From positions 1 through 64,000 of the forward strand of contig NZ_JPVN01000005.1 in NCBI RefSeq assembly GCF_000772945.1: a stretch of 64,000 nucleotides of DNA, read 5' to 3'. The notes under the pieces are model-generated. The model was not told the origin of the DNA. It saw only the letters and a program-made list of their open reading frames with translations, and did not search any database. Both the position numbers and the translations under genes were made by a program. This DNA is from Ureibacillus manganicus DSM 26584 (lineage in GTDB: Bacteria; Bacillota; Bacilli; Bacillales_A; Planococcaceae). Below, piece by piece: positions 1 to 64,000 of this stretch (its first letter is position 1; every line of letters begins with the position of its first letter).

Positions 1-70
1 CTCTTTGGGCACATAGAGGCCTTCTATGTTACTTTTCGCTGCATCGTTTCTCTCTTTGGGCACATAAGTT
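1..70. repeat. Edge of a 51-bp tandem repeat
   Basis: CTCTTTGGGCACATA occurs at 1-15 and again at 52-66, a period of 51 bp. The intervening unit holds a small dyad, CATAGA/TCTATG around a 5-nt loop. Only one full unit and the start of the next are inside the window, so copy number is unknown. It does not resemble the 52-bp array near 19 kb. Confidence 0.5.
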
Positions 71-111
71 GATTCTGCTTTTGTATCTATATTTCTTAGG
101 GATAGAATGTC

Positions 112-143
112 AAAAGGGTACAATCCACAGATTGCACCCTTTT
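112..143 (-). terminator. Terminator after ypgR
   Basis: AAAAGGGT-a-CAATC and GATTG-c-ACCCTTTT form a stem with one mismatch and a 4-nt loop, just past the ypgR stop on the minus strand and followed there by CCCTTTTGACA. The arms resemble those of the hairpin at 63294-63332. Confidence 0.75.
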
Positions 144-156
144 CCCTTACTAATTA

Positions 157-1275
157 TTAATTATCTCTTTCCGTCATTTGCTTCCAAACAGAACCTTTTG
201 CTTCTTCACCTTGTTCAATGCGAGCAATTGCCATTTTCACTTGCAGTTTTACTTCAAATTCGGGATCATTCTCGGCTTCTTGTAAAGCGGGTAAACTTTC
301 TTCCGTTCCTGTTTCATAAAGATACATTGCCGCACGCCAGCGGACCAATTTATTTTTATCTTTTAAGGCTTGAATCATTGCCGGCTCAAATTCAACTAAT
401 CCTAAGTCACTCATACAGTCCCCAGCAGTTCTACGGACAGCTGCACTTTTATCGTTTAATGCGCAAGAAAGTAGCGGAACTACCGCTACATTCTCAATCA
501 TCCCTAAATAAACAGTTGCTAAACGTCGAATCGACATTTGTTCATCTTCTAATGCTCTTTCTAGTAAAGGGAGATCATCTATTTCCGGATCAGGTAGTTG
601 ATCTAATAATTGATAACGCTTTTGCCAATCCTCTGCACTCTCGAATTGTTCTAATGTTACTTTTTCACGTTCAAGGGAAATTGTCTCTTTCGTATTAGCA
701 CCCTCAACAATCTCTTGTACACGAGCTTCTGGGTAAGTTGCATAAATTTCCGTTAAGATGCTTTGGGCAATTTCTTCTTTATCACCATAACGAACGCCAA
801 AATCAACCCATTTTCTTTCTAATATATAATTTTCATCATTTTTCTCAATTTGAATGGATTGAAAAGCTTGCACAAAGCGCTCGCCAGTTGAAATTCTTTG
901 TTCAGATGACGAATCAAATACTTTTATTTGAAGAGGGATACCTCTAAACATTTGAACATGCACAAAAACCTCACCGAAATGATCTACTACTTGCTCATTC
1001 TGTGCAACTTCTTCGCCTTTCTCACCTAATGCTTTACGAATACTGGATAAAATAGATTCCCAAGTAAACTTAGCATTTCGTTCAATTGCTAAAAAATCTG
1101 CTACATGGTATACCCCTTTTACACCATCCACATTCAAGATTGCTTGTATTTCTTGAGGGGCACTAGATCCATTGTCTTTTGTATAATTAAAACTTTTTCC
1201 AAATGGAAGTTCTTCATCTACTACAACTTTCATTGAATTTGGACTTGGCGTTGGTTCAATTGTTACGATTTTCAT
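157..1275 (-). CDS. ypgR: YpgR / conserved virulence factor C-like, Nfu_N plus HEAT repeats
   Basis: A 372-residue cytosolic protein. Residues 1-90 form an Nfu/NifU N-terminal scaffold-type domain (start MKIVTIEPTPSPNSMKVVV), and residues ~200-360 are helical repeats of HEAT/PBS-lyase type with recurring LxxALxDxxxxVRRxA patterns. The family is known as YpgR in B. subtilis and CvfC in staphylococci; its biochemical role is unsettled. The C-terminal CxxC of true Nfu iron-sulfur scaffolds is absent, so I infer a protein-binding role rather than cluster assembly. The start has GGAGAG seven bases upstream. It follows yfmR by 12 bp, so the two are probably co-transcribed, with the terminator at 112-143 ending the unit. 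Confidence 0.85.
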   Translation of the reverse strand: MKIVTIEPTPSPNSMKVVVDEELPFGKSFNYTKDNGSSAPQEIQAILNVDGVKGVYHVADFLAIERNAKFTWESILSSIRKALGEKGEEVAQNEQVVDHFGEVFVHVQMFRGIPLQIKVFDSSSEQRISTGERFVQAFQSIQIEKNDENYILERKWVDFGVRYGDKEEIAQSILTEIYATYPEARVQEIVEGANTKETISLEREKVTLEQFESAEDWQKRYQLLDQLPDPEIDDLPLLERALEDEQMSIRRLATVYLGMIENVAVVPLLSCALNDKSAAVRRTAGDCMSDLGLVEFEPAMIQALKDKNKLVRWRAAMYLYETGTEESLPALQEAENDPEFEVKLQVKMAIARIEQGEEAKGSVWKQMTERDN

Positions 1276-1287
1276 ATTGTATCTCTC

Positions 1288-3174
1288 CTATCCATTTACG
1301 ATTTCTTCAAGGTAAGACCATCGTTCAATTAATCGTTCATATTCTTTGTTTAGCTCAGCTAAGTGGTCAGTTAGTTGTTGTAATTTTGTATAATCGGAGC
1401 CAGCAGTAGCTATCTCTGCTTCTGTTTTCTCAATATCTTCTTCCACTTTTGAAATTGAATCACTCATCGTTTCCCATTCTTTTTGTTCTTTGAATGTTAA
1501 CTTTTTCTTATCACTTTTTGTCTTTTGTTGCTTCGGCTTTTCCTCTTTTTCTTCTTTACTTTCTTGTTTTACGACAAATGACTGTTTCTCTAAATAATCT
1601 GAATAGACGTCTAAGCTTTCATCCACATTTCCTTTACCGTCCAATATCCAAAGTTTCCTTGCTATTCGATCTAGGAAAAAGCGGTCATGTGAAATAGTAA
1701 TAACGACTCCTGGGAAATGTTCGATAAAGTCCTCAAGTACCCCTAATGTCTCAATATCTAAATCATTTGTAGGCTCATCCAGTAATAGAACATTCGGTTG
1801 CTCCATTAACAAACGTAATAAATGAAGTCTTTTTCTTTCCCCACCAGATAACTTACCAATTGGTGTTCCGTGAGTATGTAAAGGGAATAAAAACTTCTCT
1901 AGCATTTGTGCGGCTGAATAACGTACACCTTCCGAATCTGTAATATCATTCGAAGTTTCTCGTATATATTCTATCATTCTTGCGTTTTCATTCATGGCTG
2001 GAAGTACTTGTTTAAAATGAGCTCGTTTAACTGTCGAACCGACAATAACCTCACCAGCATCAGGTTCTAGTTCACCTGCTAGTATATTTAGTAAAGTTGA
2101 CTTACCATAACCATTTGATCCGATAATACCGATTCGATCACCTTGACTTAGTAAAAAGTCGAAATCCTTTAAAATGACACGTTCACCAAAAGCTTTTGAT
2201 AAATTCTCACCTTCTAAAACCTTTTTCCCAAGGCGAGTTGTTGCTAGTGACAATTCTAAATTTGCATCATTTGAACCTCGCTCGATTTGGGAATCCAAAT
2301 CTTCAAACCGTTGAACTCTTGCCTTTTGCTTCGTCGTACGGGCTTTTGCTCCACGTCGAATCCATTTCAATTCTGAACGGTAGCGGTTTCGTAATTTATC
2401 TTGCGTTGCAGCTTGCATTTCTTCACGTATAGCACGAGACTCTAAATAATCCCCGTAGCTTCCTGTATGTCGATAGAGCGTCTGATTTGCAAGTTCATAG
2501 ATGTGAGTAGATACTTCATCTAAAAAGTAACGATCGTGAGTAATAAAAATGACCGCCCCTTTTAAACGAGTAACCATCTCTTGGAGCCATTCAGTCGATT
2601 GCACATCCAAATGGTTAGTAGGCTCGTCTAATAAGTACAAATCTGCTGGTTCAATTAATACCTTTGCAAGTGCCACTCTTTTTTGCTGACCACCAGATAG
2701 GTTAGAAACTTTTTCATCATACATATCGATACCAAGCTTAGTTAACGATTGCTTAGCTAATGCATTGACATCCCAAGCTTTTTCAGAATCCATTTGTTGT
2801 TGTAACCGGAATAGCGTAGTTTGTAATTGTTCTGAATCCGGATTCTTAGATAATTGTGCAACTGTATCTTCATACTCTCGATTTAATTTCACTATAGGAG
2901 AATCACTAGAGAATACCGCTTGTAAGACAGTTTCATCTTCTGTAAATTGCGGTTCTTGAGGTAAATGGGCAATTCGATACTTATTTGGATGATCTATTTC
3001 TATCGTATCAGCATCTTGTATACCTGCTAAAATCGATAATAGCGTCGACTTACCTGTTCCATTGATACCGATTAATCCCGCGCGTTCACCCTCATAAATT
3101 GTAAATTCTATATTTTTAAACAGGGTCTTGTCCCCTACCGTCTTAGTTAAGTTTGAAACTATTAAATGGCTCAT
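1288..3174 (-). CDS. yfmR: ABC-F family ATPase, YfmR/Uup-like
   Basis: A 628-residue soluble ABC-F protein with two nucleotide-binding domains and no membrane segments. Domain 1 has Walker A GINGTGKST (36-44), signature LSGGQ (159-163) and Walker B ending DEPTNHLD (183-190). A charged linker follows (~240-310). Domain 2 has GSNGYGKST (352-360), a second LSGGERKR and DEPTNDLD. The last ~90 residues, from about 540, are a lysine/glutamate-rich coiled coil typical of Uup/YfmR. ABC-F proteins bind ribosomes at the E-site; Uup/YfmR members help ribosomes stalled on difficult sequences and are housekeeping rather than drug-resistance members. That subfamily assignment rests on the C-terminal tail and length. 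GAAGGA precedes the ATG. It heads a two-gene unit with ypgR. Confidence 0.88.
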   Translation of the reverse strand: MSHLIVSNLTKTVGDKTLFKNIEFTIYEGERAGLIGINGTGKSTLLSILAGIQDADTIEIDHPNKYRIAHLPQEPQFTEDETVLQAVFSSDSPIVKLNREYEDTVAQLSKNPDSEQLQTTLFRLQQQMDSEKAWDVNALAKQSLTKLGIDMYDEKVSNLSGGQQKRVALAKVLIEPADLYLLDEPTNHLDVQSTEWLQEMVTRLKGAVIFITHDRYFLDEVSTHIYELANQTLYRHTGSYGDYLESRAIREEMQAATQDKLRNRYRSELKWIRRGAKARTTKQKARVQRFEDLDSQIERGSNDANLELSLATTRLGKKVLEGENLSKAFGERVILKDFDFLLSQGDRIGIIGSNGYGKSTLLNILAGELEPDAGEVIVGSTVKRAHFKQVLPAMNENARMIEYIRETSNDITDSEGVRYSAAQMLEKFLFPLHTHGTPIGKLSGGERKRLHLLRLLMEQPNVLLLDEPTNDLDIETLGVLEDFIEHFPGVVITISHDRFFLDRIARKLWILDGKGNVDESLDVYSDYLEKQSFVVKQESKEEKEEKPKQQKTKSDKKKLTFKEQKEWETMSDSISKVEEDIEKTEAEIATAGSDYTKLQQLTDHLAELNKEYERLIERWSYLEEIVNG

Positions 3175-3357
3175 AAAATTCCTTCTCTTTCCTTTTTGCT
3201 ATAGAATTAAAGATTTTTCATTTTTCATGCATTGGCAACAATGAAAAACCTTCCATCAGCTTTCTGTTCTTTATATTATAACTAATATTGCAGTAGAAAG
3301 CATTTAACACAAATTGAATTGTGTTACCTCTTTTAATAGTCATCTATAAAGTAGGGC

Positions 3358-3386
3358 AAAAAAAAAAGCCTACGCAGAACGTAAGC
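3358..3386 (-). terminator. Terminator of the 3414 lipoprotein gene
   Basis: GCCTACG (3368-3374) pairs with CGTAAGC (3380-3386) with one internal mismatch and a 5-nt loop. Read on the minus strand it is followed by a run of nine T. Confidence 0.75.
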
Positions 3387-3413
3387 TCTTAAGCATATTA
3401 ATAAATGAAACAA

Positions 3414-4499
3414 TTAGTATAGATTTATTTTATTAATTTCCTTCACTTTTGCTCTACCAGGTTTGGAACCAATTATACTTCCTTCTATGGTTGCTACAAT
3501 TTTATCACCAGGAATGAATTCTTTTGTATCAACACCCTCTAAAACTGTAAACTCATAAACAAAGTGTTCAAAATTCATATGCTCAATTTCATCTTTTACC
3601 CATTCGTAATCGAGCATTGTGAGATCTTCACCAATAAGTAGTTCATCATCTTTTATTTTCAATACATAACCCAAAACAGTATCTGTTAATTGTACATTTT
3701 CCTTAATAGCAGATTGTTCGATGATATAGTTTGCTATATTCGTAAACTTAATGCCATCTAAACTTGTATCACAATCACTCCATTGAAATTCTCGTTGGCC
3801 TCCATTAATTTTCACTAAAAGATTGTAAGTTATTGAATCATCGTTATTACAGGAACTCTTAAACTCTTTTTCACCTAAATAATTCGCATAAACTAATTTT
3901 TTATACACCTCTTGCTTTACATCCGTTGCAATGTTTACATCTACAGTACTCGTACTGATTTCGTTCTCCTCGTTTAAACCATACTTCAACTCAAATTCAA
4001 ACAAATCTTGTTGGCTCATGTTGTAGTTAATTTGCAAAAGTTCTTGTAATCCATAATATTCATCGTTACAGTCAACCGCTATATATGTCGTATTTGTAGG
4101 ATTCATTTCCTCAATCAGCTTGCCACAATGATAGGTTGTAATTTCTCCACTTCCAAATTTGTCACGAGTTGAGTCATGTGTCACTTGAAGTGTCCCACCA
4201 TCGTAACTTATATCCTCTACAATCGGGTCACCTTCAATAGTATAGTGCACAATCCGCAATTCAGAAGGAACTCTATTTTGTGCATTATCATAAAACTGAG
4301 TCATCTTTTCCAATCCTTCAATATTTCCATGACTATTTACAATATCAACATTACTTACACCCTTAACGTTAAGTTTAGAGTTATTATCAATTGTTGATGG
4401 CTGTTCTTCACTACTAGTTGATTCGATTTGACTATTACAAGCTGCTAACATAACAACAAAAAGCGTGAGGAAAATCATATATAAACAAATTTTTCTCAT
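3414..4499 (-). CDS. Lipoprotein of unknown function
   Basis: 361 residues starting at the ATG at 4499, which has GGAG seven bases upstream; the longer frame to 4520 lacks a ribosome site. Residues 1-20 are a type II signal peptide ending VVMLAA, with the lipidated Cys at 21 (lipobox LAAC), so the mature protein should be anchored outside the membrane. The rest is acidic and polar, has four further cysteines in the mature part and ends in a beta-rich region. I recognise no domain. It is a single-gene unit with its own terminator. Confidence 0.75.
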   Translation of the reverse strand: MRKICLYMIFLTLFVVMLAACNSQIESTSSEEQPSTIDNNSKLNVKGVSNVDIVNSHGNIEGLEKMTQFYDNAQNRVPSELRIVHYTIEGDPIVEDISYDGGTLQVTHDSTRDKFGSGEITTYHCGKLIEEMNPTNTTYIAVDCNDEYYGLQELLQINYNMSQQDLFEFELKYGLNEENEISTSTVDVNIATDVKQEVYKKLVYANYLGEKEFKSSCNNDDSITYNLLVKINGGQREFQWSDCDTSLDGIKFTNIANYIIEQSAIKENVQLTDTVLGYVLKIKDDELLIGEDLTMLDYEWVKDEIEHMNFEHFVYEFTVLEGVDTKEFIPGDKIVATIEGSIIGSKPGRAKVKEINKINLY

Positions 4500-4635
4500 T
4501 CCAATCTCCAATCTGAGCATATTAAAATCAACACAAATAATTCCGGTTAAATTATCCTATCGTTAAATAGACGTTTGTGATGGGAAATAGTCACACTAAG
4601 TATATTCCGAAGAAAACAAAAGAAAGCTCGATTAA

Positions 4636-5259
4636 TCAAGCTTCCCCTTTAATTTCCATCTTAAGTTGTTGCAAAAACGATATCATAAAGGCGTGCCTTT
4701 CCTCTGCCATTTGTTTTCCTTTTACTGTTGTCATTAAATCTTTTAGCAGTAAAAGTTTTTCATAAAAATGGGTCACAGATGCAGTAGATTTACTACGGTA
4801 GTCGTCTTCTGACATTTGTAACCTCACTTCCTCTGACTCGTCATACAATTTACGCCCCTTTGCTCCACCATAAGCAAAAGTTCTAGCAATCCCAATTGCA
4901 CCTATTGCGTCTAAACGATCAGCATCTCTAACTATTTTTGCTTCAATCGTTGTTACTGGAAGTTCGTTTCCTCCATTAAATGAAACACTCGCAATAATAT
5001 CTCGAATATGTTGTTTTTTATCCTCACTAATTTCTAATTCATTAATTAATTGTTGTTCAAGATCTTTGCTTTCGCTATATTTTTTATCACTTACATCATG
5101 TAACAATACAGCTAAACGAACAATTTCTTTATCACAAGAAGCTTCGCTTGCTAAGATAGCTTCAGCATTTTGCAAAACTCGCATAATATGATCAAAATCA
5201 TGACTAGCGTCAAATTGTTCATAAATAATTTTTACTTTCTCTTTCATTGATTCAATCAT
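4636..5259 (-). CDS. ypgQ: HD-domain phosphohydrolase, YpgQ-like
   Basis: 207 residues from the ATG at 5259, preceded by GAGGGAG; a TTG seven codons upstream would place that ribosome site inside the gene. It is an HD-superfamily metal-dependent phosphohydrolase. Ligands visible are H in the HDFDHIMRV segment (~27-35), the HD pair in LLHDVSD (~60) and a later D in RDADRLDAIGAIG (~125-135). B. subtilis YpgQ, the closest family by motif and size, hydrolyses nucleotides and has been reported to cleave pyrophosphate from dATP. In B. subtilis ypgQ and ypgR are neighbours; here two other genes separate them. It is divergent from the DoxX gene. Confidence 0.8.
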   Translation of the reverse strand: MIESMKEKVKIIYEQFDASHDFDHIMRVLQNAEAILASEASCDKEIVRLAVLLHDVSDKKYSESKDLEQQLINELEISEDKKQHIRDIIASVSFNGGNELPVTTIEAKIVRDADRLDAIGAIGIARTFAYGGAKGRKLYDESEEVRLQMSEDDYRSKSTASVTHFYEKLLLLKDLMTTVKGKQMAEERHAFMISFLQQLKMEIKGEA

Positions 5260-5370
5260 GTTATCTTGACTCCCTCTCAAAGATAAATATCTTTTCCTAT
5301 ATTTTGTATTATAGTTGGACTGGCTATAATAAACTAGTTTTAAAGAGTGTAAAATCGAAAGGAGATTATT

Positions 5371-5769
5371 CTGAAGGCAAACGAATTTGGTACTTTTCTC
5401 ATCCGTATTGTTTTAGGTGCGACGTTTTTATTACATGGACTAGCTAAATATCAAGAGGGTATTGGTGTCGTTCAAGATCGTTTTTTAAACTACAACATCC
5501 CTTATGCAGATTATGTAGCTTACGGTGTGACGTTTGTTGAAATCGTTGGTGGTCTATTTATGATTATTGGTTTCACTACTCGTTTTGTTGCCACATTGTT
5601 CTCAATCATTATGATCGGTGCCATTGTTTATGTAAAATTTGAAATAGGATTCTTACAAGGCTACGAAATCGATGTATTATTACTAGCCATGTCAATGGCC
5701 TTATTAGTTGCTGGAAGTAGATTCATTGCCCTGGATAATTTTTTTGTAGAGAGAAAGAAAAAGAAATAA
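5371..5769 (+). CDS. DoxX family membrane protein with an apparent CTG start
   Basis: A four-helix DoxX/YfiD-type membrane protein. The open frame runs from a stop at 5350 to 5769 with no ATG, GTG or TTG before 5527. A start at 5527 would remove the first helix and the conserved motif GATFLLHGLAKYQ. The codon CTG at 5371 lies six bases after a full AAAGGAG (5360-5366) and gives a normal-sized 132-residue protein beginning L/M-KANEFGTFLIRIVLG. Helices lie near 8-26, 50-70, 75-92 and 98-115. DoxX proteins are linked to quinone or thiol redox, but this member's role is unknown. A substitution of A by C in the start codon, or a sequencing error, would look the same. Confidence 0.8.
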   Translation: MKANEFGTFLIRIVLGATFLLHGLAKYQEGIGVVQDRFLNYNIPYADYVAYGVTFVEIVGGLFMIIGFTTRFVATLFSIIMIGAIVYVKFEIGFLQGYEIDVLLLAMSMALLVAGSRFIALDNFFVERKKKK

Positions 5770-5883
5770 ATACTAAGTTGTTTTATCACTCTGGCTTGTT
5801 GATTGTTTAATCACAAGCTTTTTATTTTGGTTGAAACGTTCTTCAATTTTATACGACTAATTCACAAAAGGAGATGAAAGTCA

Positions 5884-6453
5884 TTGAAAAGCAAATGGAT
5901 CATAACTCTTGTTGTCCTAGTGTTTATGTTATTTGGCTGTGGAACAGGAGAACAAACTAACGGAAATTCATCGAATTATGACATAGAAAATGTAACAGAA
6001 GGTATTATAGAAGATGGGCAATTCTCATTTAAACTTACGAGTGAAAAAGCTGTCTATCAAGTTGGGGAACCCTTACAAATTCAAGCTGTGCTTACATATA
6101 TAGGCGATCAAGCTTCTATTACAATTTCACACGCAGCATCACCAATTTGGCTGTTGACAACAAATTTAACAGAAGATTATCAATTTCAAGCTGCCATGAA
6201 CGAACCTTTAATTTTTACAGAGCTTAAAAAAGACGTTCCATTAATTGAAGAATATCAATTCTCAGGCGGCACTTATTACGATGGAGCCCCAGGTAAGCCA
6301 TATAGTGACGAAGTGTTTATGCAAATAGCTGAAGGAAAATTCCCTCCTGGACAATATGAAATTAAAGGAAGAACAGATTTTGCAGTTGGTGAAGATATTT
6401 CAGTTAACACTGTAAATTTAGAAACCTCTATTATCTTTACTGTGATTGAATAG
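5884..6453 (+). CDS. Lipoprotein with an Ig-like, possibly BsuPI-type domain
   Basis: 189 residues, TTG start with AAAGGAG ten bases upstream. A signal peptide with lipobox LFGC puts the lipidated cysteine at 19. Residues ~40-185 are beta-rich, with YQVGEPLQIQAVLTYIG and a closing block on the pattern of Ig-like protease-inhibitor folds (BsuPI type); this resemblance is by eye only. It lies 115 bp after the DoxX gene and is followed by a terminator hairpin. Function unknown. Confidence 0.7.
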   Translation: MKSKWIITLVVLVFMLFGCGTGEQTNGNSSNYDIENVTEGIIEDGQFSFKLTSEKAVYQVGEPLQIQAVLTYIGDQASITISHAASPIWLLTTNLTEDYQFQAAMNEPLIFTELKKDVPLIEEYQFSGGTYYDGAPGKPYSDEVFMQIAEGKFPPGQYEIKGRTDFAVGEDISVNTVNLETSIIFTVIE

Positions 6454-6462
6454 TACTAAAAT

Positions 6463-6483
6463 AGGAGAGCATTTTGCTCTCCT
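6463..6483. terminator. Hairpin terminator after the 5884 lipoprotein
   Basis: AGGAGAGCA (6463-6471) pairs perfectly with TGCTCTCCT (6475-6483) around a 3-nt loop, followed by TTCAATATTT. On the other strand it is followed by ATTTTAG, so it may also act for the convergent exporter gene. Confidence 0.75.
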
Positions 6484-6593
6484 TTCAATATTTAAATCAC
6501 ATTTTTTAACAAATTTTCACGTTAGAACCATTAATACAATAAAATAGAAACAATCATGAAAATACCCTTTTAAGACCACTCTTAATACTGTTT

Positions 6594-8324
6594 TTAAGTT
6601 GTCAGCTGTTGCTCAGCGTAATTTCTATAGATCTCATGATTAGCGATCAATTCGTCATGTTTACCCATCCCAGTAATTCGACCTTTTTCAATAAAAATAA
6701 TTTTATCTGCATCAACAATCGTTGATAATCGATGGGCGATTACGAATGTCGTTCTTCCCTTCATTAGTTGTGTAAGCGCCTCTTGTACGACACTTTCTGA
6801 TTCACTATCTAAACTTGCGGTTGCTTCATCCATTAATAAGATTTTGGGATTTCTTAAAAATGCCCGCGCAATAGCAATTCTTTGTCTTTGTCCACCCGAT
6901 AACTTTACACCTCGTTCACCCACTTCTGTATGCAGCCCATATGGGAAAGCTCGGATGAATTCTTCTGCATATGCCATTTTAGCAACATCCCACAGCTGTT
7001 CGTCTGAAATATCTTCAGAAAGTCCATAGCATAGATTATCACGAATTGTTCCAGCTAACATAGCACTCTCTTGCGATACATAGCCAATTTGAGTTCTCCA
7101 TGACTCTAGTGAAAGTTGATGGATGGACATATCTCCAATTCGAATTTGTCCTTCTGATGGCTCATAATACCTTTCTATTAAAGAGAATAGCGTTGATTTT
7201 CCGCCTCCACTAGGACCTGCAAAGGCAACCATATCACCTGAACGAGCTTCGAATGATACATCTTGAATAACAGGATGTTCTTCATCATAGCTAAATGAAA
7301 CATGTTCAAATACAATCGATTCGTTCGTTATTTGTAATTCAACACCAATTTGACCGTTTTCAAGAGGGATATTTAATATTTCAATTATCCTTTCTGTTGC
7401 ACCTTTTGCTTTAGATAGTTCCGTAAAGAACATTGCAAAAGCCGTAATCGGATAAATAATTTGGAATAAATATAACAAGAAGGCAACAAGGGAACCTGTG
7501 GTCATAGAACCTTCTGCAACACGAACTCCACCATACCCAATGATGACCACAATCACAATCATGACAATCGTGTACATGATTGGTGATATAAGGGCAAATA
7601 TTTTCGCCTCTTTTAAACCAAATTTAAATAAATTCTTAATCCCTTTAAAACCTTTGTTTTCTTCATAAACTTCTGCATTGGAAGATTTCATTAAACGAAT
7701 TTCACTAAGAGTTTGTTGAATATTTCCTGTAAAAGTTGCTGTTTCGTCTTGAAGACTTCGTGAAATTTTAGCCATTTTCGAGCCAAGTGGAATCATAATA
7801 ATTGCTGTGACTGGAACAGATATAAACATAATTAAAGTCATCTTCCAATCCATAATAAAGAGGACAATAATCGCACCAATAATTGAAATTAACCCTGAAA
7901 TAAAGTTTGGGAAATGCTGTGAAATTAAATCTTTCACAATACCTGTATCATTAACTACACGACTTACTGTTTCACCACTTTGCTGCTTGTCAAAATAGGA
8001 AACTGGTAATCGTATTAGTTTTTTCCACATCATTTCGCGTAAATTGGCCACCACTTTTTGTCCAACATAGCTTAGTAAATACATAGATGTCCCATCAATG
8101 ATGGCTTGAAGAATAAAAACTGCAACAATCGCAATGACAATAACAATATTAATCGATGAAACTGCAAATCCATCAACAATTTCCCTTGTTAGAAGTGGTA
8201 TTGCTAGGCCAAATATTGTTGTAATAATACTTAGTAAAAAACCAAAAATCAGTTGCATTTTAGGCAAGCCAGCTTTAGCGATCAACGATTTAAAAGATGT
8301 GATTGAACCTTCTTGATTAATCAT
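6594..8324 (-). CDS. ABC multidrug exporter half-transporter, BmrA-like
   Basis: 576 residues: a six-helix type IV ABC exporter membrane domain (1-~320) fused to a nucleotide-binding domain (~335-576), working as a homodimer. Visible ATPase motifs are Walker A GPSGGGKST (near 370), Q-loop YVSQES, signature LSGGQRQR, Walker B ILLMDEATASLD and the switch His in FVIAHRLST. Length and layout match Bacillus BmrA/YvcC, LmrA-type exporters of hydrophobic drugs or lipids; the substrate cannot be read from sequence. The start has AGGAG seven bases upstream. It is a single gene, convergent with the lipoprotein at 5884. Confidence 0.88.
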   Translation of the reverse strand: MINQEGSITSFKSLIAKAGLPKMQLIFGFLLSIITTIFGLAIPLLTREIVDGFAVSSINIVIVIAIVAVFILQAIIDGTSMYLLSYVGQKVVANLREMMWKKLIRLPVSYFDKQQSGETVSRVVNDTGIVKDLISQHFPNFISGLISIIGAIIVLFIMDWKMTLIMFISVPVTAIIMIPLGSKMAKISRSLQDETATFTGNIQQTLSEIRLMKSSNAEVYEENKGFKGIKNLFKFGLKEAKIFALISPIMYTIVMIVIVVIIGYGGVRVAEGSMTTGSLVAFLLYLFQIIYPITAFAMFFTELSKAKGATERIIEILNIPLENGQIGVELQITNESIVFEHVSFSYDEEHPVIQDVSFEARSGDMVAFAGPSGGGKSTLFSLIERYYEPSEGQIRIGDMSIHQLSLESWRTQIGYVSQESAMLAGTIRDNLCYGLSEDISDEQLWDVAKMAYAEEFIRAFPYGLHTEVGERGVKLSGGQRQRIAIARAFLRNPKILLMDEATASLDSESESVVQEALTQLMKGRTTFVIAHRLSTIVDADKIIFIEKGRITGMGKHDELIANHEIYRNYAEQQLTT

Positions 8325-8539
8325 CTTATTTCTCCTATTAATCTCAATATTTAAATATCTGCAGTTTCTAGTAAAAGTGATCTACTAGAAACAAAATCAT
8401 GAAAATGCAATAAATTGTCTCGTATATGTAATTTTAATTTTTTTCCAATTATTCTTTTCCATTATATACTAATGGAAAAATGAACACTATTAGAAAGCTA
8501 CTCTTAATGACTTAGTTAGAAAAAATATGATTTTGTAGT

Positions 8540-9253
8540 TCAAGTCACTTTTTCTATAAACTCAACAGATTCAGCTTTATATGTTTTCCCTTCCCAAATA
8601 TATTTAATTTTTAGTTCGCCTATACTAGCTTCCGGAATAGCTACAAATACAGTTGTATAGCCAAACAGAACACCATTTTCCACTTTATAATCCTCTAATG
8701 ATCCTACTGCAGGAGACTCATTCAAAAATTGATAATCAAATTGCATTAAGTCCACAAAATACTTCATGTTATTTATTTCAACCATAACCTCATTGCCTTC
8801 TCCTCCAATATTTACAAGTCTTTTTACTGCATCATTAATGGATTCAACCGGTACTTCTTGATATCTTTTATTAGGATCTTTGAATTGATTCAAAACATGA
8901 ATTTCTTTAGTAGATAGTCCAGAACCTGAACCAGTAATCAGCGAAACAATTACATCCTTTAACCCGTCCCCATTAATATCCTCATGAAACAATTTTGGTG
9001 CAAACTTAGCATTGTACCAATTTGGAAAATTGTAGAATAATTCCCCACCAACACTATCCACCCCACCACCTATTTGGATGGTAAAGTTTTTAGTAGCCAC
9101 CCCATCTATCTTGTCTGCAATTAGAAATATGTTTTCATACCATAAATCAGATATTATGTGAGAAGTAACAACTCTCTGAGCCGCATATGGATTTCCATTA
9201 GGCCAAACGAAAAAAAATATAAATAAACCAATATTAAACATTTTCATTTTCAT
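8540..9253 (-). CDS. Secreted protein with a calcium-loop-like DxNxDGxxD motif
   Basis: 237 residues if it starts at the ATG at 9253, with AAGGAG eight bases upstream. A GTG at 9262 lies too close to that site; ATGs at 9247 and 9241 are also possible. A hydrophobic segment (6-17) followed by Pro and Ala-Ala looks like a signal peptide, without a lipobox. Residues 92-100 read DINGDGLKD, the FG-GAP/EF-hand type calcium loop, followed by GSGSG. No family recognised. It has no partner in the same operon. Confidence 0.65.
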   Translation of the reverse strand: MKMKMFNIGLFIFFFVWPNGNPYAAQRVVTSHIISDLWYENIFLIADKIDGVATKNFTIQIGGGVDSVGGELFYNFPNWYNAKFAPKLFHEDINGDGLKDVIVSLITGSGSGLSTKEIHVLNQFKDPNKRYQEVPVESINDAVKRLVNIGGEGNEVMVEINNMKYFVDLMQFDYQFLNESPAVGSLEDYKVENGVLFGYTTVFVAIPEASIGELKIKYIWEGKTYKAESVEFIEKVT

Positions 9254-9333
9254 TATCCTCACTCCTTCTTTTTTAAATTCTCCTAAAAGGAGAGAATAAT
9301 AAGCATCTTAAACAAAATCCTTACAACAAAAAA

Positions 9334-9380
9334 AATTAAGAAGATATGTGTTCTAAAATAGAACATATATCCTCTTAATT
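9334..9380 (-). terminator. Terminator of fhs
   Basis: AATTAAGA and TCTTAATT form the base, and ATATGTGTTCTA pairs with TAGAACATATAT above a small internal loop. On the minus strand the hairpin is followed by T8. Confidence 0.85.
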
Positions 9381-9404
9381 ACTAAGATTTATTTAAATAT
9401 CAAG

Positions 9405-11078
9405 TTAAAATAACCCAACTGCGTTCCCGTTCTCATCTACATCCATTCTCAATGCAGCTGGATTTTTAGGAAGTCCTGGCATTGTCATAATGTCTCCAGT
9501 TAAACATACGATAAAACCAGCGCCTAATTTTGGAATCACTTCGCGAACAGTTATTGTAAACCCTTCAGGTCGTCCAATGAGATTTGGTTGATCTGATAAT
9601 GAATATTGTGTTTTTGCCATACAAACTGGTAACAAGTCCCATCCAAATTGTTCGATTTGAGCAATTTGTTTTTTCGCTTTGTCTGTAAACTGAACGCCTA
9701 AACCACCGTAAACCTTTTGAACGATTGTTGTAACTTTTTGTTCAATTGACTCAGTTAACTCATATAATGGGGCAAAGTTCTGATCTTGATCTAGTATTTC
9801 AATGACATTTTGCGCCAATTCAAGTCCACCTAATCCACCTTCTTCCCATACATTAGTACGAGCGATGCGAATATTATGTTCTTCGGCCCAGTTCATGATG
9901 AAGTTAATTTCAGCCTCAGTGTCTGTAATAAATCGATTTAATGCCACTACTGGTTCAACGCCAAAAGTACGAACTGTGTCAATGTGCTTCTCTAAATTCA
10001 CAATGCCAGTCTGTAATGCATTTACATTTTCCTTAGCTAGATCTGTTTTTTGAACTCCTCCGTGCATTTTTAATGCTCGGATTGTAGCAACAACTACAAC
10101 TGCATCCGGTGAGAATTGACCTTTTCTTGCTTTAATATTCATAAATTTCTCAGCACCAAGGTCAGCTCCAAAACCAGCTTCAGTTACAACAATATCCGCT
10201 AATTTTCTAGCTGTTTGTGTTGCCATAATCGAGTTACAACCATGGGCAATGTTTGCAAATGGTCCACCGTGTACAATTGCTGGTGTACCTTCCATCGTTT
10301 GCACTAAATTTGGTTTAATTGCATCTTTTAATAATAAAGTTAGTGCACCTTCTACACCTAAGTCGCGTACAAACACAGGTTCTTTATCAAATGTGTAGCC
10401 GATGAGTATACTTGAAAGTCGTTCCTTTAAATCCTGAAGACTTGTTGCTAAACAGAATATTGCCATAATTTCAGATGCAACTGTAATATCAAAGCCATCT
10501 TCTCTAGGCATTCCTTGTACAGGACCACCTAAACCAACAATTACCTTACGTAATGCGCGATCATTTAGATCCAATACACGTTTCCAAATTATTCTTCGTG
10601 GGTCGATGTTTAATTCATTCCCTTGATGTATATGATTATCAATGAAAGCAGATAAAGCGTTATTAGCTGACGTGATAGCATGGAAATCACCAGTAAAATG
10701 TAAATTGATTTCATCCATTGGCAAAACTTGCGCATAACCGCCACCAGTGGCACCGCCTTTTATACCCATGACAGGCCCTAAAGAAGGCTCGCGAAGTGCT
10801 ACCATTACTTTTTGATTTAAGCGTTTTAATGCGTCTGCTAAACCAACAGTAACTGTTGACTTTCCTTCTCCTGCAGGAGTAGGACTAATTGCAGTTACTA
10901 ATACGACTTTCCCCTTACTTGTACCAGTAATTTTTAGAGGATCAATTTTTGCTTTAAAACGGCCGTATGGTTCAAGTGCATCTTCTGGTATGCCGGCACT
11001 TTCTGCGATAACATCTATTGGTTGTATATCTGCATTATTTGCGATTTCTATATCAGTTAAATTTTTTGTTTGGGCCAT
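9405..11078 (-). CDS. fhs: Formate-tetrahydrofolate ligase
   Basis: 557 residues, full length. It makes 10-formyltetrahydrofolate from formate, ATP and THF, feeding one-carbon units into purine and formyl-methionine synthesis. The P-loop TPAGEGKST is at 67-75, and family blocks [27 protein letters not shown] and [11 protein letters not shown]-like C-terminal [13 protein letters not shown] are visible. B. subtilis lacks this enzyme but many Planococcaceae have it, so it helps place the organism. The ATG is preceded by a weak AGTAGGT. It is transcribed alone, divergently from the cold-shock gene, with a terminator right after the stop. Confidence 0.95.
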
Positions 11079-11237
11079 ATCAATACCTACTTTCGAAATT
11101 ATTCAATTATAATTATACACTTACCCGATAAAATAAAACTATGAAGGATTTGGTACAATTCCAACAACTTGTATACAGATTTTAGGTTGATTGAATATAG
11201 TATAGTAATTGACCTGAAAAAGGGAGGAAACTTTAAC

Positions 11238-11441
11238 ATGCACGAAGGTACAGTTAAATGGTTCTGTGATGATAAAGGTTATGGATTTATAGAAACACAT
11301 GATGGTGAGGATGTTTTTGTACATTTTACAGGTATTTCTGGAGAAGGTTTCCGTTCTCTGATTGATGGGCAAAGGGTATCTTTTGAAATTGTTGAAGGAA
11401 ATAGAGGTCCACAAGCTACGAGCGTCTCAAAATTATCATAA
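11238..11441 (+). CDS. Cold-shock domain protein
   Basis: 67 residues, a single OB-fold cold-shock domain that binds single-stranded RNA and DNA. RNP1-like KGYGFIET and RNP2-like VFVHFTG are present; the first motif is preceded by the usual KWFxxxKGYGF. The start at 11238 has GGGAGGAAA upstream; a longer frame to 11169 has no ribosome site. It differs from major Csps in having Cys-Asp-Asp (WFCDDKGYG) where most have Asn-x-x-KG, so it is probably a minor paralogue. There is a 60-bp leader. Confidence 0.9.
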
Positions 11442-11463
11442 AAAAACCCTTCCTAAAAGGAAG
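11441..11463 (-). terminator. Terminator between the cold-shock and VOC genes
   Basis: CTTCCT (11449-11454) pairs with AGGAAG (11458-11463). The A-run at 11441-11446 becomes a T-tract on the minus strand, so it ends the VOC gene; no T-tract follows on the plus strand. Confidence 0.7.
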
Positions 11464-11471
11464 AGTGTGTA

Positions 11472-12230
11472 CTAGACGATAAACGAATATTTAGCATTTT
11501 CAATTTCTATGATTTTTTCTTGCTTTGCCCCACTAATAATAACTTCTTTAATGTTGTTTTGACTATTGGTATTTGAATAAAACGATAAATTACAATTTGG
11601 TGTAACTAATAAAAAACCATTATCAGTAGTTTCAAGTGTAAAGTTAAACAGATTAGCCCATTGCTTAATTGGTTCTAGATTAGTTACTTCAAAAACAATC
11701 GAATCAATCTTTAAACATCCTAATGGATGCTCACTTAATGCTCCACTGTTTATCAAATCATCGTATCTTTCACGATCTTCACGATTCCACTCTATCAAAA
11801 ACGGGAAATCTAAATTTTGACCTTCTATCCCAAAATGCAATAATTTCCAAGAGACAATCGTACCATCAGGACGTTTTCTTGAGAAGGATTGGGGCCCATA
11901 TACTGTTAATCCAGCTTCTTTTAACTTTATAGCGTCTTCTTCAATTGAATTTGTACGAAGTGCAATTCGAGTAAATCCATTTTTTCGATGTCTATTTTCA
12001 TAAGTTTCATGTAATGTGAAAGGTTCTTTTGCAGATTGTTTAAACATTTCTTCATCAAACAACCCTATAAACTCAATATAGGAAAGATCATCAAAATAAC
12101 ATAGAGAATTATACGTTCCCCACATTTCATGTTTGCCACCAAGAACTGTTAGAACACCTTCATCAGACATTTGTTTGATGAATGATTCTGGTTTACTAAC
12201 AAAATGCACTATATGGTCTAACTTATACAT
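11472..12230 (-). CDS. VOC-superfamily (glyoxalase-like) protein
   Basis: 252 residues. The N-terminus YKLDHIVHFVSKPE is the first beta strand of a vicinal-oxygen-chelate fold of the Glyoxalase_3 type, and a second betaalphabeta half begins at CLKIDSIVFEV (~165). His7 and the Glu in YIEFIGL (~53) are candidate metal ligands. VOC enzymes include lyases, dioxygenases and antibiotic-binding proteins; the substrate here is unknown. It is monocistronic with its own terminator, 54 bp upstream of ybaK's end. Confidence 0.75.
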   Translation of the reverse strand: MYKLDHIVHFVSKPESFIKQMSDEGVLTVLGGKHEMWGTYNSLCYFDDLSYIEFIGLFDEEMFKQSAKEPFTLHETYENRHRKNGFTRIALRTNSIEEDAIKLKEAGLTVYGPQSFSRKRPDGTIVSWKLLHFGIEGQNLDFPFLIEWNREDRERYDDLINSGALSEHPLGCLKIDSIVFEVTNLEPIKQWANLFNFTLETTDNGFLLVTPNCNLSFYSNTNSQNNIKEVIISGAKQEKIIEIENAKYSFIV

Positions 12231-12284
12231 TTCCCTTTTCCCCTTTTATTAGCAATACAATCCACTTTTCAAAGAACATTTAAA

Positions 12285-12800
12285 TTACTTTTTCACAACG
12301 TCTAAGTGGGACTCATCTTTTAATAGCCCATCCCAGTCTTTACTAACATCAACCCAAGTAAGTGCACCAGAGTATTCCATTAACTCATCACATGTAAGCT
12401 CTATCGCTGAGTTTATACTTCCACATGCAGGAAAAACACTCAAGAAACGTTTCATGGAGATGTCTAAAAATACAGGTAAATTATTTGCAAGGCCAAATGG
12501 ACAAACACCACCTATAACATGACCCGTTTGTTCTACAACTTCTTCTGCACTTAACATTTTTGCTTTTACTCCAAACTGATCTCGAAATTTGCGATTATCA
12601 ATTTTCGCATCACCTGCAGTTACAACTAAAAATGCATTTTCTTCTTTATCTTTAAATGATAGCGTTTTAGCAATTCGAGCTGGAATAACATTTAAAGCAA
12701 TTGCAGCTTCCTCAACTGTTGCACTACTTTGAGTATATTCTAAAATGTCCTGTTCTCGATTAAATTTTCTAAAATGCTCACGAACACTTTGCAATGACAT
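12285..12800 (-). CDS. ybaK: YbaK/EbsC-type aminoacyl-tRNA editing protein
   Basis: 171 residues from the ATG at 12800; a TTG three codons earlier would overlap the AAAGGA ribosome site. It is a free-standing editing domain of the YbaK/ProX superfamily, which deacylates mischarged tRNA (Cys- or Ala-tRNAPro). The conserved lysine is in DAKIDNRKFR (~70-79), and the GGVCPFG loop (~97-103) is typical of the family. Length fits. It lies 80 bp downstream of coaB on the same strand and may share its transcript. Which tRNA it edits cannot be told from sequence. Confidence 0.85.
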   Translation of the reverse strand: MSLQSVREHFRKFNREQDILEYTQSSATVEEAAIALNVIPARIAKTLSFKDKEENAFLVVTAGDAKIDNRKFRDQFGVKAKMLSAEEVVEQTGHVIGGVCPFGLANNLPVFLDISMKRFLSVFPACGSINSAIELTCDELMEYSGALTWVDVSKDWDGLLKDESHLDVVKK

Positions 12801-12880
12801 ATTAAACAATCCTTTCTTTTCCTAGAAAATTACTTTGATTAGAAATAATTATACTAAGAAAATTCAGAATTGACCAATAA

Positions 12881-13558
12881 TCAAATTTGGCTAGCTAATA
12901 AATCCATTAATGCATTTGCAGTATCTTCTTTTCCGTCTATACGTTTTACTTCCCCATTTTCTGCAACAATGAAATGCGGTTCAAATGCACCATATAATGA
13001 CTTGGAGCTATTTGCTACCATAAATTGTGCTTGAGCAGACTCCATCCGAAGTTTTGCACGAGAGATTAAATAGTCAATATTATCTGTTGCTTCAAGTTTA
13101 AAGCCAATTAACGTAGTGTTTGGTGCCCATTCTTTAATTTGACCTAACACTTTTGGCGCTTTTTTAAAATGTATAACTGGTGGTTCATCTGAAGGCATTT
13201 TCCCTTTTTCGTCCATTAGATTACCTGATTGATCATAAACTTTATCAATTAGCCAGTCAGAACCTGCAGCAGCCATAATAACAAAATCTATCTGCTCAGA
13301 TTGCACAATAGACTTCACCTTTTCCCCTAAATCTTCTATTCCTTCAAACATAATGGTTTTCATATCTTTTGCATGAACAGGAAGCTTTGCAAAATACCCG
13401 TGTAAATAAATTACTTCAGCTCCTCGTGAAATTGCAGACTCAGCTAAGAAACATCCCATGCTCCCTTTAGATAAATTCGTATGACCTCGAACAAGGTCCC
13501 ATTTTTCTAATGTTCCACCACTTGTAATCAATATTTTTTTACCTACTAAATTTTTCAC
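12881..13558 (-). CDS. coaB: Free-standing phosphopantothenate-cysteine ligase (CoaB-like)
   Basis: 225 residues. It should join cysteine to 4'-phosphopantothenate in coenzyme A synthesis. Motifs are the Rossmann start ILITSGGT, DLVRGHTNLSKGSMG, a central AAAGSDWL, and FKKAPKVL...LIGFKLEA, the last matching streptococcal-type separate CoaB. The CoaC decarboxylase domain found in Bacillus Dfp/CoaBC fusions is absent. I chose GTG at 13558 because GGTGATC, the 3' part of an extended Shine-Dalgarno, lies just before it; a GTG at 13570 is the alternative. coaW lies 2 kb away, so two CoA-pathway genes are close together. A bifunctional CoaBC elsewhere in the genome would make this a paralogue. Confidence 0.8.
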   Translation of the reverse strand: MKNLVGKKILITSGGTLEKWDLVRGHTNLSKGSMGCFLAESAISRGAEVIYLHGYFAKLPVHAKDMKTIMFEGIEDLGEKVKSIVQSEQIDFVIMAAAGSDWLIDKVYDQSGNLMDEKGKMPSDEPPVIHFKKAPKVLGQIKEWAPNTTLIGFKLEATDNIDYLISRAKLRMESAQAQFMVANSSKSLYGAFEPHFIVAENGEVKRIDGKEDTANALMDLLASQI

Positions 13559-13598
13559 AAGATCACCCACTTGCTTAATAAGTTATATAGACTATTAA

Positions 13599-14477
13599 TC
13601 ATTCATTGTTATTATGTTTTGATAACCAGTCAGTTAAAAGATTTATAAATTTTTCTGTTGCTGGAGAAATAGATTGTTTTGTTGCAATTCCTATTGTTCG
13701 ATAACAATTTTGCGCTAAAGGAATAGCTCTAACGTTCATTGGTAACTTCGACAGAATAAGTTCGGGTAAAATTGTTATCCCTAATCCATGTTCGACCATG
13801 GACACAATTGCTGACTCATCATGTAACTCAAAACGAATATTTGTTTTTACATTATACATATCAAGTATATATTTTACATCATTTGTTCCATTATAAGACG
13901 TCATTATAAACGGTTCTAATTCAACATCTTTAATATCAACTAAATCTTTTTTATATAAGTGACTTTTGTTTGAAACGATACATAAAAGGCGATCGCTATA
14001 AATCGGTGTAAATTGAAAGTGATTAGAGCTTGGACGATTTAAAAAACCACAATCAATAACACCATCCAATAACATCTTCTCAATTTCATAATAGTCTCCT
14101 TCTTTAATTTTTATTTGTACACCAGGGAATTGTTGTTCCATCTTTTGAATAATAGTAGGCAGCCATTTTGTAGAAATACTTGTAAAAGTTCCAATTCTGA
14201 GAACACCCTTAGTGACACCATTAATATTTGCTGCCTCTTGTTTTAATAATTCTTGTGCTTGAAGAACTTTCCTTATAGCACTTAACATGATTTGTCCATC
14301 AGTTGTCAATTTAAGACCATTTTTACTTCGATGAATCATTTCAAACCCAAATTCTTTTTCTAAACTTGATATTGCATGACTCACAGCAGATTGGGTCAAA
14401 CCTAATAATTCCCCAGCTTTTGTGAAACTTCCTATTTCCGCCACTTTATGAAAAATTTCATATTTAAATAAACTCAT
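13599..14477 (-). CDS. LysR-family transcriptional regulator
   Basis: 292 residues: an N-terminal winged helix-turn-helix (1-60, with the helix GSFTKAGELLGLTQSAVSHA) and a periplasmic-binding-protein-like effector domain (~90-292). It resembles CysL/CynR-type members in length. It lies 28 bp upstream of coaB on the same strand, so co-transcription with coaB and ybaK is possible. The target is unknown: no divergent partner gene, the usual LysR clue, is adjacent. The region upstream is AT-rich with several T-N11-A candidates that cannot be told from background. Confidence 0.88.
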   Translation of the reverse strand: MSLFKYEIFHKVAEIGSFTKAGELLGLTQSAVSHAISSLEKEFGFEMIHRSKNGLKLTTDGQIMLSAIRKVLQAQELLKQEAANINGVTKGVLRIGTFTSISTKWLPTIIQKMEQQFPGVQIKIKEGDYYEIEKMLLDGVIDCGFLNRPSSNHFQFTPIYSDRLLCIVSNKSHLYKKDLVDIKDVELEPFIMTSYNGTNDVKYILDMYNVKTNIRFELHDESAIVSMVEHGLGITILPELILSKLPMNVRAIPLAQNCYRTIGIATKQSISPATEKFINLLTDWLSKHNNNE

Positions 14478-14604
14478 ATCCCACCCACTATATGAAGTAA
14501 ATTAATATTAAGCATTCGTTTTACTAATCTATTTAGTAATTATATATTAAAATTTCCAATTGAGATATAAGTTAGGATAAAAATACCACCCAAACAAATT
14601 AAAA

Positions 14605-14653
14605 AATAAACTGCACAAGATTGTATATGTTAATCAATCTAATGCAGTTTATT
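14605..14653 (-). terminator. Terminator after the small zinc-finger gene
   Basis: AATAAACTGCA (14605-14615) pairs with TGCAGTTTATT (14643-14653), and AGATTG with CAATCT inside. On the minus strand it is followed by TTTTTAATTTG. Confidence 0.8.
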
Positions 14654-14694
14654 CTTTTGTAAATTAGAATAGCGTATGAAACAATATAAACACA

Positions 14695-14886
14695 TTACTT
14701 TTCATATATTTTCATCAATTCATTTCCTAGAAACTTTAACTGTGCACCAACAGAACAGTGCTCTATGCAAAAACGATGGGCACCAGATTTACCACGAATA
14801 TTTCGCAATTCGCGTTTGATGGGGCAATCGTTACAATATGTGTCAGTAATTTCATCTATATCTTTTATGACAGTATTTTTATTCAC
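14695..14886 (-). CDS. Small zinc-finger protein, YpeQ-like
   Basis: 63 residues, GTG start with GGGGGGAG upstream. Cysteines and histidines are arranged CNDC...HRFCIEHC (C18, C21, H37, C40, H43, C44), a small zinc-binding module of the Bacillales zf-C2HCIx2C type. It is divergent from the RNase HI-like gene. In B. subtilis a similar small gene, ypeQ, sits beside the RNase H-like ypeP, which supports the identity. Role unknown. Confidence 0.75.
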   Translation of the reverse strand: MNKNTVIKDIDEITDTYCNDCPIKRELRNIRGKSGAHRFCIEHCSVGAQLKFLGNELMKIYEK

Positions 14887-15045
14887 AGAGCTCCCCCCTT
14901 TACGAACGTATACATATATTACAATTCGGCTGAATTCATTGTCAAAAACAATCTAGCCTTTGATGAGTTAAACATTATTATTTGTTAACAATAAGTTATA
15001 ATAACTTTAAAAACAATAATTATTTGAGTAAAAGTAGGGATTTAT

Positions 15046-15435
15046 ATGTTAGAAGTGTATATTGATGGCGCAAGTGCTGGGAACCCTGGCCCAAGTGGAA
15101 TTGGCTTATTTATTAAAGGCGAGGGTCATCTAATACAATTTAGTGAGTTCATCGGCGAAACAAATAATCATATTGCTGAATTTAAGGCGTTAATTCGCGG
15201 ATTGGAAGAAGCAAAGAAATTAAATACTTCAATTGTTTCAGTTCGATCTGATTCCAAAATTGTTGTTGCATCTATAGAAAAACAATATGTTAAAAATGAA
15301 GAATATAAACCTTTTCTTGAGCAAGCATTAAAGCTCACAAAAGAATTTGACCTATTTTTTATTAAATGGATTCCTGATAGTGAAAATAAAGCAGCAGATG
15401 CTCTAGCTCGACAAGCGATACAACAAGGTAAATGA
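15046..15435 (+). CDS. Ribonuclease HI-family protein (YpeP-like)
   Basis: 129 residues, one RNase H fold. The four acidic catalytic residues are all visible: D7 in YIDGASAGNPG, E48 in HIAEFKAL, D in VRSDSKIV (~70) and D in ENKAADALARQ (~120). It should therefore be able to cleave RNA in RNA:DNA hybrids, unlike some Bacillus homologues that have lost residues. The basic-protrusion handle of E. coli RNase HI is missing, as in the short bacterial/archaeal group. A TAGGGA ribosome site precedes the ATG. It is monocistronic. Confidence 0.85.
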   Translation: MLEVYIDGASAGNPGPSGIGLFIKGEGHLIQFSEFIGETNNHIAEFKALIRGLEEAKKLNTSIVSVRSDSKIVVASIEKQYVKNEEYKPFLEQALKLTKEFDLFFIKWIPDSENKAADALARQAIQQGK

Positions 15436-15532
15436 TGATGTAGTAGTACCTATTATTATTTGAAGACTCTTTTGAAATATGCTATGCAAATAAAATCAAA
15501 AATGTTTAGCTTAGATAAAATTTTTATACATA

Positions 15533-15570
15533 AAATTAGATACCTAATGAGCACATTAGGTATCTAATTT
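15533..15570. terminator. Bidirectional hairpin between the RNase HI-like gene and coaW
   Basis: AAATTAGATACCTAATG and CATTAGGTATCTAATTT form a perfect 17-bp stem with a 4-nt loop. It overlaps the last bases of coaW. The T-rich flank on the minus strand is better, but a weaker one exists on the plus strand. Confidence 0.75.
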
Positions 15571-16399
15571 AGCGGTCGTCCAATTTATTTAACAATGCAC
15601 CAATAGCACCGGAGAAGCCGCAATTATTTAGAAATATCGGTTGACGTTTTTTTAACTTTGTATAATTTCCAATAACATTTTTTAAATGTACATTATCAGC
15701 TAACGTTGAGCCAATATATATAATATGTTCAGTGTTTTTTTGTTCAGCATATTGAATACTTAATGTTGTAATGACCTCTCCAACAAGTGCTTGTATCGTT
15801 GCAAGAAGATCATTCGTGCTATGTACTGCATCTTTTAAGATACTAACTTTCCCAAAATTACTAGCTGTTAAATGCCCCTCTATGGGTGCCTCCATACCTT
15901 GAAAAATATCCTTTACAAACAGATCAATGGATTCTCTGCTTCCCAATTGGGATTTCTCAATAATATCATTGAAATCAAAAACACCCGTCATAATCGCAGA
16001 AAGACCGGTTAAAGTGCCACCACCTACACCTGTTCCACCAACACGCATATGTTGTTTTCCATCCATAAAATGAATCGATGTCCCTGTCCCGATGTTTGTA
16101 ATAATGCTTTTTTTTACGTCATACCCCTCTTGACTTAAAAGATAATCCACACCTTTAATAGTAGCCTCAAATTCTACAATATATTGTATAGACTTCATGG
16201 TCTTTAAAACACTTAGTAATTGTTCTGTACGACCACCAGTTAAACCAATTTCTTCAATTTGTGGATGTTTCTCAATCCAATCTTTCACTAGTGAAAAGTT
16301 GTTTGATGGGAAAATTTTGAACTCAAGTTCATTATTCTCATCTAAATAGACTAACTTTGTTAAAGTTCCACCAGCATCAATTCCTACAACTTTTTGCAT
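15569..16399 (-). CDS. coaW: Type II pantothenate kinase
   Basis: 276 residues. Phosphorylates pantothenate, the first step of CoA synthesis. The ASKHA phosphate loop GIDAGGTLTKL is at 5-15, and TNIGTGTSIHFMDG and VGGTGVGGGTLTGL carry the second phosphate and pantothenate sites. Length matches staphylococcal CoaW, the type II bacterial form that is not feedback-inhibited by CoA. AAAGGAG lies upstream of the ATG. It is a single gene ending in the palindrome at 15533. Confidence 0.9.
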   Translation of the reverse strand: MQKVVGIDAGGTLTKLVYLDENNELEFKIFPSNNFSLVKDWIEKHPQIEEIGLTGGRTEQLLSVLKTMKSIQYIVEFEATIKGVDYLLSQEGYDVKKSIITNIGTGTSIHFMDGKQHMRVGGTGVGGGTLTGLSAIMTGVFDFNDIIEKSQLGSRESIDLFVKDIFQGMEAPIEGHLTASNFGKVSILKDAVHSTNDLLATIQALVGEVITTLSIQYAEQKNTEHIIYIGSTLADNVHLKNVIGNYTKLKKRQPIFLNNCGFSGAIGALLNKLDDR

Positions 16400-16480
16400 G
16401 TACTTACTCCTTTAAGTTTTTCCCATTTAAAACTTTAACTTTCTGGATATAATATTGCAACCATTACTTCCCAAATACTC

Positions 16481-17563
16481 TTAAATATTATGGTAGTATT
16501 TACTAGTTATTTCGTCATTTAAAAGATTTCTCCTTTTAAATTCTTCTATAATTACGTTTTGAAGTTTTTCAAATTGTTGAATTATATTAGAATCATCACC
16601 GAACGTATCCGTATATTGAGTCAATTGGTTCAGTCCAGTTTCATTCGTAACTAATTGTTTAAGTGACATAGATTCAGTTTTTGGTAACGAAATTCCATGA
16701 AGTCGAAAAATTTTAGAAATTGTTTTTAATCCTGAAGTAGAAATTAATACTTTATGATTCATCTTTTCAACAGTTTTAGTTAAAAAGTTTTTAATCGATT
16801 GATTTGGGTGAATATCATAAATTTGAACGATAGACGTTTCACCTTCTGCGGTGATTTTTTCTACAGTACGAACTTCAAATGGTAAATCTCTATTAATATT
16901 TTTTGCTTCGTTAATAGTTATGTATTCATTCTCAACAATTCCTGAGATATATGTAATCGATGCATTGTATACTTTTTCTTTTTGGTTCATATCACTTACT
17001 AGAAAAATAAACTCATTTGTTTTCTGATTTTCTATTAATTTAAGTCCATCTATAGCACGGAAGATTTTTAGTAAACTTTTCGCATCTGCTAATGCTCTAT
17101 GCTGTTGATCTATTTCAATGTTAAGTGATTCCATTAATAGATTTAAGCTTGGTTGATTTTTTAACTGATGTTCAATCATATATTTTTGTTGGAAATCAAC
17201 AATTGGATATAGGAAGTCTTTATTTAACTGATGTCTCATAAACTCTTCTTCTAAAACTTTTCGATCAAACTCTCCGAAAGTAACGAAAATTTTCTCGCCT
17301 TCTAGTTCATCACAAAATTTCATAAATTCTTTCATTACGGTAAGAAATGTAGGTGCTTTTAAAAGTTCCTCCGTTGTAATCCCTGTGAGATTTTGTATAT
17401 GACGATTTAATCTTTTAAATTTAGAAGGTCTTATAAGATGCTCAAACGATTCAATTGTATTATTTGGCGACCATTTACATGCTCCGATTTCAATAATGTG
17501 TTGTTTTCCGTTTATTAATGTCGCCTCAATATCCAAAAATATTAATGTAGCCATATGATGCAA
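16481..17563 (-). CDS. DEDD-family 3'-5' exonuclease with an extra C-terminal domain
   Basis: 360 residues. The first ~180 are a DnaQ-like exonuclease: ExoI DIEATLINGKQHIIEIGA (D11, E13), ExoII around FGEFDRKVL and ExoIII HRALADAKS, giving a DEDDh active site. Residues 190-360 match nothing I know. The TTG at 17563 is seven bases after GAAGGTG; an ATG at 17554 would be too far from it. Candidate roles are RNA or DNA 3'-end trimming. Unlike PolC or DinG relatives it carries no polymerase or helicase motifs. Confidence 0.78.
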   Translation of the reverse strand: MHHMATLIFLDIEATLINGKQHIIEIGACKWSPNNTIESFEHLIRPSKFKRLNRHIQNLTGITTEELLKAPTFLTVMKEFMKFCDELEGEKIFVTFGEFDRKVLEEEFMRHQLNKDFLYPIVDFQQKYMIEHQLKNQPSLNLLMESLNIEIDQQHRALADAKSLLKIFRAIDGLKLIENQKTNEFIFLVSDMNQKEKVYNASITYISGIVENEYITINEAKNINRDLPFEVRTVEKITAEGETSIVQIYDIHPNQSIKNFLTKTVEKMNHKVLISTSGLKTISKIFRLHGISLPKTESMSLKQLVTNETGLNQLTQYTDTFGDDSNIIQQFEKLQNVIIEEFKRRNLLNDEITSKYYHNI

Positions 17564-17766
17564 TATTATACACCTTCATCTTTCTGTTGTTCTATAAACC
17601 TATCACTCTTTCTAATTGTACCGGACTTTCACAGATTAGACACTATTTTATGGTGAGTAATTTGTGGAAACTTGTAAAAAACGCATTTTAAAAAAGTTTC
17701 TATTTTTATTTTCTTTAAAATTAATGTACGATAATAAGGATGGTGTAATGATCGGAGGATATAGAA

Positions 17767-18594
17767 ATGAATGATAAAGAACTCCAAAAAGACGCGATAC
17801 GTGTATTAAAAGAAACAAGTCGTACCTTTTATATTCCTATAACTTTTTTACAAAAGGATTTAAAAATGGCGGTATCAACGGCTTATTTAATGATGCGCGC
17901 AATCGACGAAATTGAAGACAACGAACATACTGAAATAACAAATGATGTGAAGTTCCAATTATTAAATGAAGTATGCGGACTAATAGAAGCATCTACTTTC
18001 GATGAAAAAAGATATTTAGAGATTTTAGCACCATATAAAAATTATATGCCAGAAGTAACTATGCGCTTAGGAGATTGGATTCGTCTAATTCCTGATGGTG
18101 CAGAACATTTAATTAAAAAATCAACAAGCGAAATGGCTTATGGTATGGCAAAGTGGTCAAAAGCAAATTGGCAAGTAAACACGCGTGAAGAATTGGATGA
18201 GTATACATATTATGTTGCAGGACTTGTTGGGGTCATGCTTTCAGACCTTTGGGAGTGGAATGCGGGCATTAAAACCGATAAAGATTTAGCGATTGGATTT
18301 GGCCGTGGTCTTCAGGCGGTAAATATACTGAGAAATCAGGATGAGGATATGGTTGAAAGAGGAGTAAGTTTTGTTCCTGGTGGCTGGACACGTGCCCAAT
18401 TATTTGAATACGCTGAAGAAAATTTAGCGAAAGCGGACCTATATATCGAACAAATAAATAAAAAATCAATTAAATTATTCTGCAAACTTCCCCTTGCTTT
18501 GGCACATAAAACGTTAAAAGCATTAAAAGAAGGAAAAGAAAAAATTACCCGCGCGGAAGTTGAAGAAACCGTGAAGGAAGTACAGGAAGATTAG
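17767..18594 (+). CDS. Squalene/phytoene synthase family protein
   Basis: 275 residues, all-alpha trans-isoprenyl diphosphate synthase of the head-to-head group. The N-terminal block TSRTFYIPITFL is family-typical. The first Asp-rich motif DEIED is at 47-51. In the second, NILRNQDEDMVERG (~180-195), the first Asp of the usual LRDxxED is Asn, while the two later acidic residues remain. No other isoprenoid gene is adjacent, so the product (squalene, dehydrosqualene or another) is open. GGAGG precedes the ATG. Downstream the gene gives way to the tandem-repeat array. Confidence 0.8.
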   Translation: MNDKELQKDAIRVLKETSRTFYIPITFLQKDLKMAVSTAYLMMRAIDEIEDNEHTEITNDVKFQLLNEVCGLIEASTFDEKRYLEILAPYKNYMPEVTMRLGDWIRLIPDGAEHLIKKSTSEMAYGMAKWSKANWQVNTREELDEYTYYVAGLVGVMLSDLWEWNAGIKTDKDLAIGFGRGLQAVNILRNQDEDMVERGVSFVPGGWTRAQLFEYAEENLAKADLYIEQINKKSIKLFCKLPLALAHKTLKALKEGKEKITRAEVEETVKEVQED

Positions 18595-18704
18595 TTAGTA
18601 TGTGCTGCGTGCCGGATATATCTAGCAGAGCGGTTGGAGCTTATCTGGGGTCTTGGAGAGGTAATCTTCCAAGACCTCCTTTGTCTAGGTGTCAAAACCA
18701 CCGA
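18595..18704. other. Spacer between the synthase-like gene and the repeat array
   Basis: No open frame with a ribosome site. A dyad TCTTGGAGAG...CTTCCAAGA around 18652-18674 may serve as a weak terminator: TCTTGGA and TCCAAGA pair, though no T-run follows. Confidence 0.4.
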
Positions 18705-19484
18705 CTACTGTTACATTTCTCTGGTTATTAGGACATCTCCGCACTCAAATCAACCGCTACTGTCTTTATTCATCCATTATTTGGACATCTCTGCTCATAA
18801 ATCAACAGCTACTGTCTACATTCATCCGTTATTTAGACATCTCTACTCACAAATCAATCGCTACTGTCTAAATTCATCCATTATTTGGACATCTCAGCTC
18901 TCAAATCAACGGCTACTGTCTAAATACACCCGTTATTTGGACATCTCTGCTCACAAATCAACGGCTACTGTCTAAATATACTGGCTATTTGGACATCTCA
19001 GCTCTCAAATCAACCGCTACTGTCTAAATTCATCCGTTATTTAGACATCTCTACTCACAAATCAACCGCTACTGTCTAAATTCATCCGTTATTTGGACAT
19101 CTCTACTCACAAATCAATCGCTACTGTCTAAATTCACCCGTTATTTGGACATCTCTGCTCACAAATCAACCGCTACTGTCTAAATTCATCCATTATTTGG
19201 ACATCTCTGCTCTCAAATCAACCGCTACTGTCTAAATACACCCGTTATTTGGACATCTCTGCTCACAAATCAACCGCTACTGTCTAAATTCATCCATTAT
19301 TTGGACATCTCTGCTCTCAAATCAACCGCTACTGTCTAAATACACCCGTTATTTGGACATCTCTGCTCACAAATCAACCGCTACTGTCTAAATTCATCCA
19401 TTATTTGGACATCTCTGCTCTCAAATAAACGGCTACTGTCCCAATTTATCTGTCTATTAGGAAGTCCCTTCTGTACCCAGCTCA
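18705..19484. repeat. Array of 15 tandem 52-bp hairpin-forming repeats
   Basis: Units start every 52 bp at 18705, 18757, 18809 and on to 19433, each beginning CTACTGT. Units 4-14 are very similar; units 1 and 15 are decayed. Each conserved unit contains TGTCTAAAT, a 9-nt loop (typically TCATCCGTT) and ATTTRGACA, a 9-bp stem. Where R is G the pair becomes U-G in a plus-strand RNA but a C-A mismatch in the opposite RNA. A unit of 52 is not a multiple of three, so the open frames here are accidental. There are no unique spacers, so it is not CRISPR. Confidence 0.92.
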
Positions 19485-19594
19485 AATTACCTCACTGTCA
19501 CATTTCTAGCACATATTAGGTCATCACTGCTCACAAACCGCCATCCAATTTCAAAAGAAGTAGTTTCAAATAATACCGGATAAAGATTTAACTC
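19485..19594. other. Decayed repeat remnant
   Basis: CTCACTGTCACATTTCTAGC and later GGTCATCACTGCTCACAAA recall parts of the 52-bp unit but out of register. There is no gene. Confidence 0.45.
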
Positions 19595-20449
19595 TCATTC
19601 AAAATATGCCCCTCGAGTTTTCCCAACAAGCGTATAATTCTTTTCTAGGATTCTGTTAATCCTCTTTCTAGACTCAACCACCCTACACCACTCAAATATA
19701 GCAGCAGTAGTAATCTTAGCATCCGGAAACAGTAACTTAAATTCCTTCACACAGCGCAAAACCGAGGCAGAAACATTTTCAACATGACCGCATTCCGTAC
19801 AAATACAACTATAATCTTCAATTGTAACTAAAAATGAATGACACACCGCGCAAGTAATTCCCTTTCTCAATTGGTCATAATTATAGGAAGGAATTTGTGA
19901 ATACTCTGATTCTGATAGATGAAGTGATATTAATTTGTCAGCTAGTTGTTTATGTTTATAAGTGATTGGTAGTGTTTTAAACTCGAGTTGTTTTAAATAA
20001 CGAGTTATTTGGTTTGGGAAAATGATTGGCTTATCTAATGGTGCTTGATATAAGTTAAATGTTGGGTTAACAAAAACAACCGAGGCTTTGATGGGTATTC
20101 TGAATCCGAGACTTTGAAGTAATTGACGTAATAATGATTCAGCTCTTTGTAACTGAATAAGAGGATTTGTAATTTCAACTTCTTTAGATTTTGGGAGAAT
20201 TTGATTTGAGTAAGGTATGTAAACATAATCGCCCTCAAAATTTTTCACTTCGAATAAATAAATCGCATCAGACATAATGATTAGCGAGTCAATTTGGAAA
20301 GTAGTCTTATTTACTTTAAATAATAAATCGTTTAATACTAAGCAATCATCACACTGTAACTTTTCCACATATGAATCAAACAATAATTCTCCTTCAAATC
20401 CCTTTTTAAGATTGTAATAATATTGCTTATCATTTGTAGACAAATTCAT
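19595..20449 (-). CDS. NERD-domain protein with a zinc ribbon
   Basis: 284 residues. Residues ~10-130 are a nuclease-related (NERD) domain: FEGELLFDSYVEKL, then QIDSLIIM and IYLFEVKNFEGDY, which supply the D-ExK residues of the PD-(D/E)xK fold. A zinc ribbon, CAVC...CICTEC, lies at ~197-221, and a helical tail ends the protein. NERD proteins are suspected DNA-processing enzymes, often in Bacilli, without a settled role. The ATG at 20449 has no clear ribosome site. The gene borders the repeat array. Confidence 0.78.
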   Translation of the reverse strand: MNLSTNDKQYYYNLKKGFEGELLFDSYVEKLQCDDCLVLNDLLFKVNKTTFQIDSLIIMSDAIYLFEVKNFEGDYVYIPYSNQILPKSKEVEITNPLIQLQRAESLLRQLLQSLGFRIPIKASVVFVNPTFNLYQAPLDKPIIFPNQITRYLKQLEFKTLPITYKHKQLADKLISLHLSESEYSQIPSYNYDQLRKGITCAVCHSFLVTIEDYSCICTECGHVENVSASVLRCVKEFKLLFPDAKITTAAIFEWCRVVESRKRINRILEKNYTLVGKTRGAYFE

Positions 20450-20690
20450 TCGATTGATTATTGATCTGAAAATGACTAGTTCCGTAGATTCTGATCTTGA
20501 TTTGTAGAATGTAATCTCCTCCCTTAATTATCAAGAAAGCTAATTAAATTTCAGCAAAAATTCACCTCTCTAACAATAGATTTAGTTGTTAATTTAATAA
20601 TAACATTTTTTACCTTTTCGACAATATGTTTCACTATTTCTACTACGCTGTACGCCCTCCCCTGCTACAAATTCTCACAAAATAAAAAAA
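20450..20690. other. AT-rich intergenic region
   Basis: This contains the presumed promoter of the NERD gene. I see no RNA gene, operator or open frame that I can support. Confidence 0.4.
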
Positions 20691-20712
20691 GCCCAGAACT
20701 ACTTTTCTGAGC
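20691..20712 (-). terminator. Terminator of dsdA
   Basis: GCCCAGAA pairs with TTCTGAGC with one mismatch; the minus strand continues with T7. Confidence 0.8.
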
Positions 20713-20727
20713 ATTCACAAACTTCTT

Positions 20728-22050
20728 TTAATAAGTATATTCCAAATAAAGTCGACGTTGTTCTTCAGGCACCATATTTCCACCTGTTGACCAAACCAAA
20801 TGGGTTGCGCCTTCTAATTTCTCATTCAAACCATGTCTATTCAAATAATCAGAACCTTTATTTAACAAACTAATTGGTCCATAAACACCGGCATGTGCTG
20901 AAGGTTCCATAAAAATCCCTTCCCTTTCATACATCCTTTTTACACTTTCAAATAGAAAACGATCCTCTACTGTATAGCAGCCACTAAGTACGGGCTCCAT
21001 CACTTTCCCGACAAATGAGGATGCTCTGCCAACAGCTAACCCATCAGCTTCTGTCTTATTTGTTAAACCAATATCCTGAACAGATATTTGGTCATGTAAT
21101 CCAGTCATCATCCCGAGTAACATACATGGAGATTGCACAGGTTCAGCAAAAAATATGTGTACATTCTCCCCGTAGATTTGTTTCAATCCATATGCAACTC
21201 CACCTGGTCCTCCACCTACTCCACAAGGTAAATAGACAAACAATGGATGATCCTGATCTACTTTAATATTTAATTGTTTAAATTGTTGCTGTACTCTTAA
21301 AGCACTTACAGCATAGCCAACGAATAAATCTTTTGAATTTTCATCATCTACAAAATGACACATTGGGTCAGTTTCAGCCTGTCTTCTACCTTCATCTACT
21401 GCTTTACTATAGTCACTATCGTATTCAATTACAGTTACACCTTTTTCTCTGAGTAAGGCTTTTTTCCACTCTTTTGCATCACTAGACATGTGAACGGTTA
21501 CGTTGAAACCTAGTTTTGCACCCATAATTCCAATACTCAACCCTAAATTCCCTGTGGAACCAACAGCTATTTTATATTGACTAAAGAATTTTCTAAAGGA
21601 ATCACTGTGAAGCTTCTCATAATTGTCTTCAATGTTTAATAAACCATTCTCAATAGCAAGTCTCTCTGCATGCTTTAATACTTCATAAATTCCGCCTCTT
21701 GCTTTAATTGAACCTGAAATCGGTAATTGATGATCGCATTTCAACATTAAATTACCTTGGATGTGTAAATCATATTTTTCTTCTATTAACATTTTCATGT
21801 GAGGTATTTCAATAATATCAGATTCAATGATTCCTTTAGATTTTGTTGTTTCTTGGAAAGCCAACATTAAATATGGTGCAAATCTCTCTAATCTCTTTTC
21901 TGCATCAATCACTTCATCAAAATGTAGCTGATTATTCGTGTCATTATCTATTAAATAATTATCATTTTCCCACAGTACTGGGTTTAAACTCTTTAATTCA
22001 TTTATTAATAGATATTTCTCAGATAACTGATCAATATTAATCTGACTCAA
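20728..22050 (-). CDS. dsdA: D-serine ammonia-lyase
   Basis: 440 residues, PLP fold type II. Converts D-serine to pyruvate and ammonia. The PLP lysine is K116 in SGSIKARGG; the phosphate-binding glycine loop GSTGNLGLS (~164-172) and [17 protein letters not shown] follow. Length equals E. coli DsdA (442). The start is a TTG that overlaps the stop of yqxD (TTGA), so the two are probably translationally coupled. No D-serine transporter or DsdC-type regulator is adjacent. Confidence 0.92.
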
Positions 22051-22526
22051 TCTAATCCAACCTCTCTTTTCATTGAAATTGCCCGTTCACAAATTTGTCG
22101 AAACTTTCTCTCGAATGATAAATTATTTTCCTCCGTACGTTTTTTCGGTCCTTTTGTTCTGCCACCAGCACGTCTAAATTTTGCGCTTTCATATCGAAAT
22201 GCGAGAAGCTGATCAATATTTTCTGATGTCATTTCTCTTCCATTTTGATCCACAACAAAGGCTCCTTTTGCTAAACACATTGCTGCTAAACCATAATCTT
22301 GAGTAATTACAATATCAAATTTTGTAATCGCATTCACTAGCTTAAAATCTACAGAATCTGGTCCCTTTGGCACCATAATTGTTATTGCATTTTCTCGTTC
22401 AATTCGATGAGATGTATCGCAAAATAGAATAGGTTTTATCTCATAATGCGATGAAATTGATAGCGCCAAATCAGTTACTGGACAAGCATCTGCATCTATT
22501 AACAGTTGTAAAATAATAATCACCAA
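22047..22526 (-). CDS. yqxD: YaiI/YqxD family protein (DUF188)
   Basis: 159 residues or slightly fewer. A PIN-like small protein with [12 protein letters not shown] at its N-terminus, [15 protein letters not shown] in the middle and the closing block [14 protein letters not shown]. The family is widespread and of unknown function. The start is unclear: TTG at 22526 and GTG at 22523 are in frame, no ATG exists, and homologues usually begin only a few residues before IDADACP. Its stop overlaps the dsdA start. Confidence 0.8.
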
Positions 22527-22684
22527 CCTAATGTTTTAAAATATTAACTCACCTGAAATGCTATATTGATATAACTCCAAAAATAGTACATCTAAATTAC
22601 GTATTATATTCATCTAAAAACAAGATTGAATAGATTGAAAATTTTTAATACGATACAACCATCAACAAAAATGGAGGTTACACG

Positions 22685-24058
22685 ATGACGACACCTATTG
22701 TAAATGCAAAATCAGAAGCTCAAAGATACGTTGATTCAGTATTTAATGAGCTTAAAGAAAAATATGCGCATCAAAATGAATTTTTACAAGCTGTGGAAGA
22801 AATATTCATATCTTTAGTACCGGTTTTTGAACAACGTCCTGAGTATATTAAACATAATGTATTATCACGTATTGTAGAACCAGATCGAACTATTTCATTC
22901 CGCGTAACATGGCAAGATGACCAAAACCGTGTTCACGTGAACCGAGGATACCGCGTCCAATTCAGTAATGTTGTAGGACCATACAAAGGCGGATTACGCT
23001 TCCATCCCACTGTTAATAAATCCATCATGAAATTCCTTGCTTTTGAACAAATCTTCAAAAATTCCCTTACTGGCCTACCAATAGGTGGAGCAAAAGGTGG
23101 GGCTGACTTCGATCCAAAAGGAAAATCCAATTCGGAAATTATGCGTTTCTGTCAAGCCTTTATGACTGAATTATACCGTTATATTGGTCCTGATGTCGAT
23201 GTTCCTGCTGGGGATATTGGTGTTGGTGCTCGTGAAGTAGGATACTTATACGGACAATATAAACGCATTCGTGGTGCTCATGAAGCAGGTGTTCTTACTG
23301 GTAAACAACCTGGGTACGGAGGTTCCCTTGCTCGTAAAGAAGCAACAGGATATGGATTAGTTTACTTCGTAGAAGAAATGCTTCAAGATGCAAAAATGTC
23401 ATTCTTAGACAAAACCGTGGTCGTATCTGGTTCAGGGAATGTAGCAATCTATGCAATGGAAAAAGCAACACATTTTGGAGCAAAGGTTGTTGCATGTTCA
23501 GATTCAAATGGATATATTTATGATCCAGAAGGAATTGATTTGAAAGTAATTAAAGAGATTAAAGAAGTAAATGGTGATCGAATTAGCACTTATGTGAACT
23601 ACCGCCCTAATGCAGCTTATACAGAGGGTTGCACAGGGATTTGGACGATTCCATGTGACATCGCATTACCATGTGCTACTCAAAATGAAATTGACGGTGA
23701 ATCAGCACGAACATTAATTGCAAATGGAGTTAAAGTTGTTGCTGAAGGTGCGAATATGCCTTCGGATTTAGAAGCAATTAACGAATTTTTAAATAACGGT
23801 GTTCTTTTTGGCCCAGCTAAAGCTGCAAATGCAGGGGGCGTTGCAACTTCAGCTCTTGAAATGGCTCAAAATTCAAGTCGTATATACTGGGCTTTTGACC
23901 AAGTTGATTTAAAATTACATGAAATTATGAAATCGATTTATGCTCAGTGTAAACAAGCTGCAGAAGATTATGGTTATGCAGGTAATTTAGTAGTTGGGGC
24001 AAATATTGCAGGTTTTGTAAAAGTTGCAGATGGGTTATTAAAAGAAGGGGTTTATTAA
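22685..24058 (+). CDS. gdhA: NADP-type glutamate dehydrogenase
   Basis: 457 residues. It aminates 2-oxoglutarate to glutamate. Visible are the substrate-binding VGPYKGGLRFHP and the catalytic-lysine block LPIGGAKGGADFDPKG (K137), then the Rossmann segment VVSGSGNVAIYAMEKA. Length and the PDVDVPAGDIGVGAREVGY block match the E. coli-type NADP enzyme rather than B. subtilis RocG/GudB (~424 residues); the cofactor is inferred from that. GGAGG lies seven bases upstream. Single gene with a strong hairpin after it. Confidence 0.93.
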   Translation: MTTPIVNAKSEAQRYVDSVFNELKEKYAHQNEFLQAVEEIFISLVPVFEQRPEYIKHNVLSRIVEPDRTISFRVTWQDDQNRVHVNRGYRVQFSNVVGPYKGGLRFHPTVNKSIMKFLAFEQIFKNSLTGLPIGGAKGGADFDPKGKSNSEIMRFCQAFMTELYRYIGPDVDVPAGDIGVGAREVGYLYGQYKRIRGAHEAGVLTGKQPGYGGSLARKEATGYGLVYFVEEMLQDAKMSFLDKTVVVSGSGNVAIYAMEKATHFGAKVVACSDSNGYIYDPEGIDLKVIKEIKEVNGDRISTYVNYRPNAAYTEGCTGIWTIPCDIALPCATQNEIDGESARTLIANGVKVVAEGANMPSDLEAINEFLNNGVLFGPAKAANAGGVATSALEMAQNSSRIYWAFDQVDLKLHEIMKSIYAQCKQAAEDYGYAGNLVVGANIAGFVKVADGLLKEGVY

Positions 24059-24075
24059 TATAGATTAATAGATAT

Positions 24076-24113
24076 GGGGGTAGTCTTGAAAGTTAAATCT
24101 CAAGACTATCCCC
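24076..24113 (+). terminator. Hairpin after gdhA
   Basis: GGGGGTAGTCTTGA (24076-24089) pairs with TCAAGACTATCCCC (24100-24113) with one G-T pair. The stem is strong, but the T-tract is poor (TACTTTCGTTAT). Confidence 0.7.
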
Positions 24114-24171
24114 TACTTTCGTTATACAACTAACTATTTTCTGAATTTTAGAGAAATTTAGGTGAATTCGT

Positions 24172-24207
24172 TTGGTAGTACTACCATTTATTTGATAAAA
24201 TTATAGT
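24172..24207 (+). promoter_or_regulatory. Perfect palindrome over the pepF promoter
   Basis: TGGTAGTACTACCA (24173-24186) is a perfect 14-bp palindrome. It overlaps a candidate -35 TTGGTA (24172-24177), which has a -10 TAAAAT (24196-24201) at 18-bp spacing; TATAGT at 24202-24207 is a second -10 candidate. The shape suits a dimeric repressor, such as a GntR/HutC-type protein; which one is unknown. Confidence 0.5.
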
Positions 24208-24234
24208 CTAGTAAATTTTATTAGGGGGATTCGT

Positions 24235-26031
24235 ATGATTAATAGAAGTGAAGTAAAAATTGAAGAAACGTGGGATTTAACTCACCTATTCCAATCCGAT
24301 GAAGCTTTTGAAAAAGCTTTAGAAGAAGCGAAAGCAGATACTACTAAATTAGTGGAAACATTTAAAGGGAAAATTTCTAATGTTGATTCAGTTGTTAGTG
24401 TAATTAATGACTATCAAGAATTATATAAAAAAATGATCCCAATTGGTACTTTTGCAAATCTTGCATTGAGTGTGGACCAAACAAATGATGCTGCACAACT
24501 TCGTGCTGCAAAAGTTGGTCAAATCATGGCTTCAATTAGTGCAGAAACGTCATTTGTAACTAGTGAATTGCTTGAACTTGATGAAGCATTACTTGAAGAA
24601 GCAAGTAAAAAAGCACCTGAGTTTAGTGTTATGATTCAAGAACTAATCCGTAAAAAACCATATCAATTACATCCTGAAGTTGAAAAAGCACTAGCAGCGT
24701 TTGGAACAACTTTTGACGGACCATATGAACTATATAATACTACTAAACTTGTAGACATGAAATTTGATGATTTTGAAGTAAATGGAGAAAAGTTCCCACT
24801 AAGCTATAACTTATTTGAAGGTGACTGGGAATTAGAGCATGATACAGAAAAACGCAGAGCTGCTTTTAATGCATTTTCTAATAAGTTAAAAGATTATCAG
24901 CATACAACTGCAAAAACATATGACATGCACCTACAAACAGAGAAAACAAACTCTGATTTAAGAGGTTATGATTCAATCTTCGACTCGCTACTATTTAATC
25001 AACAAGTTGACCGTTCGTTATACAATCGACAAATTGATATTATTATGAAAGAGCTGGCACCTCATATGCGCCGCTATGCAAAACTAGTGCAAAAAGTACA
25101 TGGTTTAGATAAGATGACATTTGCTGACCTTAAAATCCCGTTAGATCCATCTTATGAGCCTACGATTTCAGTAGAAGAATCCCGTCAGTATATGAAAGAC
25201 GGTTTATCTATTATGGGTGAAGATTATGTAAATATGTTAGACCGCTCATTTGATGAACGTTGGATTGACTTTGCGCAAAACAAAGGAAAATCAACTGGTG
25301 CCTTTTGTTCAAGCCCTTATGGACACCACCCATATATTTTAATATCTTGGACAAGTCGTATGAACGAAGTATTTGTATTAGCTCATGAATTAGGACATGC
25401 AGGACATTTCTATTTAGCTCATCAAAACCAAAATATCTTTAACTCAAGACCATCTTTATACTTTATTGAAGCGCCATCTACGATGAATGAAATGTTAATG
25501 GCAAATCACCTACTGAAAAGCTCTACTGATGCACGTTTCAAACGCTGGGTTATCTCTACGATCATTGCTAGAACGTATTATCATAACTTTGTTACACATT
25601 TATTGGAAGCAGCTTACCAAAGAAAAGTATATGAAATTATCGACCAAGGTGGTAACGTGAATGCTTCTATCCTTAACAAATTGAAAAAGGATGTTCTAGA
25701 AGAATTCTGGGGCGGCGAAGTTGAAATCAATGATGGTGCAGAATTAACATGGATGCGTCAGCCTCACTATTACATGGGCTTATATCCATACACTTATTCT
25801 GCAGGTTTAACAATTGCTACCCAGGTGTATCAACGCATTCAAACAGAAGGTAGTAATGCAGTTGAAGACTGGCTAAAAGTATTAAAAGCTGGTGGTACGA
25901 AAGATCCTGTTGAATTAGCAAAAATGGCTGGTGTAGATATTACGACAGAACAACCATTAAAAGATACAATTACATTTATCGGGTCTCTAATTGACCAATT
26001 AGAAGAATTAACAGCTGAAATAGAAAATTAA
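24235..26031 (+). CDS. pepF: Oligoendopeptidase F (M3 metallopeptidase)
   Basis: 598 residues, full length for PepF. A cytosolic zinc peptidase that cleaves medium-length peptides. The zinc motif HELGH is at ~384-388, followed by the downstream glutamate in FIEAPSTMNEML. The C-terminal block WMRQPHYYMGLYPYTYSAG supplies the substrate-binding His/Tyr residues of M3 enzymes. AGGGGG precedes the ATG. It is transcribed alone between a palindromic operator candidate and a T-rich terminator. Confidence 0.93.
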   Translation: MINRSEVKIEETWDLTHLFQSDEAFEKALEEAKADTTKLVETFKGKISNVDSVVSVINDYQELYKKMIPIGTFANLALSVDQTNDAAQLRAAKVGQIMASISAETSFVTSELLELDEALLEEASKKAPEFSVMIQELIRKKPYQLHPEVEKALAAFGTTFDGPYELYNTTKLVDMKFDDFEVNGEKFPLSYNLFEGDWELEHDTEKRRAAFNAFSNKLKDYQHTTAKTYDMHLQTEKTNSDLRGYDSIFDSLLFNQQVDRSLYNRQIDIIMKELAPHMRRYAKLVQKVHGLDKMTFADLKIPLDPSYEPTISVEESRQYMKDGLSIMGEDYVNMLDRSFDERWIDFAQNKGKSTGAFCSSPYGHHPYILISWTSRMNEVFVLAHELGHAGHFYLAHQNQNIFNSRPSLYFIEAPSTMNEMLMANHLLKSSTDARFKRWVISTIIARTYYHNFVTHLLEAAYQRKVYEIIDQGGNVNASILNKLKKDVLEEFWGGEVEINDGAELTWMRQPHYYMGLYPYTYSAGLTIATQVYQRIQTEGSNAVEDWLKVLKAGGTKDPVELAKMAGVDITTEQPLKDTITFIGSLIDQLEELTAEIEN

Positions 26032-26038
26032 TTTTTTT

Positions 26039-26068
26039 GGAGATGTGATGTTTATAAGTCACATCTCC
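26039..26068 (+). terminator. Terminator of pepF
   Basis: GGAGATGTGA and TCACATCTCC form a perfect 10-bp stem with a 10-nt loop, followed by TTTTTATG. Confidence 0.88.
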
Positions 26069-26082
26069 TTTTTATGATTTTA

Positions 26083-27291
26083 TTATTCTGAACGTAATGG
26101 TGATACAGAAAGTTGGCCTAGTTGAGATACACCTGATTCAATTGCTGCATTGGCAACAGCTTCAGCAACAGCCTTTGCAACTCTTTCATCTAATGACTTT
26201 GGAATAATGAAATCCTCACTTAATTCATCTTCTGAAACAATGGAAGCAATAGCAGTTACTGCTGCTAATTTCATTGCATCATTTATATCCTTTGCCCTAA
26301 CATCTAGAGCTCCTCTAAAGATTCCTGGGAAAGCGAGCATATTATTCACTTGGTTCGGATAATCTGATCTGCCAGTTCCAATGATTTTTACTCCCCACTC
26401 TTTAGCATGTTCAAATGTAATTTCAGGATTGGGATTAGCTAATGCAAAAACAATGGGATCATGATTCATTGATTGAATATGCGATTGATTTAATAAATTC
26501 GCTACTGAAACCCCGATAAATACATCAGCTCCTACTAATGCATCGTCTAGACTTCCTTGTATGAGATCCAAATTTGTGATTTCTGCAATTTGTTCCTTAA
26601 TAGGATTCATACCAAATGGTCTACCACTATAAATAATCCCTGAAGAATCACACATGATTATATTTTTATAGCCTAGTTTAAGCAACAATTTTAATATTGC
26701 AATCCCTGCTGCGCCTGCACCATTTATGACTATTTTAATGTCCTCTTTCTGCTTTTCTACAATTTTTAATGCATTATCTAATCCTGCACCTACAACAATA
26801 GCAGTTCCATGTTGGTCATCATGAAATACAGGAATATTACATTCAGCACGTAAACGTTCTTCTATCTCGAAGCATCGTGGTGCTGAAATATCTTCAAGAT
26901 TAATTGCACCGAATGTTGGGGAAATTGTTTTAACTGTTTGTACAATTTCATCAACATCTTTTGTATCTAAACAAATTGGAAATGCATCAATATTGCTAAA
27001 TCTTTTTAATAATAGTGCTTTACCTTCCATTACTGGGAGTGCTGCTTCTGGTCCAATATCACCAAGACCTAGTACTGCTGTGCCATCTGTTACAATTGCA
27101 ACTGTATTCCCTTTAATTGTATAGTCGTACACTTTTGTACGATCTTTTTCTATCTCAATACATGGAGCAGCAACACCTGGTGAATAGGCTAAGCTTAAAT
27201 CGTAAGTATCTTCTATCGGAACTTTAGATGCTACCGTCATTTTCCCTTTATTTTGTTCATGCATAACTAAAGACTGCTTCATCAAATCCAT
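26083..27291 (-). CDS. Malic enzyme (NAD(P)-dependent, decarboxylating)
   Basis: 402 residues from the ATG at 27291, which has AAAGGATG nine bases upstream; the 40-residue upstream extension of the frame is not part of the family. It converts malate to pyruvate and CO2. N-terminal malic domain: LAYSPGVAAPC, then KGNTVAIVTDGTAVLGLGDIGPEAALPVMEGKA with the catalytic lysine near its end, and DDQHGTAIVV. C-terminal NAD(P)-binding domain: VINGAGAAGIAI (~185-196). Size fits the short bacterial class (B. subtilis YtsJ). It converges with pepF. Confidence 0.9.
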   Translation of the reverse strand: MDLMKQSLVMHEQNKGKMTVASKVPIEDTYDLSLAYSPGVAAPCIEIEKDRTKVYDYTIKGNTVAIVTDGTAVLGLGDIGPEAALPVMEGKALLLKRFSNIDAFPICLDTKDVDEIVQTVKTISPTFGAINLEDISAPRCFEIEERLRAECNIPVFHDDQHGTAIVVGAGLDNALKIVEKQKEDIKIVINGAGAAGIAILKLLLKLGYKNIIMCDSSGIIYSGRPFGMNPIKEQIAEITNLDLIQGSLDDALVGADVFIGVSVANLLNQSHIQSMNHDPIVFALANPNPEITFEHAKEWGVKIIGTGRSDYPNQVNNMLAFPGIFRGALDVRAKDINDAMKLAAVTAIASIVSEDELSEDFIIPKSLDERVAKAVAEAVANAAIESGVSQLGQLSVSPLRSE

Positions 27292-27657
27292 TATTTTCAT
27301 CCTTTCAACGATACCAATATATAATTTTGAATAATATTGCTTTAACAAAGTAAAGTCAATATTATTTGCTGAAATTTTCAGAAAAAATAAATTTAACCAT
27401 TTAAAAATCAATATAATCTTGTTATTAATGTTGATTTTTAAATGCTTTCTAAAGAAGCTAAGATAATCATTTTTGTTTTCTTAGTATAATAATTATTTCA
27501 TTTATTATAAAGGTTAACCCTATATAATCCATAAGGTTATTTTGTGAAACTTTGAACACTTAATTTGTCCTTTAAAATATGAAGAATTTCACATACTTAT
27601 AAAAGTTACTGAAAACACGGCAATTTATTTAGTCACAAAAATTTCACAATTTAAATA
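27292..27657. other. AT-rich intergenic region upstream of malic enzyme
   Basis: About 365 bp at very low GC with no supportable gene. It must hold the malic-enzyme promoter; several -10-like hexamers occur but none stands out. Confidence 0.4.
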
Positions 27658-27700
27658 AAGAAAAAAATCTATAAAGCATTATGCCTTATAGATTTTTTTC
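27658..27700. terminator. Terminator of the stalk-domain gene
   Basis: ATCTATAA-a-GCA and TGC-c-TTATAGAT form a stem flanked by AAAAAAA on one side and TTTTTTT on the other, so it can act on both strands. It lies directly after the stop of the minus-strand gene. Confidence 0.85.
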
Positions 27701-27701
27701 T

Positions 27702-28661
27702 TTATTTAGTTTCACCAACAAGCATTTCTAATAATTCAAAAGGAACATACGTTTTACCATATTCTAATAATGCTGGAGCTTCTGAGAAGTTTCTTAGAGC
27801 TTTGTTATATCCGTACATTTTTTCTCCAATAGTAATTGTATAGCTCACTGGGCCCTTAGATAAAATAGCACCCTTACCTGTATATTCCACCTCATAACCC
27901 AATTGTTCCGCGATTAAACGTAATGGGATCATTTTAACTCCGTTTACTTCATAGTTGTCGAATTCGGCAATTTTATATGCTAATTCTTCATTCGATGGGT
28001 CTAATACAATAATTTTCGAAGGACTAGTTTGTGCTGGCAAACTTTTTGTTGAAACAGTATAAAATACAAGAACATTTTTATTGATAATGTCAGTTTTACT
28101 AAGTTTCTTTCCTGATAGATTATAGATTGGTGTCTCATCATTTAAATTCAAAACTAAATCTTTATTTTTGTTTAAGAAATTTTCATCGAACTGATCTTGT
28201 TGTACTGTTCCCGCTTCTTCAGTCTTTACGATAACAACTTCTGGTGAATATCTTGGTGGATATATCATAATCATCGGTTTGTTAGAATCTACATAAGCTG
28301 TAAATTTCATGCCTTCTTTTAACTCAACTTTTTGGCCAAGATTATCTAGAATAATTGTCTTGTCGTCAAAGTAGAAATTAAACGGCTGTTCTCCACCAAC
28401 TGTTACTAAAAAATTGCCATTCATTTCTTCAGAGATTTCACTTATTATTCCCTCAATTTGTAAGAACTTCGCAATTTCTAAAGATTCATCAATCGATATC
28501 GTTTGAATTTCACCATCTCCCATAATTAGAGTTTTATACTCTAATCCATCAGTTTCTACATTTTCTTGACCTTCTAAGTATTGAGCTGAAGCTGTTGGTA
28601 CAATAATAGAACTTGCTATAAGAGAAGCAGTAGCAATTATTGATAATGATTTTTTTCTCAT
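27702..28661 (-). CDS. Secreted protein with a copper-amine-oxidase-N-like stalk domain
   Basis: 319 residues. A Sec signal peptide with the cut likely after ASA (residue 26). The middle (~50-200) is beta-rich and repeats an acidic pattern. The C-terminus is a stalk domain: VNGVKMIPLRLIAEQLGYEVEYTGKGAIL and KTYVPFELLEML, the signature of the Cu_amine_oxidN1 family, which is a wall- or surface-associated beta module and not an oxidase. AAAGGAGAGAG precedes the ATG. Single gene; the substrate or partner is unknown. Confidence 0.8.
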   Translation of the reverse strand: MRKKSLSIIATASLIASSIIVPTASAQYLEGQENVETDGLEYKTLIMGDGEIQTISIDESLEIAKFLQIEGIISEISEEMNGNFLVTVGGEQPFNFYFDDKTIILDNLGQKVELKEGMKFTAYVDSNKPMIMIYPPRYSPEVVIVKTEEAGTVQQDQFDENFLNKNKDLVLNLNDETPIYNLSGKKLSKTDIINKNVLVFYTVSTKSLPAQTSPSKIIVLDPSNEELAYKIAEFDNYEVNGVKMIPLRLIAEQLGYEVEYTGKGAILSKGPVSYTITIGEKMYGYNKALRNFSEAPALLEYGKTYVPFELLEMLVGETK

Positions 28662-28754
28662 ATTTTCTCTCTCCTTTCAATCTGTACATTTTATTTGTCG
28701 TGAATTAAAGAAAAAGGTTACTCTTCATAGTGAAATTGTATAAAGAAATTAAAA

Positions 28755-28792
28755 GGGACATTTTGGAAGGTTATTACCTCACAAAATGTCCC
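28755..28792 (-). terminator. Terminator after the sulfurtransferase
   Basis: GGGACATTTTG pairs with CAAAATGTCCC (11 bp), with a small AGGT/ACCT hairpin in the loop; the minus strand continues CCCTTTTAATTTC. Confidence 0.85.
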
Positions 28793-28802
28793 TAATCACT
28801 AA

Positions 28803-29612
28803 TTACTTATTTTCCCCTGTTTCAACCTCATATTGCGTAATCCAATCGCTGAAACTACCAACATATAGGCGAATATTATCATATCCTGCATCTGCTAATA
28901 CTGCATAAAGTGGTGAGGCTGTCACACCAGATCCACAATAAACAACAATATCATCAATTTTGTCGAATTGTTCAAGCAATTGTTTAGTTGCAGTTAACTT
29001 GTTGTTGTCTTTTAATTGCTCCCAGTCGAAATTTTTAGCTGTCGGTATATGTCCAGCCTTCACGTCAATTGTTTCGAGTTCGCCTTTATATCGAACAGAA
29101 GCACGCGCATCAAGTAATGTAGCTTTATCATTACCATCCACAATTTGTTTCACATCTTGACGGTTTGCATAGATTTTTTCGTTCCAATCTAGGTGTAGAG
29201 ATGATTTTGGAAACATTTTGATCTCGCTCGTAACCGTAAAACCTTCTTCAATTAGAGCGTTTATTCCACCATTGACTATAAATACATTTGGAAAATTAGC
29301 ATACTTTAACATCCACCAAGCTCGTGCTGCAAAGGGTGCTACACCTTGATCGTAAATGTAAATGTTATCTTCTAATGTTAGTCCAGCTGTTTCAAATAAT
29401 TGTTGTAGCTGTTCCTTTGAAGGCATTGGATGGCGTCCTTCAGTACCAGACATATTAGACAGTTCGCTTTCTAATCCCCAATAGATAGCCCCTTCAATAT
29501 GTGATTCATCATACACTTTTTGTCCCCACGATTTATCTTGCAAATTAAATCGAGTATCGATAAATCGCCCATCTTTTTTCACTTCGTTTGCTTCAACGAT
29601 CAATTTCCCCAT
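28803..29612 (-). CDS. Sulfurtransferase, two rhodanese domains
   Basis: 269 residues from the ATG at 29612, eight bases after GGGGG. Thiosulfate/3-mercaptopyruvate sulfurtransferase type with an inactive N-terminal rhodanese domain (~5-130) and an active C-terminal one, catalytic Cys near 226 in VVYCGSGVTAS. The CGSGVTA loop is the form linked with 3-mercaptopyruvate use. It starts 3 bp after the dynA stop, so the two are probably one transcript that ends at the hairpin at 28755. Confidence 0.87.
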   Translation of the reverse strand: MGKLIVEANEVKKDGRFIDTRFNLQDKSWGQKVYDESHIEGAIYWGLESELSNMSGTEGRHPMPSKEQLQQLFETAGLTLEDNIYIYDQGVAPFAARAWWMLKYANFPNVFIVNGGINALIEEGFTVTSEIKMFPKSSLHLDWNEKIYANRQDVKQIVDGNDKATLLDARASVRYKGELETIDVKAGHIPTAKNFDWEQLKDNNKLTATKQLLEQFDKIDDIVVYCGSGVTASPLYAVLADAGYDNIRLYVGSFSDWITQYEVETGENK

Positions 29613-29615
29613 CAC

Positions 29616-32600
29616 TTATACCCCCGTTTTTTGCAAATCAGAATAGATTTCTTTCCAAAGAGTAAGTCGACTTTCTTCCTGTAGTAACATACGTTCAGTT
29701 TGAATTTGAGTAATTGCTTCATGAGAGATATGTTCTCGTAATCTCTCTGCTTCATCTTCAATAAAGCTAGTAGCCCAACTTTGCAGCTGAACCTTTTCAT
29801 AGTTTAAGTATTTTTCAGCATCTGGTTTAGTTAACTCTTCTAATGCAGCTCTCAGCTGTTCTTTCTCATTTTTCTCAAAGAAAGCCTTAGCGTTTTTGAA
29901 GAAGGATTTAACGGATTCATATTTTTCGTATTGTTCAAATGGACCAGCAAATTCTAATAAGTTCGGTTCATCTGACTCATAAGCAATAAATGAAAAACTT
30001 GCATTCATTTCTTTAAGAGTTCTTACATCTTCTTTATAACGCTCTTGCATTTTCTTTTGAATAAATTGAGCCAATCGGAAATTAGTAACACGAAGTTCTT
30101 GAGCAAAGTCGAATTTTAACGCATCCAAAGTTTCAGTTAGAGCTTGTTTCAAGGCAACTTGGGCTTGCTTTGAAGCGAACGTTGATGGATTATAGCTTTC
30201 TCTAAAGAAATCAGGATATCGGTAATAAACCCTCTGCAACACATAATATAGAAGTTCGTCTAATTCCTGTTTTACATCGCTTTCTAAGCTTGTTGTTGAG
30301 AACATTGCATACATTCGTCTAATTTTTTCTTCTAGTTGTGCTAATTCAATAAGACGTTCATCTTTACGAAGTAAGTTATCTTCTGTTTGTTTTATTAGTC
30401 CTTCTAAACGTTGGTGAGTTTTTTCCACTTCTTCATTTAGAGCTTGAATCGCAATTGCAGTTAAATCCTCTTTTAAGAAATGATAGAAGGATTCCTCAAA
30501 AGGTATCATTCCTGATTGCAAATCACTATGTTCCACTTTTTCTCGTAGTGCATTTAAGCTTGATACACCAAAGATTTTAGGGAAACGAATTCCAAAACGT
30601 TGTAATTCATTACGCACATAGTTTTTTACATCTTCTTCTTCATCTTTTGTTGATGCTAAGTCAATCGCATTGACGATGAAGAACATTTTGTCTAATTCGA
30701 ATGCGTCTTTTACGCGCCCTAATTGAATTAAAAATTCTCTGTCTGCTTTTGCAAAGGCATGGTTGTAATAGGTTATGAAAAGAATTGCATCTGCATTTCG
30801 AATATAATCAAAAGCAACACCAGTATGCCTTGCATTGATTGAATCAGCCCCTGGAGTGTCAACAAGTGTTACTCCCATTCGAGTTAATGGACAGTCATAG
30901 TAGAAATCGATATTATCGACAAAACATGAACGACTTTCCTCTGCTACAAATAGTTCAAATTCAGTTCTATTAACTCGAATCAAGTTTCCTAATTCGTTCT
31001 TATAGTTTAGATAGCCTTTTGCATATGCACGAATAAAGGACTTATGCACATTTAATCGTTCGTCAACTAACTTAACCGCAAGACCTTCCTCAGCCCGTTT
31101 AAACGCTTCTTCTAAAGAAGATATTTTCAGCCCTATTGACTCATATGCATTTTGAATGTCTGCTAACATTTGTTCCTCTGTTTTCAACTGTACGTCAGCA
31201 GATTCATGTGGGTGCTCTTTTGTAGCTGGACGAATTTTATTAATCGTCGCAGTTGTTGGATTTGGTGAAACCGGTAACACTTTTGCACCAAGTAATGCAT
31301 TTGAGAAACTAGATTTACCAGCACTAAATGCACCGAACAATGCAATCGTGAAATCTTGCTCCTGTAATCTTGCCACTTTTTTCTTTAAAAAGCTTGCCAC
31401 TTCTTCAAAACCATTAATCTTGCTAACTGCATTTGCAGTTCTAATTGCTGCTTGAATCACTTCTGTGCCACTTACATTATCTATCGATGACTCTTTCGTT
31501 TCTTCCTCATAGTTCGTTACCTCATTTTTAGAAGTATTCAGCATAGATGGATCGAATAAGCGAATTTCCTGTAGATCCTTCTCAAAATCTCTTTTCCATT
31601 GTTGAGATTGCTTATTTGCTTCATCACGTGTTTCCTTATTAACTTGCACCATTTGCTTTTCAGCAAATTGTTTTCTGCTATCTCTGTCTAATATGCTGTT
31701 GATCACCGATACTTTTTTAGAAAGGTCGTTTAATTTATCTGAAACGGGAGCAATTGAATCTTGCGCTACTTCATTTAAAAAATCTTTTTGTTGATCTTTC
31801 CAAATGTCTGTTTCCTGTACAAAGTAGCGTTTTGTTGCATCTGCTACACGATTTGCGAAATTTAAAACAGCATCGCCAGTTACTAATGAACCTTTGTGAA
31901 TTTGGTCCTCAATTAATGAAAATGGTAAAGCAAATTGGATATTTTCTATTTGGGAAACGGCTTGGTCAGTTAATGCTCCAACATCTTTTAATGATTGTTT
32001 CATTAACCCTTTCAAATGCCCAATTATTTGAGAACTAACGATTGATTGATATTGTTCATACACATCATTTTTTCGACGATTAATTTCTTCTTCAGTTTTT
32101 TTCTTTGCAGAAAATAATCCGCCCACTTTAAAGCCTGGTTGCTGACTTTCTAAAAATAATCGTAATTTATCTCTAAAATCAGCTGGTATAATGGCAGCAT
32201 TATCTAATAATTCTTTTCTATTATCTTTAAATGTGTCATTCCAATTTTCGAAAGAGAACAATTCAGTTTGCAGTTTTAATTTTTCATATTGTTCTAGAAG
32301 ATCCTGTCTATTATTCCAATCATCCTCTGAAAGAATATCAGTAAATTCATCTAACAATTGGTTTTTTTCTTCATTTAAATATTCAATATGCTCATCATGC
32401 ATCTTTTTAAGTGTACTTTCTGCGGTAATGAGAAGTTGTTCTTGCCAGTCATTCATGGAGTCATTCACAATACGCTTCACTGTTTGGAAGTCATTATTTG
32501 GGTGATCCAGTTGTTTTAATGATGTAAAGAAGATTCCTTTTGGTTCAACTCCCCAAGTTCGGAATGATTGGTATACGGATTGTTTATATTCTTCGAAAGT

Positions 32601-33236
32601 TAACTCCTGATCTTTATGCTTATCAATTTGATTTACGATTAAATATAAATTTGGATTATATTTTAATAGTTGTTTTGTGAATTGGAAGTTAAGTTCTGAT
32701 TGTACATGATTGTAGTCCATTGTATAAAACACTATATCTGCAATATGAAGCGCTGATTCCGTTGACATTGCATGTGCATCGTCTGTCGAATCAACTCCTG
32801 GTGTATCCATTACAGTTACTCCAGAAGGTAAAGTTGAATCCCGATGTCCTATTTCTATTTGTGAAACGAGCTCACCGTTTTTACTTAACTCTTTTACAGT
32901 TTTGAAATCGTACCCTGCTTCAAATTTAATTGGTTTATCATGATGCATATAAATAATTGCATAATCTTCTTCTGATTTATGTACTTTTACGATATTCGCA
33001 GAAGTAGGGATTGGACTTGCAGCTAAAATATCTTCCCCTGATAATGCATTAATCATGCTCGATTTACCAGCAGAAAAATGCCCTGCAAAAGCAATCGTAT
33101 ATTCCTTTTGTTGTAATTTTCGCGCAAATAATTTCAGTTTTTCCATTCGAGCTGTATCTTCATTATTTCTATACACTATGTATTGAACAGCAGTTTGAGA
33201 AAATAACTGCTGAAGTTTTTCATCAAACGAACTCAT
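29616..33236 (-). CDS. dynA: Dynamin-like protein DynA, tandem double GTPase
   Basis: 1206 residues, two dynamin units fused head to tail as in B. subtilis DynA (YpbR, 1193 residues). P-loops are GHFSAGKSS (52-60) and GAFSAGKSS (near 635). Switch and G4-like motifs occur in both halves: DTPGVDSTDD with NQIDKHKD, and DTPGADSIN with NAIDLA. Long helical stalk regions follow each GTPase domain. DynA tethers and fuses membranes and protects cells against membrane damage from antibiotics and phages; it works at the inner face of the membrane. AAAGGGG precedes the ATG. The rhodanese gene follows by 3 bp. Confidence 0.93.
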   Translation of the reverse strand: MSSFDEKLQQLFSQTAVQYIVYRNNEDTARMEKLKLFARKLQQKEYTIAFAGHFSAGKSSMINALSGEDILAASPIPTSANIVKVHKSEEDYAIIYMHHDKPIKFEAGYDFKTVKELSKNGELVSQIEIGHRDSTLPSGVTVMDTPGVDSTDDAHAMSTESALHIADIVFYTMDYNHVQSELNFQFTKQLLKYNPNLYLIVNQIDKHKDQELTFEEYKQSVYQSFRTWGVEPKGIFFTSLKQLDHPNNDFQTVKRIVNDSMNDWQEQLLITAESTLKKMHDEHIEYLNEEKNQLLDEFTDILSEDDWNNRQDLLEQYEKLKLQTELFSFENWNDTFKDNRKELLDNAAIIPADFRDKLRLFLESQQPGFKVGGLFSAKKKTEEEINRRKNDVYEQYQSIVSSQIIGHLKGLMKQSLKDVGALTDQAVSQIENIQFALPFSLIEDQIHKGSLVTGDAVLNFANRVADATKRYFVQETDIWKDQQKDFLNEVAQDSIAPVSDKLNDLSKKVSVINSILDRDSRKQFAEKQMVQVNKETRDEANKQSQQWKRDFEKDLQEIRLFDPSMLNTSKNEVTNYEEETKESSIDNVSGTEVIQAAIRTANAVSKINGFEEVASFLKKKVARLQEQDFTIALFGAFSAGKSSFSNALLGAKVLPVSPNPTTATINKIRPATKEHPHESADVQLKTEEQMLADIQNAYESIGLKISSLEEAFKRAEEGLAVKLVDERLNVHKSFIRAYAKGYLNYKNELGNLIRVNRTEFELFVAEESRSCFVDNIDFYYDCPLTRMGVTLVDTPGADSINARHTGVAFDYIRNADAILFITYYNHAFAKADREFLIQLGRVKDAFELDKMFFIVNAIDLASTKDEEEDVKNYVRNELQRFGIRFPKIFGVSSLNALREKVEHSDLQSGMIPFEESFYHFLKEDLTAIAIQALNEEVEKTHQRLEGLIKQTEDNLLRKDERLIELAQLEEKIRRMYAMFSTTSLESDVKQELDELLYYVLQRVYYRYPDFFRESYNPSTFASKQAQVALKQALTETLDALKFDFAQELRVTNFRLAQFIQKKMQERYKEDVRTLKEMNASFSFIAYESDEPNLLEFAGPFEQYEKYESVKSFFKNAKAFFEKNEKEQLRAALEELTKPDAEKYLNYEKVQLQSWATSFIEDEAERLREHISHEAITQIQTERMLLQEESRLTLWKEIYSDLQKTGV

Positions 33237-33575
33237 CTACTTAATACCCCTTTGTCTTAATTTTGTCACAATTATTATATACTATCATGAACTAAAAACA
33301 AAATCGCCTAGATTTAATAAAAAAATAGAAAAGATTTTTACTAGTTGATTTCACGAGAATTTATTTTAATGTTTAGCTTTTTGCATACTGAAAGGAAATA
33401 AATATAAGTTTTTATCAAATTCAACAAATTGCGACAATTTTTTCTAAAAAGTCACATACTAATCCTTATTTTCAAGTTATAATAAAATCACAATTATTAT
33501 ACAGACCATCCAATCTAGAAAGACATACATAAAAACTTTTGTAAAATTACAAGAACAATGAAAGGTGCAAAATAA
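33237..33575. other. AT-rich region between dynA and cheX
   Basis: A divergent promoter region of about 340 bp. I find no open frame with a ribosome site and no clear operator. Confidence 0.4.
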
Positions 33576-34034
33576 ATGAAAAATTCAATTCACATTCAAG
33601 CTATTATAGATGGGACAAAACAAGCATTAAATACTATAGTCCCAGCGAATGTCACAACTCAGTCAGTTTCTTTTCTAAATGAACCATATGTTCAACAAGA
33701 GATGTCTGTTCTTATAGGATTTATAGGTGATATTAAAGGACGAATCATTATTGATAGTAATCAGCCAACATACGGTCAACTAGCATCTAAAATGTTTGGA
33801 ATGCCTATTGAAGGTGAAATGTTAGAATCCTTTACTGGTGAGTTTGGAAATATGGTCGCCGGTGCAATTTGTACTCATGCTGGTGCACAAAATATCAATA
33901 TTGATATTACTCCACCTACTGTTATGGTAGGTAAAACAAAATTATACGGTTTTGAATCAGCGTTTTATATTCCAGTTAACATTGAAGAAGTTGGTGAATT
34001 ATCGATTCTCTTCACGATAGATGGAAATGAATAA
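33576..34034 (+). CDS. CheX-like CheY-P phosphatase family protein
   Basis: 152 residues, the single-domain CheC/CheX/FliY fold. The phosphatase pair E89 and N92 lies in LESFTGEFGNMVAG; CheX-type proteins have one such site per monomer. It should remove phosphate from a CheY-like receiver, or act as a free-standing protein of the CheX-like group used in other two-component pathways. No chemotaxis genes are nearby. A weak AAAGG precedes the ATG. A strong terminator follows, so it is monocistronic. Confidence 0.82.
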   Translation: MKNSIHIQAIIDGTKQALNTIVPANVTTQSVSFLNEPYVQQEMSVLIGFIGDIKGRIIIDSNQPTYGQLASKMFGMPIEGEMLESFTGEFGNMVAGAICTHAGAQNINIDITPPTVMVGKTKLYGFESAFYIPVNIEEVGELSILFTIDGNE

Positions 34035-34073
34035 TAACTAAATAATATAAGAAGAAACGTTCTTAAATTTAAA

Positions 34074-34102
34074 AAAGGAAGCTCATTTTTTGAGCTTCCT
34101 TT
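34074..34102 (+). terminator. Terminator of the CheX-like gene
   Basis: AAAGGAAGCTCA and TGAGCTTCCTTT form a perfect 12-bp stem with a T5 loop, followed by TGTTGTTTTTC. Confidence 0.9.
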
Positions 34103-34164
34103 TGTTGTTTTTCAAATATGGGTTTTTGTTCTTTCACATTTATTTCACATTTCGGATAGTGAAC

Positions 34165-34180
34165 TGTGATTTTTATCACA
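34165..34180 (+). promoter_or_regulatory. FNR/CRP-type box of the ba3 oxidase operon
   Basis: TGTGA-TTTTTA-TCACA, a perfect inverted repeat of the form known for Bacillus Fnr. Its centre (34172.5) lies exactly 41.5 bp before 34214, the start point predicted from the -10 TATGAT at 34202-34207. That is the usual activating position for Crp/Fnr proteins. Confidence 0.65.
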
Positions 34181-34185
34181 TCTTG

Positions 34186-34207
34186 TGAAAACGTTTTTAT
34201 ATATGAT
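34186..34207 (+). promoter_or_regulatory. cre-like site and -10 box of the ba3 operon
   Basis: TGAAAACGTTTTTA (34186-34199) fits the cre consensus TGWAANCGNTNWCA at 13 of 14 positions. It fills the spacer just before the -10 TATGAT (34202-34207), so CcpA bound there would block the promoter. Inference from consensus only. Confidence 0.5.
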
Positions 34208-34250
34208 TAATTCGTAGATTACCAATCTTTCAAATTAGGAGGGAGAGACA

Positions 34251-34379
34251 ATGGCAGGTAACAACAATAAACATACAGATGATAATTTAAAAGGAACACT
34301 ATATGCAGTATTTGGCTTAGGCTTCTTTATAATCATCGTTTGGGCACTTTGCTTTAACCTATTTATGGATCGCTTCTAA
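34251..34379 (+). CDS. ba3-type cytochrome oxidase subunit IIa (42 residues)
   Basis: A 42-residue single-helix protein, MAGNNNKHTDD..., with a transmembrane segment at ~20-37 (YAVFGLGFFIIIVWALCF). GGAGGGAGA lies 7 bases upstream. It immediately precedes subunits II and I, the place of the subunit IIa gene in ba3 operons of Thermus and thermophilic bacilli, where IIa replaces the missing second helix of subunit II. Confidence 0.82.
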   Translation: MAGNNNKHTDDNLKGTLYAVFGLGFFIIIVWALCFNLFMDRF

Positions 34380-34414
34380 TGTAAAAAAACCTTTATTTAA
34401 GAGGGGGATAAAAA

Positions 34415-34891
34415 ATGCACTTACATAAGTATGAAAAATGGTGGCTAGCGTTTGGTACATCCATATTAGTTGTTTTTCTAGTAGTTGTTGGTGTGACAGC
34501 TGTTCATGGCAGTACTCATCCAAACCAATCTAAATGGACAATTAATTATGAAGAAGTAGACACTATCGCACCTTTCGACAACCCTGGTGTACACAAAGTT
34601 GAAGGAAAAGATTGGGATTATGAAGTAGTATTAGTTGCTTCTGCATTTAACTATAACCCAATGGAAATTGAAGTTCCTGTTGGTTCAAAAGTAAAATTCA
34701 TTGCTACTACAAAGGACGTTATACATGGCTTCCAGGTTGCAGGTACGAATATTAATATGATGTTAGAGCCTGGATATGTTTCTCAATATGTTGCTACAGT
34801 TGATAAAGTTGGCGAGTACACAATCGTTTGTAATGAATACTGTGGTATCGGTCACGCAATGATGTATTCAACTTTAAAGGTGGTGGAGTAA
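34415..34891 (+). CDS. cbaA: ba3-type cytochrome c oxidase subunit II
   Basis: 158 residues, one N-terminal transmembrane helix (12-30) and an extracytoplasmic cupredoxin domain. The binuclear CuA ligands are all present: H104, C139, C143, H147 and M150 (VIHGF and CNEYCGIGHAMM). It accepts electrons from cytochrome c and passes them to subunit I. The short length and single helix are typical of the ba3/B-family. AGAGGGGG precedes the ATG. Subunit I starts one base after its stop. Confidence 0.93.
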   Translation: MHLHKYEKWWLAFGTSILVVFLVVVGVTAVHGSTHPNQSKWTINYEEVDTIAPFDNPGVHKVEGKDWDYEVVLVASAFNYNPMEIEVPVGSKVKFIATTKDVIHGFQVAGTNINMMLEPGYVSQYVATVDKVGEYTIVCNEYCGIGHAMMYSTLKVVE

Positions 34892-34892
34892 G

Positions 34893-36611
34893 ATGACAAC
34901 AGCTATTAAAGAAACTAAAGTCAGTCAATCTATTAATTCAAAAGTAGTAAGTAAGTCCAAAACTATTACTAAGGTTGATCGTAAAGACGCAAAACTTGCA
35001 CTAGCTCATATGTATGTCGCATTTATCGCTTTATTTATTGGTGGGCTTTGTGGTTTACTACAAGTTTTAGTACGTTCTGGAAAATTCGAATTACCTTGGG
35101 GTATTGGTTATTACCAAGTATTAACAGTACACGGTGTTTTATTAGGTCTTGTATTAACAACATACTTCGCAATGGGATTCCATACAGCTGCTGTAAGTCG
35201 AACTTGTGGCGCTTATACAGATGGTCAACGTAAACTTGGTTGGATTGGTTTCTGGATCATGACAATTGGAACAACAGCTGCTGCTATTATGGTACTTCTA
35301 AACGAAGCTTCGGTTCTCTTTACTTTCTATGCCCCACTACAAGCACACTGGATCTTCTATGCTGGTATAGCTTTAGTTGTAGTTGGAAGTTGGATATTAG
35401 CTTTAATGCAAGGTTTACGTTTTGCTCAATGGAAAAAAGAAAATAAAGGTCAAGTAACACCTCTATTATCGTTTATGGTTATGATCAACAACTTAATGTG
35501 GACTGTAGCTACAATTGGTGCAGCTGCTGTAGTACTATTCCAATTAATTCCTTGGTCAATTGGTTGGGTAGAACGTATTGATATTTTATTATCACGTACT
35601 TTATTCTGGTATTTTGGTCACGCTCTTGTTTATTTCTGGTTGTTACCTGCATATATGGTTTGGTATATTGCAATTCCTAAAATTATCGGTGGGAAGATTT
35701 TCTCTGATGCTTTAGCTCGTTTAGCATTTATCTTATTCTTATTACTTTCTATTCCAGTAGGTATTCACCACCAATTAACAGAGCCAGGTATTGATGCATT
35801 CTGGAAATTCTTACAAGTTGTATTAACTATGTTTGTAGTCGTTCCATCTTTAATGACAGCATTTTCACTATTTGCTACGTTTGAATTAAGAGGACGTGAG
35901 CTTGGAGCAAAAGGTATTTTTGGTTGGTTTAAAAACTTACCTTGGAATGATAGCCGTTTCTTATTACCATTTATCGGTATGGTCGCATTCATCCCTGGTG
36001 GTGCAGGCGGGATTGTAAACGCATCATATCAAATGAACCAGTTAATTCATAATACAATCTGGGTTACAGGTCACTTCCATTTAACTGCGGCTACTACTGT
36101 TGTATTAACATACTTCGGTGCTGCATTCTGGTTAATCCCCCACCTAACTGGCCGTAAATTAACACAGAGAATTAACCACATGGCAATTACAGGTGGTATC
36201 TTATGGTCAATTGGTATGGTCATTATGTCTGGAGCAATGCATATTGCTGGTTTATTCGGTGCTCCACGTCGTTCTGATTATTCAACTTATGGTGGATCAG
36301 AACAAGCGGTTGAGTGGATTTCTTACCAAGTTGCTCAAGCAGTTGGTGGTACGATCCTATTCGTTGCAATTCTAGTAATTATCGGTGTAGTTATTAACTT
36401 ATTATGGTATGCTCCAAAAGGTGATGAAGAATTCCCTGTTGCTGAAGTTGCAGAAGGAGCTGCAAAAACTCCGATGATTTTAGAAAACTTCAAAGTGTGG
36501 GGCGTTATCTTAGTTGCTCTAATTATTATTGCTTACACTGTTCCAATCATTGATATCATTAGCAATTCGCCATTAGGTTCAGTAGGATATCCTCACTTAA
36601 TTGGTCGTTAA
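34893..36611 (+). CDS. cbaB: ba3-type cytochrome c oxidase subunit I
   Basis: 572 residues, about 13 helices. Reduces O2 to water and pumps protons; B-family enzymes have high O2 affinity. Haem and copper ligands seen: H80 (LTVHGVLLG), H243 with Tyr247 (GHALVYFWLLPAY, the CuB His and cross-linked Tyr), H292-H293 (CuB), and H394 and H396 (VTGHFHL, haem a3 and b). The A-family D-channel motif is absent, as expected. The operon is preceded by Fnr-like and cre-like sites and ended by the terminator at 36775 after a dispersed repeat. Confidence 0.95.
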   Translation: MTTAIKETKVSQSINSKVVSKSKTITKVDRKDAKLALAHMYVAFIALFIGGLCGLLQVLVRSGKFELPWGIGYYQVLTVHGVLLGLVLTTYFAMGFHTAAVSRTCGAYTDGQRKLGWIGFWIMTIGTTAAAIMVLLNEASVLFTFYAPLQAHWIFYAGIALVVVGSWILALMQGLRFAQWKKENKGQVTPLLSFMVMINNLMWTVATIGAAAVVLFQLIPWSIGWVERIDILLSRTLFWYFGHALVYFWLLPAYMVWYIAIPKIIGGKIFSDALARLAFILFLLLSIPVGIHHQLTEPGIDAFWKFLQVVLTMFVVVPSLMTAFSLFATFELRGRELGAKGIFGWFKNLPWNDSRFLLPFIGMVAFIPGGAGGIVNASYQMNQLIHNTIWVTGHFHLTAATTVVLTYFGAAFWLIPHLTGRKLTQRINHMAITGGILWSIGMVIMSGAMHIAGLFGAPRRSDYSTYGGSEQAVEWISYQVAQAVGGTILFVAILVIIGVVINLLWYAPKGDEEFPVAEVAEGAAKTPMILENFKVWGVILVALIIIAYTVPIIDIISNSPLGSVGYPHLIGR

Positions 36612-36615
36612 TAAA

Positions 36616-36735
36616 GAAAAGCGAAGAACGCTCGCCCAGCTCCGAAAGCAACTGGAGAAACCGACAAAAGAGCGCTCTTTGCTCTTGCAGGCGGTTTTGA
36701 AGTTGCCGAGGAGCTAGCGTTCGCAGTTAGACACT
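36616..36735. repeat. Dispersed palindromic repeat, copy 1
   Basis: A ~120-bp imperfect palindrome. Nested stems are AACGCT/AGCGTT, AGCTCC/GGAGCT, GCAACT/AGTTGC, AAACCG/CGGTTT and AAGAGC/GCTCTT. Its core is nearly identical to 44381-44499, and the stem differences between the two are compensatory. It lies directly after cbaB. Confidence 0.85.
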
Positions 36736-36774
36736 AAACAAACGTCAAACATGAAATATCCTTCTTTAGATTAA

Positions 36775-36812
36775 CCCCCTCCCCTACTAGTGGCATACTA
36801 GTTGGGAGGGGG
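36775..36812 (+). terminator. Terminator after the ba3 operon
   Basis: CCCCCT...CCC and GGGAGGGGG with an inner ACTAG/CTAGT helix, followed by T6. On the other strand the flank is TTAATC, so the hairpin may also end the convergent acyl-CoA ligase operon. Confidence 0.85.
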
Positions 36813-36816
36813 TTTT

Positions 36817-38301
36817 TTATTGTTCATATAACTGAACTATTTTCTTTTTATCGATTTTTCCAACATGGGTTTTTGGCAAACCTTTGATAAAGTAAATCTT
36901 CTTCGGAACTTTGTATGCCCCTAGGTGATTGCGACATAAAGTCTTAATCTCCTCACATAGATTATCATCACCTTGGTCACTTACAACAACAGCTGTAACT
37001 ACTTCCCCCCATTTAGGATCTTTTAATCCAACAACAGCAACCTCTTTTATCTTTGGATGTGTAACGATGCATTGTTCTACTTCTTGTGGGTAGACGTTCT
37101 CACCACCAGTAATAATCATGTCTTTGGAACGGCCGACAATATACACATCACCATCGTCATCCATTTTGGCTAAATCACCTGTTTTTAACCACCCATCAAC
37201 AATTGCTTTGTTTGTTTCTTCTTGGTTATTCCAATAGTAGGAAAACATATGTTTACCTTGAACAAGGAGTTCCCCTACCTCGTTTGGTTCACATAGATCC
37301 CCTTCTTTATTTACTATTTTTATAGAGTTAAAAACCATACTCCTACCTACAGATCCTGGCTTTAATGCGGAACGTTCAGGTGAAATATAAAAATTATTCG
37401 GCCCCGCTTCTGTAAGACCATATCCCTCTTTAAACTTTATACCCTTTTCTATGAAATGTTCATAAATTGTTTTAGGACAAGGTGCACCGCCAGATAAAAA
37501 TAATTTAACAGAAGGAAAATGTGACTGTTTAAAATAATCTGTTTCAATCATAGCCTGGTACATTGTGGGAACAAAAAGAGAAATTGTTGTTTGATAATCA
37601 TCGATTGCCCTTATTGCCTCTTCAGGAACAAATTTATTTCCAATTACGACGGTACCACCCACCATTAAAATAGGTATGGAAAGAGCATTGAGTCCACCCG
37701 TATGGAATAGCGGCATATAATTTAATGTACAATCATTTTCTTCTAAACTCCAACTGACAATTGTATTAATGGCATTCCAATTGACCGCATCAAATGATAA
37801 AACCACACCTTTTGGTTTCCCTGTCGTACCACCAGTATAAATCATTAACCATGCATCTTTTGGACTCCATTCTGTCCCAACTCTTGAATGTATCTCTGTT
37901 GGCTGAAATTCAATAATTTCCTTAATCACAATAGTTTTCGCTGGATGAATCTTCACTGCAAAATCATGAAAATTATCATCTGTTAGCAGTAGACTAGGTG
38001 AGGAATCTTCAAGTATCAATTGGAGTTCCTCTATACTTAAACGCCAGTTAAGTGGTACGTATATGTACCCACCTAAACCACAGGCAAATAGTATTGGGAA
38101 AAGGTCAATCGAATTTTCAGCTAATATCGCTACTCGATCTCCCTTTTTTATACCGAGAGATTGTAAATAGACTAGGCAGTTCATAGTTCTTTTTGAAAGT
38201 TCTTCATAGGTCCAAGTGCGCTCAGTTCGAATATCGATTAACGCATTTTTTTCAGGGGTTAATTTTGCTCGATTTAATATCCAGGTTTGCTCATTAAACA
38301 T
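36817..38301 (-). CDS. AMP-dependent acyl-CoA ligase
   Basis: 494 residues from the ATG at 38301 (GGGGTG six bases upstream). An ANL-family adenylating enzyme that activates a carboxylic acid as acyl-AMP and then acyl-CoA. The P-loop IYTGGTTGKPKG is at ~155-166, the A5 GYGLTEAG at ~300, the A7 aspartate in WLKTGDLA and the A10 lysine in KVPKKIYFIKGLPKTHVGKIDKK, all intact. It closes the operon that starts at 45890. Substrate unknown; the neighbours suggest a fatty or hydroxy acid. Confidence 0.9.
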   Translation of the reverse strand: MFNEQTWILNRAKLTPEKNALIDIRTERTWTYEELSKRTMNCLVYLQSLGIKKGDRVAILAENSIDLFPILFACGLGGYIYVPLNWRLSIEELQLILEDSSPSLLLTDDNFHDFAVKIHPAKTIVIKEIIEFQPTEIHSRVGTEWSPKDAWLMIYTGGTTGKPKGVVLSFDAVNWNAINTIVSWSLEENDCTLNYMPLFHTGGLNALSIPILMVGGTVVIGNKFVPEEAIRAIDDYQTTISLFVPTMYQAMIETDYFKQSHFPSVKLFLSGGAPCPKTIYEHFIEKGIKFKEGYGLTEAGPNNFYISPERSALKPGSVGRSMVFNSIKIVNKEGDLCEPNEVGELLVQGKHMFSYYWNNQEETNKAIVDGWLKTGDLAKMDDDGDVYIVGRSKDMIITGGENVYPQEVEQCIVTHPKIKEVAVVGLKDPKWGEVVTAVVVSDQGDDNLCEEIKTLCRNHLGAYKVPKKIYFIKGLPKTHVGKIDKKKIVQLYEQ

Positions 38302-38316
38302 ACTACACACCCCAAA

Positions 38317-39057
38317 TCACATCATGATTCCACCATCAACATTTAAAACATGGCCATTTACATAGCTTGCTTCGTCAGAAGCTAAAAATAAATAAGCATT
38401 AGCAATATCTTTTGGGACTCCTAGTCGTTGTAAACTGACAATAGACTCCATATAGTTTAATATTTTCTCCGGCATCTTTTCAGTCATAGAAGTTCTCGTA
38501 AAACCTGGTGAAACTGCATTTACATTAATACCTTTTCTTCCTAGTTCTTTTGCCCATGTTTTTGTCATACCAACGATTGCCGCTTTCGTTGCAGCATAGT
38601 TTGTTTGACCGATGTTCCCATACACTCCACTGACCGAGGCAGTATTAATGACTTTTCCATATCCCTTTTCGATCATGTGCGGAACAACTGCTTGTGTACA
38701 GTTAAAAACTCCCTTTAGATTTACATCTACTACACGATCAAAATCTTCTTCAGTCATTTTTACAAGCATCGCGTCTTTTGTTATACCAGCATTATTGATT
38801 AATATATCAATCTTTCCGTAGTTAGATAGAACTTTTTGTACCATCGTTTGAACGCTTTCTCTACTCGCTACATCCAACTTTACAAATTGAACATCAAAAC
38901 TTTTCTCACGTAATTCACTTTCTAACTGCTTTCCTTGTTCCTCTGCGAAATCTGCAATTACTACTTTTGCACCTTCACGTGCAAAGATTTCTACAGCTGC
39001 TTTACCGATTCCGTTGGCACCACCAGTTATAATCGCAACCTTATCTTCTAATCTCAA
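38317..39057 (-). CDS. FabG-like short-chain dehydrogenase/reductase
   Basis: 246 residues, classical SDR. Cofactor loop TGGANGIG (11-18), NNAG (88-91), catalytic S141-Y154-K158 and the C-terminal NGHVLNVDGG. Closest in form to 3-oxoacyl-ACP/acetoacetyl-CoA reductases. Being inside an uptake/ligase operon, 10 bp after the hydrolase and 15 bp before the ligase, it probably interconverts a 3-oxo and 3-hydroxy acyl compound rather than serving bulk fatty acid synthesis, which should have its own fabG elsewhere. Confidence 0.9.
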   Translation of the reverse strand: MRLEDKVAIITGGANGIGKAAVEIFAREGAKVVIADFAEEQGKQLESELREKSFDVQFVKLDVASRESVQTMVQKVLSNYGKIDILINNAGITKDAMLVKMTEEDFDRVVDVNLKGVFNCTQAVVPHMIEKGYGKVINTASVSGVYGNIGQTNYAATKAAIVGMTKTWAKELGRKGINVNAVSPGFTRTSMTEKMPEKILNYMESIVSLQRLGVPKDIANAYLFLASDEASYVNGHVLNVDGGIMM

Positions 39058-39067
39058 AAGTGCACCT

Positions 39068-39964
39068 CTATTCTAAAAATTTTTCAATTTCTAATTTTAA
39101 TCTTTCTAAGTCATCGATTAATGGAGAATGACCACAGTTAACTAATTGAACATTTTCCGCTTTGTCTCCTAAGTCATCAATAATCTGCTGTGTCATTATC
39201 ATCGGAACGACTAAATCTCTATCACCATATAGATTTAATACGGGAACGTTTATGTTATCTACTTCCCCAGTGCCTTTGGCTGCCACATTGTCAAAATGAC
39301 TAATATTAAATGTATTTAATGCATGGTAAACATCAGCTAGATTTCGTTGAGTTAACATATCCTCAATATATTCGTTATATTTTTCTTCTACAGGTTGATT
39401 ATGCGTATAGATTGCCGCATTCCAAACCATTTTTAAGCCTTCTTTATTTTTTGTGTCATATAGTCCTTGCATTGGAATTGTTCGCATTGGGTCACTTTCA
39501 ATTTCCTCGATTGTAGTAAATCGTTTGGAAACATCTGGAGAACCATCACTATTCGTTTTAAAATGTGGGTATCCTCGGGTTGATCCTGAAGCTAATAACA
39601 CTAGCTTTTCGCAATATTCTGGATTATCAATGCAGAATTGCATGCAAACAGTCCCGCCAAAAGACCAACCTACTAAACTAAATTTCTTCAATTCTAATGC
39701 ATCAACAAAAAGTCTTATGTCATTGCTAAAATCTCTTACGTGTGAAGCTCTTTTGTTGTAAGTAGAGCCACCAAATCCTCTTAAATCAGGAGCGATAATA
39801 GTAAAATCATCACTAAATGCTTCCATTAAGATATCCCAATGCTTTGAAGAAGTCATATTTCCATGAATAAACAAAACTAACTTGTCACCGCCAAGTCTTT
39901 CCCGATAAGTAATGGTTTCTCCATTTGATAATTCTACAGCTTTTAATTGATCAATCATGTTCAT
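39068..39964 (-). CDS. Alpha/beta hydrolase (possible PHA-depolymerase-like esterase)
   Basis: 298 residues from the ATG at 39964 (GGAGAG upstream); the longer frame runs into the previous gene. Oxyanion motif HGNMTSSKHWD (34-44), nucleophile elbow GWSFGG with Ser101, acid Asp248 or Asp250 in YGDRD and His279 in CGHS. Cytosolic, no signal peptide. From memory, the intracellular poly(3-hydroxybutyrate) depolymerase PhaZ of the B. cereus group has the same length and a GWSxG box at the same position, so an ester or oligo-hydroxyacid substrate is a fair guess. Confidence 0.82.
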   Translation of the reverse strand: MNMIDQLKAVELSNGETITYRERLGGDKLVLFIHGNMTSSKHWDILMEAFSDDFTIIAPDLRGFGGSTYNKRASHVRDFSNDIRLFVDALELKKFSLVGWSFGGTVCMQFCIDNPEYCEKLVLLASGSTRGYPHFKTNSDGSPDVSKRFTTIEEIESDPMRTIPMQGLYDTKNKEGLKMVWNAAIYTHNQPVEEKYNEYIEDMLTQRNLADVYHALNTFNISHFDNVAAKGTGEVDNINVPVLNLYGDRDLVVPMIMTQQIIDDLGDKAENVQLVNCGHSPLIDDLERLKLEIEKFLE

Positions 39965-39975
39965 GGCATTCTCTC

Positions 39976-40986
39976 CTATTCTTTTCCCCATCGAATTGTA
40001 ACTGCACCCCATGCATAACCTATACCTGCACTTACTAAAGTAACTACATCACCGTTATGAAGTTTTCCTTCTTCTTGTGCTAGTTTAAGAGATAATATTT
40101 GGTCAATTTGGCCAATATGACCATAATCCGAAAGATAAATAGAATTATCTTCCTCTAAATTAAATGCCTTCAATACATAATCATGTGCTGATTTTTTTAC
40201 GTGAAGCATTCCGATATACGACAGATCACTTTCATTAAATCCACTTTTTACTAAGGAATTGCGTATTACCTTAATAAAATTATCTAATGACTTTTGTTCA
40301 AGTCTACTTTTCATACCGGCTGGATCCAATACATCTAATCGATAAAGTCCTTGTTCCAAATGTTCAGGAGTTAAAGGTTCTTTTGTACCGCCTACTGGTA
40401 CTAGTACATCTTCAGAAAAAGATCCATCTGTTATAATTTCACTTTCATAAACGATATTTTCTTTTACATCCTTTCGAAGAACAAGTGCTCCTCCACCAGC
40501 ACCGAGGTTAAACATAAATCTTGTTCGTTCATTTTTATAATCAATGAAATCGTGATTTCTGTATCCACCTGCCAGTAATACGGTTTTTATACTCTCATCA
40601 GATAACATTAAACTTTTCGCAAGTTTAATACCCATAATAGTCGTACCACATCTTAGTTGGGCATCAAATGCCCACGCATTTGTAGCTCCGACTTCTTCTT
40701 GAATTTTTATAGCAGCTGTCCATAGCGGATATTCTTTATGTTCTTCGCCGATATAAATAATGACATCAATTTCTCTTGGATCGATATTTGCGTTTTGAAT
40801 GGCATCCTTTGCTGCTTTAATACCCATTTGAACGGTATGATCATTTTTACCTGCAATGGTTTTTTGATTGATCCCCATTTTTGTTTTTACAATATGAGCT
40901 GGTATATCAGCAATCTTAGCTATTTCTTCCCCTGTCATTCTTTCTGTCGGTAAATATATACCAATTCCAATGATACCTACATTCAT
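39976..40986 (-). CDS. KAS III (FabH)-like thiolase-fold enzyme with His in place of Asn
   Basis: 336 residues. N-terminal fold IGIGIYLPTERMTGEE; nucleophile Cys113 in DAQLRCGTTIMG; His262 in GMLHVKKSAHD; ending SAGIGYAWGAVTIRW as in FabH. Where FabH has Asn (GNTSAAS) the sequence reads YGHIGQID, giving His290, so the triad is Cys-His-His by my alignment. That is the KAS I/II form, on a KAS III frame. It overlaps livM by 4 bp. In an ABC-uptake operon it is more likely to condense or transfer acyl groups in a special pathway than to start fatty acid synthesis. Confidence 0.83.
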   Translation of the reverse strand: MNVGIIGIGIYLPTERMTGEEIAKIADIPAHIVKTKMGINQKTIAGKNDHTVQMGIKAAKDAIQNANIDPREIDVIIYIGEEHKEYPLWTAAIKIQEEVGATNAWAFDAQLRCGTTIMGIKLAKSLMLSDESIKTVLLAGGYRNHDFIDYKNERTRFMFNLGAGGGALVLRKDVKENIVYESEIITDGSFSEDVLVPVGGTKEPLTPEHLEQGLYRLDVLDPAGMKSRLEQKSLDNFIKVIRNSLVKSGFNESDLSYIGMLHVKKSAHDYVLKAFNLEEDNSIYLSDYGHIGQIDQILSLKLAQEEGKLHNGDVVTLVSAGIGYAWGAVTIRWGKE

Positions 40987-42002
40987 TTTGAACTCTCCTT
41001 ACTCTTTGAAAGTGGAGCGACGTCTAATTGATTTCTCTTTATTTTCCACTGAGAATATTTCGTCTGAATTGTTCCAACAATGCCTTTAGGGAAGAAGATT
41101 ACAGCTAAAATATAAATAATACCGAAGAAAATAATCCATCGTTCAAAAATAGGGAAATCTCTCGCTAACCCCGATAAATAGTGCTGTGCGGACTCAATAA
41201 CAACTGACCCAACTAATGGTCCAATTAAAGTTCCAACCCCACCAATAATTGTCATTAGTAATGCATCTAAAGTAATTTCCATTGTTAATACACTTGTATT
41301 CACAAAACGTAGTGATACAGCATACAAAGATCCTGCCAAGGCAGCAATGACTCCTGCAACAACAGATGCAATCACTTTATAATACAGTGTTTTAAAACCT
41401 AATGATTTTGTTCGTTGCTCATTTTCGCGTACGGCAATAAGTACACGTCCTAGCGGAGAGCTAACAAAACGCTTCAATACGATAAATACAATGACTAATA
41501 ACGCTAAAACAACTAAATAAAATATAACTCTATCTTTAAAGACTTCTGGAGCTTTAAATGTAAACCCATCATTTCCTTTTGTTACACTTCTCCACTTTTC
41601 CGCTACTACTAAAAGAAGACCTGAAATAGCCATTGTTAACATAGCAAAGAAATGACTTTTTAATCGTAGTGTAAGTAAACCTACGATAAAACTTAATATC
41701 CCAGCAATAAGCATTCCAACAATAATTGAAACAATGAACACGCCAATTGTTGATTCGAAATCTGATAGCATAATTGCAGTACAATATGCTCCAATACCGA
41801 AGAACATAGCATGACCAAATGAAACAATACCGGTATACCCTAGCAAAATATCATAACTCATGGCTAAAATGCCGAAGATTAATATTTGTGTAACTAAAAT
41901 TGTCAACGTCCGAGAGTCCATTACAAATGGAAAAGCAACTAGGGCAAGCACAATAATAAATAAAATAATATTTGATCTTGATAGTAATATCGGTTTATTC
42001 AT
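40983..42002 (-). CDS. livM: Branched-chain-type ABC transporter permease LivM
   Basis: 339 residues with about 10 transmembrane helices and the family loop LRLKSHFFAMLTMAISGLLLV. The C-terminal KGIVGTIQTKYSQWK is typical of LivM. It pairs with LivH to form the membrane channel; the neighbouring enzymes suggest the cargo may not be an amino acid. GAAGGGGTG precedes the ATG; its end overlaps the next gene (ATGA). Confidence 0.88.
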   Translation of the reverse strand: MNKPILLSRSNIILFIIVLALVAFPFVMDSRTLTILVTQILIFGILAMSYDILLGYTGIVSFGHAMFFGIGAYCTAIMLSDFESTIGVFIVSIIVGMLIAGILSFIVGLLTLRLKSHFFAMLTMAISGLLLVVAEKWRSVTKGNDGFTFKAPEVFKDRVIFYLVVLALLVIVFIVLKRFVSSPLGRVLIAVRENEQRTKSLGFKTLYYKVIASVVAGVIAALAGSLYAVSLRFVNTSVLTMEITLDALLMTIIGGVGTLIGPLVGSVVIESAQHYLSGLARDFPIFERWIIFFGIIYILAVIFFPKGIVGTIQTKYSQWKIKRNQLDVAPLSKSKESSK

Positions 42003-42006
42003 ATTC

Positions 42007-42870
42007 TCACCCCTTCGCCGTTGTGAATAATCCTTGAGGACGGAATATTAACACAACAACCATTATTATCATATTTACTGCAAGAGATAGATAAGGAACA
42101 TAATAAGCCATGAAACTACCCGCTAATCCAACTAAGATTGCAGCAAATAGTGATCCTTGGAAACTACCCATTCCCCCAATTACTACCACGATAAATGCCA
42201 TAATTGCAAATTCCATTCCAAGTTCAGCATAAATTGCTCCAGAATATGGTGCAAATAACATACCCGCTAATGCAGCAAGAGCAGAGCCCGTCATAAAGAC
42301 AACTAAGAAGATTCGTTTAATATTAATCCCAAGTGCCTGTACCATATCACTGTTCATAACCCCAGCTCGAACAATAAGACCAATTTTTGTGCGTGTCAGC
42401 ATATAATGTAATAGACCAAAAATTATAAATCCAAAGAAAATAATGAAAATACGATATTTAATAATAATTATATCTCCTAGTTGCCAACTCCCAGCTAAAA
42501 GTTCAGGTACCTTTACAGCAACAACGTTTGGCCCGAAGACTACCTTAATCATTTCTTGAAGAACGAGCATAAATCCTAAAGTGATTAGAATCTGTTGAAC
42601 GAGATTTCCGTAAACTGGAGTAATAATTAACTTTTCCGTAATAAACCCAAAGACAAGTCCCGTTAAAATCGCAACAATAATCCCTACAATAAAACTTCCA
42701 GAATAGGCATAGCTAAATACACCTGCATATGCACCCCACACGAATAATCCACCGTGTGCAAAATTAAGAACATGCATTAGACCAAATATAAGTGTAAGCC
42801 CAGAAGCAAGAAGGAATATTAACATCCCTGTTGCAAGACCATTTATAACTAAACTAATAATTAAATCCAT
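42007..42870 (-). CDS. livH: Branched-chain-type ABC transporter permease LivH
   Basis: 287 residues, about 8 transmembrane helices, with the LivH signature FGLMHVLNFAHGGLFVWGAY near the N-terminus and EFAIMAFIVVVIGGMGSFQGS later. AAAGGGGGG precedes the ATG. It lies 4 bp upstream of livM. Confidence 0.9.
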   Translation of the reverse strand: MDLIISLVINGLATGMLIFLLASGLTLIFGLMHVLNFAHGGLFVWGAYAGVFSYAYSGSFIVGIIVAILTGLVFGFITEKLIITPVYGNLVQQILITLGFMLVLQEMIKVVFGPNVVAVKVPELLAGSWQLGDIIIIKYRIFIIFFGFIIFGLLHYMLTRTKIGLIVRAGVMNSDMVQALGINIKRIFLVVFMTGSALAALAGMLFAPYSGAIYAELGMEFAIMAFIVVVIGGMGSFQGSLFAAILVGLAGSFMAYYVPYLSLAVNMIIMVVVLIFRPQGLFTTAKG

Positions 42871-42883
42871 GTAGTCCCCCCCT

Positions 42884-43591
42884 TTAACCGATTCCCAAAT
42901 ATTTATGTTTCAACTCATCATCTTCAATCAATTCTTTCATTGCCCCATTGCGAACTGTTTTTCCATCATCGATTAATGTAAAGGAATCACCTATTTTACT
43001 TGCCATAATGAAGTTTTGTTCAACTAGTACAATCGTTGTTTGTTTCTTCATTTCAACAATTGCTTCCATTACTTTTTCAATGACAATTGGAGCAAGACCC
43101 TTAGATGGTTCATCGATTAAAAGTAACCTACTATCGTTAACAAATGCACGTGACATCGCTAACATCTGCTTTTGTCCACCAGATAAATTACCGCCAGCCT
43201 TTTTCCAAAACTTCTTTAAATCGGGAAATAAATTCAGTACGTACTCTAATTTTTCCTTACTTTCATCTGTTTCTTTTCGCATTGCTACTTTAATATTCTC
43301 TTCAACTGTTAAATCACCAAATATTCCCTGATCCTCTGGAACATACCCAATCCCTAGATTTGCAATATCATAAGTTGCTTTTTTCGTAATGTCTTGATTT
43401 AAAAATGTGACCGAACCACCTGATGCTGGTGTTAGACCAATAATTGTCTTTAATGTCGTAGTTTTTCCTGCACCATTACGTCCAAGAAGTACTGAAACTT
43501 CACCTTCTTTAGCTTCGAAATGAACTCCTTGTAAAATATGGTACTGGCCTATATGAGTATTGACATTATCAAGTTTCAACAAGCTCGTCAT
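42884..43591 (-). CDS. livF: ABC transporter ATPase LivF
   Basis: 235 residues from the second of two adjacent ATG codons, which sits better behind AGGAGGG. Walker A GRNGAGKTT, Q-loop GYVPEDQGIF, signature LSGGQKQM, Walker B LLLIDEPSKGLAP, switch His replaced by Gln in LVEQN, all typical of LivF. Its start overlaps the end of livG by 23 bp. Confidence 0.9.
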   Translation of the reverse strand: MTSLLKLDNVNTHIGQYHILQGVHFEAKEGEVSVLLGRNGAGKTTTLKTIIGLTPASGGSVTFLNQDITKKATYDIANLGIGYVPEDQGIFGDLTVEENIKVAMRKETDESKEKLEYVLNLFPDLKKFWKKAGGNLSGGQKQMLAMSRAFVNDSRLLLIDEPSKGLAPIVIEKVMEAIVEMKKQTTIVLVEQNFIMASKIGDSFTLIDDGKTVRNGAMKELIEDDELKHKYLGIG

Positions 43592-44342
43592 CATAAAGCC
43601 CTCCTAAATAAGCATTTTGAACCGTAGTATTATCCATTATTTCCTTTGGTGTGCCATCCGCTAATAGTTTTCCGTTAAATAGCACCATGATGGAGTCCGA
43701 TAAGTCCAAAATCATATCCATCTTGTGTTCGATTAATAGAATCGTTTTATCTCCGCGATTTTTAATTGATTTAATAACATCTAAAATGGCAGGCACTTCC
43801 TCAAGAGACATACCCGCAGTTGGTTCATCAAGCATTAGAACCTCTGTATCTAGAGCTAATAACATAGCAATTTCTAGCTTTCGCTTTTCTCCATGTGCTA
43901 ATTGACTTGCTATATGATGGGCTTTATTTTCCAGTAAAACTTGTTCTAATATTGTCAATGCTTCTTCAGTAATTTTCTTATAATGTAAATAATGTTTAAA
44001 AGGGTTAAAACGGATTTTTTCCTTCGACTGTACAGCAAGACGTACATTTTCTAGTACCGTTAGGTTTGGAAATACATTTGTAATTTGAAATGAACGACCC
44101 AAACCTAGTCTTGTACGTTCAACTGATGATAGGTTAGCAATGGATTTTCCTTTGAAAAATACATCACCTTCAGTATTCTTTAACTCGCCGCTAATTAAAT
44201 TAAAGAACGTTGTCTTTCCTGCCCCATTTGGTCCAATGATTGATTTAAAATGTTTTTCAGGCATTTCAAAATTAACGCGATCGACCGCCTTATGGCCACC
44301 AAAACTAATACTTAGATTTTCTGTTCGAATGATCGGTTCCAT
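43569..44342 (-). CDS. livG: ABC transporter ATPase LivG
   Basis: 257 residues from the ATG at 44342, four bases after AGGAGGAG. The open frame continues 65 codons upstream, but that part is translated repeat DNA and not protein. Walker A GPNGAGKTT, signature AHGEKRKLEIAM in place of LSGGQ (typical of LivG), Walker B LMLDEPTAGMS and switch LIEHKMD. It is separated from livK by a stem-loop and a dispersed repeat. Confidence 0.9.
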   Translation of the reverse strand: MEPIIRTENLSISFGGHKAVDRVNFEMPEKHFKSIIGPNGAGKTTFFNLISGELKNTEGDVFFKGKSIANLSSVERTRLGLGRSFQITNVFPNLTVLENVRLAVQSKEKIRFNPFKHYLHYKKITEEALTILEQVLLENKAHHIASQLAHGEKRKLEIAMLLALDTEVLMLDEPTAGMSLEEVPAILDVIKSIKNRGDKTILLIEHKMDMILDLSDSIMVLFNGKLLADGTPKEIMDNTTVQNAYLGGLYDDELVET

Positions 44343-44380
44343 GTTTCTCCTCCTATCTGTTCCTCTTAAAATCTTTAATA

Positions 44381-44499
44381 GAAATGCGGAAGGCGCTCGC
44401 CCAACTCCGAAAGCAACTGGAGAAACCGACAAAAGAGCGCTCTTTGCTCTTGCAGGCGGTTTTGAAGTTGCCGAGGAGTTAGCGCCTGAAGCTAGACAC
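44381..44499. repeat. Dispersed palindromic repeat, copy 2, inside the liv operon
   Basis: Same family and orientation as 36616-36735. The stems here are GGCGCT/AGCGCC and AACTCC/GGAGTT, differing from copy 1 at both partners. It lies in the untranslated gap between livK and livG. Confidence 0.85.
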
Positions 44500-44501
44500 C
44501 T

Positions 44502-44545
44502 GAAAAGTGGAAGGCGCTCCCCAAGCTTCAACAGCAACTTCCAAC
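44502..44545. repeat. Truncated third copy of the dispersed repeat
   Basis: GTGGAAGGCGCTCCCCAAGC repeats the left end of the element (GCGGAAGGCGCTCGCCCAAC) immediately after copy 2, then the similarity fades. Confidence 0.5.
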
Positions 44546-44578
44546 TAAACTTCTAAATTGAAAGTAAAGATTTTAAGA

Positions 44579-44606
44579 GAAACAGACCAACAATATGGTC
44601 TGTTTC
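44579..44606 (-). terminator. Stem-loop between livK and livG
   Basis: GAAACAGACCA and TGGTCTGTTTC form a perfect 11-bp stem with a 6-nt loop just after the livK stop. On the minus strand TCTTAAAATCTTT follows, a weak T-tract, so it may stop part of the transcripts or protect the livK mRNA. Confidence 0.65.
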
Positions 44607-44618
44607 AAATGGTTTGTT

Positions 44619-45890
44619 TTAATTCCTTATTGGTGGCTCAGTCTCAGATGGAGAAAGCTCACGAATTAAAACAGGTACTGGATAATCGAAACCATCCACT
44701 TCTTGTAAAGTTACAGAGTAAAGTGGTTGTAATGCTTGGTGGTCTTCAGGACGGAATGTCATTGTTCCTTTTGGAGTTTCAAATGACATACCTTCCATTA
44801 AAGGTATTAATTTGTTACCATCAGCATCTCCACCTGATTTTTCTAAAGCTGTAACAATTGCCATTGCAGCAGCAAATCCACCTGGAGTAAATAAGTCAGG
44901 CACTTCACCGTTATGACGTTTTTTGTGCTCATCTACTAACCAATCATTAATTGGGTTGTCTGGTAAAGTGTGATAGTAAACAGAGAATCCTTCCATACCA
45001 ACTAATTGACCCATTGTTTTAAGAGCTGGGATATCTGGAGCACCTGTTGAAACTTTAATACCATTTTCTTGTAACTTCATGTCATTAATTTGTCCCCAAG
45101 GTGAGTTTGCACCCGCCCAAACAACAAATAGGTAGTCAGGTTTTGAATCTATAATTTTTTGTAAGTTTGAAGTGAAGTCAGTAGCGTCAGCTGGCGCATA
45201 CTCTTCAGCCACAATTTCAGCACCTAATGCTAAAGCTGCATCTTTGAATGCAGATACCCCATCCCAACCGAAGGAATAGTCTGGAGCAAATGTTGCAATT
45301 TTTACACCTTCACCAGCAATAGCAGCAGCTGCAGCATATGCATCTTGCGAAGAGTTACGTGCAGTTCTAAAAATATAAGGGTTAAACTCAGAACCTGTAA
45401 TACTATCAGCAACTGCAGGTTCTACGATCATAATTTTTTCATATTCTTCTGCTAAAGGAAGAACAGCTAATGTGTCACCAGAACTAGAAGATCCAACTAG
45501 GAAGTCAACCTTGTCATCTTCCAATAGTTTCGTAGCTTTTTGAACTGCTACTTCAGGTTTTGTTTCTGTGTCTTCATAAACAATTTCAATCTTTTTCCCT
45601 GCAACTTCCATCGTTCCACCAGTTGCATACTCAAGACCTAATTCAAACCCTTTTTGAGTTTGTTTACCATAAGACTCAAGAGCACCAGTTAATGATGCTA
45701 GAACACCGATTTTGATTGTGCCACCAGATTCAGTTGCTGTTTCTGTAGTTTCTGTCTTTTGTTCTTCAGTTTTTGTTTCTTCTTTATCAGTCGTTTTCCC
45801 AGGAGTGTTAGTAGATGATTGTTCTCCACCACAAGCTGCTAGGATGACTACAAGAAACACAAGCATAAACAGATACCAAAGCTTTTTCAT
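44619..45890 (-). CDS. livK: ABC transporter solute-binding lipoprotein, LivK type
   Basis: 423 residues from the ATG at 45890 (AAAGGGGG seven bases upstream); the frame's upstream part is not coding. Signal peptide with lipobox LAAC, lipidated Cys20, then a Ser/Thr/Glu-rich linker to about 50. The rest is a type I periplasmic-binding fold of the leucine/amide group: IKIGVLASLTGALESYGKQ and VDFLVGSSSSGDTLAV. The ligand is unknown; relatives bind branched amino acids, amides, urea or aromatic acids. It is the first gene of the operon to 36817. Confidence 0.9.
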   Translation of the reverse strand: MKKLWYLFMLVFLVVILAACGGEQSSTNTPGKTTDKEETKTEEQKTETTETATESGGTIKIGVLASLTGALESYGKQTQKGFELGLEYATGGTMEVAGKKIEIVYEDTETKPEVAVQKATKLLEDDKVDFLVGSSSSGDTLAVLPLAEEYEKIMIVEPAVADSITGSEFNPYIFRTARNSSQDAYAAAAAIAGEGVKIATFAPDYSFGWDGVSAFKDAALALGAEIVAEEYAPADATDFTSNLQKIIDSKPDYLFVVWAGANSPWGQINDMKLQENGIKVSTGAPDIPALKTMGQLVGMEGFSVYYHTLPDNPINDWLVDEHKKRHNGEVPDLFTPGGFAAAMAIVTALEKSGGDADGNKLIPLMEGMSFETPKGTMTFRPEDHQALQPLYSVTLQEVDGFDYPVPVLIRELSPSETEPPIRN

Positions 45891-45910
45891 GAAAATACCC
45901 CCTTTGTGTT

Positions 45911-45924
45911 TTAAAGCGCTTTCA
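45911..45924 (-). promoter_or_regulatory. cre-like site in the livK leader
   Basis: On the minus strand TGAAAGCGCTTTAA fits TGWAANCGNTNWCA at 13 of 14 positions and is almost fully palindromic. It lies 21 bp before the livK start codon and just after the predicted transcription start, where CcpA would act as a road-block. Confidence 0.5.
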
Positions 45925-45938
45925 ACTGCTTTGAGAAT

Positions 45939-45983
45939 AAGATAAAACATGGGAGTTACAAAAAAGTTACAATTTAGTGAACA
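45939..45983 (-). promoter_or_regulatory. livK promoter with 11-bp-spaced direct repeats
   Basis: Minus strand: TTGTAACT at 45972-45965 and again at 45961-45954, exactly 11 bp apart, with a weaker TGTTCACT one step upstream at 45983-45976 (5 of 8 matches). Ten bases after the last TTGTAAC comes TATCTT (45944-45939), a 4/6 -10. There is no -35 at normal spacing. This is the layout used by SARP/BTAD activators, and a BTAD regulator gene is next door. Confidence 0.5.
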
Positions 45984-46102
45984 TTTTTTCGAAATATAGA
46001 GAAATTCAATTATTTCCAAGGTGTTTTTTATAAAATTATTTACACCAAGCGGACAAATTTGTTGCTTGCTTTAACGAGTAGCGGGTACTCGACAGAAAAA
46101 AA

Positions 46103-46146
46103 GCTAATGACTTACAGAAAGCTTTCACTCTCTGAAAATCATTAGC
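46103..46146 (-). terminator. Terminator of the BTAD regulator gene
   Basis: GCTAATGA and TCATTAGC form the base and TTCAGA/TCTGTA-like pairs extend it; the minus strand continues with T7. It separates the regulator from the liv operon promoter. Confidence 0.82.
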
Positions 46147-49100
46147 GTATAATCATTTCATATATTTCGTACGTTGATTCCATTGGATCGATGTTTAGTT
46201 CAGTTTTTAAACTTTCAACACATTTTTCAAACCATTTTACTGCTTGTGTTCGATTATTTAAATGATAATAGCTTAGCATGAGAAGTCGATATCCTTCTTC
46301 CCAAGTATTGTCTTGCTTAATTACCTTTTCAGCCCAGAATATGACCTCTTGATACCTCTTTAATCTAAATAAATTTTGAGCAATTCTTTCTATGACTAAG
46401 AGATACAAGTTAACTAGTTCTTCCCTTTTTTGTTGAACCCAATCTATATGGTAGAACTCTTCTAATAAATTTCCTTTATACAATGATACTGCCAATTGTA
46501 ACCATTCTATGGAAATTGATGGTTCTTTTTCTTCTAATCCAAATGTTGCAAACTTTTTAAAGTAGTCAATATCTGTTGAAAATGCAATGCTTTGCTGAAG
46601 TTGGTACATAGAATTTTTTCTAATAATGTAGGCACTTTCTTCTCTTGCATTTCTTTCAGGTTCAAGTACTTTTAAGCACGCATTATATATCACTTTAAAG
46701 TCGCGTGCCATTGCCACATCATTACCCTTTGGCCAAAGAATGTGTAACAATTCTTCTTTAGACACATAGCGATCTTTGTTTAATAGTAGATACAAAAACA
46801 ATTCCTTCGCTTTTTCACGTTTCCATTCTTTATCATCAATTTCTTCATAATCACGAAAAATGCTAAATGTCCCTAGTACATTTACGGAAATAAAATATTT
46901 CGGAACAACTTCTCCCTCTTTATATTTCATCAAATATCCAATTTTCTTAACTTCATCATTCGAATTATTTGTCAAATGATAGTGAAATAACTGATGAAAT
47001 ATTAATAGATTTCTAGGACCAAGTAATGTAATTTTTTGCAGGAAAAACTCGTATTGATGATCAATACAAAGAGATATAAATCGTAAAAATGAATTCGTAA
47101 ACTGATTCTGATCATTTTTCAAATAATAAATATAGGACATCCAAAAGTTACTAACCATTTGTCCATAGTGATCTTTACATATTGTAAATAATTCTTCTGC
47201 ACGTTTTGCATAATGCAACGCTTCAGGTAGTAGATGATTCTCAACATTGATTTTCGTAAAAGTAGCAAGTAATAATGCTGATACCCATTTATCTTGTACT
47301 CTTTCGGTTTCGTATAAACCAAGATTTGCATAAGAAATTGCTTCTTCGATATTTCCTTTTCTGCTATAAACTAATGCTAACCCCATATATGACTCAGCTT
47401 TTGCCCTAGAAACATGAATCTCATCCATAATTTCAATCGTTTTTAAATAGCTAATTTCTGCAGTCTGAAGATCAAATGGATTTAGGAGAAGAAGTGCATG
47501 TCCCCTACGTAGAAAAGCCACTGCTTCTGCATATTGTGAAAAGTCCCGTTCACTATTTTTCACACAATTATTCGCCCTTACAAAGGATTTTTCAATCTCA
47601 CCTAACATTGTAAGGATTAGAGAGTTGAGAACATCAGATTCACGATGTGCATCCAAAGGCAATACATCCTTAACTTCTCTCATTTTAATAAGCATTCTTG
47701 CTTCACTTAACTTTCCTTGTCTTAACATCGTTCGAACATCTAAATTGCCTTGATATAAAACATTTTCTGGCAAGTTCATTTTTGTTACCCATTGTTCAGA
47801 TTCATAAGCTCTGCCTAAATTCACAAGATTCTCTGCATATTGTCTTTGCAATAAATGGAGTTCTTCTATATTGATATTTACTCTTTGAGAGATTTCTAAT
47901 GCTTTTTCTAAATAATCTTCAGCATAGGCAGGTTGAATCGTATCCAAATAAATATGAGCAATCCCTGCATTCGCTTTTAAAATGAAATAATGATCCATCT
48001 GTTCTTGAGCAAAGGCTAAACAATAATCATATGATTTTTTTGCTTTTTCGTATTGTGCTTTATAACGAAAACACTCACCCTCATAAAAATATAATGCATA
48101 GTAATTTTCTTTTGTTTCACTAGATAATTCTTTAATTCTTTCTAAATAATAATCAAATTGTCCAGCATTAATGAAATCGGTTGCAAAACTTACTAAAATC
48201 TCAGCGATTAATAGTTGGTTTTTCGCTTTGTTTGCATGGTGTAGTGCAAACATTGGTTTATTTTCGTTAATAAAATAATTAGCTGCTTTTTCTTGTAAAT
48301 AAGTATACTCTACTTCATTTCTTTCCTTCAGTTTCATTTCTAAAAACTGTTGGAACAACACATGAAATCTAAATTCTTTTTGACCGTATAAAGGTTGAAT
48401 GAATCCTTGAATCTTGACAAGTTCCATTAATTGATCTGCCATTTCTTTACTATAGAATTGTTCAACTAAATGAGTAGAGAATGTTTGGAATATACTAAAG
48501 TTTAATAATGCTTCTTGTTGCCTACTACTCATATTTTCAAAGATTTCATCAGACAAATATGCAAAAAATTCATTTAATGATAAATTTGTAATTTCATCTA
48601 TTGATATGGTTGAGTCTGAATCTCTTAGTTGTAATGCAAGTAAAATGATAGCAATTGCCCAACCTTCAGTCACTGCAAGTATTTTTTGAATTTGTTCTCT
48701 TGATAAATAACATTCAAAATAATCTTCAAACAATACTTGTATTTCTTCTTCAGTAAACTGAAAATCTTCTTCTGTACATTCGATTAGTTGTCCATTAATT
48801 TTTAGTTGTAAAAGGCAATTCCAGCTAAGTCTTTGTCTTGTAGCTACGATAAAATGAATATGTGAAGGTAAGTTTTCTATGATTTTGTTTAACACATAGT
48901 TAATTTGGAATACATGATTCACTAGGTGAAAATCATCAATCACAATAAAGAATGGCTGATTAATTTTATATAATTCATTTACAAATAACTTATATAATTT
49001 ATTTAACTCATCTAACTTAGGGAACATGGACAGATTATCCCATCCAACTAAAGATGCTCCGAAATCATGGCTCACTCTTCGAATACTATAAAATAAGTGT

Positions 49101-49336
49101 CTCATGAAAGGTAAAATATCATCATCTTCATCTGTTACCTGATACCATGAAAAGAGTAGGTTTTGGTCTGAGGTTAGTTGTGTAAGAACAGATGTCTTTC
49201 CATACCCCGCACCGCTTTGAAGGACAGTTAATTTTGCTTGTGAAACTTTTGATAGTTTTTTTGCTAAATTGGCCCTACTCATAATATGATTTGAAGTATC
49301 TGGTGGAATAATTTTAGATAATAAGACATTTTGCAC
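46142..49336 (-). CDS. MalT-like STAND ATPase regulator with winged helix and BTAD domain
   Basis: 1064 residues, GTG start eight bases after GGAGGG. Domains: STAND NTPase (~1-330) with Walker A GAGYGKTS (42-49) and Walker B IVIDDFH (131-137); a long TPR-type helical region (~380-800) that should sense a ligand or partner; an OmpR/SARP-like winged helix (~816-915, VNVLGTFSIF then SKEELLHILWP); and a BTAD all-helical domain (~920-1064). The order of STAND and TPR first with DNA binding last is MalT-like, but MalT ends in a LuxR helix-turn-helix. I infer that it activates the liv/acyl operon just downstream. It ends in its own terminator. Confidence 0.85.
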   Translation of the reverse strand: MQNVLLSKIIPPDTSNHIMSRANLAKKLSKVSQAKLTVLQSGAGYGKTSVLTQLTSDQNLLFSWYQVTDEDDDILPFMRHLFYSIRRVSHDFGASLVGWDNLSMFPKLDELNKLYKLFVNELYKINQPFFIVIDDFHLVNHVFQINYVLNKIIENLPSHIHFIVATRQRLSWNCLLQLKINGQLIECTEEDFQFTEEEIQVLFEDYFECYLSREQIQKILAVTEGWAIAIILLALQLRDSDSTISIDEITNLSLNEFFAYLSDEIFENMSSRQQEALLNFSIFQTFSTHLVEQFYSKEMADQLMELVKIQGFIQPLYGQKEFRFHVLFQQFLEMKLKERNEVEYTYLQEKAANYFINENKPMFALHHANKAKNQLLIAEILVSFATDFINAGQFDYYLERIKELSSETKENYYALYFYEGECFRYKAQYEKAKKSYDYCLAFAQEQMDHYFILKANAGIAHIYLDTIQPAYAEDYLEKALEISQRVNINIEELHLLQRQYAENLVNLGRAYESEQWVTKMNLPENVLYQGNLDVRTMLRQGKLSEARMLIKMREVKDVLPLDAHRESDVLNSLILTMLGEIEKSFVRANNCVKNSERDFSQYAEAVAFLRRGHALLLLNPFDLQTAEISYLKTIEIMDEIHVSRAKAESYMGLALVYSRKGNIEEAISYANLGLYETERVQDKWVSALLLATFTKINVENHLLPEALHYAKRAEELFTICKDHYGQMVSNFWMSYIYYLKNDQNQFTNSFLRFISLCIDHQYEFFLQKITLLGPRNLLIFHQLFHYHLTNNSNDEVKKIGYLMKYKEGEVVPKYFISVNVLGTFSIFRDYEEIDDKEWKREKAKELFLYLLLNKDRYVSKEELLHILWPKGNDVAMARDFKVIYNACLKVLEPERNAREESAYIIRKNSMYQLQQSIAFSTDIDYFKKFATFGLEEKEPSISIEWLQLAVSLYKGNLLEEFYHIDWVQQKREELVNLYLLVIERIAQNLFRLKRYQEVIFWAEKVIKQDNTWEEGYRLLMLSYYHLNNRTQAVKWFEKCVESLKTELNIDPMESTYEIYEMIIR

Positions 49337-49422
49337 CTTTATGACCCTCCTTTACCTTAAATTAACGAAACTACTCTATCATCCTTTTATATCCATTTTA
49401 GAATATTTTCAATAATTTAAAA

Positions 49423-49462
49423 ATAGCAATGTAAAAATTAAATAAAATTTTTACATTGCTAT
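49423..49462 (-). terminator. Terminator of ypvA
   Basis: ATAGCAATGTAAAAAT and ATTTTTACATTGCTAT make a perfect 16-bp stem with an 8-nt loop; the minus strand continues TTTTTAAATT. Confidence 0.85.
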
Positions 49463-49466
49463 CTAT

Positions 49467-51365
49467 TTACTTAGCTAAAACTGGCAATATATCAATGAAT
49501 TGGTCTTTCACTTTTACTTCTTCCTCATTTAAGAGTATATGAATTTCTCCATAGTCTTTAGAAGTACGAATTAGTCTACCAATCCCCTGCTGAAGTCTTA
49601 AAAGCATAAATGGTAAGTCCACTTCTTCAAAAGCATTTTTAGAGAAAGCACGTTTTGCATCGAATAATGGATCTTGTGGTGGAAATGGCAAATCATAAAT
49701 AATTACTCGTGTTAAACTTTCTTCAGGTAAATCAAGACCTTCCCATAAGTGATAAGAACATAATGTACTGATTGTTCCACTTTGGAATTCACGAATTGTT
49801 GATGATAACTCTTGGTCACCTTCAAAGAAAACTGATAATCTTGCCATTAAAGACAAGCTTTCTTTAAATTTAAGCATTGAATGTTTTGATTTAAATAATA
49901 TTAGCGTTTTCTGTTTATCTTTAAGTAATTCATTTACCTCAACTACCTTCTCGTTTTTTGCTTCATGAAGTTCGATTTTCATCACTTCATCATAGTCAAA
50001 CGGAGATGGGACACTAAATGACATATAATCCTTAATACCTAAACTTGATGCGATAAATGTAAAATCTTTTTTGACAGAAAGAGTTGCCGATGAGAAAATA
50101 ATCGGTAAGTTTTTCGAAAAGAGTTTTTCCTCTAAAACCTCCGTTATTAATCGTGGCATTATAACTAATGTTTCTTCGCCATCTGCTTCTTCTAACCAGT
50201 CAATTGCATCCGATTTCGCCGTAAATATTTTAATCGCAGCTTGATATTGCTCCAAAAATTCTTCCGCCATATTTAACTCATATTCTGGAATCATATAAAG
50301 CTCTGATTCAAATACAAACTCCTCTAACAGCTTCTCTACATCATCAATTAATCTTTTACCATAAGTTAATAATGTTTTGGATTTGTTAATTTTTTTACGG
50401 TTTTCTTCTGATGGCACAATATCATCACGAAGTTGGTCAAAAAACCGTTCATGATCTTCTTGTAATTTTTCCATAGCATATAAAGTACTTTCACGGACAC
50501 CATCTACCATTAAGCGATCTAGTAGGTTTACAATTGTAAAGTTTTGCACTTTGTAAGTCATTGCTTTTTGTGCAGCATATTCTAGTAAATGCCCTTCATC
50601 TAGTACCATCATTGACACTTCAGGTAATAATGGTAAATGCCCTTCACGTTCCCGTGATTCTTTCGTTGCTAAATGTTCCATTAAAAAATCTTGTGAACAA
50701 ATAATTAAATCACTTGAACTACGATAATGAGCTCTATGAATTGTTTGGCCACAGCGATTACGCATTTCACAAACACCACATTGCATTAGTGAATTAAAGT
50801 TTACTTTTTGCCAAGATTCATCACTTATAAATGGATAATCACTACGAGCACCGTATGGTTGAGTAGAAAGCATTGAACCTTTTGCATATACCCCTTCAGG
50901 AATGGACATGGCAATGTCATCGATCCAATCGTCAACTTCAACTTTTTCAGCTTCCTCAAAACGTTTTAAACATAAATATTGATCTCTTGATTTTGCAAGT
51001 CGCACATCTATATCCAAATTTAATAGATTCTCTAGTTTCTCAATATCACCACCAGCTTTTACGAGCTGATCGATTAAAGTTTCATCCGCACATGCTATTA
51101 ATGCCGGTCTTCCTGTGTAACGTGCATAGGAAATGGCAGGTAATAGATATGCAATCGTTTTTCCTGTACCTACCCCAGCTTCTGCGAATAAAACACTCTT
51201 TTCTTTAAGTGCCTTTTCAATCTGATAAGCCATAAATATTTGTTCGTCACGCATTTCAAGACCTTTTTCAGGTAATTCATCGTAAAGAACATCCCCCATC
51301 CAATCACTAAGTGATTCAAAAAAGGACTTATCCTTTGATAATTCAAATGGTAAAGGTTTTCTCAT
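49467..51365 (-). CDS. ypvA: DinG/XPD-type DNA helicase, YpvA-like
   Basis: 632 residues. Superfamily 2 5'-3' helicase. Walker A AGVGTGKT near 63-70; DEGH box in MMVLDEGHLLEYAA near 253; motif VI QGIGRLIRTSKDYG near the C-terminus. Four cysteines, YLCLK and then MQCGVCEMRNRCG (~150-205), are placed like the iron-sulfur cluster of XPD and E. coli DinG. The N-terminal exonuclease of B. subtilis DinG is absent, so this is the shorter YpvA type. GAGGAG precedes the ATG. Monocistronic by its flanking terminators. Confidence 0.88.
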   Translation of the reverse strand: MRKPLPFELSKDKSFFESLSDWMGDVLYDELPEKGLEMRDEQIFMAYQIEKALKEKSVLFAEAGVGTGKTIAYLLPAISYARYTGRPALIACADETLIDQLVKAGGDIEKLENLLNLDIDVRLAKSRDQYLCLKRFEEAEKVEVDDWIDDIAMSIPEGVYAKGSMLSTQPYGARSDYPFISDESWQKVNFNSLMQCGVCEMRNRCGQTIHRAHYRSSSDLIICSQDFLMEHLATKESREREGHLPLLPEVSMMVLDEGHLLEYAAQKAMTYKVQNFTIVNLLDRLMVDGVRESTLYAMEKLQEDHERFFDQLRDDIVPSEENRKKINKSKTLLTYGKRLIDDVEKLLEEFVFESELYMIPEYELNMAEEFLEQYQAAIKIFTAKSDAIDWLEEADGEETLVIMPRLITEVLEEKLFSKNLPIIFSSATLSVKKDFTFIASSLGIKDYMSFSVPSPFDYDEVMKIELHEAKNEKVVEVNELLKDKQKTLILFKSKHSMLKFKESLSLMARLSVFFEGDQELSSTIREFQSGTISTLCSYHLWEGLDLPEESLTRVIIYDLPFPPQDPLFDAKRAFSKNAFEEVDLPFMLLRLQQGIGRLIRTSKDYGEIHILLNEEEVKVKDQFIDILPVLAK

Positions 51366-51408
51366 AAAGTTTGTCTCCTCAAAATTTGTCTAGTATAGAC
51401 ATTGAAAA

Positions 51409-51433
51409 GGAAGGAGCAAAAGTCCCTCCTTCC
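51409..51433 (-). terminator. Terminator of ypsC
   Basis: GGAAGGAG and CTCCTTCC, 8 bp perfect, 9-nt loop; the minus strand continues CCTTTTCAATG. Confidence 0.78.
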
Positions 51434-51456
51434 GTTCAAGTACTTCCATAAATAAT

Positions 51457-52596
51457 TTATTCATCACGTTTTGATTTTTGTCCCCAAAACTGATATAAAT
51501 CTGTTCGAATAAACCCGTTAAATAGTTTACGCTTCTTGGTAGCTTTTCTTCCATATAATTCTTCAAAATTTTCCATCGAAGACAACATATAAACCGACCA
51601 TGTTGGGTATTGCTTCATTACTGCACCTAAGTCTTTTATGACTTTTTCAATCGCTTCGATTTCACCTATACGTTCACCATATGGAGGATTCGATACGATC
51701 ACGCCATCCATTACCTTCGTTGTAAAATCTGTTGCTTGCATCTGTTTAAATTTGATTAGGTCACCAAATCCAGCCTCAATTGCATTTCCCTCTGCAATTT
51801 GAATCATTCGATGATCAATATCTGAACCTATTATTTCAAGCTCTTGATCATAATTGGCAAGTGAGTCCGCTTCATTCCTAGCATCTTCCCAAACTTTTGC
51901 TTTCATCCAGTTCCACTCTTCAGAAATAAATTCACGATTGTAACCAGGTGCAATATTTTGACCAATCATCGCAGCTTCAAGCGGTATTGTGCCAGATCCA
52001 CAAAATAGATCTACGAAAGGTCTACTCGGACTCCATTTTGAAAGTTTTACAAGAGCAGCAGCAAGAGTTTCTTTTAATGGTGCTTCCCCTTGGGTTTGAC
52101 GATATCCTCGCTTATGTAGACCGCTACCTGAGGTATCAATTGTAATTGTTGCCAAATCTTTCAAAATTGAAACTTCAATTTTAAACGTTGCTCCAGATTC
52201 ATCTAAAAGACCAATTCTTTTATAATTGAATTTTAGACGTTCAACAATAGCTTTTTTTACAATCGCTTGGCAATCAGGTACACTAAATAATTTTGACTTT
52301 ACTGATTTACCAGAGACAGGAAAAGCAGCATCAACAGGTAAATAACGTTCCCATTCAATTTTCTTTGTACTTTCAAAAAGCTGATCGAAACTGTATGCAG
52401 GAAATTGAGCTACAACAATTTTCACACGATCAGCGATGCGTAACCAAAGATTACAACGGGCAATTGCTGTTTCATCACCTTCAAAGTATACTTTTCCGTT
52501 TTCTACTTTTGTTTCATAACCTAAACTTTGTACTTCCTCAGCAACAAGTGCCTCAAGACCCATTGCACTCGTTGCTACTAATTGATATTTAGTCAT
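51457..52596 (-). CDS. ypsC: THUMP-domain 23S rRNA methyltransferase, YpsC/RlmL-N-like
   Basis: 379 residues. N-terminal ferredoxin-like and THUMP RNA-binding domains (~1-155), then a Rossmann methyltransferase: SAM motif VDLFCGSGTIPLEAAM (~192) and catalytic SNPPYGER (~300). The family adds N2-methylguanosine to 23S rRNA (the N-terminal half of E. coli RlmL). GAGGGGAAAG precedes the ATG, which overlaps the stop of the GGDEF-EAL gene (ATGA), so translation is coupled to it. Confidence 0.88.
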   Translation of the reverse strand: MTKYQLVATSAMGLEALVAEEVQSLGYETKVENGKVYFEGDETAIARCNLWLRIADRVKIVVAQFPAYSFDQLFESTKKIEWERYLPVDAAFPVSGKSVKSKLFSVPDCQAIVKKAIVERLKFNYKRIGLLDESGATFKIEVSILKDLATITIDTSGSGLHKRGYRQTQGEAPLKETLAAALVKLSKWSPSRPFVDLFCGSGTIPLEAAMIGQNIAPGYNREFISEEWNWMKAKVWEDARNEADSLANYDQELEIIGSDIDHRMIQIAEGNAIEAGFGDLIKFKQMQATDFTTKVMDGVIVSNPPYGERIGEIEAIEKVIKDLGAVMKQYPTWSVYMLSSMENFEELYGRKATKKRKLFNGFIRTDLYQFWGQKSKRDE

Positions 52597-54347
52597 TTTT
52601 CTTTCCCCTCTTGATGTACAACTTCCCAGATTTGTAAAAATTCAATTAACTCGTCCATTGGGACTGGTTTAGAGTAATAGTATCCTTGGATAAAATCACA
52701 ACCCATTTCGCGTAATAAGTTTAATTGTTGAACACTTTCTACTCCCTCTGCAACAACTTTCATTTTTAGTCGGTGAGCCATTTGTATAATTGCGTCGACG
52801 ACAGCTTGTTTTTCATCGAGGCTAACCATATGCTGTATAAAGCTACGATCTATCTTTAAATAATCTAGTGGAAATCGAACTAAGTAACTTAATGATGAAT
52901 AACCAGTACCAAAATCATCAATCGATAATTTAAAACCAAGTTGTTTTAAGCGTACTAACTTACTCACTGTATCTGTATCGTTATTCATAACTGTTCTTTC
53001 AGTCATTTCGATTTCAAAGTTGTTTGCCGAAGTATTATTTTTTTCTAAAATCGATTTTATGGATTTTAAAAAGTTAACTTGTTGGAAATGGATACTAGAA
53101 ATGTTAATCGACATTGTTATATCCGAATATCCTGCATCCCGTAATTTTCGTAAATCTTCACAAGCTTTATGAATGATAATTTCGCTGATTGGGATTATAA
53201 GTCCTGTTTCTTCAGCAAATGGAATAAATTCAGCTGGAGACACGAACCCTAGTTCCTCGTTATTCCATCTAACTAGAGCTTCTATTCCAACAACTCGATT
53301 ATCACTTAAACTTATTTTGGGCTGAAAATACAATTCAAAATCTTTATTTTCAATTGCTTTTCTTAATTCTCCATCCAATTTTAAAACCCTTTTAGAATCA
53401 GAACTTAAATCCTCGAAATAAAACGAAAAACCATTTCTACCATTTTGTTTGGAATAATACATTGCTTTATCCGCTCGATTTACTAACTCATCCGTATTAT
53501 TTCCATCATGTGGATAAATACTGATTCCTATACTAGTGGATATGTAAATTTCTTGTTCTTCTATGTAGACAGGTTCTTCAATAATTTTAATAATCTTTTC
53601 AGCAAAATAAGCTGCTTCCCTAGGATGTGTAATGTTTGTTAAAGTAATAACAAATTCATCTCCACCGTATCTTGCAATTATATCCTTATTTTTCAATTGC
53701 CTTTTTAAGCGTTTTGCAACAACTAATAATAATTGATCTCCAATTGAATGACCTAGTGTATCATTTACTTGTTTAAAACGATCTAAGTCTAAAAAGAAAA
53801 CTGCATGTAACATTTTAGAGTTAATTTTTTTGGAAGATTCTAATAAGCTATTCATACGTTCAAGAAATGCAAAGCGATTATTCACTTCAGTTAATGAATC
53901 AGTTAATGCACGTTTTTCTAACTCATTCTCAACGATTTTCATTTCAGATAAATCGGTGAATAGACCACAATAATTTGTGATGTTACCCTCTTTATCCCTT
54001 ACTTCTTTGATTGTTAGACTCTCTGGATATATATCACCAGTTTTTCTACGGTTCCAAATTTCACCCTGCCAACTACCAGTTCTTTTAATTTGTTCCCACA
54101 TCTCTATGTAAAAATCTTTTTCATGAATACCAGATTGGAGTAATGTTGGTGTTTTCCCAATTACTTCATCGGAGCTATATCCAGTAACAAATTCAAAAGC
54201 TGGGTTTACAGCAATAATTTTCAAATGTTGATCGGTAATCATAATTCCTTCAGCAACATTTTCTAATATAATTTCAAGACACTCATATGGGTATTGATAG
54301 ATAGAATTATTGCGATTTCCATTATGTAAATCTTTACTATTTCCCAT
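52593..54347 (-). CDS. PAS-GGDEF-EAL cyclic-di-GMP signalling protein
   Basis: 584 residues from the ATG at 54347 (GGGAG eight bases upstream). No membrane segment, so cytosolic. PAS with PAC at ~22-135; GGDEF at ~150-310 with the active site RYGGDEF (228-232); EAL at ~325-575 with EALVRW (356), DDFGTGYSSLSYL, KIDRSFI, EGVES and QGYYYSKP, all intact. It could make and break c-di-GMP. The inhibitory site five residues before GGDEF reads KNKD rather than RxxD, so product inhibition may be lost. Its stop overlaps the ypsC start. Confidence 0.9.
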   Translation of the reverse strand: MGNSKDLHNGNRNNSIYQYPYECLEIILENVAEGIMITDQHLKIIAVNPAFEFVTGYSSDEVIGKTPTLLQSGIHEKDFYIEMWEQIKRTGSWQGEIWNRRKTGDIYPESLTIKEVRDKEGNITNYCGLFTDLSEMKIVENELEKRALTDSLTEVNNRFAFLERMNSLLESSKKINSKMLHAVFFLDLDRFKQVNDTLGHSIGDQLLLVVAKRLKRQLKNKDIIARYGGDEFVITLTNITHPREAAYFAEKIIKIIEEPVYIEEQEIYISTSIGISIYPHDGNNTDELVNRADKAMYYSKQNGRNGFSFYFEDLSSDSKRVLKLDGELRKAIENKDFELYFQPKISLSDNRVVGIEALVRWNNEELGFVSPAEFIPFAEETGLIIPISEIIIHKACEDLRKLRDAGYSDITMSINISSIHFQQVNFLKSIKSILEKNNTSANNFEIEMTERTVMNNDTDTVSKLVRLKQLGFKLSIDDFGTGYSSLSYLVRFPLDYLKIDRSFIQHMVSLDEKQAVVDAIIQMAHRLKMKVVAEGVESVQQLNLLREMGCDFIQGYYYSKPVPMDELIEFLQIWEVVHQEGKEK

Positions 54348-54372
54348 AATATTAACTCCCATCACTAAAAGA

Positions 54373-54400
54373 AAAGCTCTCCACTACGATGGAGAGCTTT
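54373..54400 (-). terminator. Terminator between rnpB and the GGDEF-EAL gene
   Basis: AAAGCTCTCCA and TGGAGAGCTTT, perfect 11 bp with a 6-nt loop; the minus strand continues TTCTTTTAG. It lies about 130 bp past the mature rnpB end. Confidence 0.85.
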
Positions 54401-54529
54401 CAATACTTGAGCGTTATTGCTCTTTCTCATTATCAAACCATGCCACGTAACCCATATACAAATTTACATATACGTACGACATGTTGAAAAATAATGAATC
54501 AGCGCATTTTATTAATAACATATGTTTAA

Positions 54530-54933
54530 ATCATGTAAAATTCAATAAGCCATGTTTTGTTCCCGAGTACTCAAACGGCTTTCGCCTCGTACGAACCGGG
54601 TAGTAATCATCTATCTACGCGAAAATTATCGCGTCTCTCCATCTGTTCATTTCCTTCAGGAGAGTGCCCCTACCATAATTTGGGTTTCTCACTCGTGGGG
54701 TTTACCTCGTTCCACCTTCACCGTTTCCGATGAAGCTCCGTCACTGTGGCACTTTCAGGAAGTGTCAACCATATCAGAACGACTTAGGTTTTCCTTCCGC
54801 CGTCAAGGCTAAGCCTTGCCTTACCTTATTTTTTCAGTAAGCACGAACACTACGGTCATCTCAGAGCCGTGTGAGCATGGACTTTCCTCTACAACTTCAT
54901 ATGAGTTGCAGCGATTACTCGAATTTCACATTG
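54530..54933 (-). ncRNA. rnpB: RNase P RNA, Bacillus type B
   Basis: About 404 nt, recognised by blocks shared with B. subtilis rnpB on the minus strand: GAGGAAAGTCCATGCTC (P4 5' side), CCGTAGTGTTCGTGC, GAAAGTGCCACAGTGACG, AAACCCCACGAGTGAGAAAC, AGATAGATGATTACTACC and ACAAAACATGGCTTA (P4 3' side). The 5' ATGTGAAATTC pairs with the 3' GAATTTTACAT to form P1, which sets the ends. It cleaves 5' leaders from pre-tRNA together with RnpA. Open frames seen in this stretch are spurious. Confidence 0.96.
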
Positions 54934-54941
54934 ATAAAATC

Positions 54942-54970
54942 ATTATACTAAAAAACATTTGTTATTTCAA
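54942..54970 (-). promoter_or_regulatory. SigmaA promoter of rnpB
   Basis: On the minus strand TTGAAA (54970-54965), a 17-bp spacer and TATAAT (54947-54942). The predicted start near 54935 agrees with the 5' end of P1. Confidence 0.85.
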
Positions 54971-54988
54971 CATTTAGCGACCAATTAA

Positions 54989-55282
54989 TTATTCGTATAA
55001 TTTGCTACCAAATACATGTTTTTCTAAATTTGAAAGTCTCTTTAAAATATCAAAATTGGTATTTCCAACAGGTTGGTTTGGTTGAGGCCTTCTTGAAGCA
55101 TTTTGTAATTCTTCTTTTAAACGTGTATTTTCAGTGCGAAGTTCAGTCAGAATTTTTTCAAAAGCGTCATAATCTTCCATGATTTGATCTAAAAATTGAT
55201 CAACCTGGTCCACACTATAACCTTTCATAGCTTTTTTAAATTCTTTCTCTAATATTATTTTTGAATTTAATTTTATATCCAT
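54989..55282 (-). CDS. gpsB: Cell-cycle protein GpsB
   Basis: 97 residues, DivIVA-like. The N-terminal membrane-binding and PBP1-binding module has [22 protein letters not shown] (~17-38), followed by a coiled coil to ~65, a linker and a short C-terminal trimerising helix. GpsB moves between the septum and side wall and shuttles PBP1 (ponA, encoded 5 kb away). AAGGGCGATG precedes the ATG. Gene order gpsB-rnpB is as in B. subtilis. Confidence 0.95.
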
Positions 55283-55497
55283 TCACATCGCCCTTCCATA
55301 CAAAACATACGTGATTATATTATATCATATGAACATGTTGAAAAGTGAAGGAAAACACACTACAAACTAAAATTAGCGATCGACTAATAAAGTAGATACT
55401 ATTTTCTTTCATCGAAAATCTTGTCACATTATAGTAGATATACGATATGTTTTTTGTCAAATCTTGCGCTTACCTGGGAAATAGAAGTAATAAATAT

Positions 55498-56745
55498 TTA
55501 GGAAATAATTTTATTTTCTAATCTTTGTATTCTCTTTTCCCATTGTTCTATTAATTTTATTTTTTGTGATGCATTGAAGCAAGTAGCATTTTCTATCAAT
55601 TTAAGTCCATCCAATGCACATCGGATTGCTTTTTCAAAAGTTTTTAATTGATGTTCATAAACAATGGCTAATTGCTCATATGCTTTAATTTGTTTTTTTA
55701 TATCTAGATGAGGGATTGCATATTCAAAATGTATAGCAGCTTCTACAAATTGACCATTTCTTTTCTGTTCAATTGCTAGGTAGTAATAAGCAAGACCTGT
55801 TTCTGGACCTTCAAAATGCTCAGTAACTTTACTTAAAAAACGTTCGCTTTCACCCTTATGCTTTAAATCTCCATACCATTTCCCTACATTTGTAAGGGTC
55901 GTAGCGGCTTCTTCAACTCTAGTTTCAATTAATAAATTCGTTGAATGTATATAAAGTGTAACTAATGAAAGTAAATCCCATTCGTTATGGTATAAAACTT
56001 TTATCAAAGTATCTGCTTGACCACTTTTTAATGCATCGGCATAAATAATTGGTGCTAAAAAACCTGGAATATCACCTTTTCGATGAAAGCCAAGTTTTTC
56101 TTCTTCCACTGTTGTTAATTTCATCTTTTCAAGGTTGTTCTTCCAAATACGTTTTGAACTATGAAGTAAATCGATTTGTTTATGATTAGTTAGTTTGGGT
56201 AACGTATTTCGATGTAGTGTCCATCTCGTTTCAACCTGTGGCCAATCAAAGCTTTTACCATTATAAGTAATGATTGTCTTTTGTGTTTGCCAAAATTTAG
56301 ACTCGAATAAAAAAGCGGCTTCATTTGAAGGGTCAGCTAAAACATATTGGGTAAGTAAAAATCCATCTGTTTTAGCTTCAAGAACTCCTATTAAAAAAAT
56401 ATGGGTTCCAACACCTTTTAACCCTGTTGTTTCTGTATCAAAAAATAAAATGTCATCGTCAAAACTTAAGGAAAAAGGATGACTAATGCGATGATTCTCC
56501 CACTTATCGATAGCATCATACAAAGATCCTAATTCATAAAGTCCATGCTTATAGTCGTTGGAATACATAACTTCACGTTTAAAAACAACGCCAAAATCAT
56601 TTTCGATGACGTTCAACCCACATTTTACCCAATTCTCTAAATAGCTTGGCTTTGGTGGTTTTACAAAAGTAGGTTTTTCAACTACTTTCTCTTTTTTACT
56701 ACCCAGCATTTTCTTCAATTGAAGTATTTTATTTTCATATGACAT
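55498..56745 (-). CDS. mrfB: MrfB (YprB) exonuclease
   Basis: 415 residues from the ATG at 56745 behind GAAGTGATC; GTG at 56754 is the alternative and overlaps mrfA. RNase H-like DEDD exonuclease: ILFFDTETTGLKGVG (~100) with ITYNGKSFDWPQVETRW (~160) and a later WDLLSLVTLY. The C-terminal ~130 residues are TPR-like. In B. subtilis MrfA and MrfB repair mitomycin C adducts independently of UvrABC. Just downstream of mrfA and overlapping or abutting it. Confidence 0.9.
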   Translation of the reverse strand: MSYENKILQLKKMLGSKKEKVVEKPTFVKPPKPSYLENWVKCGLNVIENDFGVVFKREVMYSNDYKHGLYELGSLYDAIDKWENHRISHPFSLSFDDDILFFDTETTGLKGVGTHIFLIGVLEAKTDGFLLTQYVLADPSNEAAFLFESKFWQTQKTIITYNGKSFDWPQVETRWTLHRNTLPKLTNHKQIDLLHSSKRIWKNNLEKMKLTTVEEEKLGFHRKGDIPGFLAPIIYADALKSGQADTLIKVLYHNEWDLLSLVTLYIHSTNLLIETRVEEAATTLTNVGKWYGDLKHKGESERFLSKVTEHFEGPETGLAYYYLAIEQKRNGQFVEAAIHFEYAIPHLDIKKQIKAYEQLAIVYEHQLKTFEKAIRCALDGLKLIENATCFNASQKIKLIEQWEKRIQRLENKIIS

Positions 56746-56750
56746 TTCGA

Positions 56751-59030
56751 TCACTTCATCTCATTTAACAAAAAGGATAATAGTTTAGTAACTTTCTCTT
56801 TTCCATTTTGCAAATTATTTTCTACACCTATACATGATGGACATCCATTTTCACAAGGGCAAATATCTACATGTTGAATTGATTCTTCAATAATAGAATC
56901 CAGAATATCATACACTTTTTCACTTAATCCAATTCCACCTGGGTAACTATCGTAGATGAACAATGTTGGTTTTTCATTATGAATCGCCTTAACTTGTGGA
57001 ACGACAGATAAGTCTTTTCGATCACATTGGATAAACAACGGAACAAATGATCCGATTGCGTATGCTGCACCAGTAAGTGCATCCGTAAGTACATCTTCTG
57101 ACCAATTTTCGAGATTTTCGAAAGAGAGCCACGTAGAATTTGTATGCATTTCTAGAGGTGGAATATGAATCTTTCCTGATCCGATATTTTCGTGAGTGTT
57201 AAATCTAATTTTTTTGAAAATGGTAGGAATCGCCAATAAGCTAACATCACCATAACCTAATTGTGCAGAAGGATAAGGTTTGCTCTTGTCTTCGCTTAAC
57301 ACTTTTAGTTCCACTGCTAAATTTGCATCTGTAAAATAATCCACATCTACTTCTCGGACAAATGCTTTCTTTTCTTCCCAATCTAGTTTTTCTACCTGGT
57401 ATTGAATCCCTTGATGTAGATAGATGGCTTCTTCATGCAATAAGGTCATGGCGCTATACGTATCCATTTCACCAATGACTTTTGTTGAACCTTGAATGGA
57501 CCAATCAATAATAACGACATTTTCTTGAGCACTAGAGCGCAGACTTATTTCATGTGCGGGAAACCTGTCACTCATCCAATGCCAATTTGAACTTGTTTTT
57601 AAAAGTACGCCTTCTTCTTCTAAAAAGGCTAATAGTTCTTGAACTTCAAACTCTCCGTAAACATCAGTCATAGAGAACGGTAATTCAAAAGATGCGCACT
57701 TTAAATGTTCCATTAAGATTAAAATATTTTCAGGATTAATCAATGCTTCTTCAGGTGAACTCCCTAACAAATACTTCGGATGATTGACAACGTACTGATC
57801 TAATGCTGTTGCACCTGCAACATAAATAATTAAAGCGGAATCTTGTCTTCTCCCTGCACGACCTGCTTGTTGCCACGCACTTGCTATATTACCAGGATAT
57901 CCCGTCATAATACATGCTTGTAATTGCCCAATATCAACACCTAGTTCTAGGGCATTAGTACTAACAACAATTTGAATCGAACCATCACGTAATCCTTTTT
58001 CGATCGCACGACGTTCTGTAGGTAAATAGCCTCCACGATATCCACGTATGGATTCATCCTGTATTTTCTTTTTTGTTAACTCTTTTAAATAGGTTACAAG
58101 CATTTCTACTCGAACTCGAGATTTAGCAAATACAATTGTTTGAATACCGGCTTTATAAAGTTCTGTAGCTAAATCTCGCACCTCAAGCACACTACTTCTC
58201 CTCACACCAAAAGTTGGATGGACAATTGGTGGATTATAAAAAAGAAATGTTTTTTTTCCAACCGGAGCACCTGAATTTGAGATTAGTTCATGAGTAGTAT
58301 TTGTAAGTTTTTCTGCTAGTTCTTTCGGATTTTTAATAGTTGCAGATGTACAAATAAATATTGGTTTACTACCATAAAACTCGCAAATCCTTTTCAACCT
58401 TCTAATAACATGTGCGACATGGCTTCCAAAGACACCTTTATATGTATGTAACTCATCAATTACAATATATTTTAAATTTTCAAAGAGAGAGACCCATTTT
58501 GTATGGTGTGGTAATATGCCTGAATGAAGCATGTCAGGATTTGTCATAACAATATGACCAGCCTTACGGATTTTTTGACGAATTGCCGGGGATGTATCTC
58601 CATCGTATGTGTAACTAAGAATTTCTTCGTCCATACTTTCTATCAAGTTATTTAAATCAGTCTTTTGATCTTGTGCAAGCGCCTTTGTTGGAAATAAATA
58701 GATTGCACGACTTGACGAATCTTGTAAAATTTGTTGAAGGACTGGTAAATGATAGCAAAGAGATTTACCAGATGCAGTTGGTGTTACTGCTGTAAAAGAT
58801 TGTCCTTCAGAAGCATAATCAAAGGCATCTCGTTGGTGTGTATATAATTGTGAGATCCCTCTTTCGATTAAAGCTCTTTTAATAGAAGGATGAAGTTTTT
58901 CAGGAAAGGATGCAAAATGAGCAGGCTTTTCCTCTATTGTTTCAATATGAAGTATATTTTTTTTAATATCCGAATCGTTTTTCCAGCTTTGTACAAGCTC
59001 ATCAACAGATTTTTTTTTATTTAATTGCAT
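56751..59030 (-). CDS. mrfA: MrfA (YprA) DEAD/DEAH helicase
   Basis: 759 residues from the ATG at 59030, eight bases after GGAAGG; GTG at 59039 is an alternative. Superfamily 2 helicase: Walker A TPTASGKSLCY (~85-95), box II VIDELHTYKG, motif VI QQAGRAGRRQDSALI, then a C-terminal DUF1998 (MZB) domain with four cysteines in CPCENGCPSCIG that bind zinc. With MrfB it forms the Bacillus mitomycin-C repair pair. Its 5' end overlaps yppE by 14-23 bp. Confidence 0.92.
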   Translation of the reverse strand: MQLNKKKSVDELVQSWKNDSDIKKNILHIETIEEKPAHFASFPEKLHPSIKRALIERGISQLYTHQRDAFDYASEGQSFTAVTPTASGKSLCYHLPVLQQILQDSSSRAIYLFPTKALAQDQKTDLNNLIESMDEEILSYTYDGDTSPAIRQKIRKAGHIVMTNPDMLHSGILPHHTKWVSLFENLKYIVIDELHTYKGVFGSHVAHVIRRLKRICEFYGSKPIFICTSATIKNPKELAEKLTNTTHELISNSGAPVGKKTFLFYNPPIVHPTFGVRRSSVLEVRDLATELYKAGIQTIVFAKSRVRVEMLVTYLKELTKKKIQDESIRGYRGGYLPTERRAIEKGLRDGSIQIVVSTNALELGVDIGQLQACIMTGYPGNIASAWQQAGRAGRRQDSALIIYVAGATALDQYVVNHPKYLLGSSPEEALINPENILILMEHLKCASFELPFSMTDVYGEFEVQELLAFLEEEGVLLKTSSNWHWMSDRFPAHEISLRSSAQENVVIIDWSIQGSTKVIGEMDTYSAMTLLHEEAIYLHQGIQYQVEKLDWEEKKAFVREVDVDYFTDANLAVELKVLSEDKSKPYPSAQLGYGDVSLLAIPTIFKKIRFNTHENIGSGKIHIPPLEMHTNSTWLSFENLENWSEDVLTDALTGAAYAIGSFVPLFIQCDRKDLSVVPQVKAIHNEKPTLFIYDSYPGGIGLSEKVYDILDSIIEESIQHVDICPCENGCPSCIGVENNLQNGKEKVTKLLSFLLNEMK

Positions 59031-59388
59031 CTTTTTCACCTTCCTCTAAGAAGCGTAAAAAATTAGACAAGGTATAATGAACAGATTGAATAGATTGTGT
59101 TATACGTTTTTTACTCGTTTCTTTATAAAATGATTGCACTACAAATTGATTCATTGCATCAACAACATTTGCTATTTGAACTTCGTGAATATATTTCGGT
59201 TGATTTATACGTATCCATTCTTTTGCACTTTGTTGCCAATCGTTCAATTGTGTTTGAATTTTGTCTGCATAAGGTTTTACTTCGTCAAAAAATAAAGGTG
59301 CTGCGTCCAATTCTCGCATATTAAAAAAGCGATTTACAGACGCATCACACTCTTCTATCAATTGTTTTGTTTGATCTATCAAAGTCAT
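59017..59388 (-). CDS. yppE: YppE family protein (DUF1798)
   Basis: 123 residues, a four-helix bundle by its amphipathic pattern; block IHEVQIANVVDAMNQFVVQSFY is family-typical. B. subtilis yppE is also in the recU neighbourhood. Function unknown. A weak GGGG precedes the ATG. It overlaps mrfA, so yppE-mrfA-mrfB is one operon. Confidence 0.85.
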   Translation of the reverse strand: MTLIDQTKQLIEECDASVNRFFNMRELDAAPLFFDEVKPYADKIQTQLNDWQQSAKEWIRINQPKYIHEVQIANVVDAMNQFVVQSFYKETSKKRITQSIQSVHYTLSNFLRFLEEGEKDAIK

Positions 59389-59439
59389 TTTGGCTACCCC
59401 AAACTATAAACATTTTTTATATCTATAGTGTACCAAAAA

Positions 59440-59637
59440 CTAATGAAAATCACTACTAAAAGGGGAACAAGTATTCTTTACATGATATTGCTTTTCTGCT
59501 AAGCTTACTTTTTGATGAGTGGTTACGAGTTTTGTTAAAAATGCATCATTCATAGAGTTACGTTCCTTTTCAATTTTTGAGCCCAACATATGATCGATAC
59601 AATCAATTTGTGCTAGAAGCATTTGAATTCTATTCAA
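59440..59637 (-). CDS. Small protein of unknown function
   Basis: 65 residues. The frame opens with ATG at 59646, but GGGAGG abuts that codon; the TTG at 59637 is nine bases after it and is my choice. Amphipathic helical sequence MNRIQMLLAQIDCIDHMLG, then a polar tail ending in CSPFSSDFH. Position (between yppE and recU) suits one of the small ypp genes. 51 bp upstream of yppE, same strand. Confidence 0.55.
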   Translation of the reverse strand: MNRIQMLLAQIDCIDHMLGSKIEKERNSMNDAFLTKLVTTHQKVSLAEKQYHVKNTCSPFSSDFH

Positions 59638-59799
59638 ATTAACCATCCTCCCTTGCTAGTAGAATTCCTTGCAAAAATAGAAATACCTTTCGTGTTGTCA
59701 AAACTAGACAAGGGATGCTAAAAGAAGAAATATTTCGATAATCTTTTATAGTTAATATTATTCTAAAAAATGGTTATCATTTTGGAGAAGGGTGATTTA

Positions 59800-60423
59800 A
59801 TGACAATTCGTTATCCGAATGGCAAAGTTTATAAGCCATCGGGCGAAGTGCCTAAAGTACTAAAAACAAATAAGAAAGAAAAAAACCTTTCATTTAGTAA
59901 CCGTGGGAAAACCCTAGAGGATGAAATTAATGAAACAAATCTTTTTTACTTAAATCATCAAATTGCAGTCATTCATAAGAAACCTGTTCCGATTCAAATC
60001 GTCAAAGTAGAGTATCCGAAAAGAAGTGCTGCTGTTATTCGGGAAGCATACTTCCGTACTGCTTCAACTACGGATTATAATGGAGTATGGAATGGCTATT
60101 ATCTAGATTTCGAAGCAAAGGAAACAGAGAGTAAAACTTCCTTTCCTTTAAAAAATGTGCACTCACATCAAATCAAACATATGGAGGATGTCATAAAGCA
60201 ACAAGGTATTGCTTTTATGATTGTTCGATTCTCAAAATTAGATAGATATTTTATATTACCTTTTCAAATTTTGTTCGATGCTTGGAACAAAATGGAAAAG
60301 GGTGGCGCAAAATCAATACCACTTAAAGTTTTTGAATTAAGTTCAGTTGAAGTTTCACCTGGATTTAATCCACGTATTGATTTTTTATCCGCCATTGAAA
60401 AATTAATTGCAAACAAAGAATAG
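59800..60423 (+). CDS. recU: Holliday-junction resolvase RecU
   Basis: 207 residues from the ATG at 59800 (AAGGGTGAT just before). PD-(D/E)xK fold: acidic E in NRGKTLEDEIN (~45), D in STTDYNGVW (~90) and D-x-E-A-K in YYLDFEAKET (~107-114). The N-terminal arm (1-30) is the disordered stalk-region lead. Cuts four-way DNA junctions and helps RecA in Gram-positives. Lies 26 bp upstream of ponA, as in Bacillus. Confidence 0.95.
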   Translation: MTIRYPNGKVYKPSGEVPKVLKTNKKEKNLSFSNRGKTLEDEINETNLFYLNHQIAVIHKKPVPIQIVKVEYPKRSAAVIREAYFRTASTTDYNGVWNGYYLDFEAKETESKTSFPLKNVHSHQIKHMEDVIKQQGIAFMIVRFSKLDRYFILPFQILFDAWNKMEKGGAKSIPLKVFELSSVEVSPGFNPRIDFLSAIEKLIANKE

Positions 60424-60449
60424 TAGTTTGTATAAGTGAGGAGATTACT

Positions 60450-63068
60450 GTGGCTGAAAAAAGAACACGAGAAGAATTAAAACGTGAACGTGAATTACAA
60501 AAAAGACAACAGAAAAAACCAGCAAAACTTTGGATCAAACGAATCATTTTATCGCTATTGGCTATCGGTTTAGCTGGATTTGTATTTGGCGTTGGGCTAT
60601 TTGTTTACTATGCAAGCTCAGCACCTGAATTAAATGAAGAATTATTAAAAGATCCTATTTCTGCTGAATTTTACGATAAAAACGGTGAACTATTTGCAAC
60701 AATAGGCGTTCAAAATCGGAAATATGTCGAATATGAGGAAATTCCGAAAGAAATGGTTGATGCCATACTAGCAACAGAAGATGTGCGTTTCTTTAATCAC
60801 TTCGGAGTCGATGTTTGGAGAACAATGGGAGCGGTTCTTGCAAACTTCCGTGATGGATTTGGTGCACAGGGTGGAAGTACAATTACTCAACAAGTAGTAA
60901 AAAATTCATTCTTAAGTAATGATAAGGCGTTGAAACGGAAAGCACAAGAAGCTTGGCTTTCGGTTCAATTAGAACAGCAGTACGATAAAGAAGAAATTTT
61001 TGAAATGTATTTCAATAAAATTTTAATGTCTGGAAGAATATATGGTTTTGCGACAGCGGCAGAATACTTCTTCGGTAAAGAGTTAAATGAATTAGAACTT
61101 GACGAAATGGCATTACTTGCTGGGATGCCACAAAGTCCTAACAGATATAATCCATTTAAAAATCCAGAACGTGCACAGCAACGTCGAGATTTAGTCTTAG
61201 ATTTAATGGTACTACATGAAAAAATTACAGAGCAACAAGCAGCAGCTGCAAAAGAAATTGATGTAGTTTCACGATTAGTACCAGAAGATAAACGTCAATC
61301 AGTAGCTGGTTCAAAATATGATGCATTTCTTGATGTTGTTCAAAACGAACTTGAAAGAAATGGTGATGGAGAATTATTGAGTGAAGGTATAAAAGTTTAT
61401 ACTACTCTTGATCCGGATGCACAAACAGTTGTTGAGAATGTTATGAACAATCCAGCTAACTTCCCTACTGAAAAGATAGAGTCTGGTGTTGCGGTAGTCG
61501 ATACTAAGACTGGAGCTATTAGAGCAATTGGTGGTGGACGTGACTATGGAGGTCGTGGTTATAACTTTGCAGAAGATTTAACAGGTCGTTCTCCTGGTTC
61601 AACGATGAAGCCATTACTTGATTACGGACCAGCATTTGAATATTTAAAATGGTCAACAGGACAAACAATCGTAGATGATAAAATTACTTATACTGGGACC
61701 AATCAAGCTATTTCAAACTGGGATAACAAATACCTTGGGACTATGACAGTTCGAGAAGCCCTGTATACTTCACGAAATGTGCCAGCTGTTAAAACATTAA
61801 AAGAAGTAGGTACCAATCAAGCAAAACAATTTGTCTCTAAACTTGGAATTCAAACGGATGAAGTCTATGAATCGGATGCAATCGGTGGTGGGAAAATAAA
61901 GCTTTCCCCTATTCAGATGGCAGCATCATTTGCAGCATTCGGTAATAATGGTGTTTACAATGATCCGCATACAATTAAAGAGATTGTTTACCGTGATGGT
62001 TCTAAAAAATCATATGATAATGAATCAACCGTAGCTATGGAAGACTATACAGCATACATGGTAACAGATATATTACGAGATGTATTAAGTAACAAACCAG
62101 GTGCATCTGGCTCTCGAGCAAATGTCTCTGGGTTAGATATAGCTGGTAAATCTGGAACAACAAACTATTCTAGCGATGATTTTGCGAAATATAACTTACC
62201 GAATTCCGCAGTACCAGATTCATGGTTCGCAGGTTATACAACAAATTACTCAATCGCAATTTGGAGCGGATATTCTGATTATAAGGAACCTATCACAACG
62301 TGGGATGAACGATGGTTACCGCAAAATTTATTTAAATCAATTATGTCTGGGGTATCAGCAAATGTAGAAACTCCTCGTTTTAGTAAACCAGGTTCTGTTG
62401 TTGAAGCAACGATAGAAGTTGGCACAAATCCTTTAAAACTGGCGAGTGAACATACACCTGATGAACTTCGAGTAACAGAACTGTTTATAAAAGGTACAGA
62501 ACCTACAGAAGTTTCAGATCAATTTAAAAAGCTAGAATTAGATCCAGTATCTAACTTACAAGCAGTGCCAAATGATGTTGGTGGGCTCGTTGACTTAATG
62601 TGGGAATATACTCCTCCGACAATCAACAACGGCGATAAAGTTGATAAAGACGAAGCGCAACAAACTGTTCCAATTTCCTTTGAAGTATCCATGACAGTTG
62701 ATGATGGAGCACCAACAGTCATTGGTACCACTGAGCAAATGCATGTCACGATTCCGAATCTTGAATATGGTAGAAACTATACATTTACTGTAGTCGCGGT
62801 GTCAGAAGATGTGCGTAGTGAGCCTGCTTCCGTTTCAGTAATTGTCGAAAATCCAATTGAAGAACCTATTATAGAAGATCCAATCTTTGATGAAGATGGT
62901 AATCCTGAAAATGGTGATGACAATGGAAATACCGATGAATCTGATGAGAATAACGATGGCGAAGAATCGCCTGGCAATGAAAATGGCGCAGACAATGGTG
63001 AAGGTGCAACTCAACCAAATTCCCCTTCTCAACCAACTAAACCTGGACGGGGAAATAATAACGGTTAG
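60450..63068 (+). CDS. ponA: Penicillin-binding protein 1A/1B, bifunctional
   Basis: 872 residues, GTG start behind GAGGAG. Short cytoplasmic basic tail, one transmembrane helix (~30-52), glycosyltransferase (GT51) domain (~65-240: EDVRFFNHFGVD, GGSTITQQ), then the transpeptidase with S384-x-x-K387 (SPGSTMKP), SRN (~444-446) and K567-S-G. A fibronectin type III-like module follows (~700-800). The tail (~800-872) is Asp/Glu/Asn/Gly-rich and ends in Pro/Ser. It polymerises and cross-links cell-wall glycan. Partner GpsB is encoded in the window. Confidence 0.95.
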   Translation: MAEKRTREELKRERELQKRQQKKPAKLWIKRIILSLLAIGLAGFVFGVGLFVYYASSAPELNEELLKDPISAEFYDKNGELFATIGVQNRKYVEYEEIPKEMVDAILATEDVRFFNHFGVDVWRTMGAVLANFRDGFGAQGGSTITQQVVKNSFLSNDKALKRKAQEAWLSVQLEQQYDKEEIFEMYFNKILMSGRIYGFATAAEYFFGKELNELELDEMALLAGMPQSPNRYNPFKNPERAQQRRDLVLDLMVLHEKITEQQAAAAKEIDVVSRLVPEDKRQSVAGSKYDAFLDVVQNELERNGDGELLSEGIKVYTTLDPDAQTVVENVMNNPANFPTEKIESGVAVVDTKTGAIRAIGGGRDYGGRGYNFAEDLTGRSPGSTMKPLLDYGPAFEYLKWSTGQTIVDDKITYTGTNQAISNWDNKYLGTMTVREALYTSRNVPAVKTLKEVGTNQAKQFVSKLGIQTDEVYESDAIGGGKIKLSPIQMAASFAAFGNNGVYNDPHTIKEIVYRDGSKKSYDNESTVAMEDYTAYMVTDILRDVLSNKPGASGSRANVSGLDIAGKSGTTNYSSDDFAKYNLPNSAVPDSWFAGYTTNYSIAIWSGYSDYKEPITTWDERWLPQNLFKSIMSGVSANVETPRFSKPGSVVEATIEVGTNPLKLASEHTPDELRVTELFIKGTEPTEVSDQFKKLELDPVSNLQAVPNDVGGLVDLMWEYTPPTINNGDKVDKDEAQQTVPISFEVSMTVDDGAPTVIGTTEQMHVTIPNLEYGRNYTFTVVAVSEDVRSEPASVSVIVENPIEEPIIEDPIFDEDGNPENGDDNGNTDESDENNDGEESPGNENGADNGEGATQPNSPSQPTKPGRGNNNG

Positions 63069-63156
63069 TTTAAAAAGAGGTTGAGACAAAAGATAACTTT
63101 CAACCAAGAGTCAGTATTACTATGATAAAAATCTGCTAACGCTATATTAGAAAGTG

Positions 63157-63281
63157 GTTCGTTGGAGAGGCATGCGAAGACTCCTGCAGGACGTAGAAGC
63201 AGTCATGAGACCCCGGAGAGCTTTAGCTCCCGGAGGCTCATGGCTTCCCTGCGGAAAGCGAAGCATGCATCGGAAACGAAC
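63157..63281. repeat. Second family of dispersed palindromic repeat
   Basis: GTTCGTT/AACGAAC bound the element, with GCATGC/GCATGC, GCAGG/CCTGC, CATGAG/CTCATG and CCGG-x2-AGCT/AGCT-x2-CCGG nested inside. The GCGAAGACTCCTGC...GGAAAGCGAAGC pattern is one I know as a common Bacillus-group intergenic element. Not related to 36616. Confidence 0.82.
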
Positions 63282-63293
63282 GTCACAATATCA

Positions 63294-63332
63294 AAAAGGT
63301 ACAATCCATTTGAATGATGGATTGTACCTTTT
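63294..63332. terminator. Bidirectional terminator between ponA and ypoC
   Basis: AAAAGGTACAATCCAT and ATGGATTGTACCTTTT, perfect 16 bp with a 7-nt loop. It serves both converging transcripts. Confidence 0.88.
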
Positions 63333-63355
63333 CACTTAAGTCCCAGCCTGTTTTT

Positions 63356-63709
63356 TTATTTCATCTTTACACGCAAACGCGCTAGTCTCTTTTTCGTTTC
63401 TTTAAATAACTCATCTAATTGTCTGTAGCATGCAAATTGGCCAGGTCTTGCTTTAATAAAAGATAATCGTTCCATTCCGTTTAATGGCAAAACCTCATAA
63501 TCCTCGTTAACGTTAATACCCTCGGATTCTTGATTAGACGTCGTCACGATCAATCTTTCATATAATTCAATTCCCTTTTCCATAAACACTTTTGCCTGTC
63601 GATTTCGCTGTTGGTGGGCTTCATGTATTAGTTTACTTAATTCTTCCCACTCTAAAAACATTGGTTCTACAGCATTTTTTTGAATCTTTACTGGGTCAAA
63701 CGTAATCAC
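63356..63709 (-). CDS. ypoC: YpoC-like protein
   Basis: 117 residues, GTG start. Mostly helical: EWEELSKLIHEAHQQRN, then FIKARPGQFACYRQLDELFKETKKRLARL at the C-terminus. Identified mainly by its place between ponA and nth, as in B. subtilis, and by the C-terminal block. Function unknown. Its start overlaps the nth stop by 4 bp (GTGA), so it is translated after nth. Confidence 0.8.
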   Translation of the reverse strand: MITFDPVKIQKNAVEPMFLEWEELSKLIHEAHQQRNRQAKVFMEKGIELYERLIVTTSNQESEGINVNEDYEVLPLNGMERLSFIKARPGQFACYRQLDELFKETKKRLARLRVKMK

Positions 63710-64000
63710 AATTTCACCAATCCTTTTTTCAAGCGTTTCTGTCCCTCTCTACAATCATCTAATAGAGGACAAGTTCCACATTGCGGATTTTGTGCTTTAC
63801 AATGGTAACGGCCAAAAAAGATTAATTGATGGTGTGTTTTCGACCATTTTTCTTTTGGTGTTTTTTTCATTATAGTTTCTTCGACTTCTAAAACTGTATC
63901 TTTAAGCCGACATAATCCAAGTCTTTTTGAAACTCGCTCAACATGAGTATCAACAGCTAGAGCTGGTATATCAAAGGCAACAGAAAGCACTACATTTGCA
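63706..64000 (-). CDS. nth: Endonuclease III, 3' end only
   Basis: The C-terminal ~98 residues of Nth, open at the window edge; codons before 63990 continue the family block (ANVVLSVAFDIPALAVDTHVER). The catalytic Asp is in AVDTHVER; the [4Fe-4S] ligands C-x6-C-x2-C-x5-C are in CKAQNPQCGTCPLLDDC. It removes oxidised pyrimidines and nicks the abasic site. The helix-hairpin-helix with the catalytic Lys lies outside the window. Confidence 0.95.
   Translation of the reverse strand, partial: ANVVLSVAFDIPALAVDTHVERVSKRLGLCRLKDTVLEVEETIMKKTPKEKWSKTHHQLIFFGRYHCKAQNPQCGTCPLLDDCREGQKRLKKGLVKL

Follow-up and report, generated by a model that had tools for sequence, protein, structure and literature searches.

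A conserved pair of 11-bp direct repeats marks a probable SARP-type promoter in front of a liv-type operon in Ureibacillus manganicus

Introduction

SARPs have been studied chiefly as switches of actinomycete antibiotic clusters. According to PMC10936776, the AfsR box consists of two 11-bp repeats centred at -29.5 (-40 to -19), which lie over the -35 and leave 8 bp between the 3′ repeat and the -10. The 64,000-nt stretch of Ureibacillus manganicus DSM 26584 analysed here (hereafter, the window) raises the question of whether a promoter of this kind serves a catabolic operon in Bacilli. The initial annotation had read the interval 45911-45983 as carrying SARP-style repeats in front of a liv/acyl operon and next to a gene for a BTAD regulator. 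We asked what this interval is, which protein may act on it and what the downstream genes may be for. The interval is very probably a SARP-type activated promoter, bound by the regulator encoded just upstream, and the regulon most likely serves uptake and breakdown of short-chain hydroxyalkanoate esters, for example PHB oligomers.

Promoter architecture

The following features were located in the interval:

45965-45972, minus strand: upstream direct repeat TTGTAACT, exact copy; TG-AAC invariant in 91 of 91 promoters of relatives
45954-45961, minus strand: downstream direct repeat TTGTAACT, exact copy, 11 bp from the first; TG-AAC likewise invariant in all 91
45939-45944, minus strand: predicted -10, TATCTT, 9 bp past the second repeat; TAnnnT at the same spacing in 91 of 91
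45911-45925, minus strand: cre-like site TTGAAAGCGCTTTAA (CcpA), matching 9 of the 10 specified positions of the cre consensus, WTGNAANCGNWNNCW

Read along the minus strand, the repeat pair is followed after 9 bp by TATCTT, then by the cre-like TTGAAAGCGCTTTAA and a GGGGG ribosome site; the binding-protein start codon lies at 45890. The two copies 11 bp apart described in the initial annotation proved exact, and its -10 candidate was present, although at 9 bp from the repeats rather than 10. The weaker third copy that it placed one step upstream fell away: TGTTCACT (45983-45976) matches TTGTAACT at 5 of 8 positions, and among the 91 promoters of relatives this position reached 5 of 7 in three and more in none. 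Since it is not conserved, we excluded it from the element. It is the exact pair that is remarkable. TTGTAACTNNNTTGTAACT without mismatch occurs once in the window, where base composition predicts 0.0002 occurrences per 64 kb (0.013 per 4.05 Mb), and the 18-bp pattern TGYAACTNNNTTGYAACT has a single occurrence in the strain's own genome, whereas allowing up to three mismatches in TTGTAACTNNNTTGTAACT yields three window matches, unremarkable against a chance mean of 1.55.

The absence of a -35 at normal spacing, also claimed beforehand, was borne out: across the 91 promoters the 17-bp position reached at best 2 of 6, and spacers of 15-19 bp gave 4 of 6 once. In the window, a consensus scan of the minus strand from 45900 to 46000 listed no sigma-70-like promoter. 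All 91 promoters had TAnnnT 9 bp past the second repeat; at any other offset from 0 to 25 it occurred in 19 or fewer. If the box is drawn as a pair of 11-bp units, 6 bp separate it from the -10, and with the -10 set at -12 to -7 it occupies -40 to -19 by arithmetic. The direct repeats thus have the 11-bp period of SARP operators, the box lies over the -35 position and the 3′ repeat about 8 bp before the -10, as in SARP promoters, with no good -35; the spacing is 9 bp counted from TTGTAACT, a 1-bp excess over the literature value that depends on where the repeat end is drawn.

The cre-like site went unmentioned in the initial annotation although it lies inside the interval. At least 8 of the 10 positions were matched in 78 of the 91 promoters, compared with about 17 of 91 in shuffles, and the site was absent from all 12 promoters of one genus (g17) and from one of two in another (g9). 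The site lies downstream of the -10, and the operon is probably under CcpA control.

Regulator protein

The gene upstream of the promoter encodes a protein of composite layout:

46142-49336, minus strand: regulator gene, 1064 aa, with a MalT-like N-terminal half, TPR repeats and a C-terminal winged helix plus BTAD (SARP domain, about residues 812-1064)

The BTAD part (residues 934-1062) matched PF03704 at 70.9 bits, over a cut-off of 22.1, and the Pfam search of the regulator returned no match to a winged helix. That the neighbouring gene encodes both parts, as previously claimed, was nevertheless confirmed with a profile of 49 C-terminal domains, in which AfsR (4.2e-7) and EmbR (6.7e-7) aligned at full length, over the whole 253 aa. 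Matches ranking above these were designed TPR proteins covering the TPR-like part only, and a single-sequence search matched AfsR weakly (E 0.23). The predicted model of the C-terminal domain (mean pLDDT 94.5) had as its top match AfsR from the transcription complex (E 1.6e-11, TM 0.81), followed by EmbR. Both the profile and the model alignments place an OmpR-type winged helix directly before the BTAD, as in SARPs. The SARP domain is C-terminal here and not N-terminal; because an N-terminal position describes the known large SARPs of Streptomyces, our claim is that the regulator works like a SARP and has a SARP domain.

Within the recognition helix, R67, F69, K70, V71 and N74 were invariant in the 49 domains compared (50 were prepared, of which L032 was dropped for its close kinship with L031). 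Across these 49 domains, TGC and TGT half-sites showed no visible covariation with the helix, which hardly varies. Residues 6-482 matched the MalT model at 213 bits, below its cut-off of 537, and by analogy this MalT-like half suggests ligand-gated activation. An inverted repeat followed by T's was seen by eye after the regulator stop codon; the terminator scan did not list it.

Conservation of the box with the regulator

Conservation was examined in a family sample of 261 genomes, of which 95 carry the regulator (92 at full length, 3 broken or split) and 166 do not. The binding-protein gene was found in 92 genomes, every one among those 95. Within the genus, the full-length regulator is present in 9 of 25 genomes, the same 9 that hold a close binding-protein orthologue, and a tenth genome carries a distant orthologue of 30% identity. 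A single named relative was found, Ureibacillus acetophenoni, at 81% identity. A search at the level of the order added no genomes.

Upstream DNA was read for 97 binding-protein genes, that is, 92 first copies and 5 second copies. Results showed that the box stands in front of 91 of the 92 first copies, so that the repeats are conserved in relatives, a point that the initial annotation had left to be checked. It lies 81-178 bp before the start of the binding-protein match (median 88). The 91 promoters are related sequences, drawn from 11 genera; they all share TG.AAC in each repeat, as well as the first, second and last bases (T, A, T) of the -10, whereas the bases flanking the box are near random. 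In the sole exception (G215) the regulator is broken and the box is kept beside its remnant. The box was absent upstream of the 5 second-copy genes.

In any form, the box was found in 94 of the 95 regulator genomes, and in 91 of these it precedes the binding-protein gene. The strict form occurred in 88 of the 261 genomes, of which 87 belong to the 95 regulator carriers and 1 to the 166 others (p 1.4e-58, uncorrected for kinship), the lone case without regulator (G182) lying inside a coding frame. Seven of the 8 regulator genomes devoid of the strict form hold a variant box; in the eighth (G085), whose regulator is broken, neither a strict nor a variant box was found. Two genomes without the binding-protein gene (G152, G169) retain the box no more than 150 bp from the regulator gene and before other genes of the set, namely KASIII-, hydrolase-, SDR- and ligase-like frames in G152, and hydrolase- and SDR-like frames in G169.

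Regulator and binding-protein gene are 118 bp to 16 kb apart (median 592 bp); 60 of the 89 same-contig cases fall within 1 kb and 15 beyond 2 kb, and the remaining 2 of 91 have them on separate contigs. Because the box stays near the binding-protein gene while the regulator distance varies, it moves with the target gene. Outside the operon promoter, strict matches were found at nine places, five of which precede an extracellular depolymerase gene (see below). The other four lie in coding frames (G259, G156, G182) or in an unclear position (G079), all without TAnnnT at 9 bp. A relaxed pattern, not requiring the T after TGYAAC, was less specific (123 of 261 genomes). Overall, the conservation of the repeats with the regulator, the agreement in spacing with SARP promoters and the resemblance of the domain to AfsR and EmbR support the earlier SARP-style reading.

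Several loci showed local peculiarities. Five genomes (L135-L139) have a second binding-protein gene (73-76% identity), boxless and directly after a KASIII-like frame; the copy in G157 is interrupted by an inner stop. At L151 (G215), TetR-type, acyl-CoA ligase-like and MaoC-like genes (by eye) lie between box and binding-protein gene, as if another regulator took over. In L023, L024, L025 and L029, short repeated units fill the space from the regulator to the binding-protein gene and stop just upstream of the box.

Alternative readings of the box

The main and serious rival, which the initial annotation overlooked, is WalR (YycF), since the core of the box fits its consensus; WalR or another OmpR-type response regulator would then bind, with the BTAD protein as a bystander. 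The consensus given in PMC9210968, TGTWAH-N5-TGTWAH, is matched exactly in the window and in 74 of the 91 promoters, but broken by the other 17. A similar TGTAAC/TGCAAC repeat with TAnnnT at comparable spacing was seen upstream of nudix-rapZ-like gene pairs at 7 of 12 loci inspected, whether or not the genome has the BTAD regulator. What speaks against WalR is the distribution of the box: the abstract of PMC9210968 states that WalR is present in all Firmicutes, yet the strict box tracks the BTAD gene (87 of 95 vs 1 of 166), so that occurrence independent of this regulator is limited to one genome. Moreover, its targets are catabolic and not cell-wall genes. The box therefore resembles that of WalR in consensus and differs from it in distribution and target genes, and we consider binding by WalR or its kin unlikely.

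An ordinary sigma-A promoter in which TTGTAA serves as -35 and the repeat is accidental can be drawn in the window as TTGTAA-16-TATTCT (8 of 12 positions). We ruled it out as highly improbable, since TAnnnT occurs at the TATTCT offset in 19 of 91 promoters vs 91 of 91 at 9 bp, and the first repeat is conserved as strongly as the second. A PhoP box on the other strand was also rejected: its consensus TTHACA-N5-TTHACA was matched exactly in 0 of 91. Binding by the BTAD regulator remains our preferred reading; we infer this link from co-occurrence and comparison.

As a separate observation, the repeats before the nudix-rapZ-like pair (L173-L179; gene names by eye) form a TGTAACA/TGCAACA class with the 11-bp period, perhaps a WalR or PhoP promoter.

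Target operon and its probable function

Nine genes in the same direction lie downstream of the box, from the binding protein through the acyl-CoA ligase:

44619-45890, minus strand: substrate-binding protein of a Liv-type ABC importer, first gene past the promoter (PF13458)
43569-44342, minus strand: ABC ATPase, LivG-like (PF00005, PF12399)
42884-43594, minus strand: ABC ATPase, LivF-like (PF00005)
42007-42870, minus strand: permease, LivH-like (PF02653)
40983-42002, minus strand: permease, LivM-like (PF02653)
39976-40986, minus strand: KASIII-like enzyme (NF005308, 511 bits, cut-off 315)
39068-40012, minus strand: alpha/beta hydrolase of the intracellular short-chain-length PHA depolymerase family (NF050089, 445 bits, cut-off 300)
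38317-39057, minus strand: SDR oxidoreductase, FabG-like (NF004198, 314 bits, cut-off 296)
36817-38310, minus strand: AMP-forming acyl-CoA ligase (PF00501, PF13193; best NCBIfam models below their cut-offs)

A 276-base gap (44343-44618) separates the binding-protein gene from the LivG-like gene and holds a hairpin right after the stop codon (44606-44579, GAAACAGACCA...TGGTCTGTTTC). Since this hairpin is terminator-like, transcription through to the ligase is an assumption. The same gap contains a GC-richer stretch with the appearance of an inserted intergenic element; the sequence 44472-44497 is present a single time in the window.

The operon hydrolase scores above the curated cut-off of the short-chain-length PHA depolymerase model, and a second depolymerase family appears in trans. 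The extracellular type 1 PHA depolymerase was found in 6 of the 261 genomes (E up to 1e-40), all six above cut-off (321 bits to NF050058 in G153) and all six in genomes with the regulator (p 0.002). In five of the six, five genomes of one genus, the gene is preceded by the box with TAnnnT at 9 bp; the sixth (G083) has no box. The operon's intracellular-type PHA depolymerase and the common box before extracellular PHA depolymerase genes are the new elements here, and they point to a probable hydroxyalkanoate function that had been overlooked in the initial annotation.

The SARP promoter may be read correctly and the operon still serve another acyl compound, such as another ester or carboxylic acid; the models for the binding protein, ligase, SDR and KASIII-like enzyme name no substrate, and among the 95 regulator genomes a type 1 extracellular PHA depolymerase is missing from 89 and a class III/IV PHA synthase from 80. 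On the other hand, this rare box is accompanied by PHA depolymerases of two families, one encoded within the operon and the other in trans, and we regard another substrate as possible but rather unlikely. We hold to hydroxyalkanoate esters as the most likely substrates.

A link of the regulator to PHA storage was dropped, as the synthase shows no association with it (15 of 95 genomes with the regulator vs 23 of 166 without, p 0.72). Because of this, we read the regulon as scavenging rather than turnover of the cell's own stores, though the strain's own genome holds a synthase. No secreted Esterase_PHB was found in that genome, so the PHB part of the reading draws on relatives and family names, and the strain would depend on oligomers released by others. 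The synthase of the strain (class III/IV, 388 bits, cut-off 365) lies outside the window on the same contig, at C62:174371-175384.

Distant relatives

An even draw of 121 genomes at class level gave 16 genomes matching the regulator; the 15 of them outside the family yield 16 loci with 27-35% identity. The box was found downstream of the regulator in 9 of these 16 loci, with scores of 16-18 of 18 that were reached in 0 of 100 shuffles each; the other 7 had no box within 1.5-kb flanks. TAnnnT follows at 9 bp in seven of the nine and at 8 bp in L198, with no exact match in L195. As judged by eye, five of the boxes precede a binding-protein-like frame, two a KASIII-like and one an ABC-ATPase-like frame, and in L191 the sequence ends too soon. 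In L192 and L193, whose distant regulators lack the box, a TetR-type gene and a ligase-like gene come next (by eye), and the targets of these regulators may lie elsewhere.

Discussion

In the mechanism that we propose, two regulator monomers would lie side by side on the TTGTAACT repeats, bound through the C-terminal OmpR-type winged helix and BTAD. The 22-bp box would then be occupied at the -35 position, as by AfsR, and RNA polymerase would be brought to a promoter that has a -10 and no -35. Sensing of an inducer would fall to the MalT-like ATPase and TPR parts. Switched on in this way would be the Liv-type importer, the KASIII-like enzyme, the intracellular-type PHA depolymerase, the SDR and the acyl-CoA ligase; in some relatives the unlinked extracellular PHA depolymerase gene, with the same promoter, would join the regulon. 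The cre-like site downstream of the -10 would add repression by CcpA.

Among the closest known systems, EmbR of Mycobacterium tuberculosis shares the winged helix and BTAD fold, and its layout lacks the MalT-like part, unlike the regulator. MalT itself is alike over the N-terminal half (residues 6-482) and differs in that the score stays below the model cut-off. AfsR, a large SARP, is the closest in fold of the DNA-binding domain (TM 0.81, predicted model), joins nucleotide-binding and TPR parts in one protein and, at afsS of Streptomyces coelicolor, has two 11-bp repeats over the -35 just upstream of a weak -10 (PMC10936776). It differs in the N-terminal position of its SARP domain (Met1-Ala270 in the same paper), and the present system differs further in belonging to Bacilli and not actinomycetes, in its AT-rich box TTGTAACT and in its catabolic targets. 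The SARP-LAL regulators, exemplified by PimR, have heptamers with 4-bp spacers, two heptamers being needed for binding (PMC5930380), and a SARP domain fused to a large ATPase part; in them this domain is N-terminal, the targets are antibiotic clusters and, according to the same paper, the PimR operator does not overlap the -35.

Taken across the class, these comparisons make it somewhat likely that Bacilli use SARP-mode activation for catabolism. An old MalT-SARP fusion with the operator TGTAACT-N4-TGTAACT-N9-TAnnnT would govern a hydroxyalkanoate-scavenging regulon in many families of the class, with an unlinked secreted PHA depolymerase in some, and would replace the sigma/-35 contact as AfsR does. 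Among the papers listed in a literature search, none describes a BTAD regulator in Bacillota that controls a liv-type operon or the use of hydroxyalkanoates, which is weak evidence of novelty as most subscription journals lay outside the search. The sharply conserved operator in Bacilli offers a small system, outside actinomycete antibiotic clusters, for testing such activation, and a regulator, an importer and a trans target can be proposed through which Gram-positive soil bacteria may use polyester oligomers. Genes with broad names (branched-chain amino acid transport, 3-oxoacyl-ACP synthase) are joined in a single testable pathway, and the 33-bp signature can be used to find further members. 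A paralogous protein of 938 aa, 24-28% identical to the N-terminal and BTAD parts of the regulator, was observed at L016 and L019 (G007 C61).
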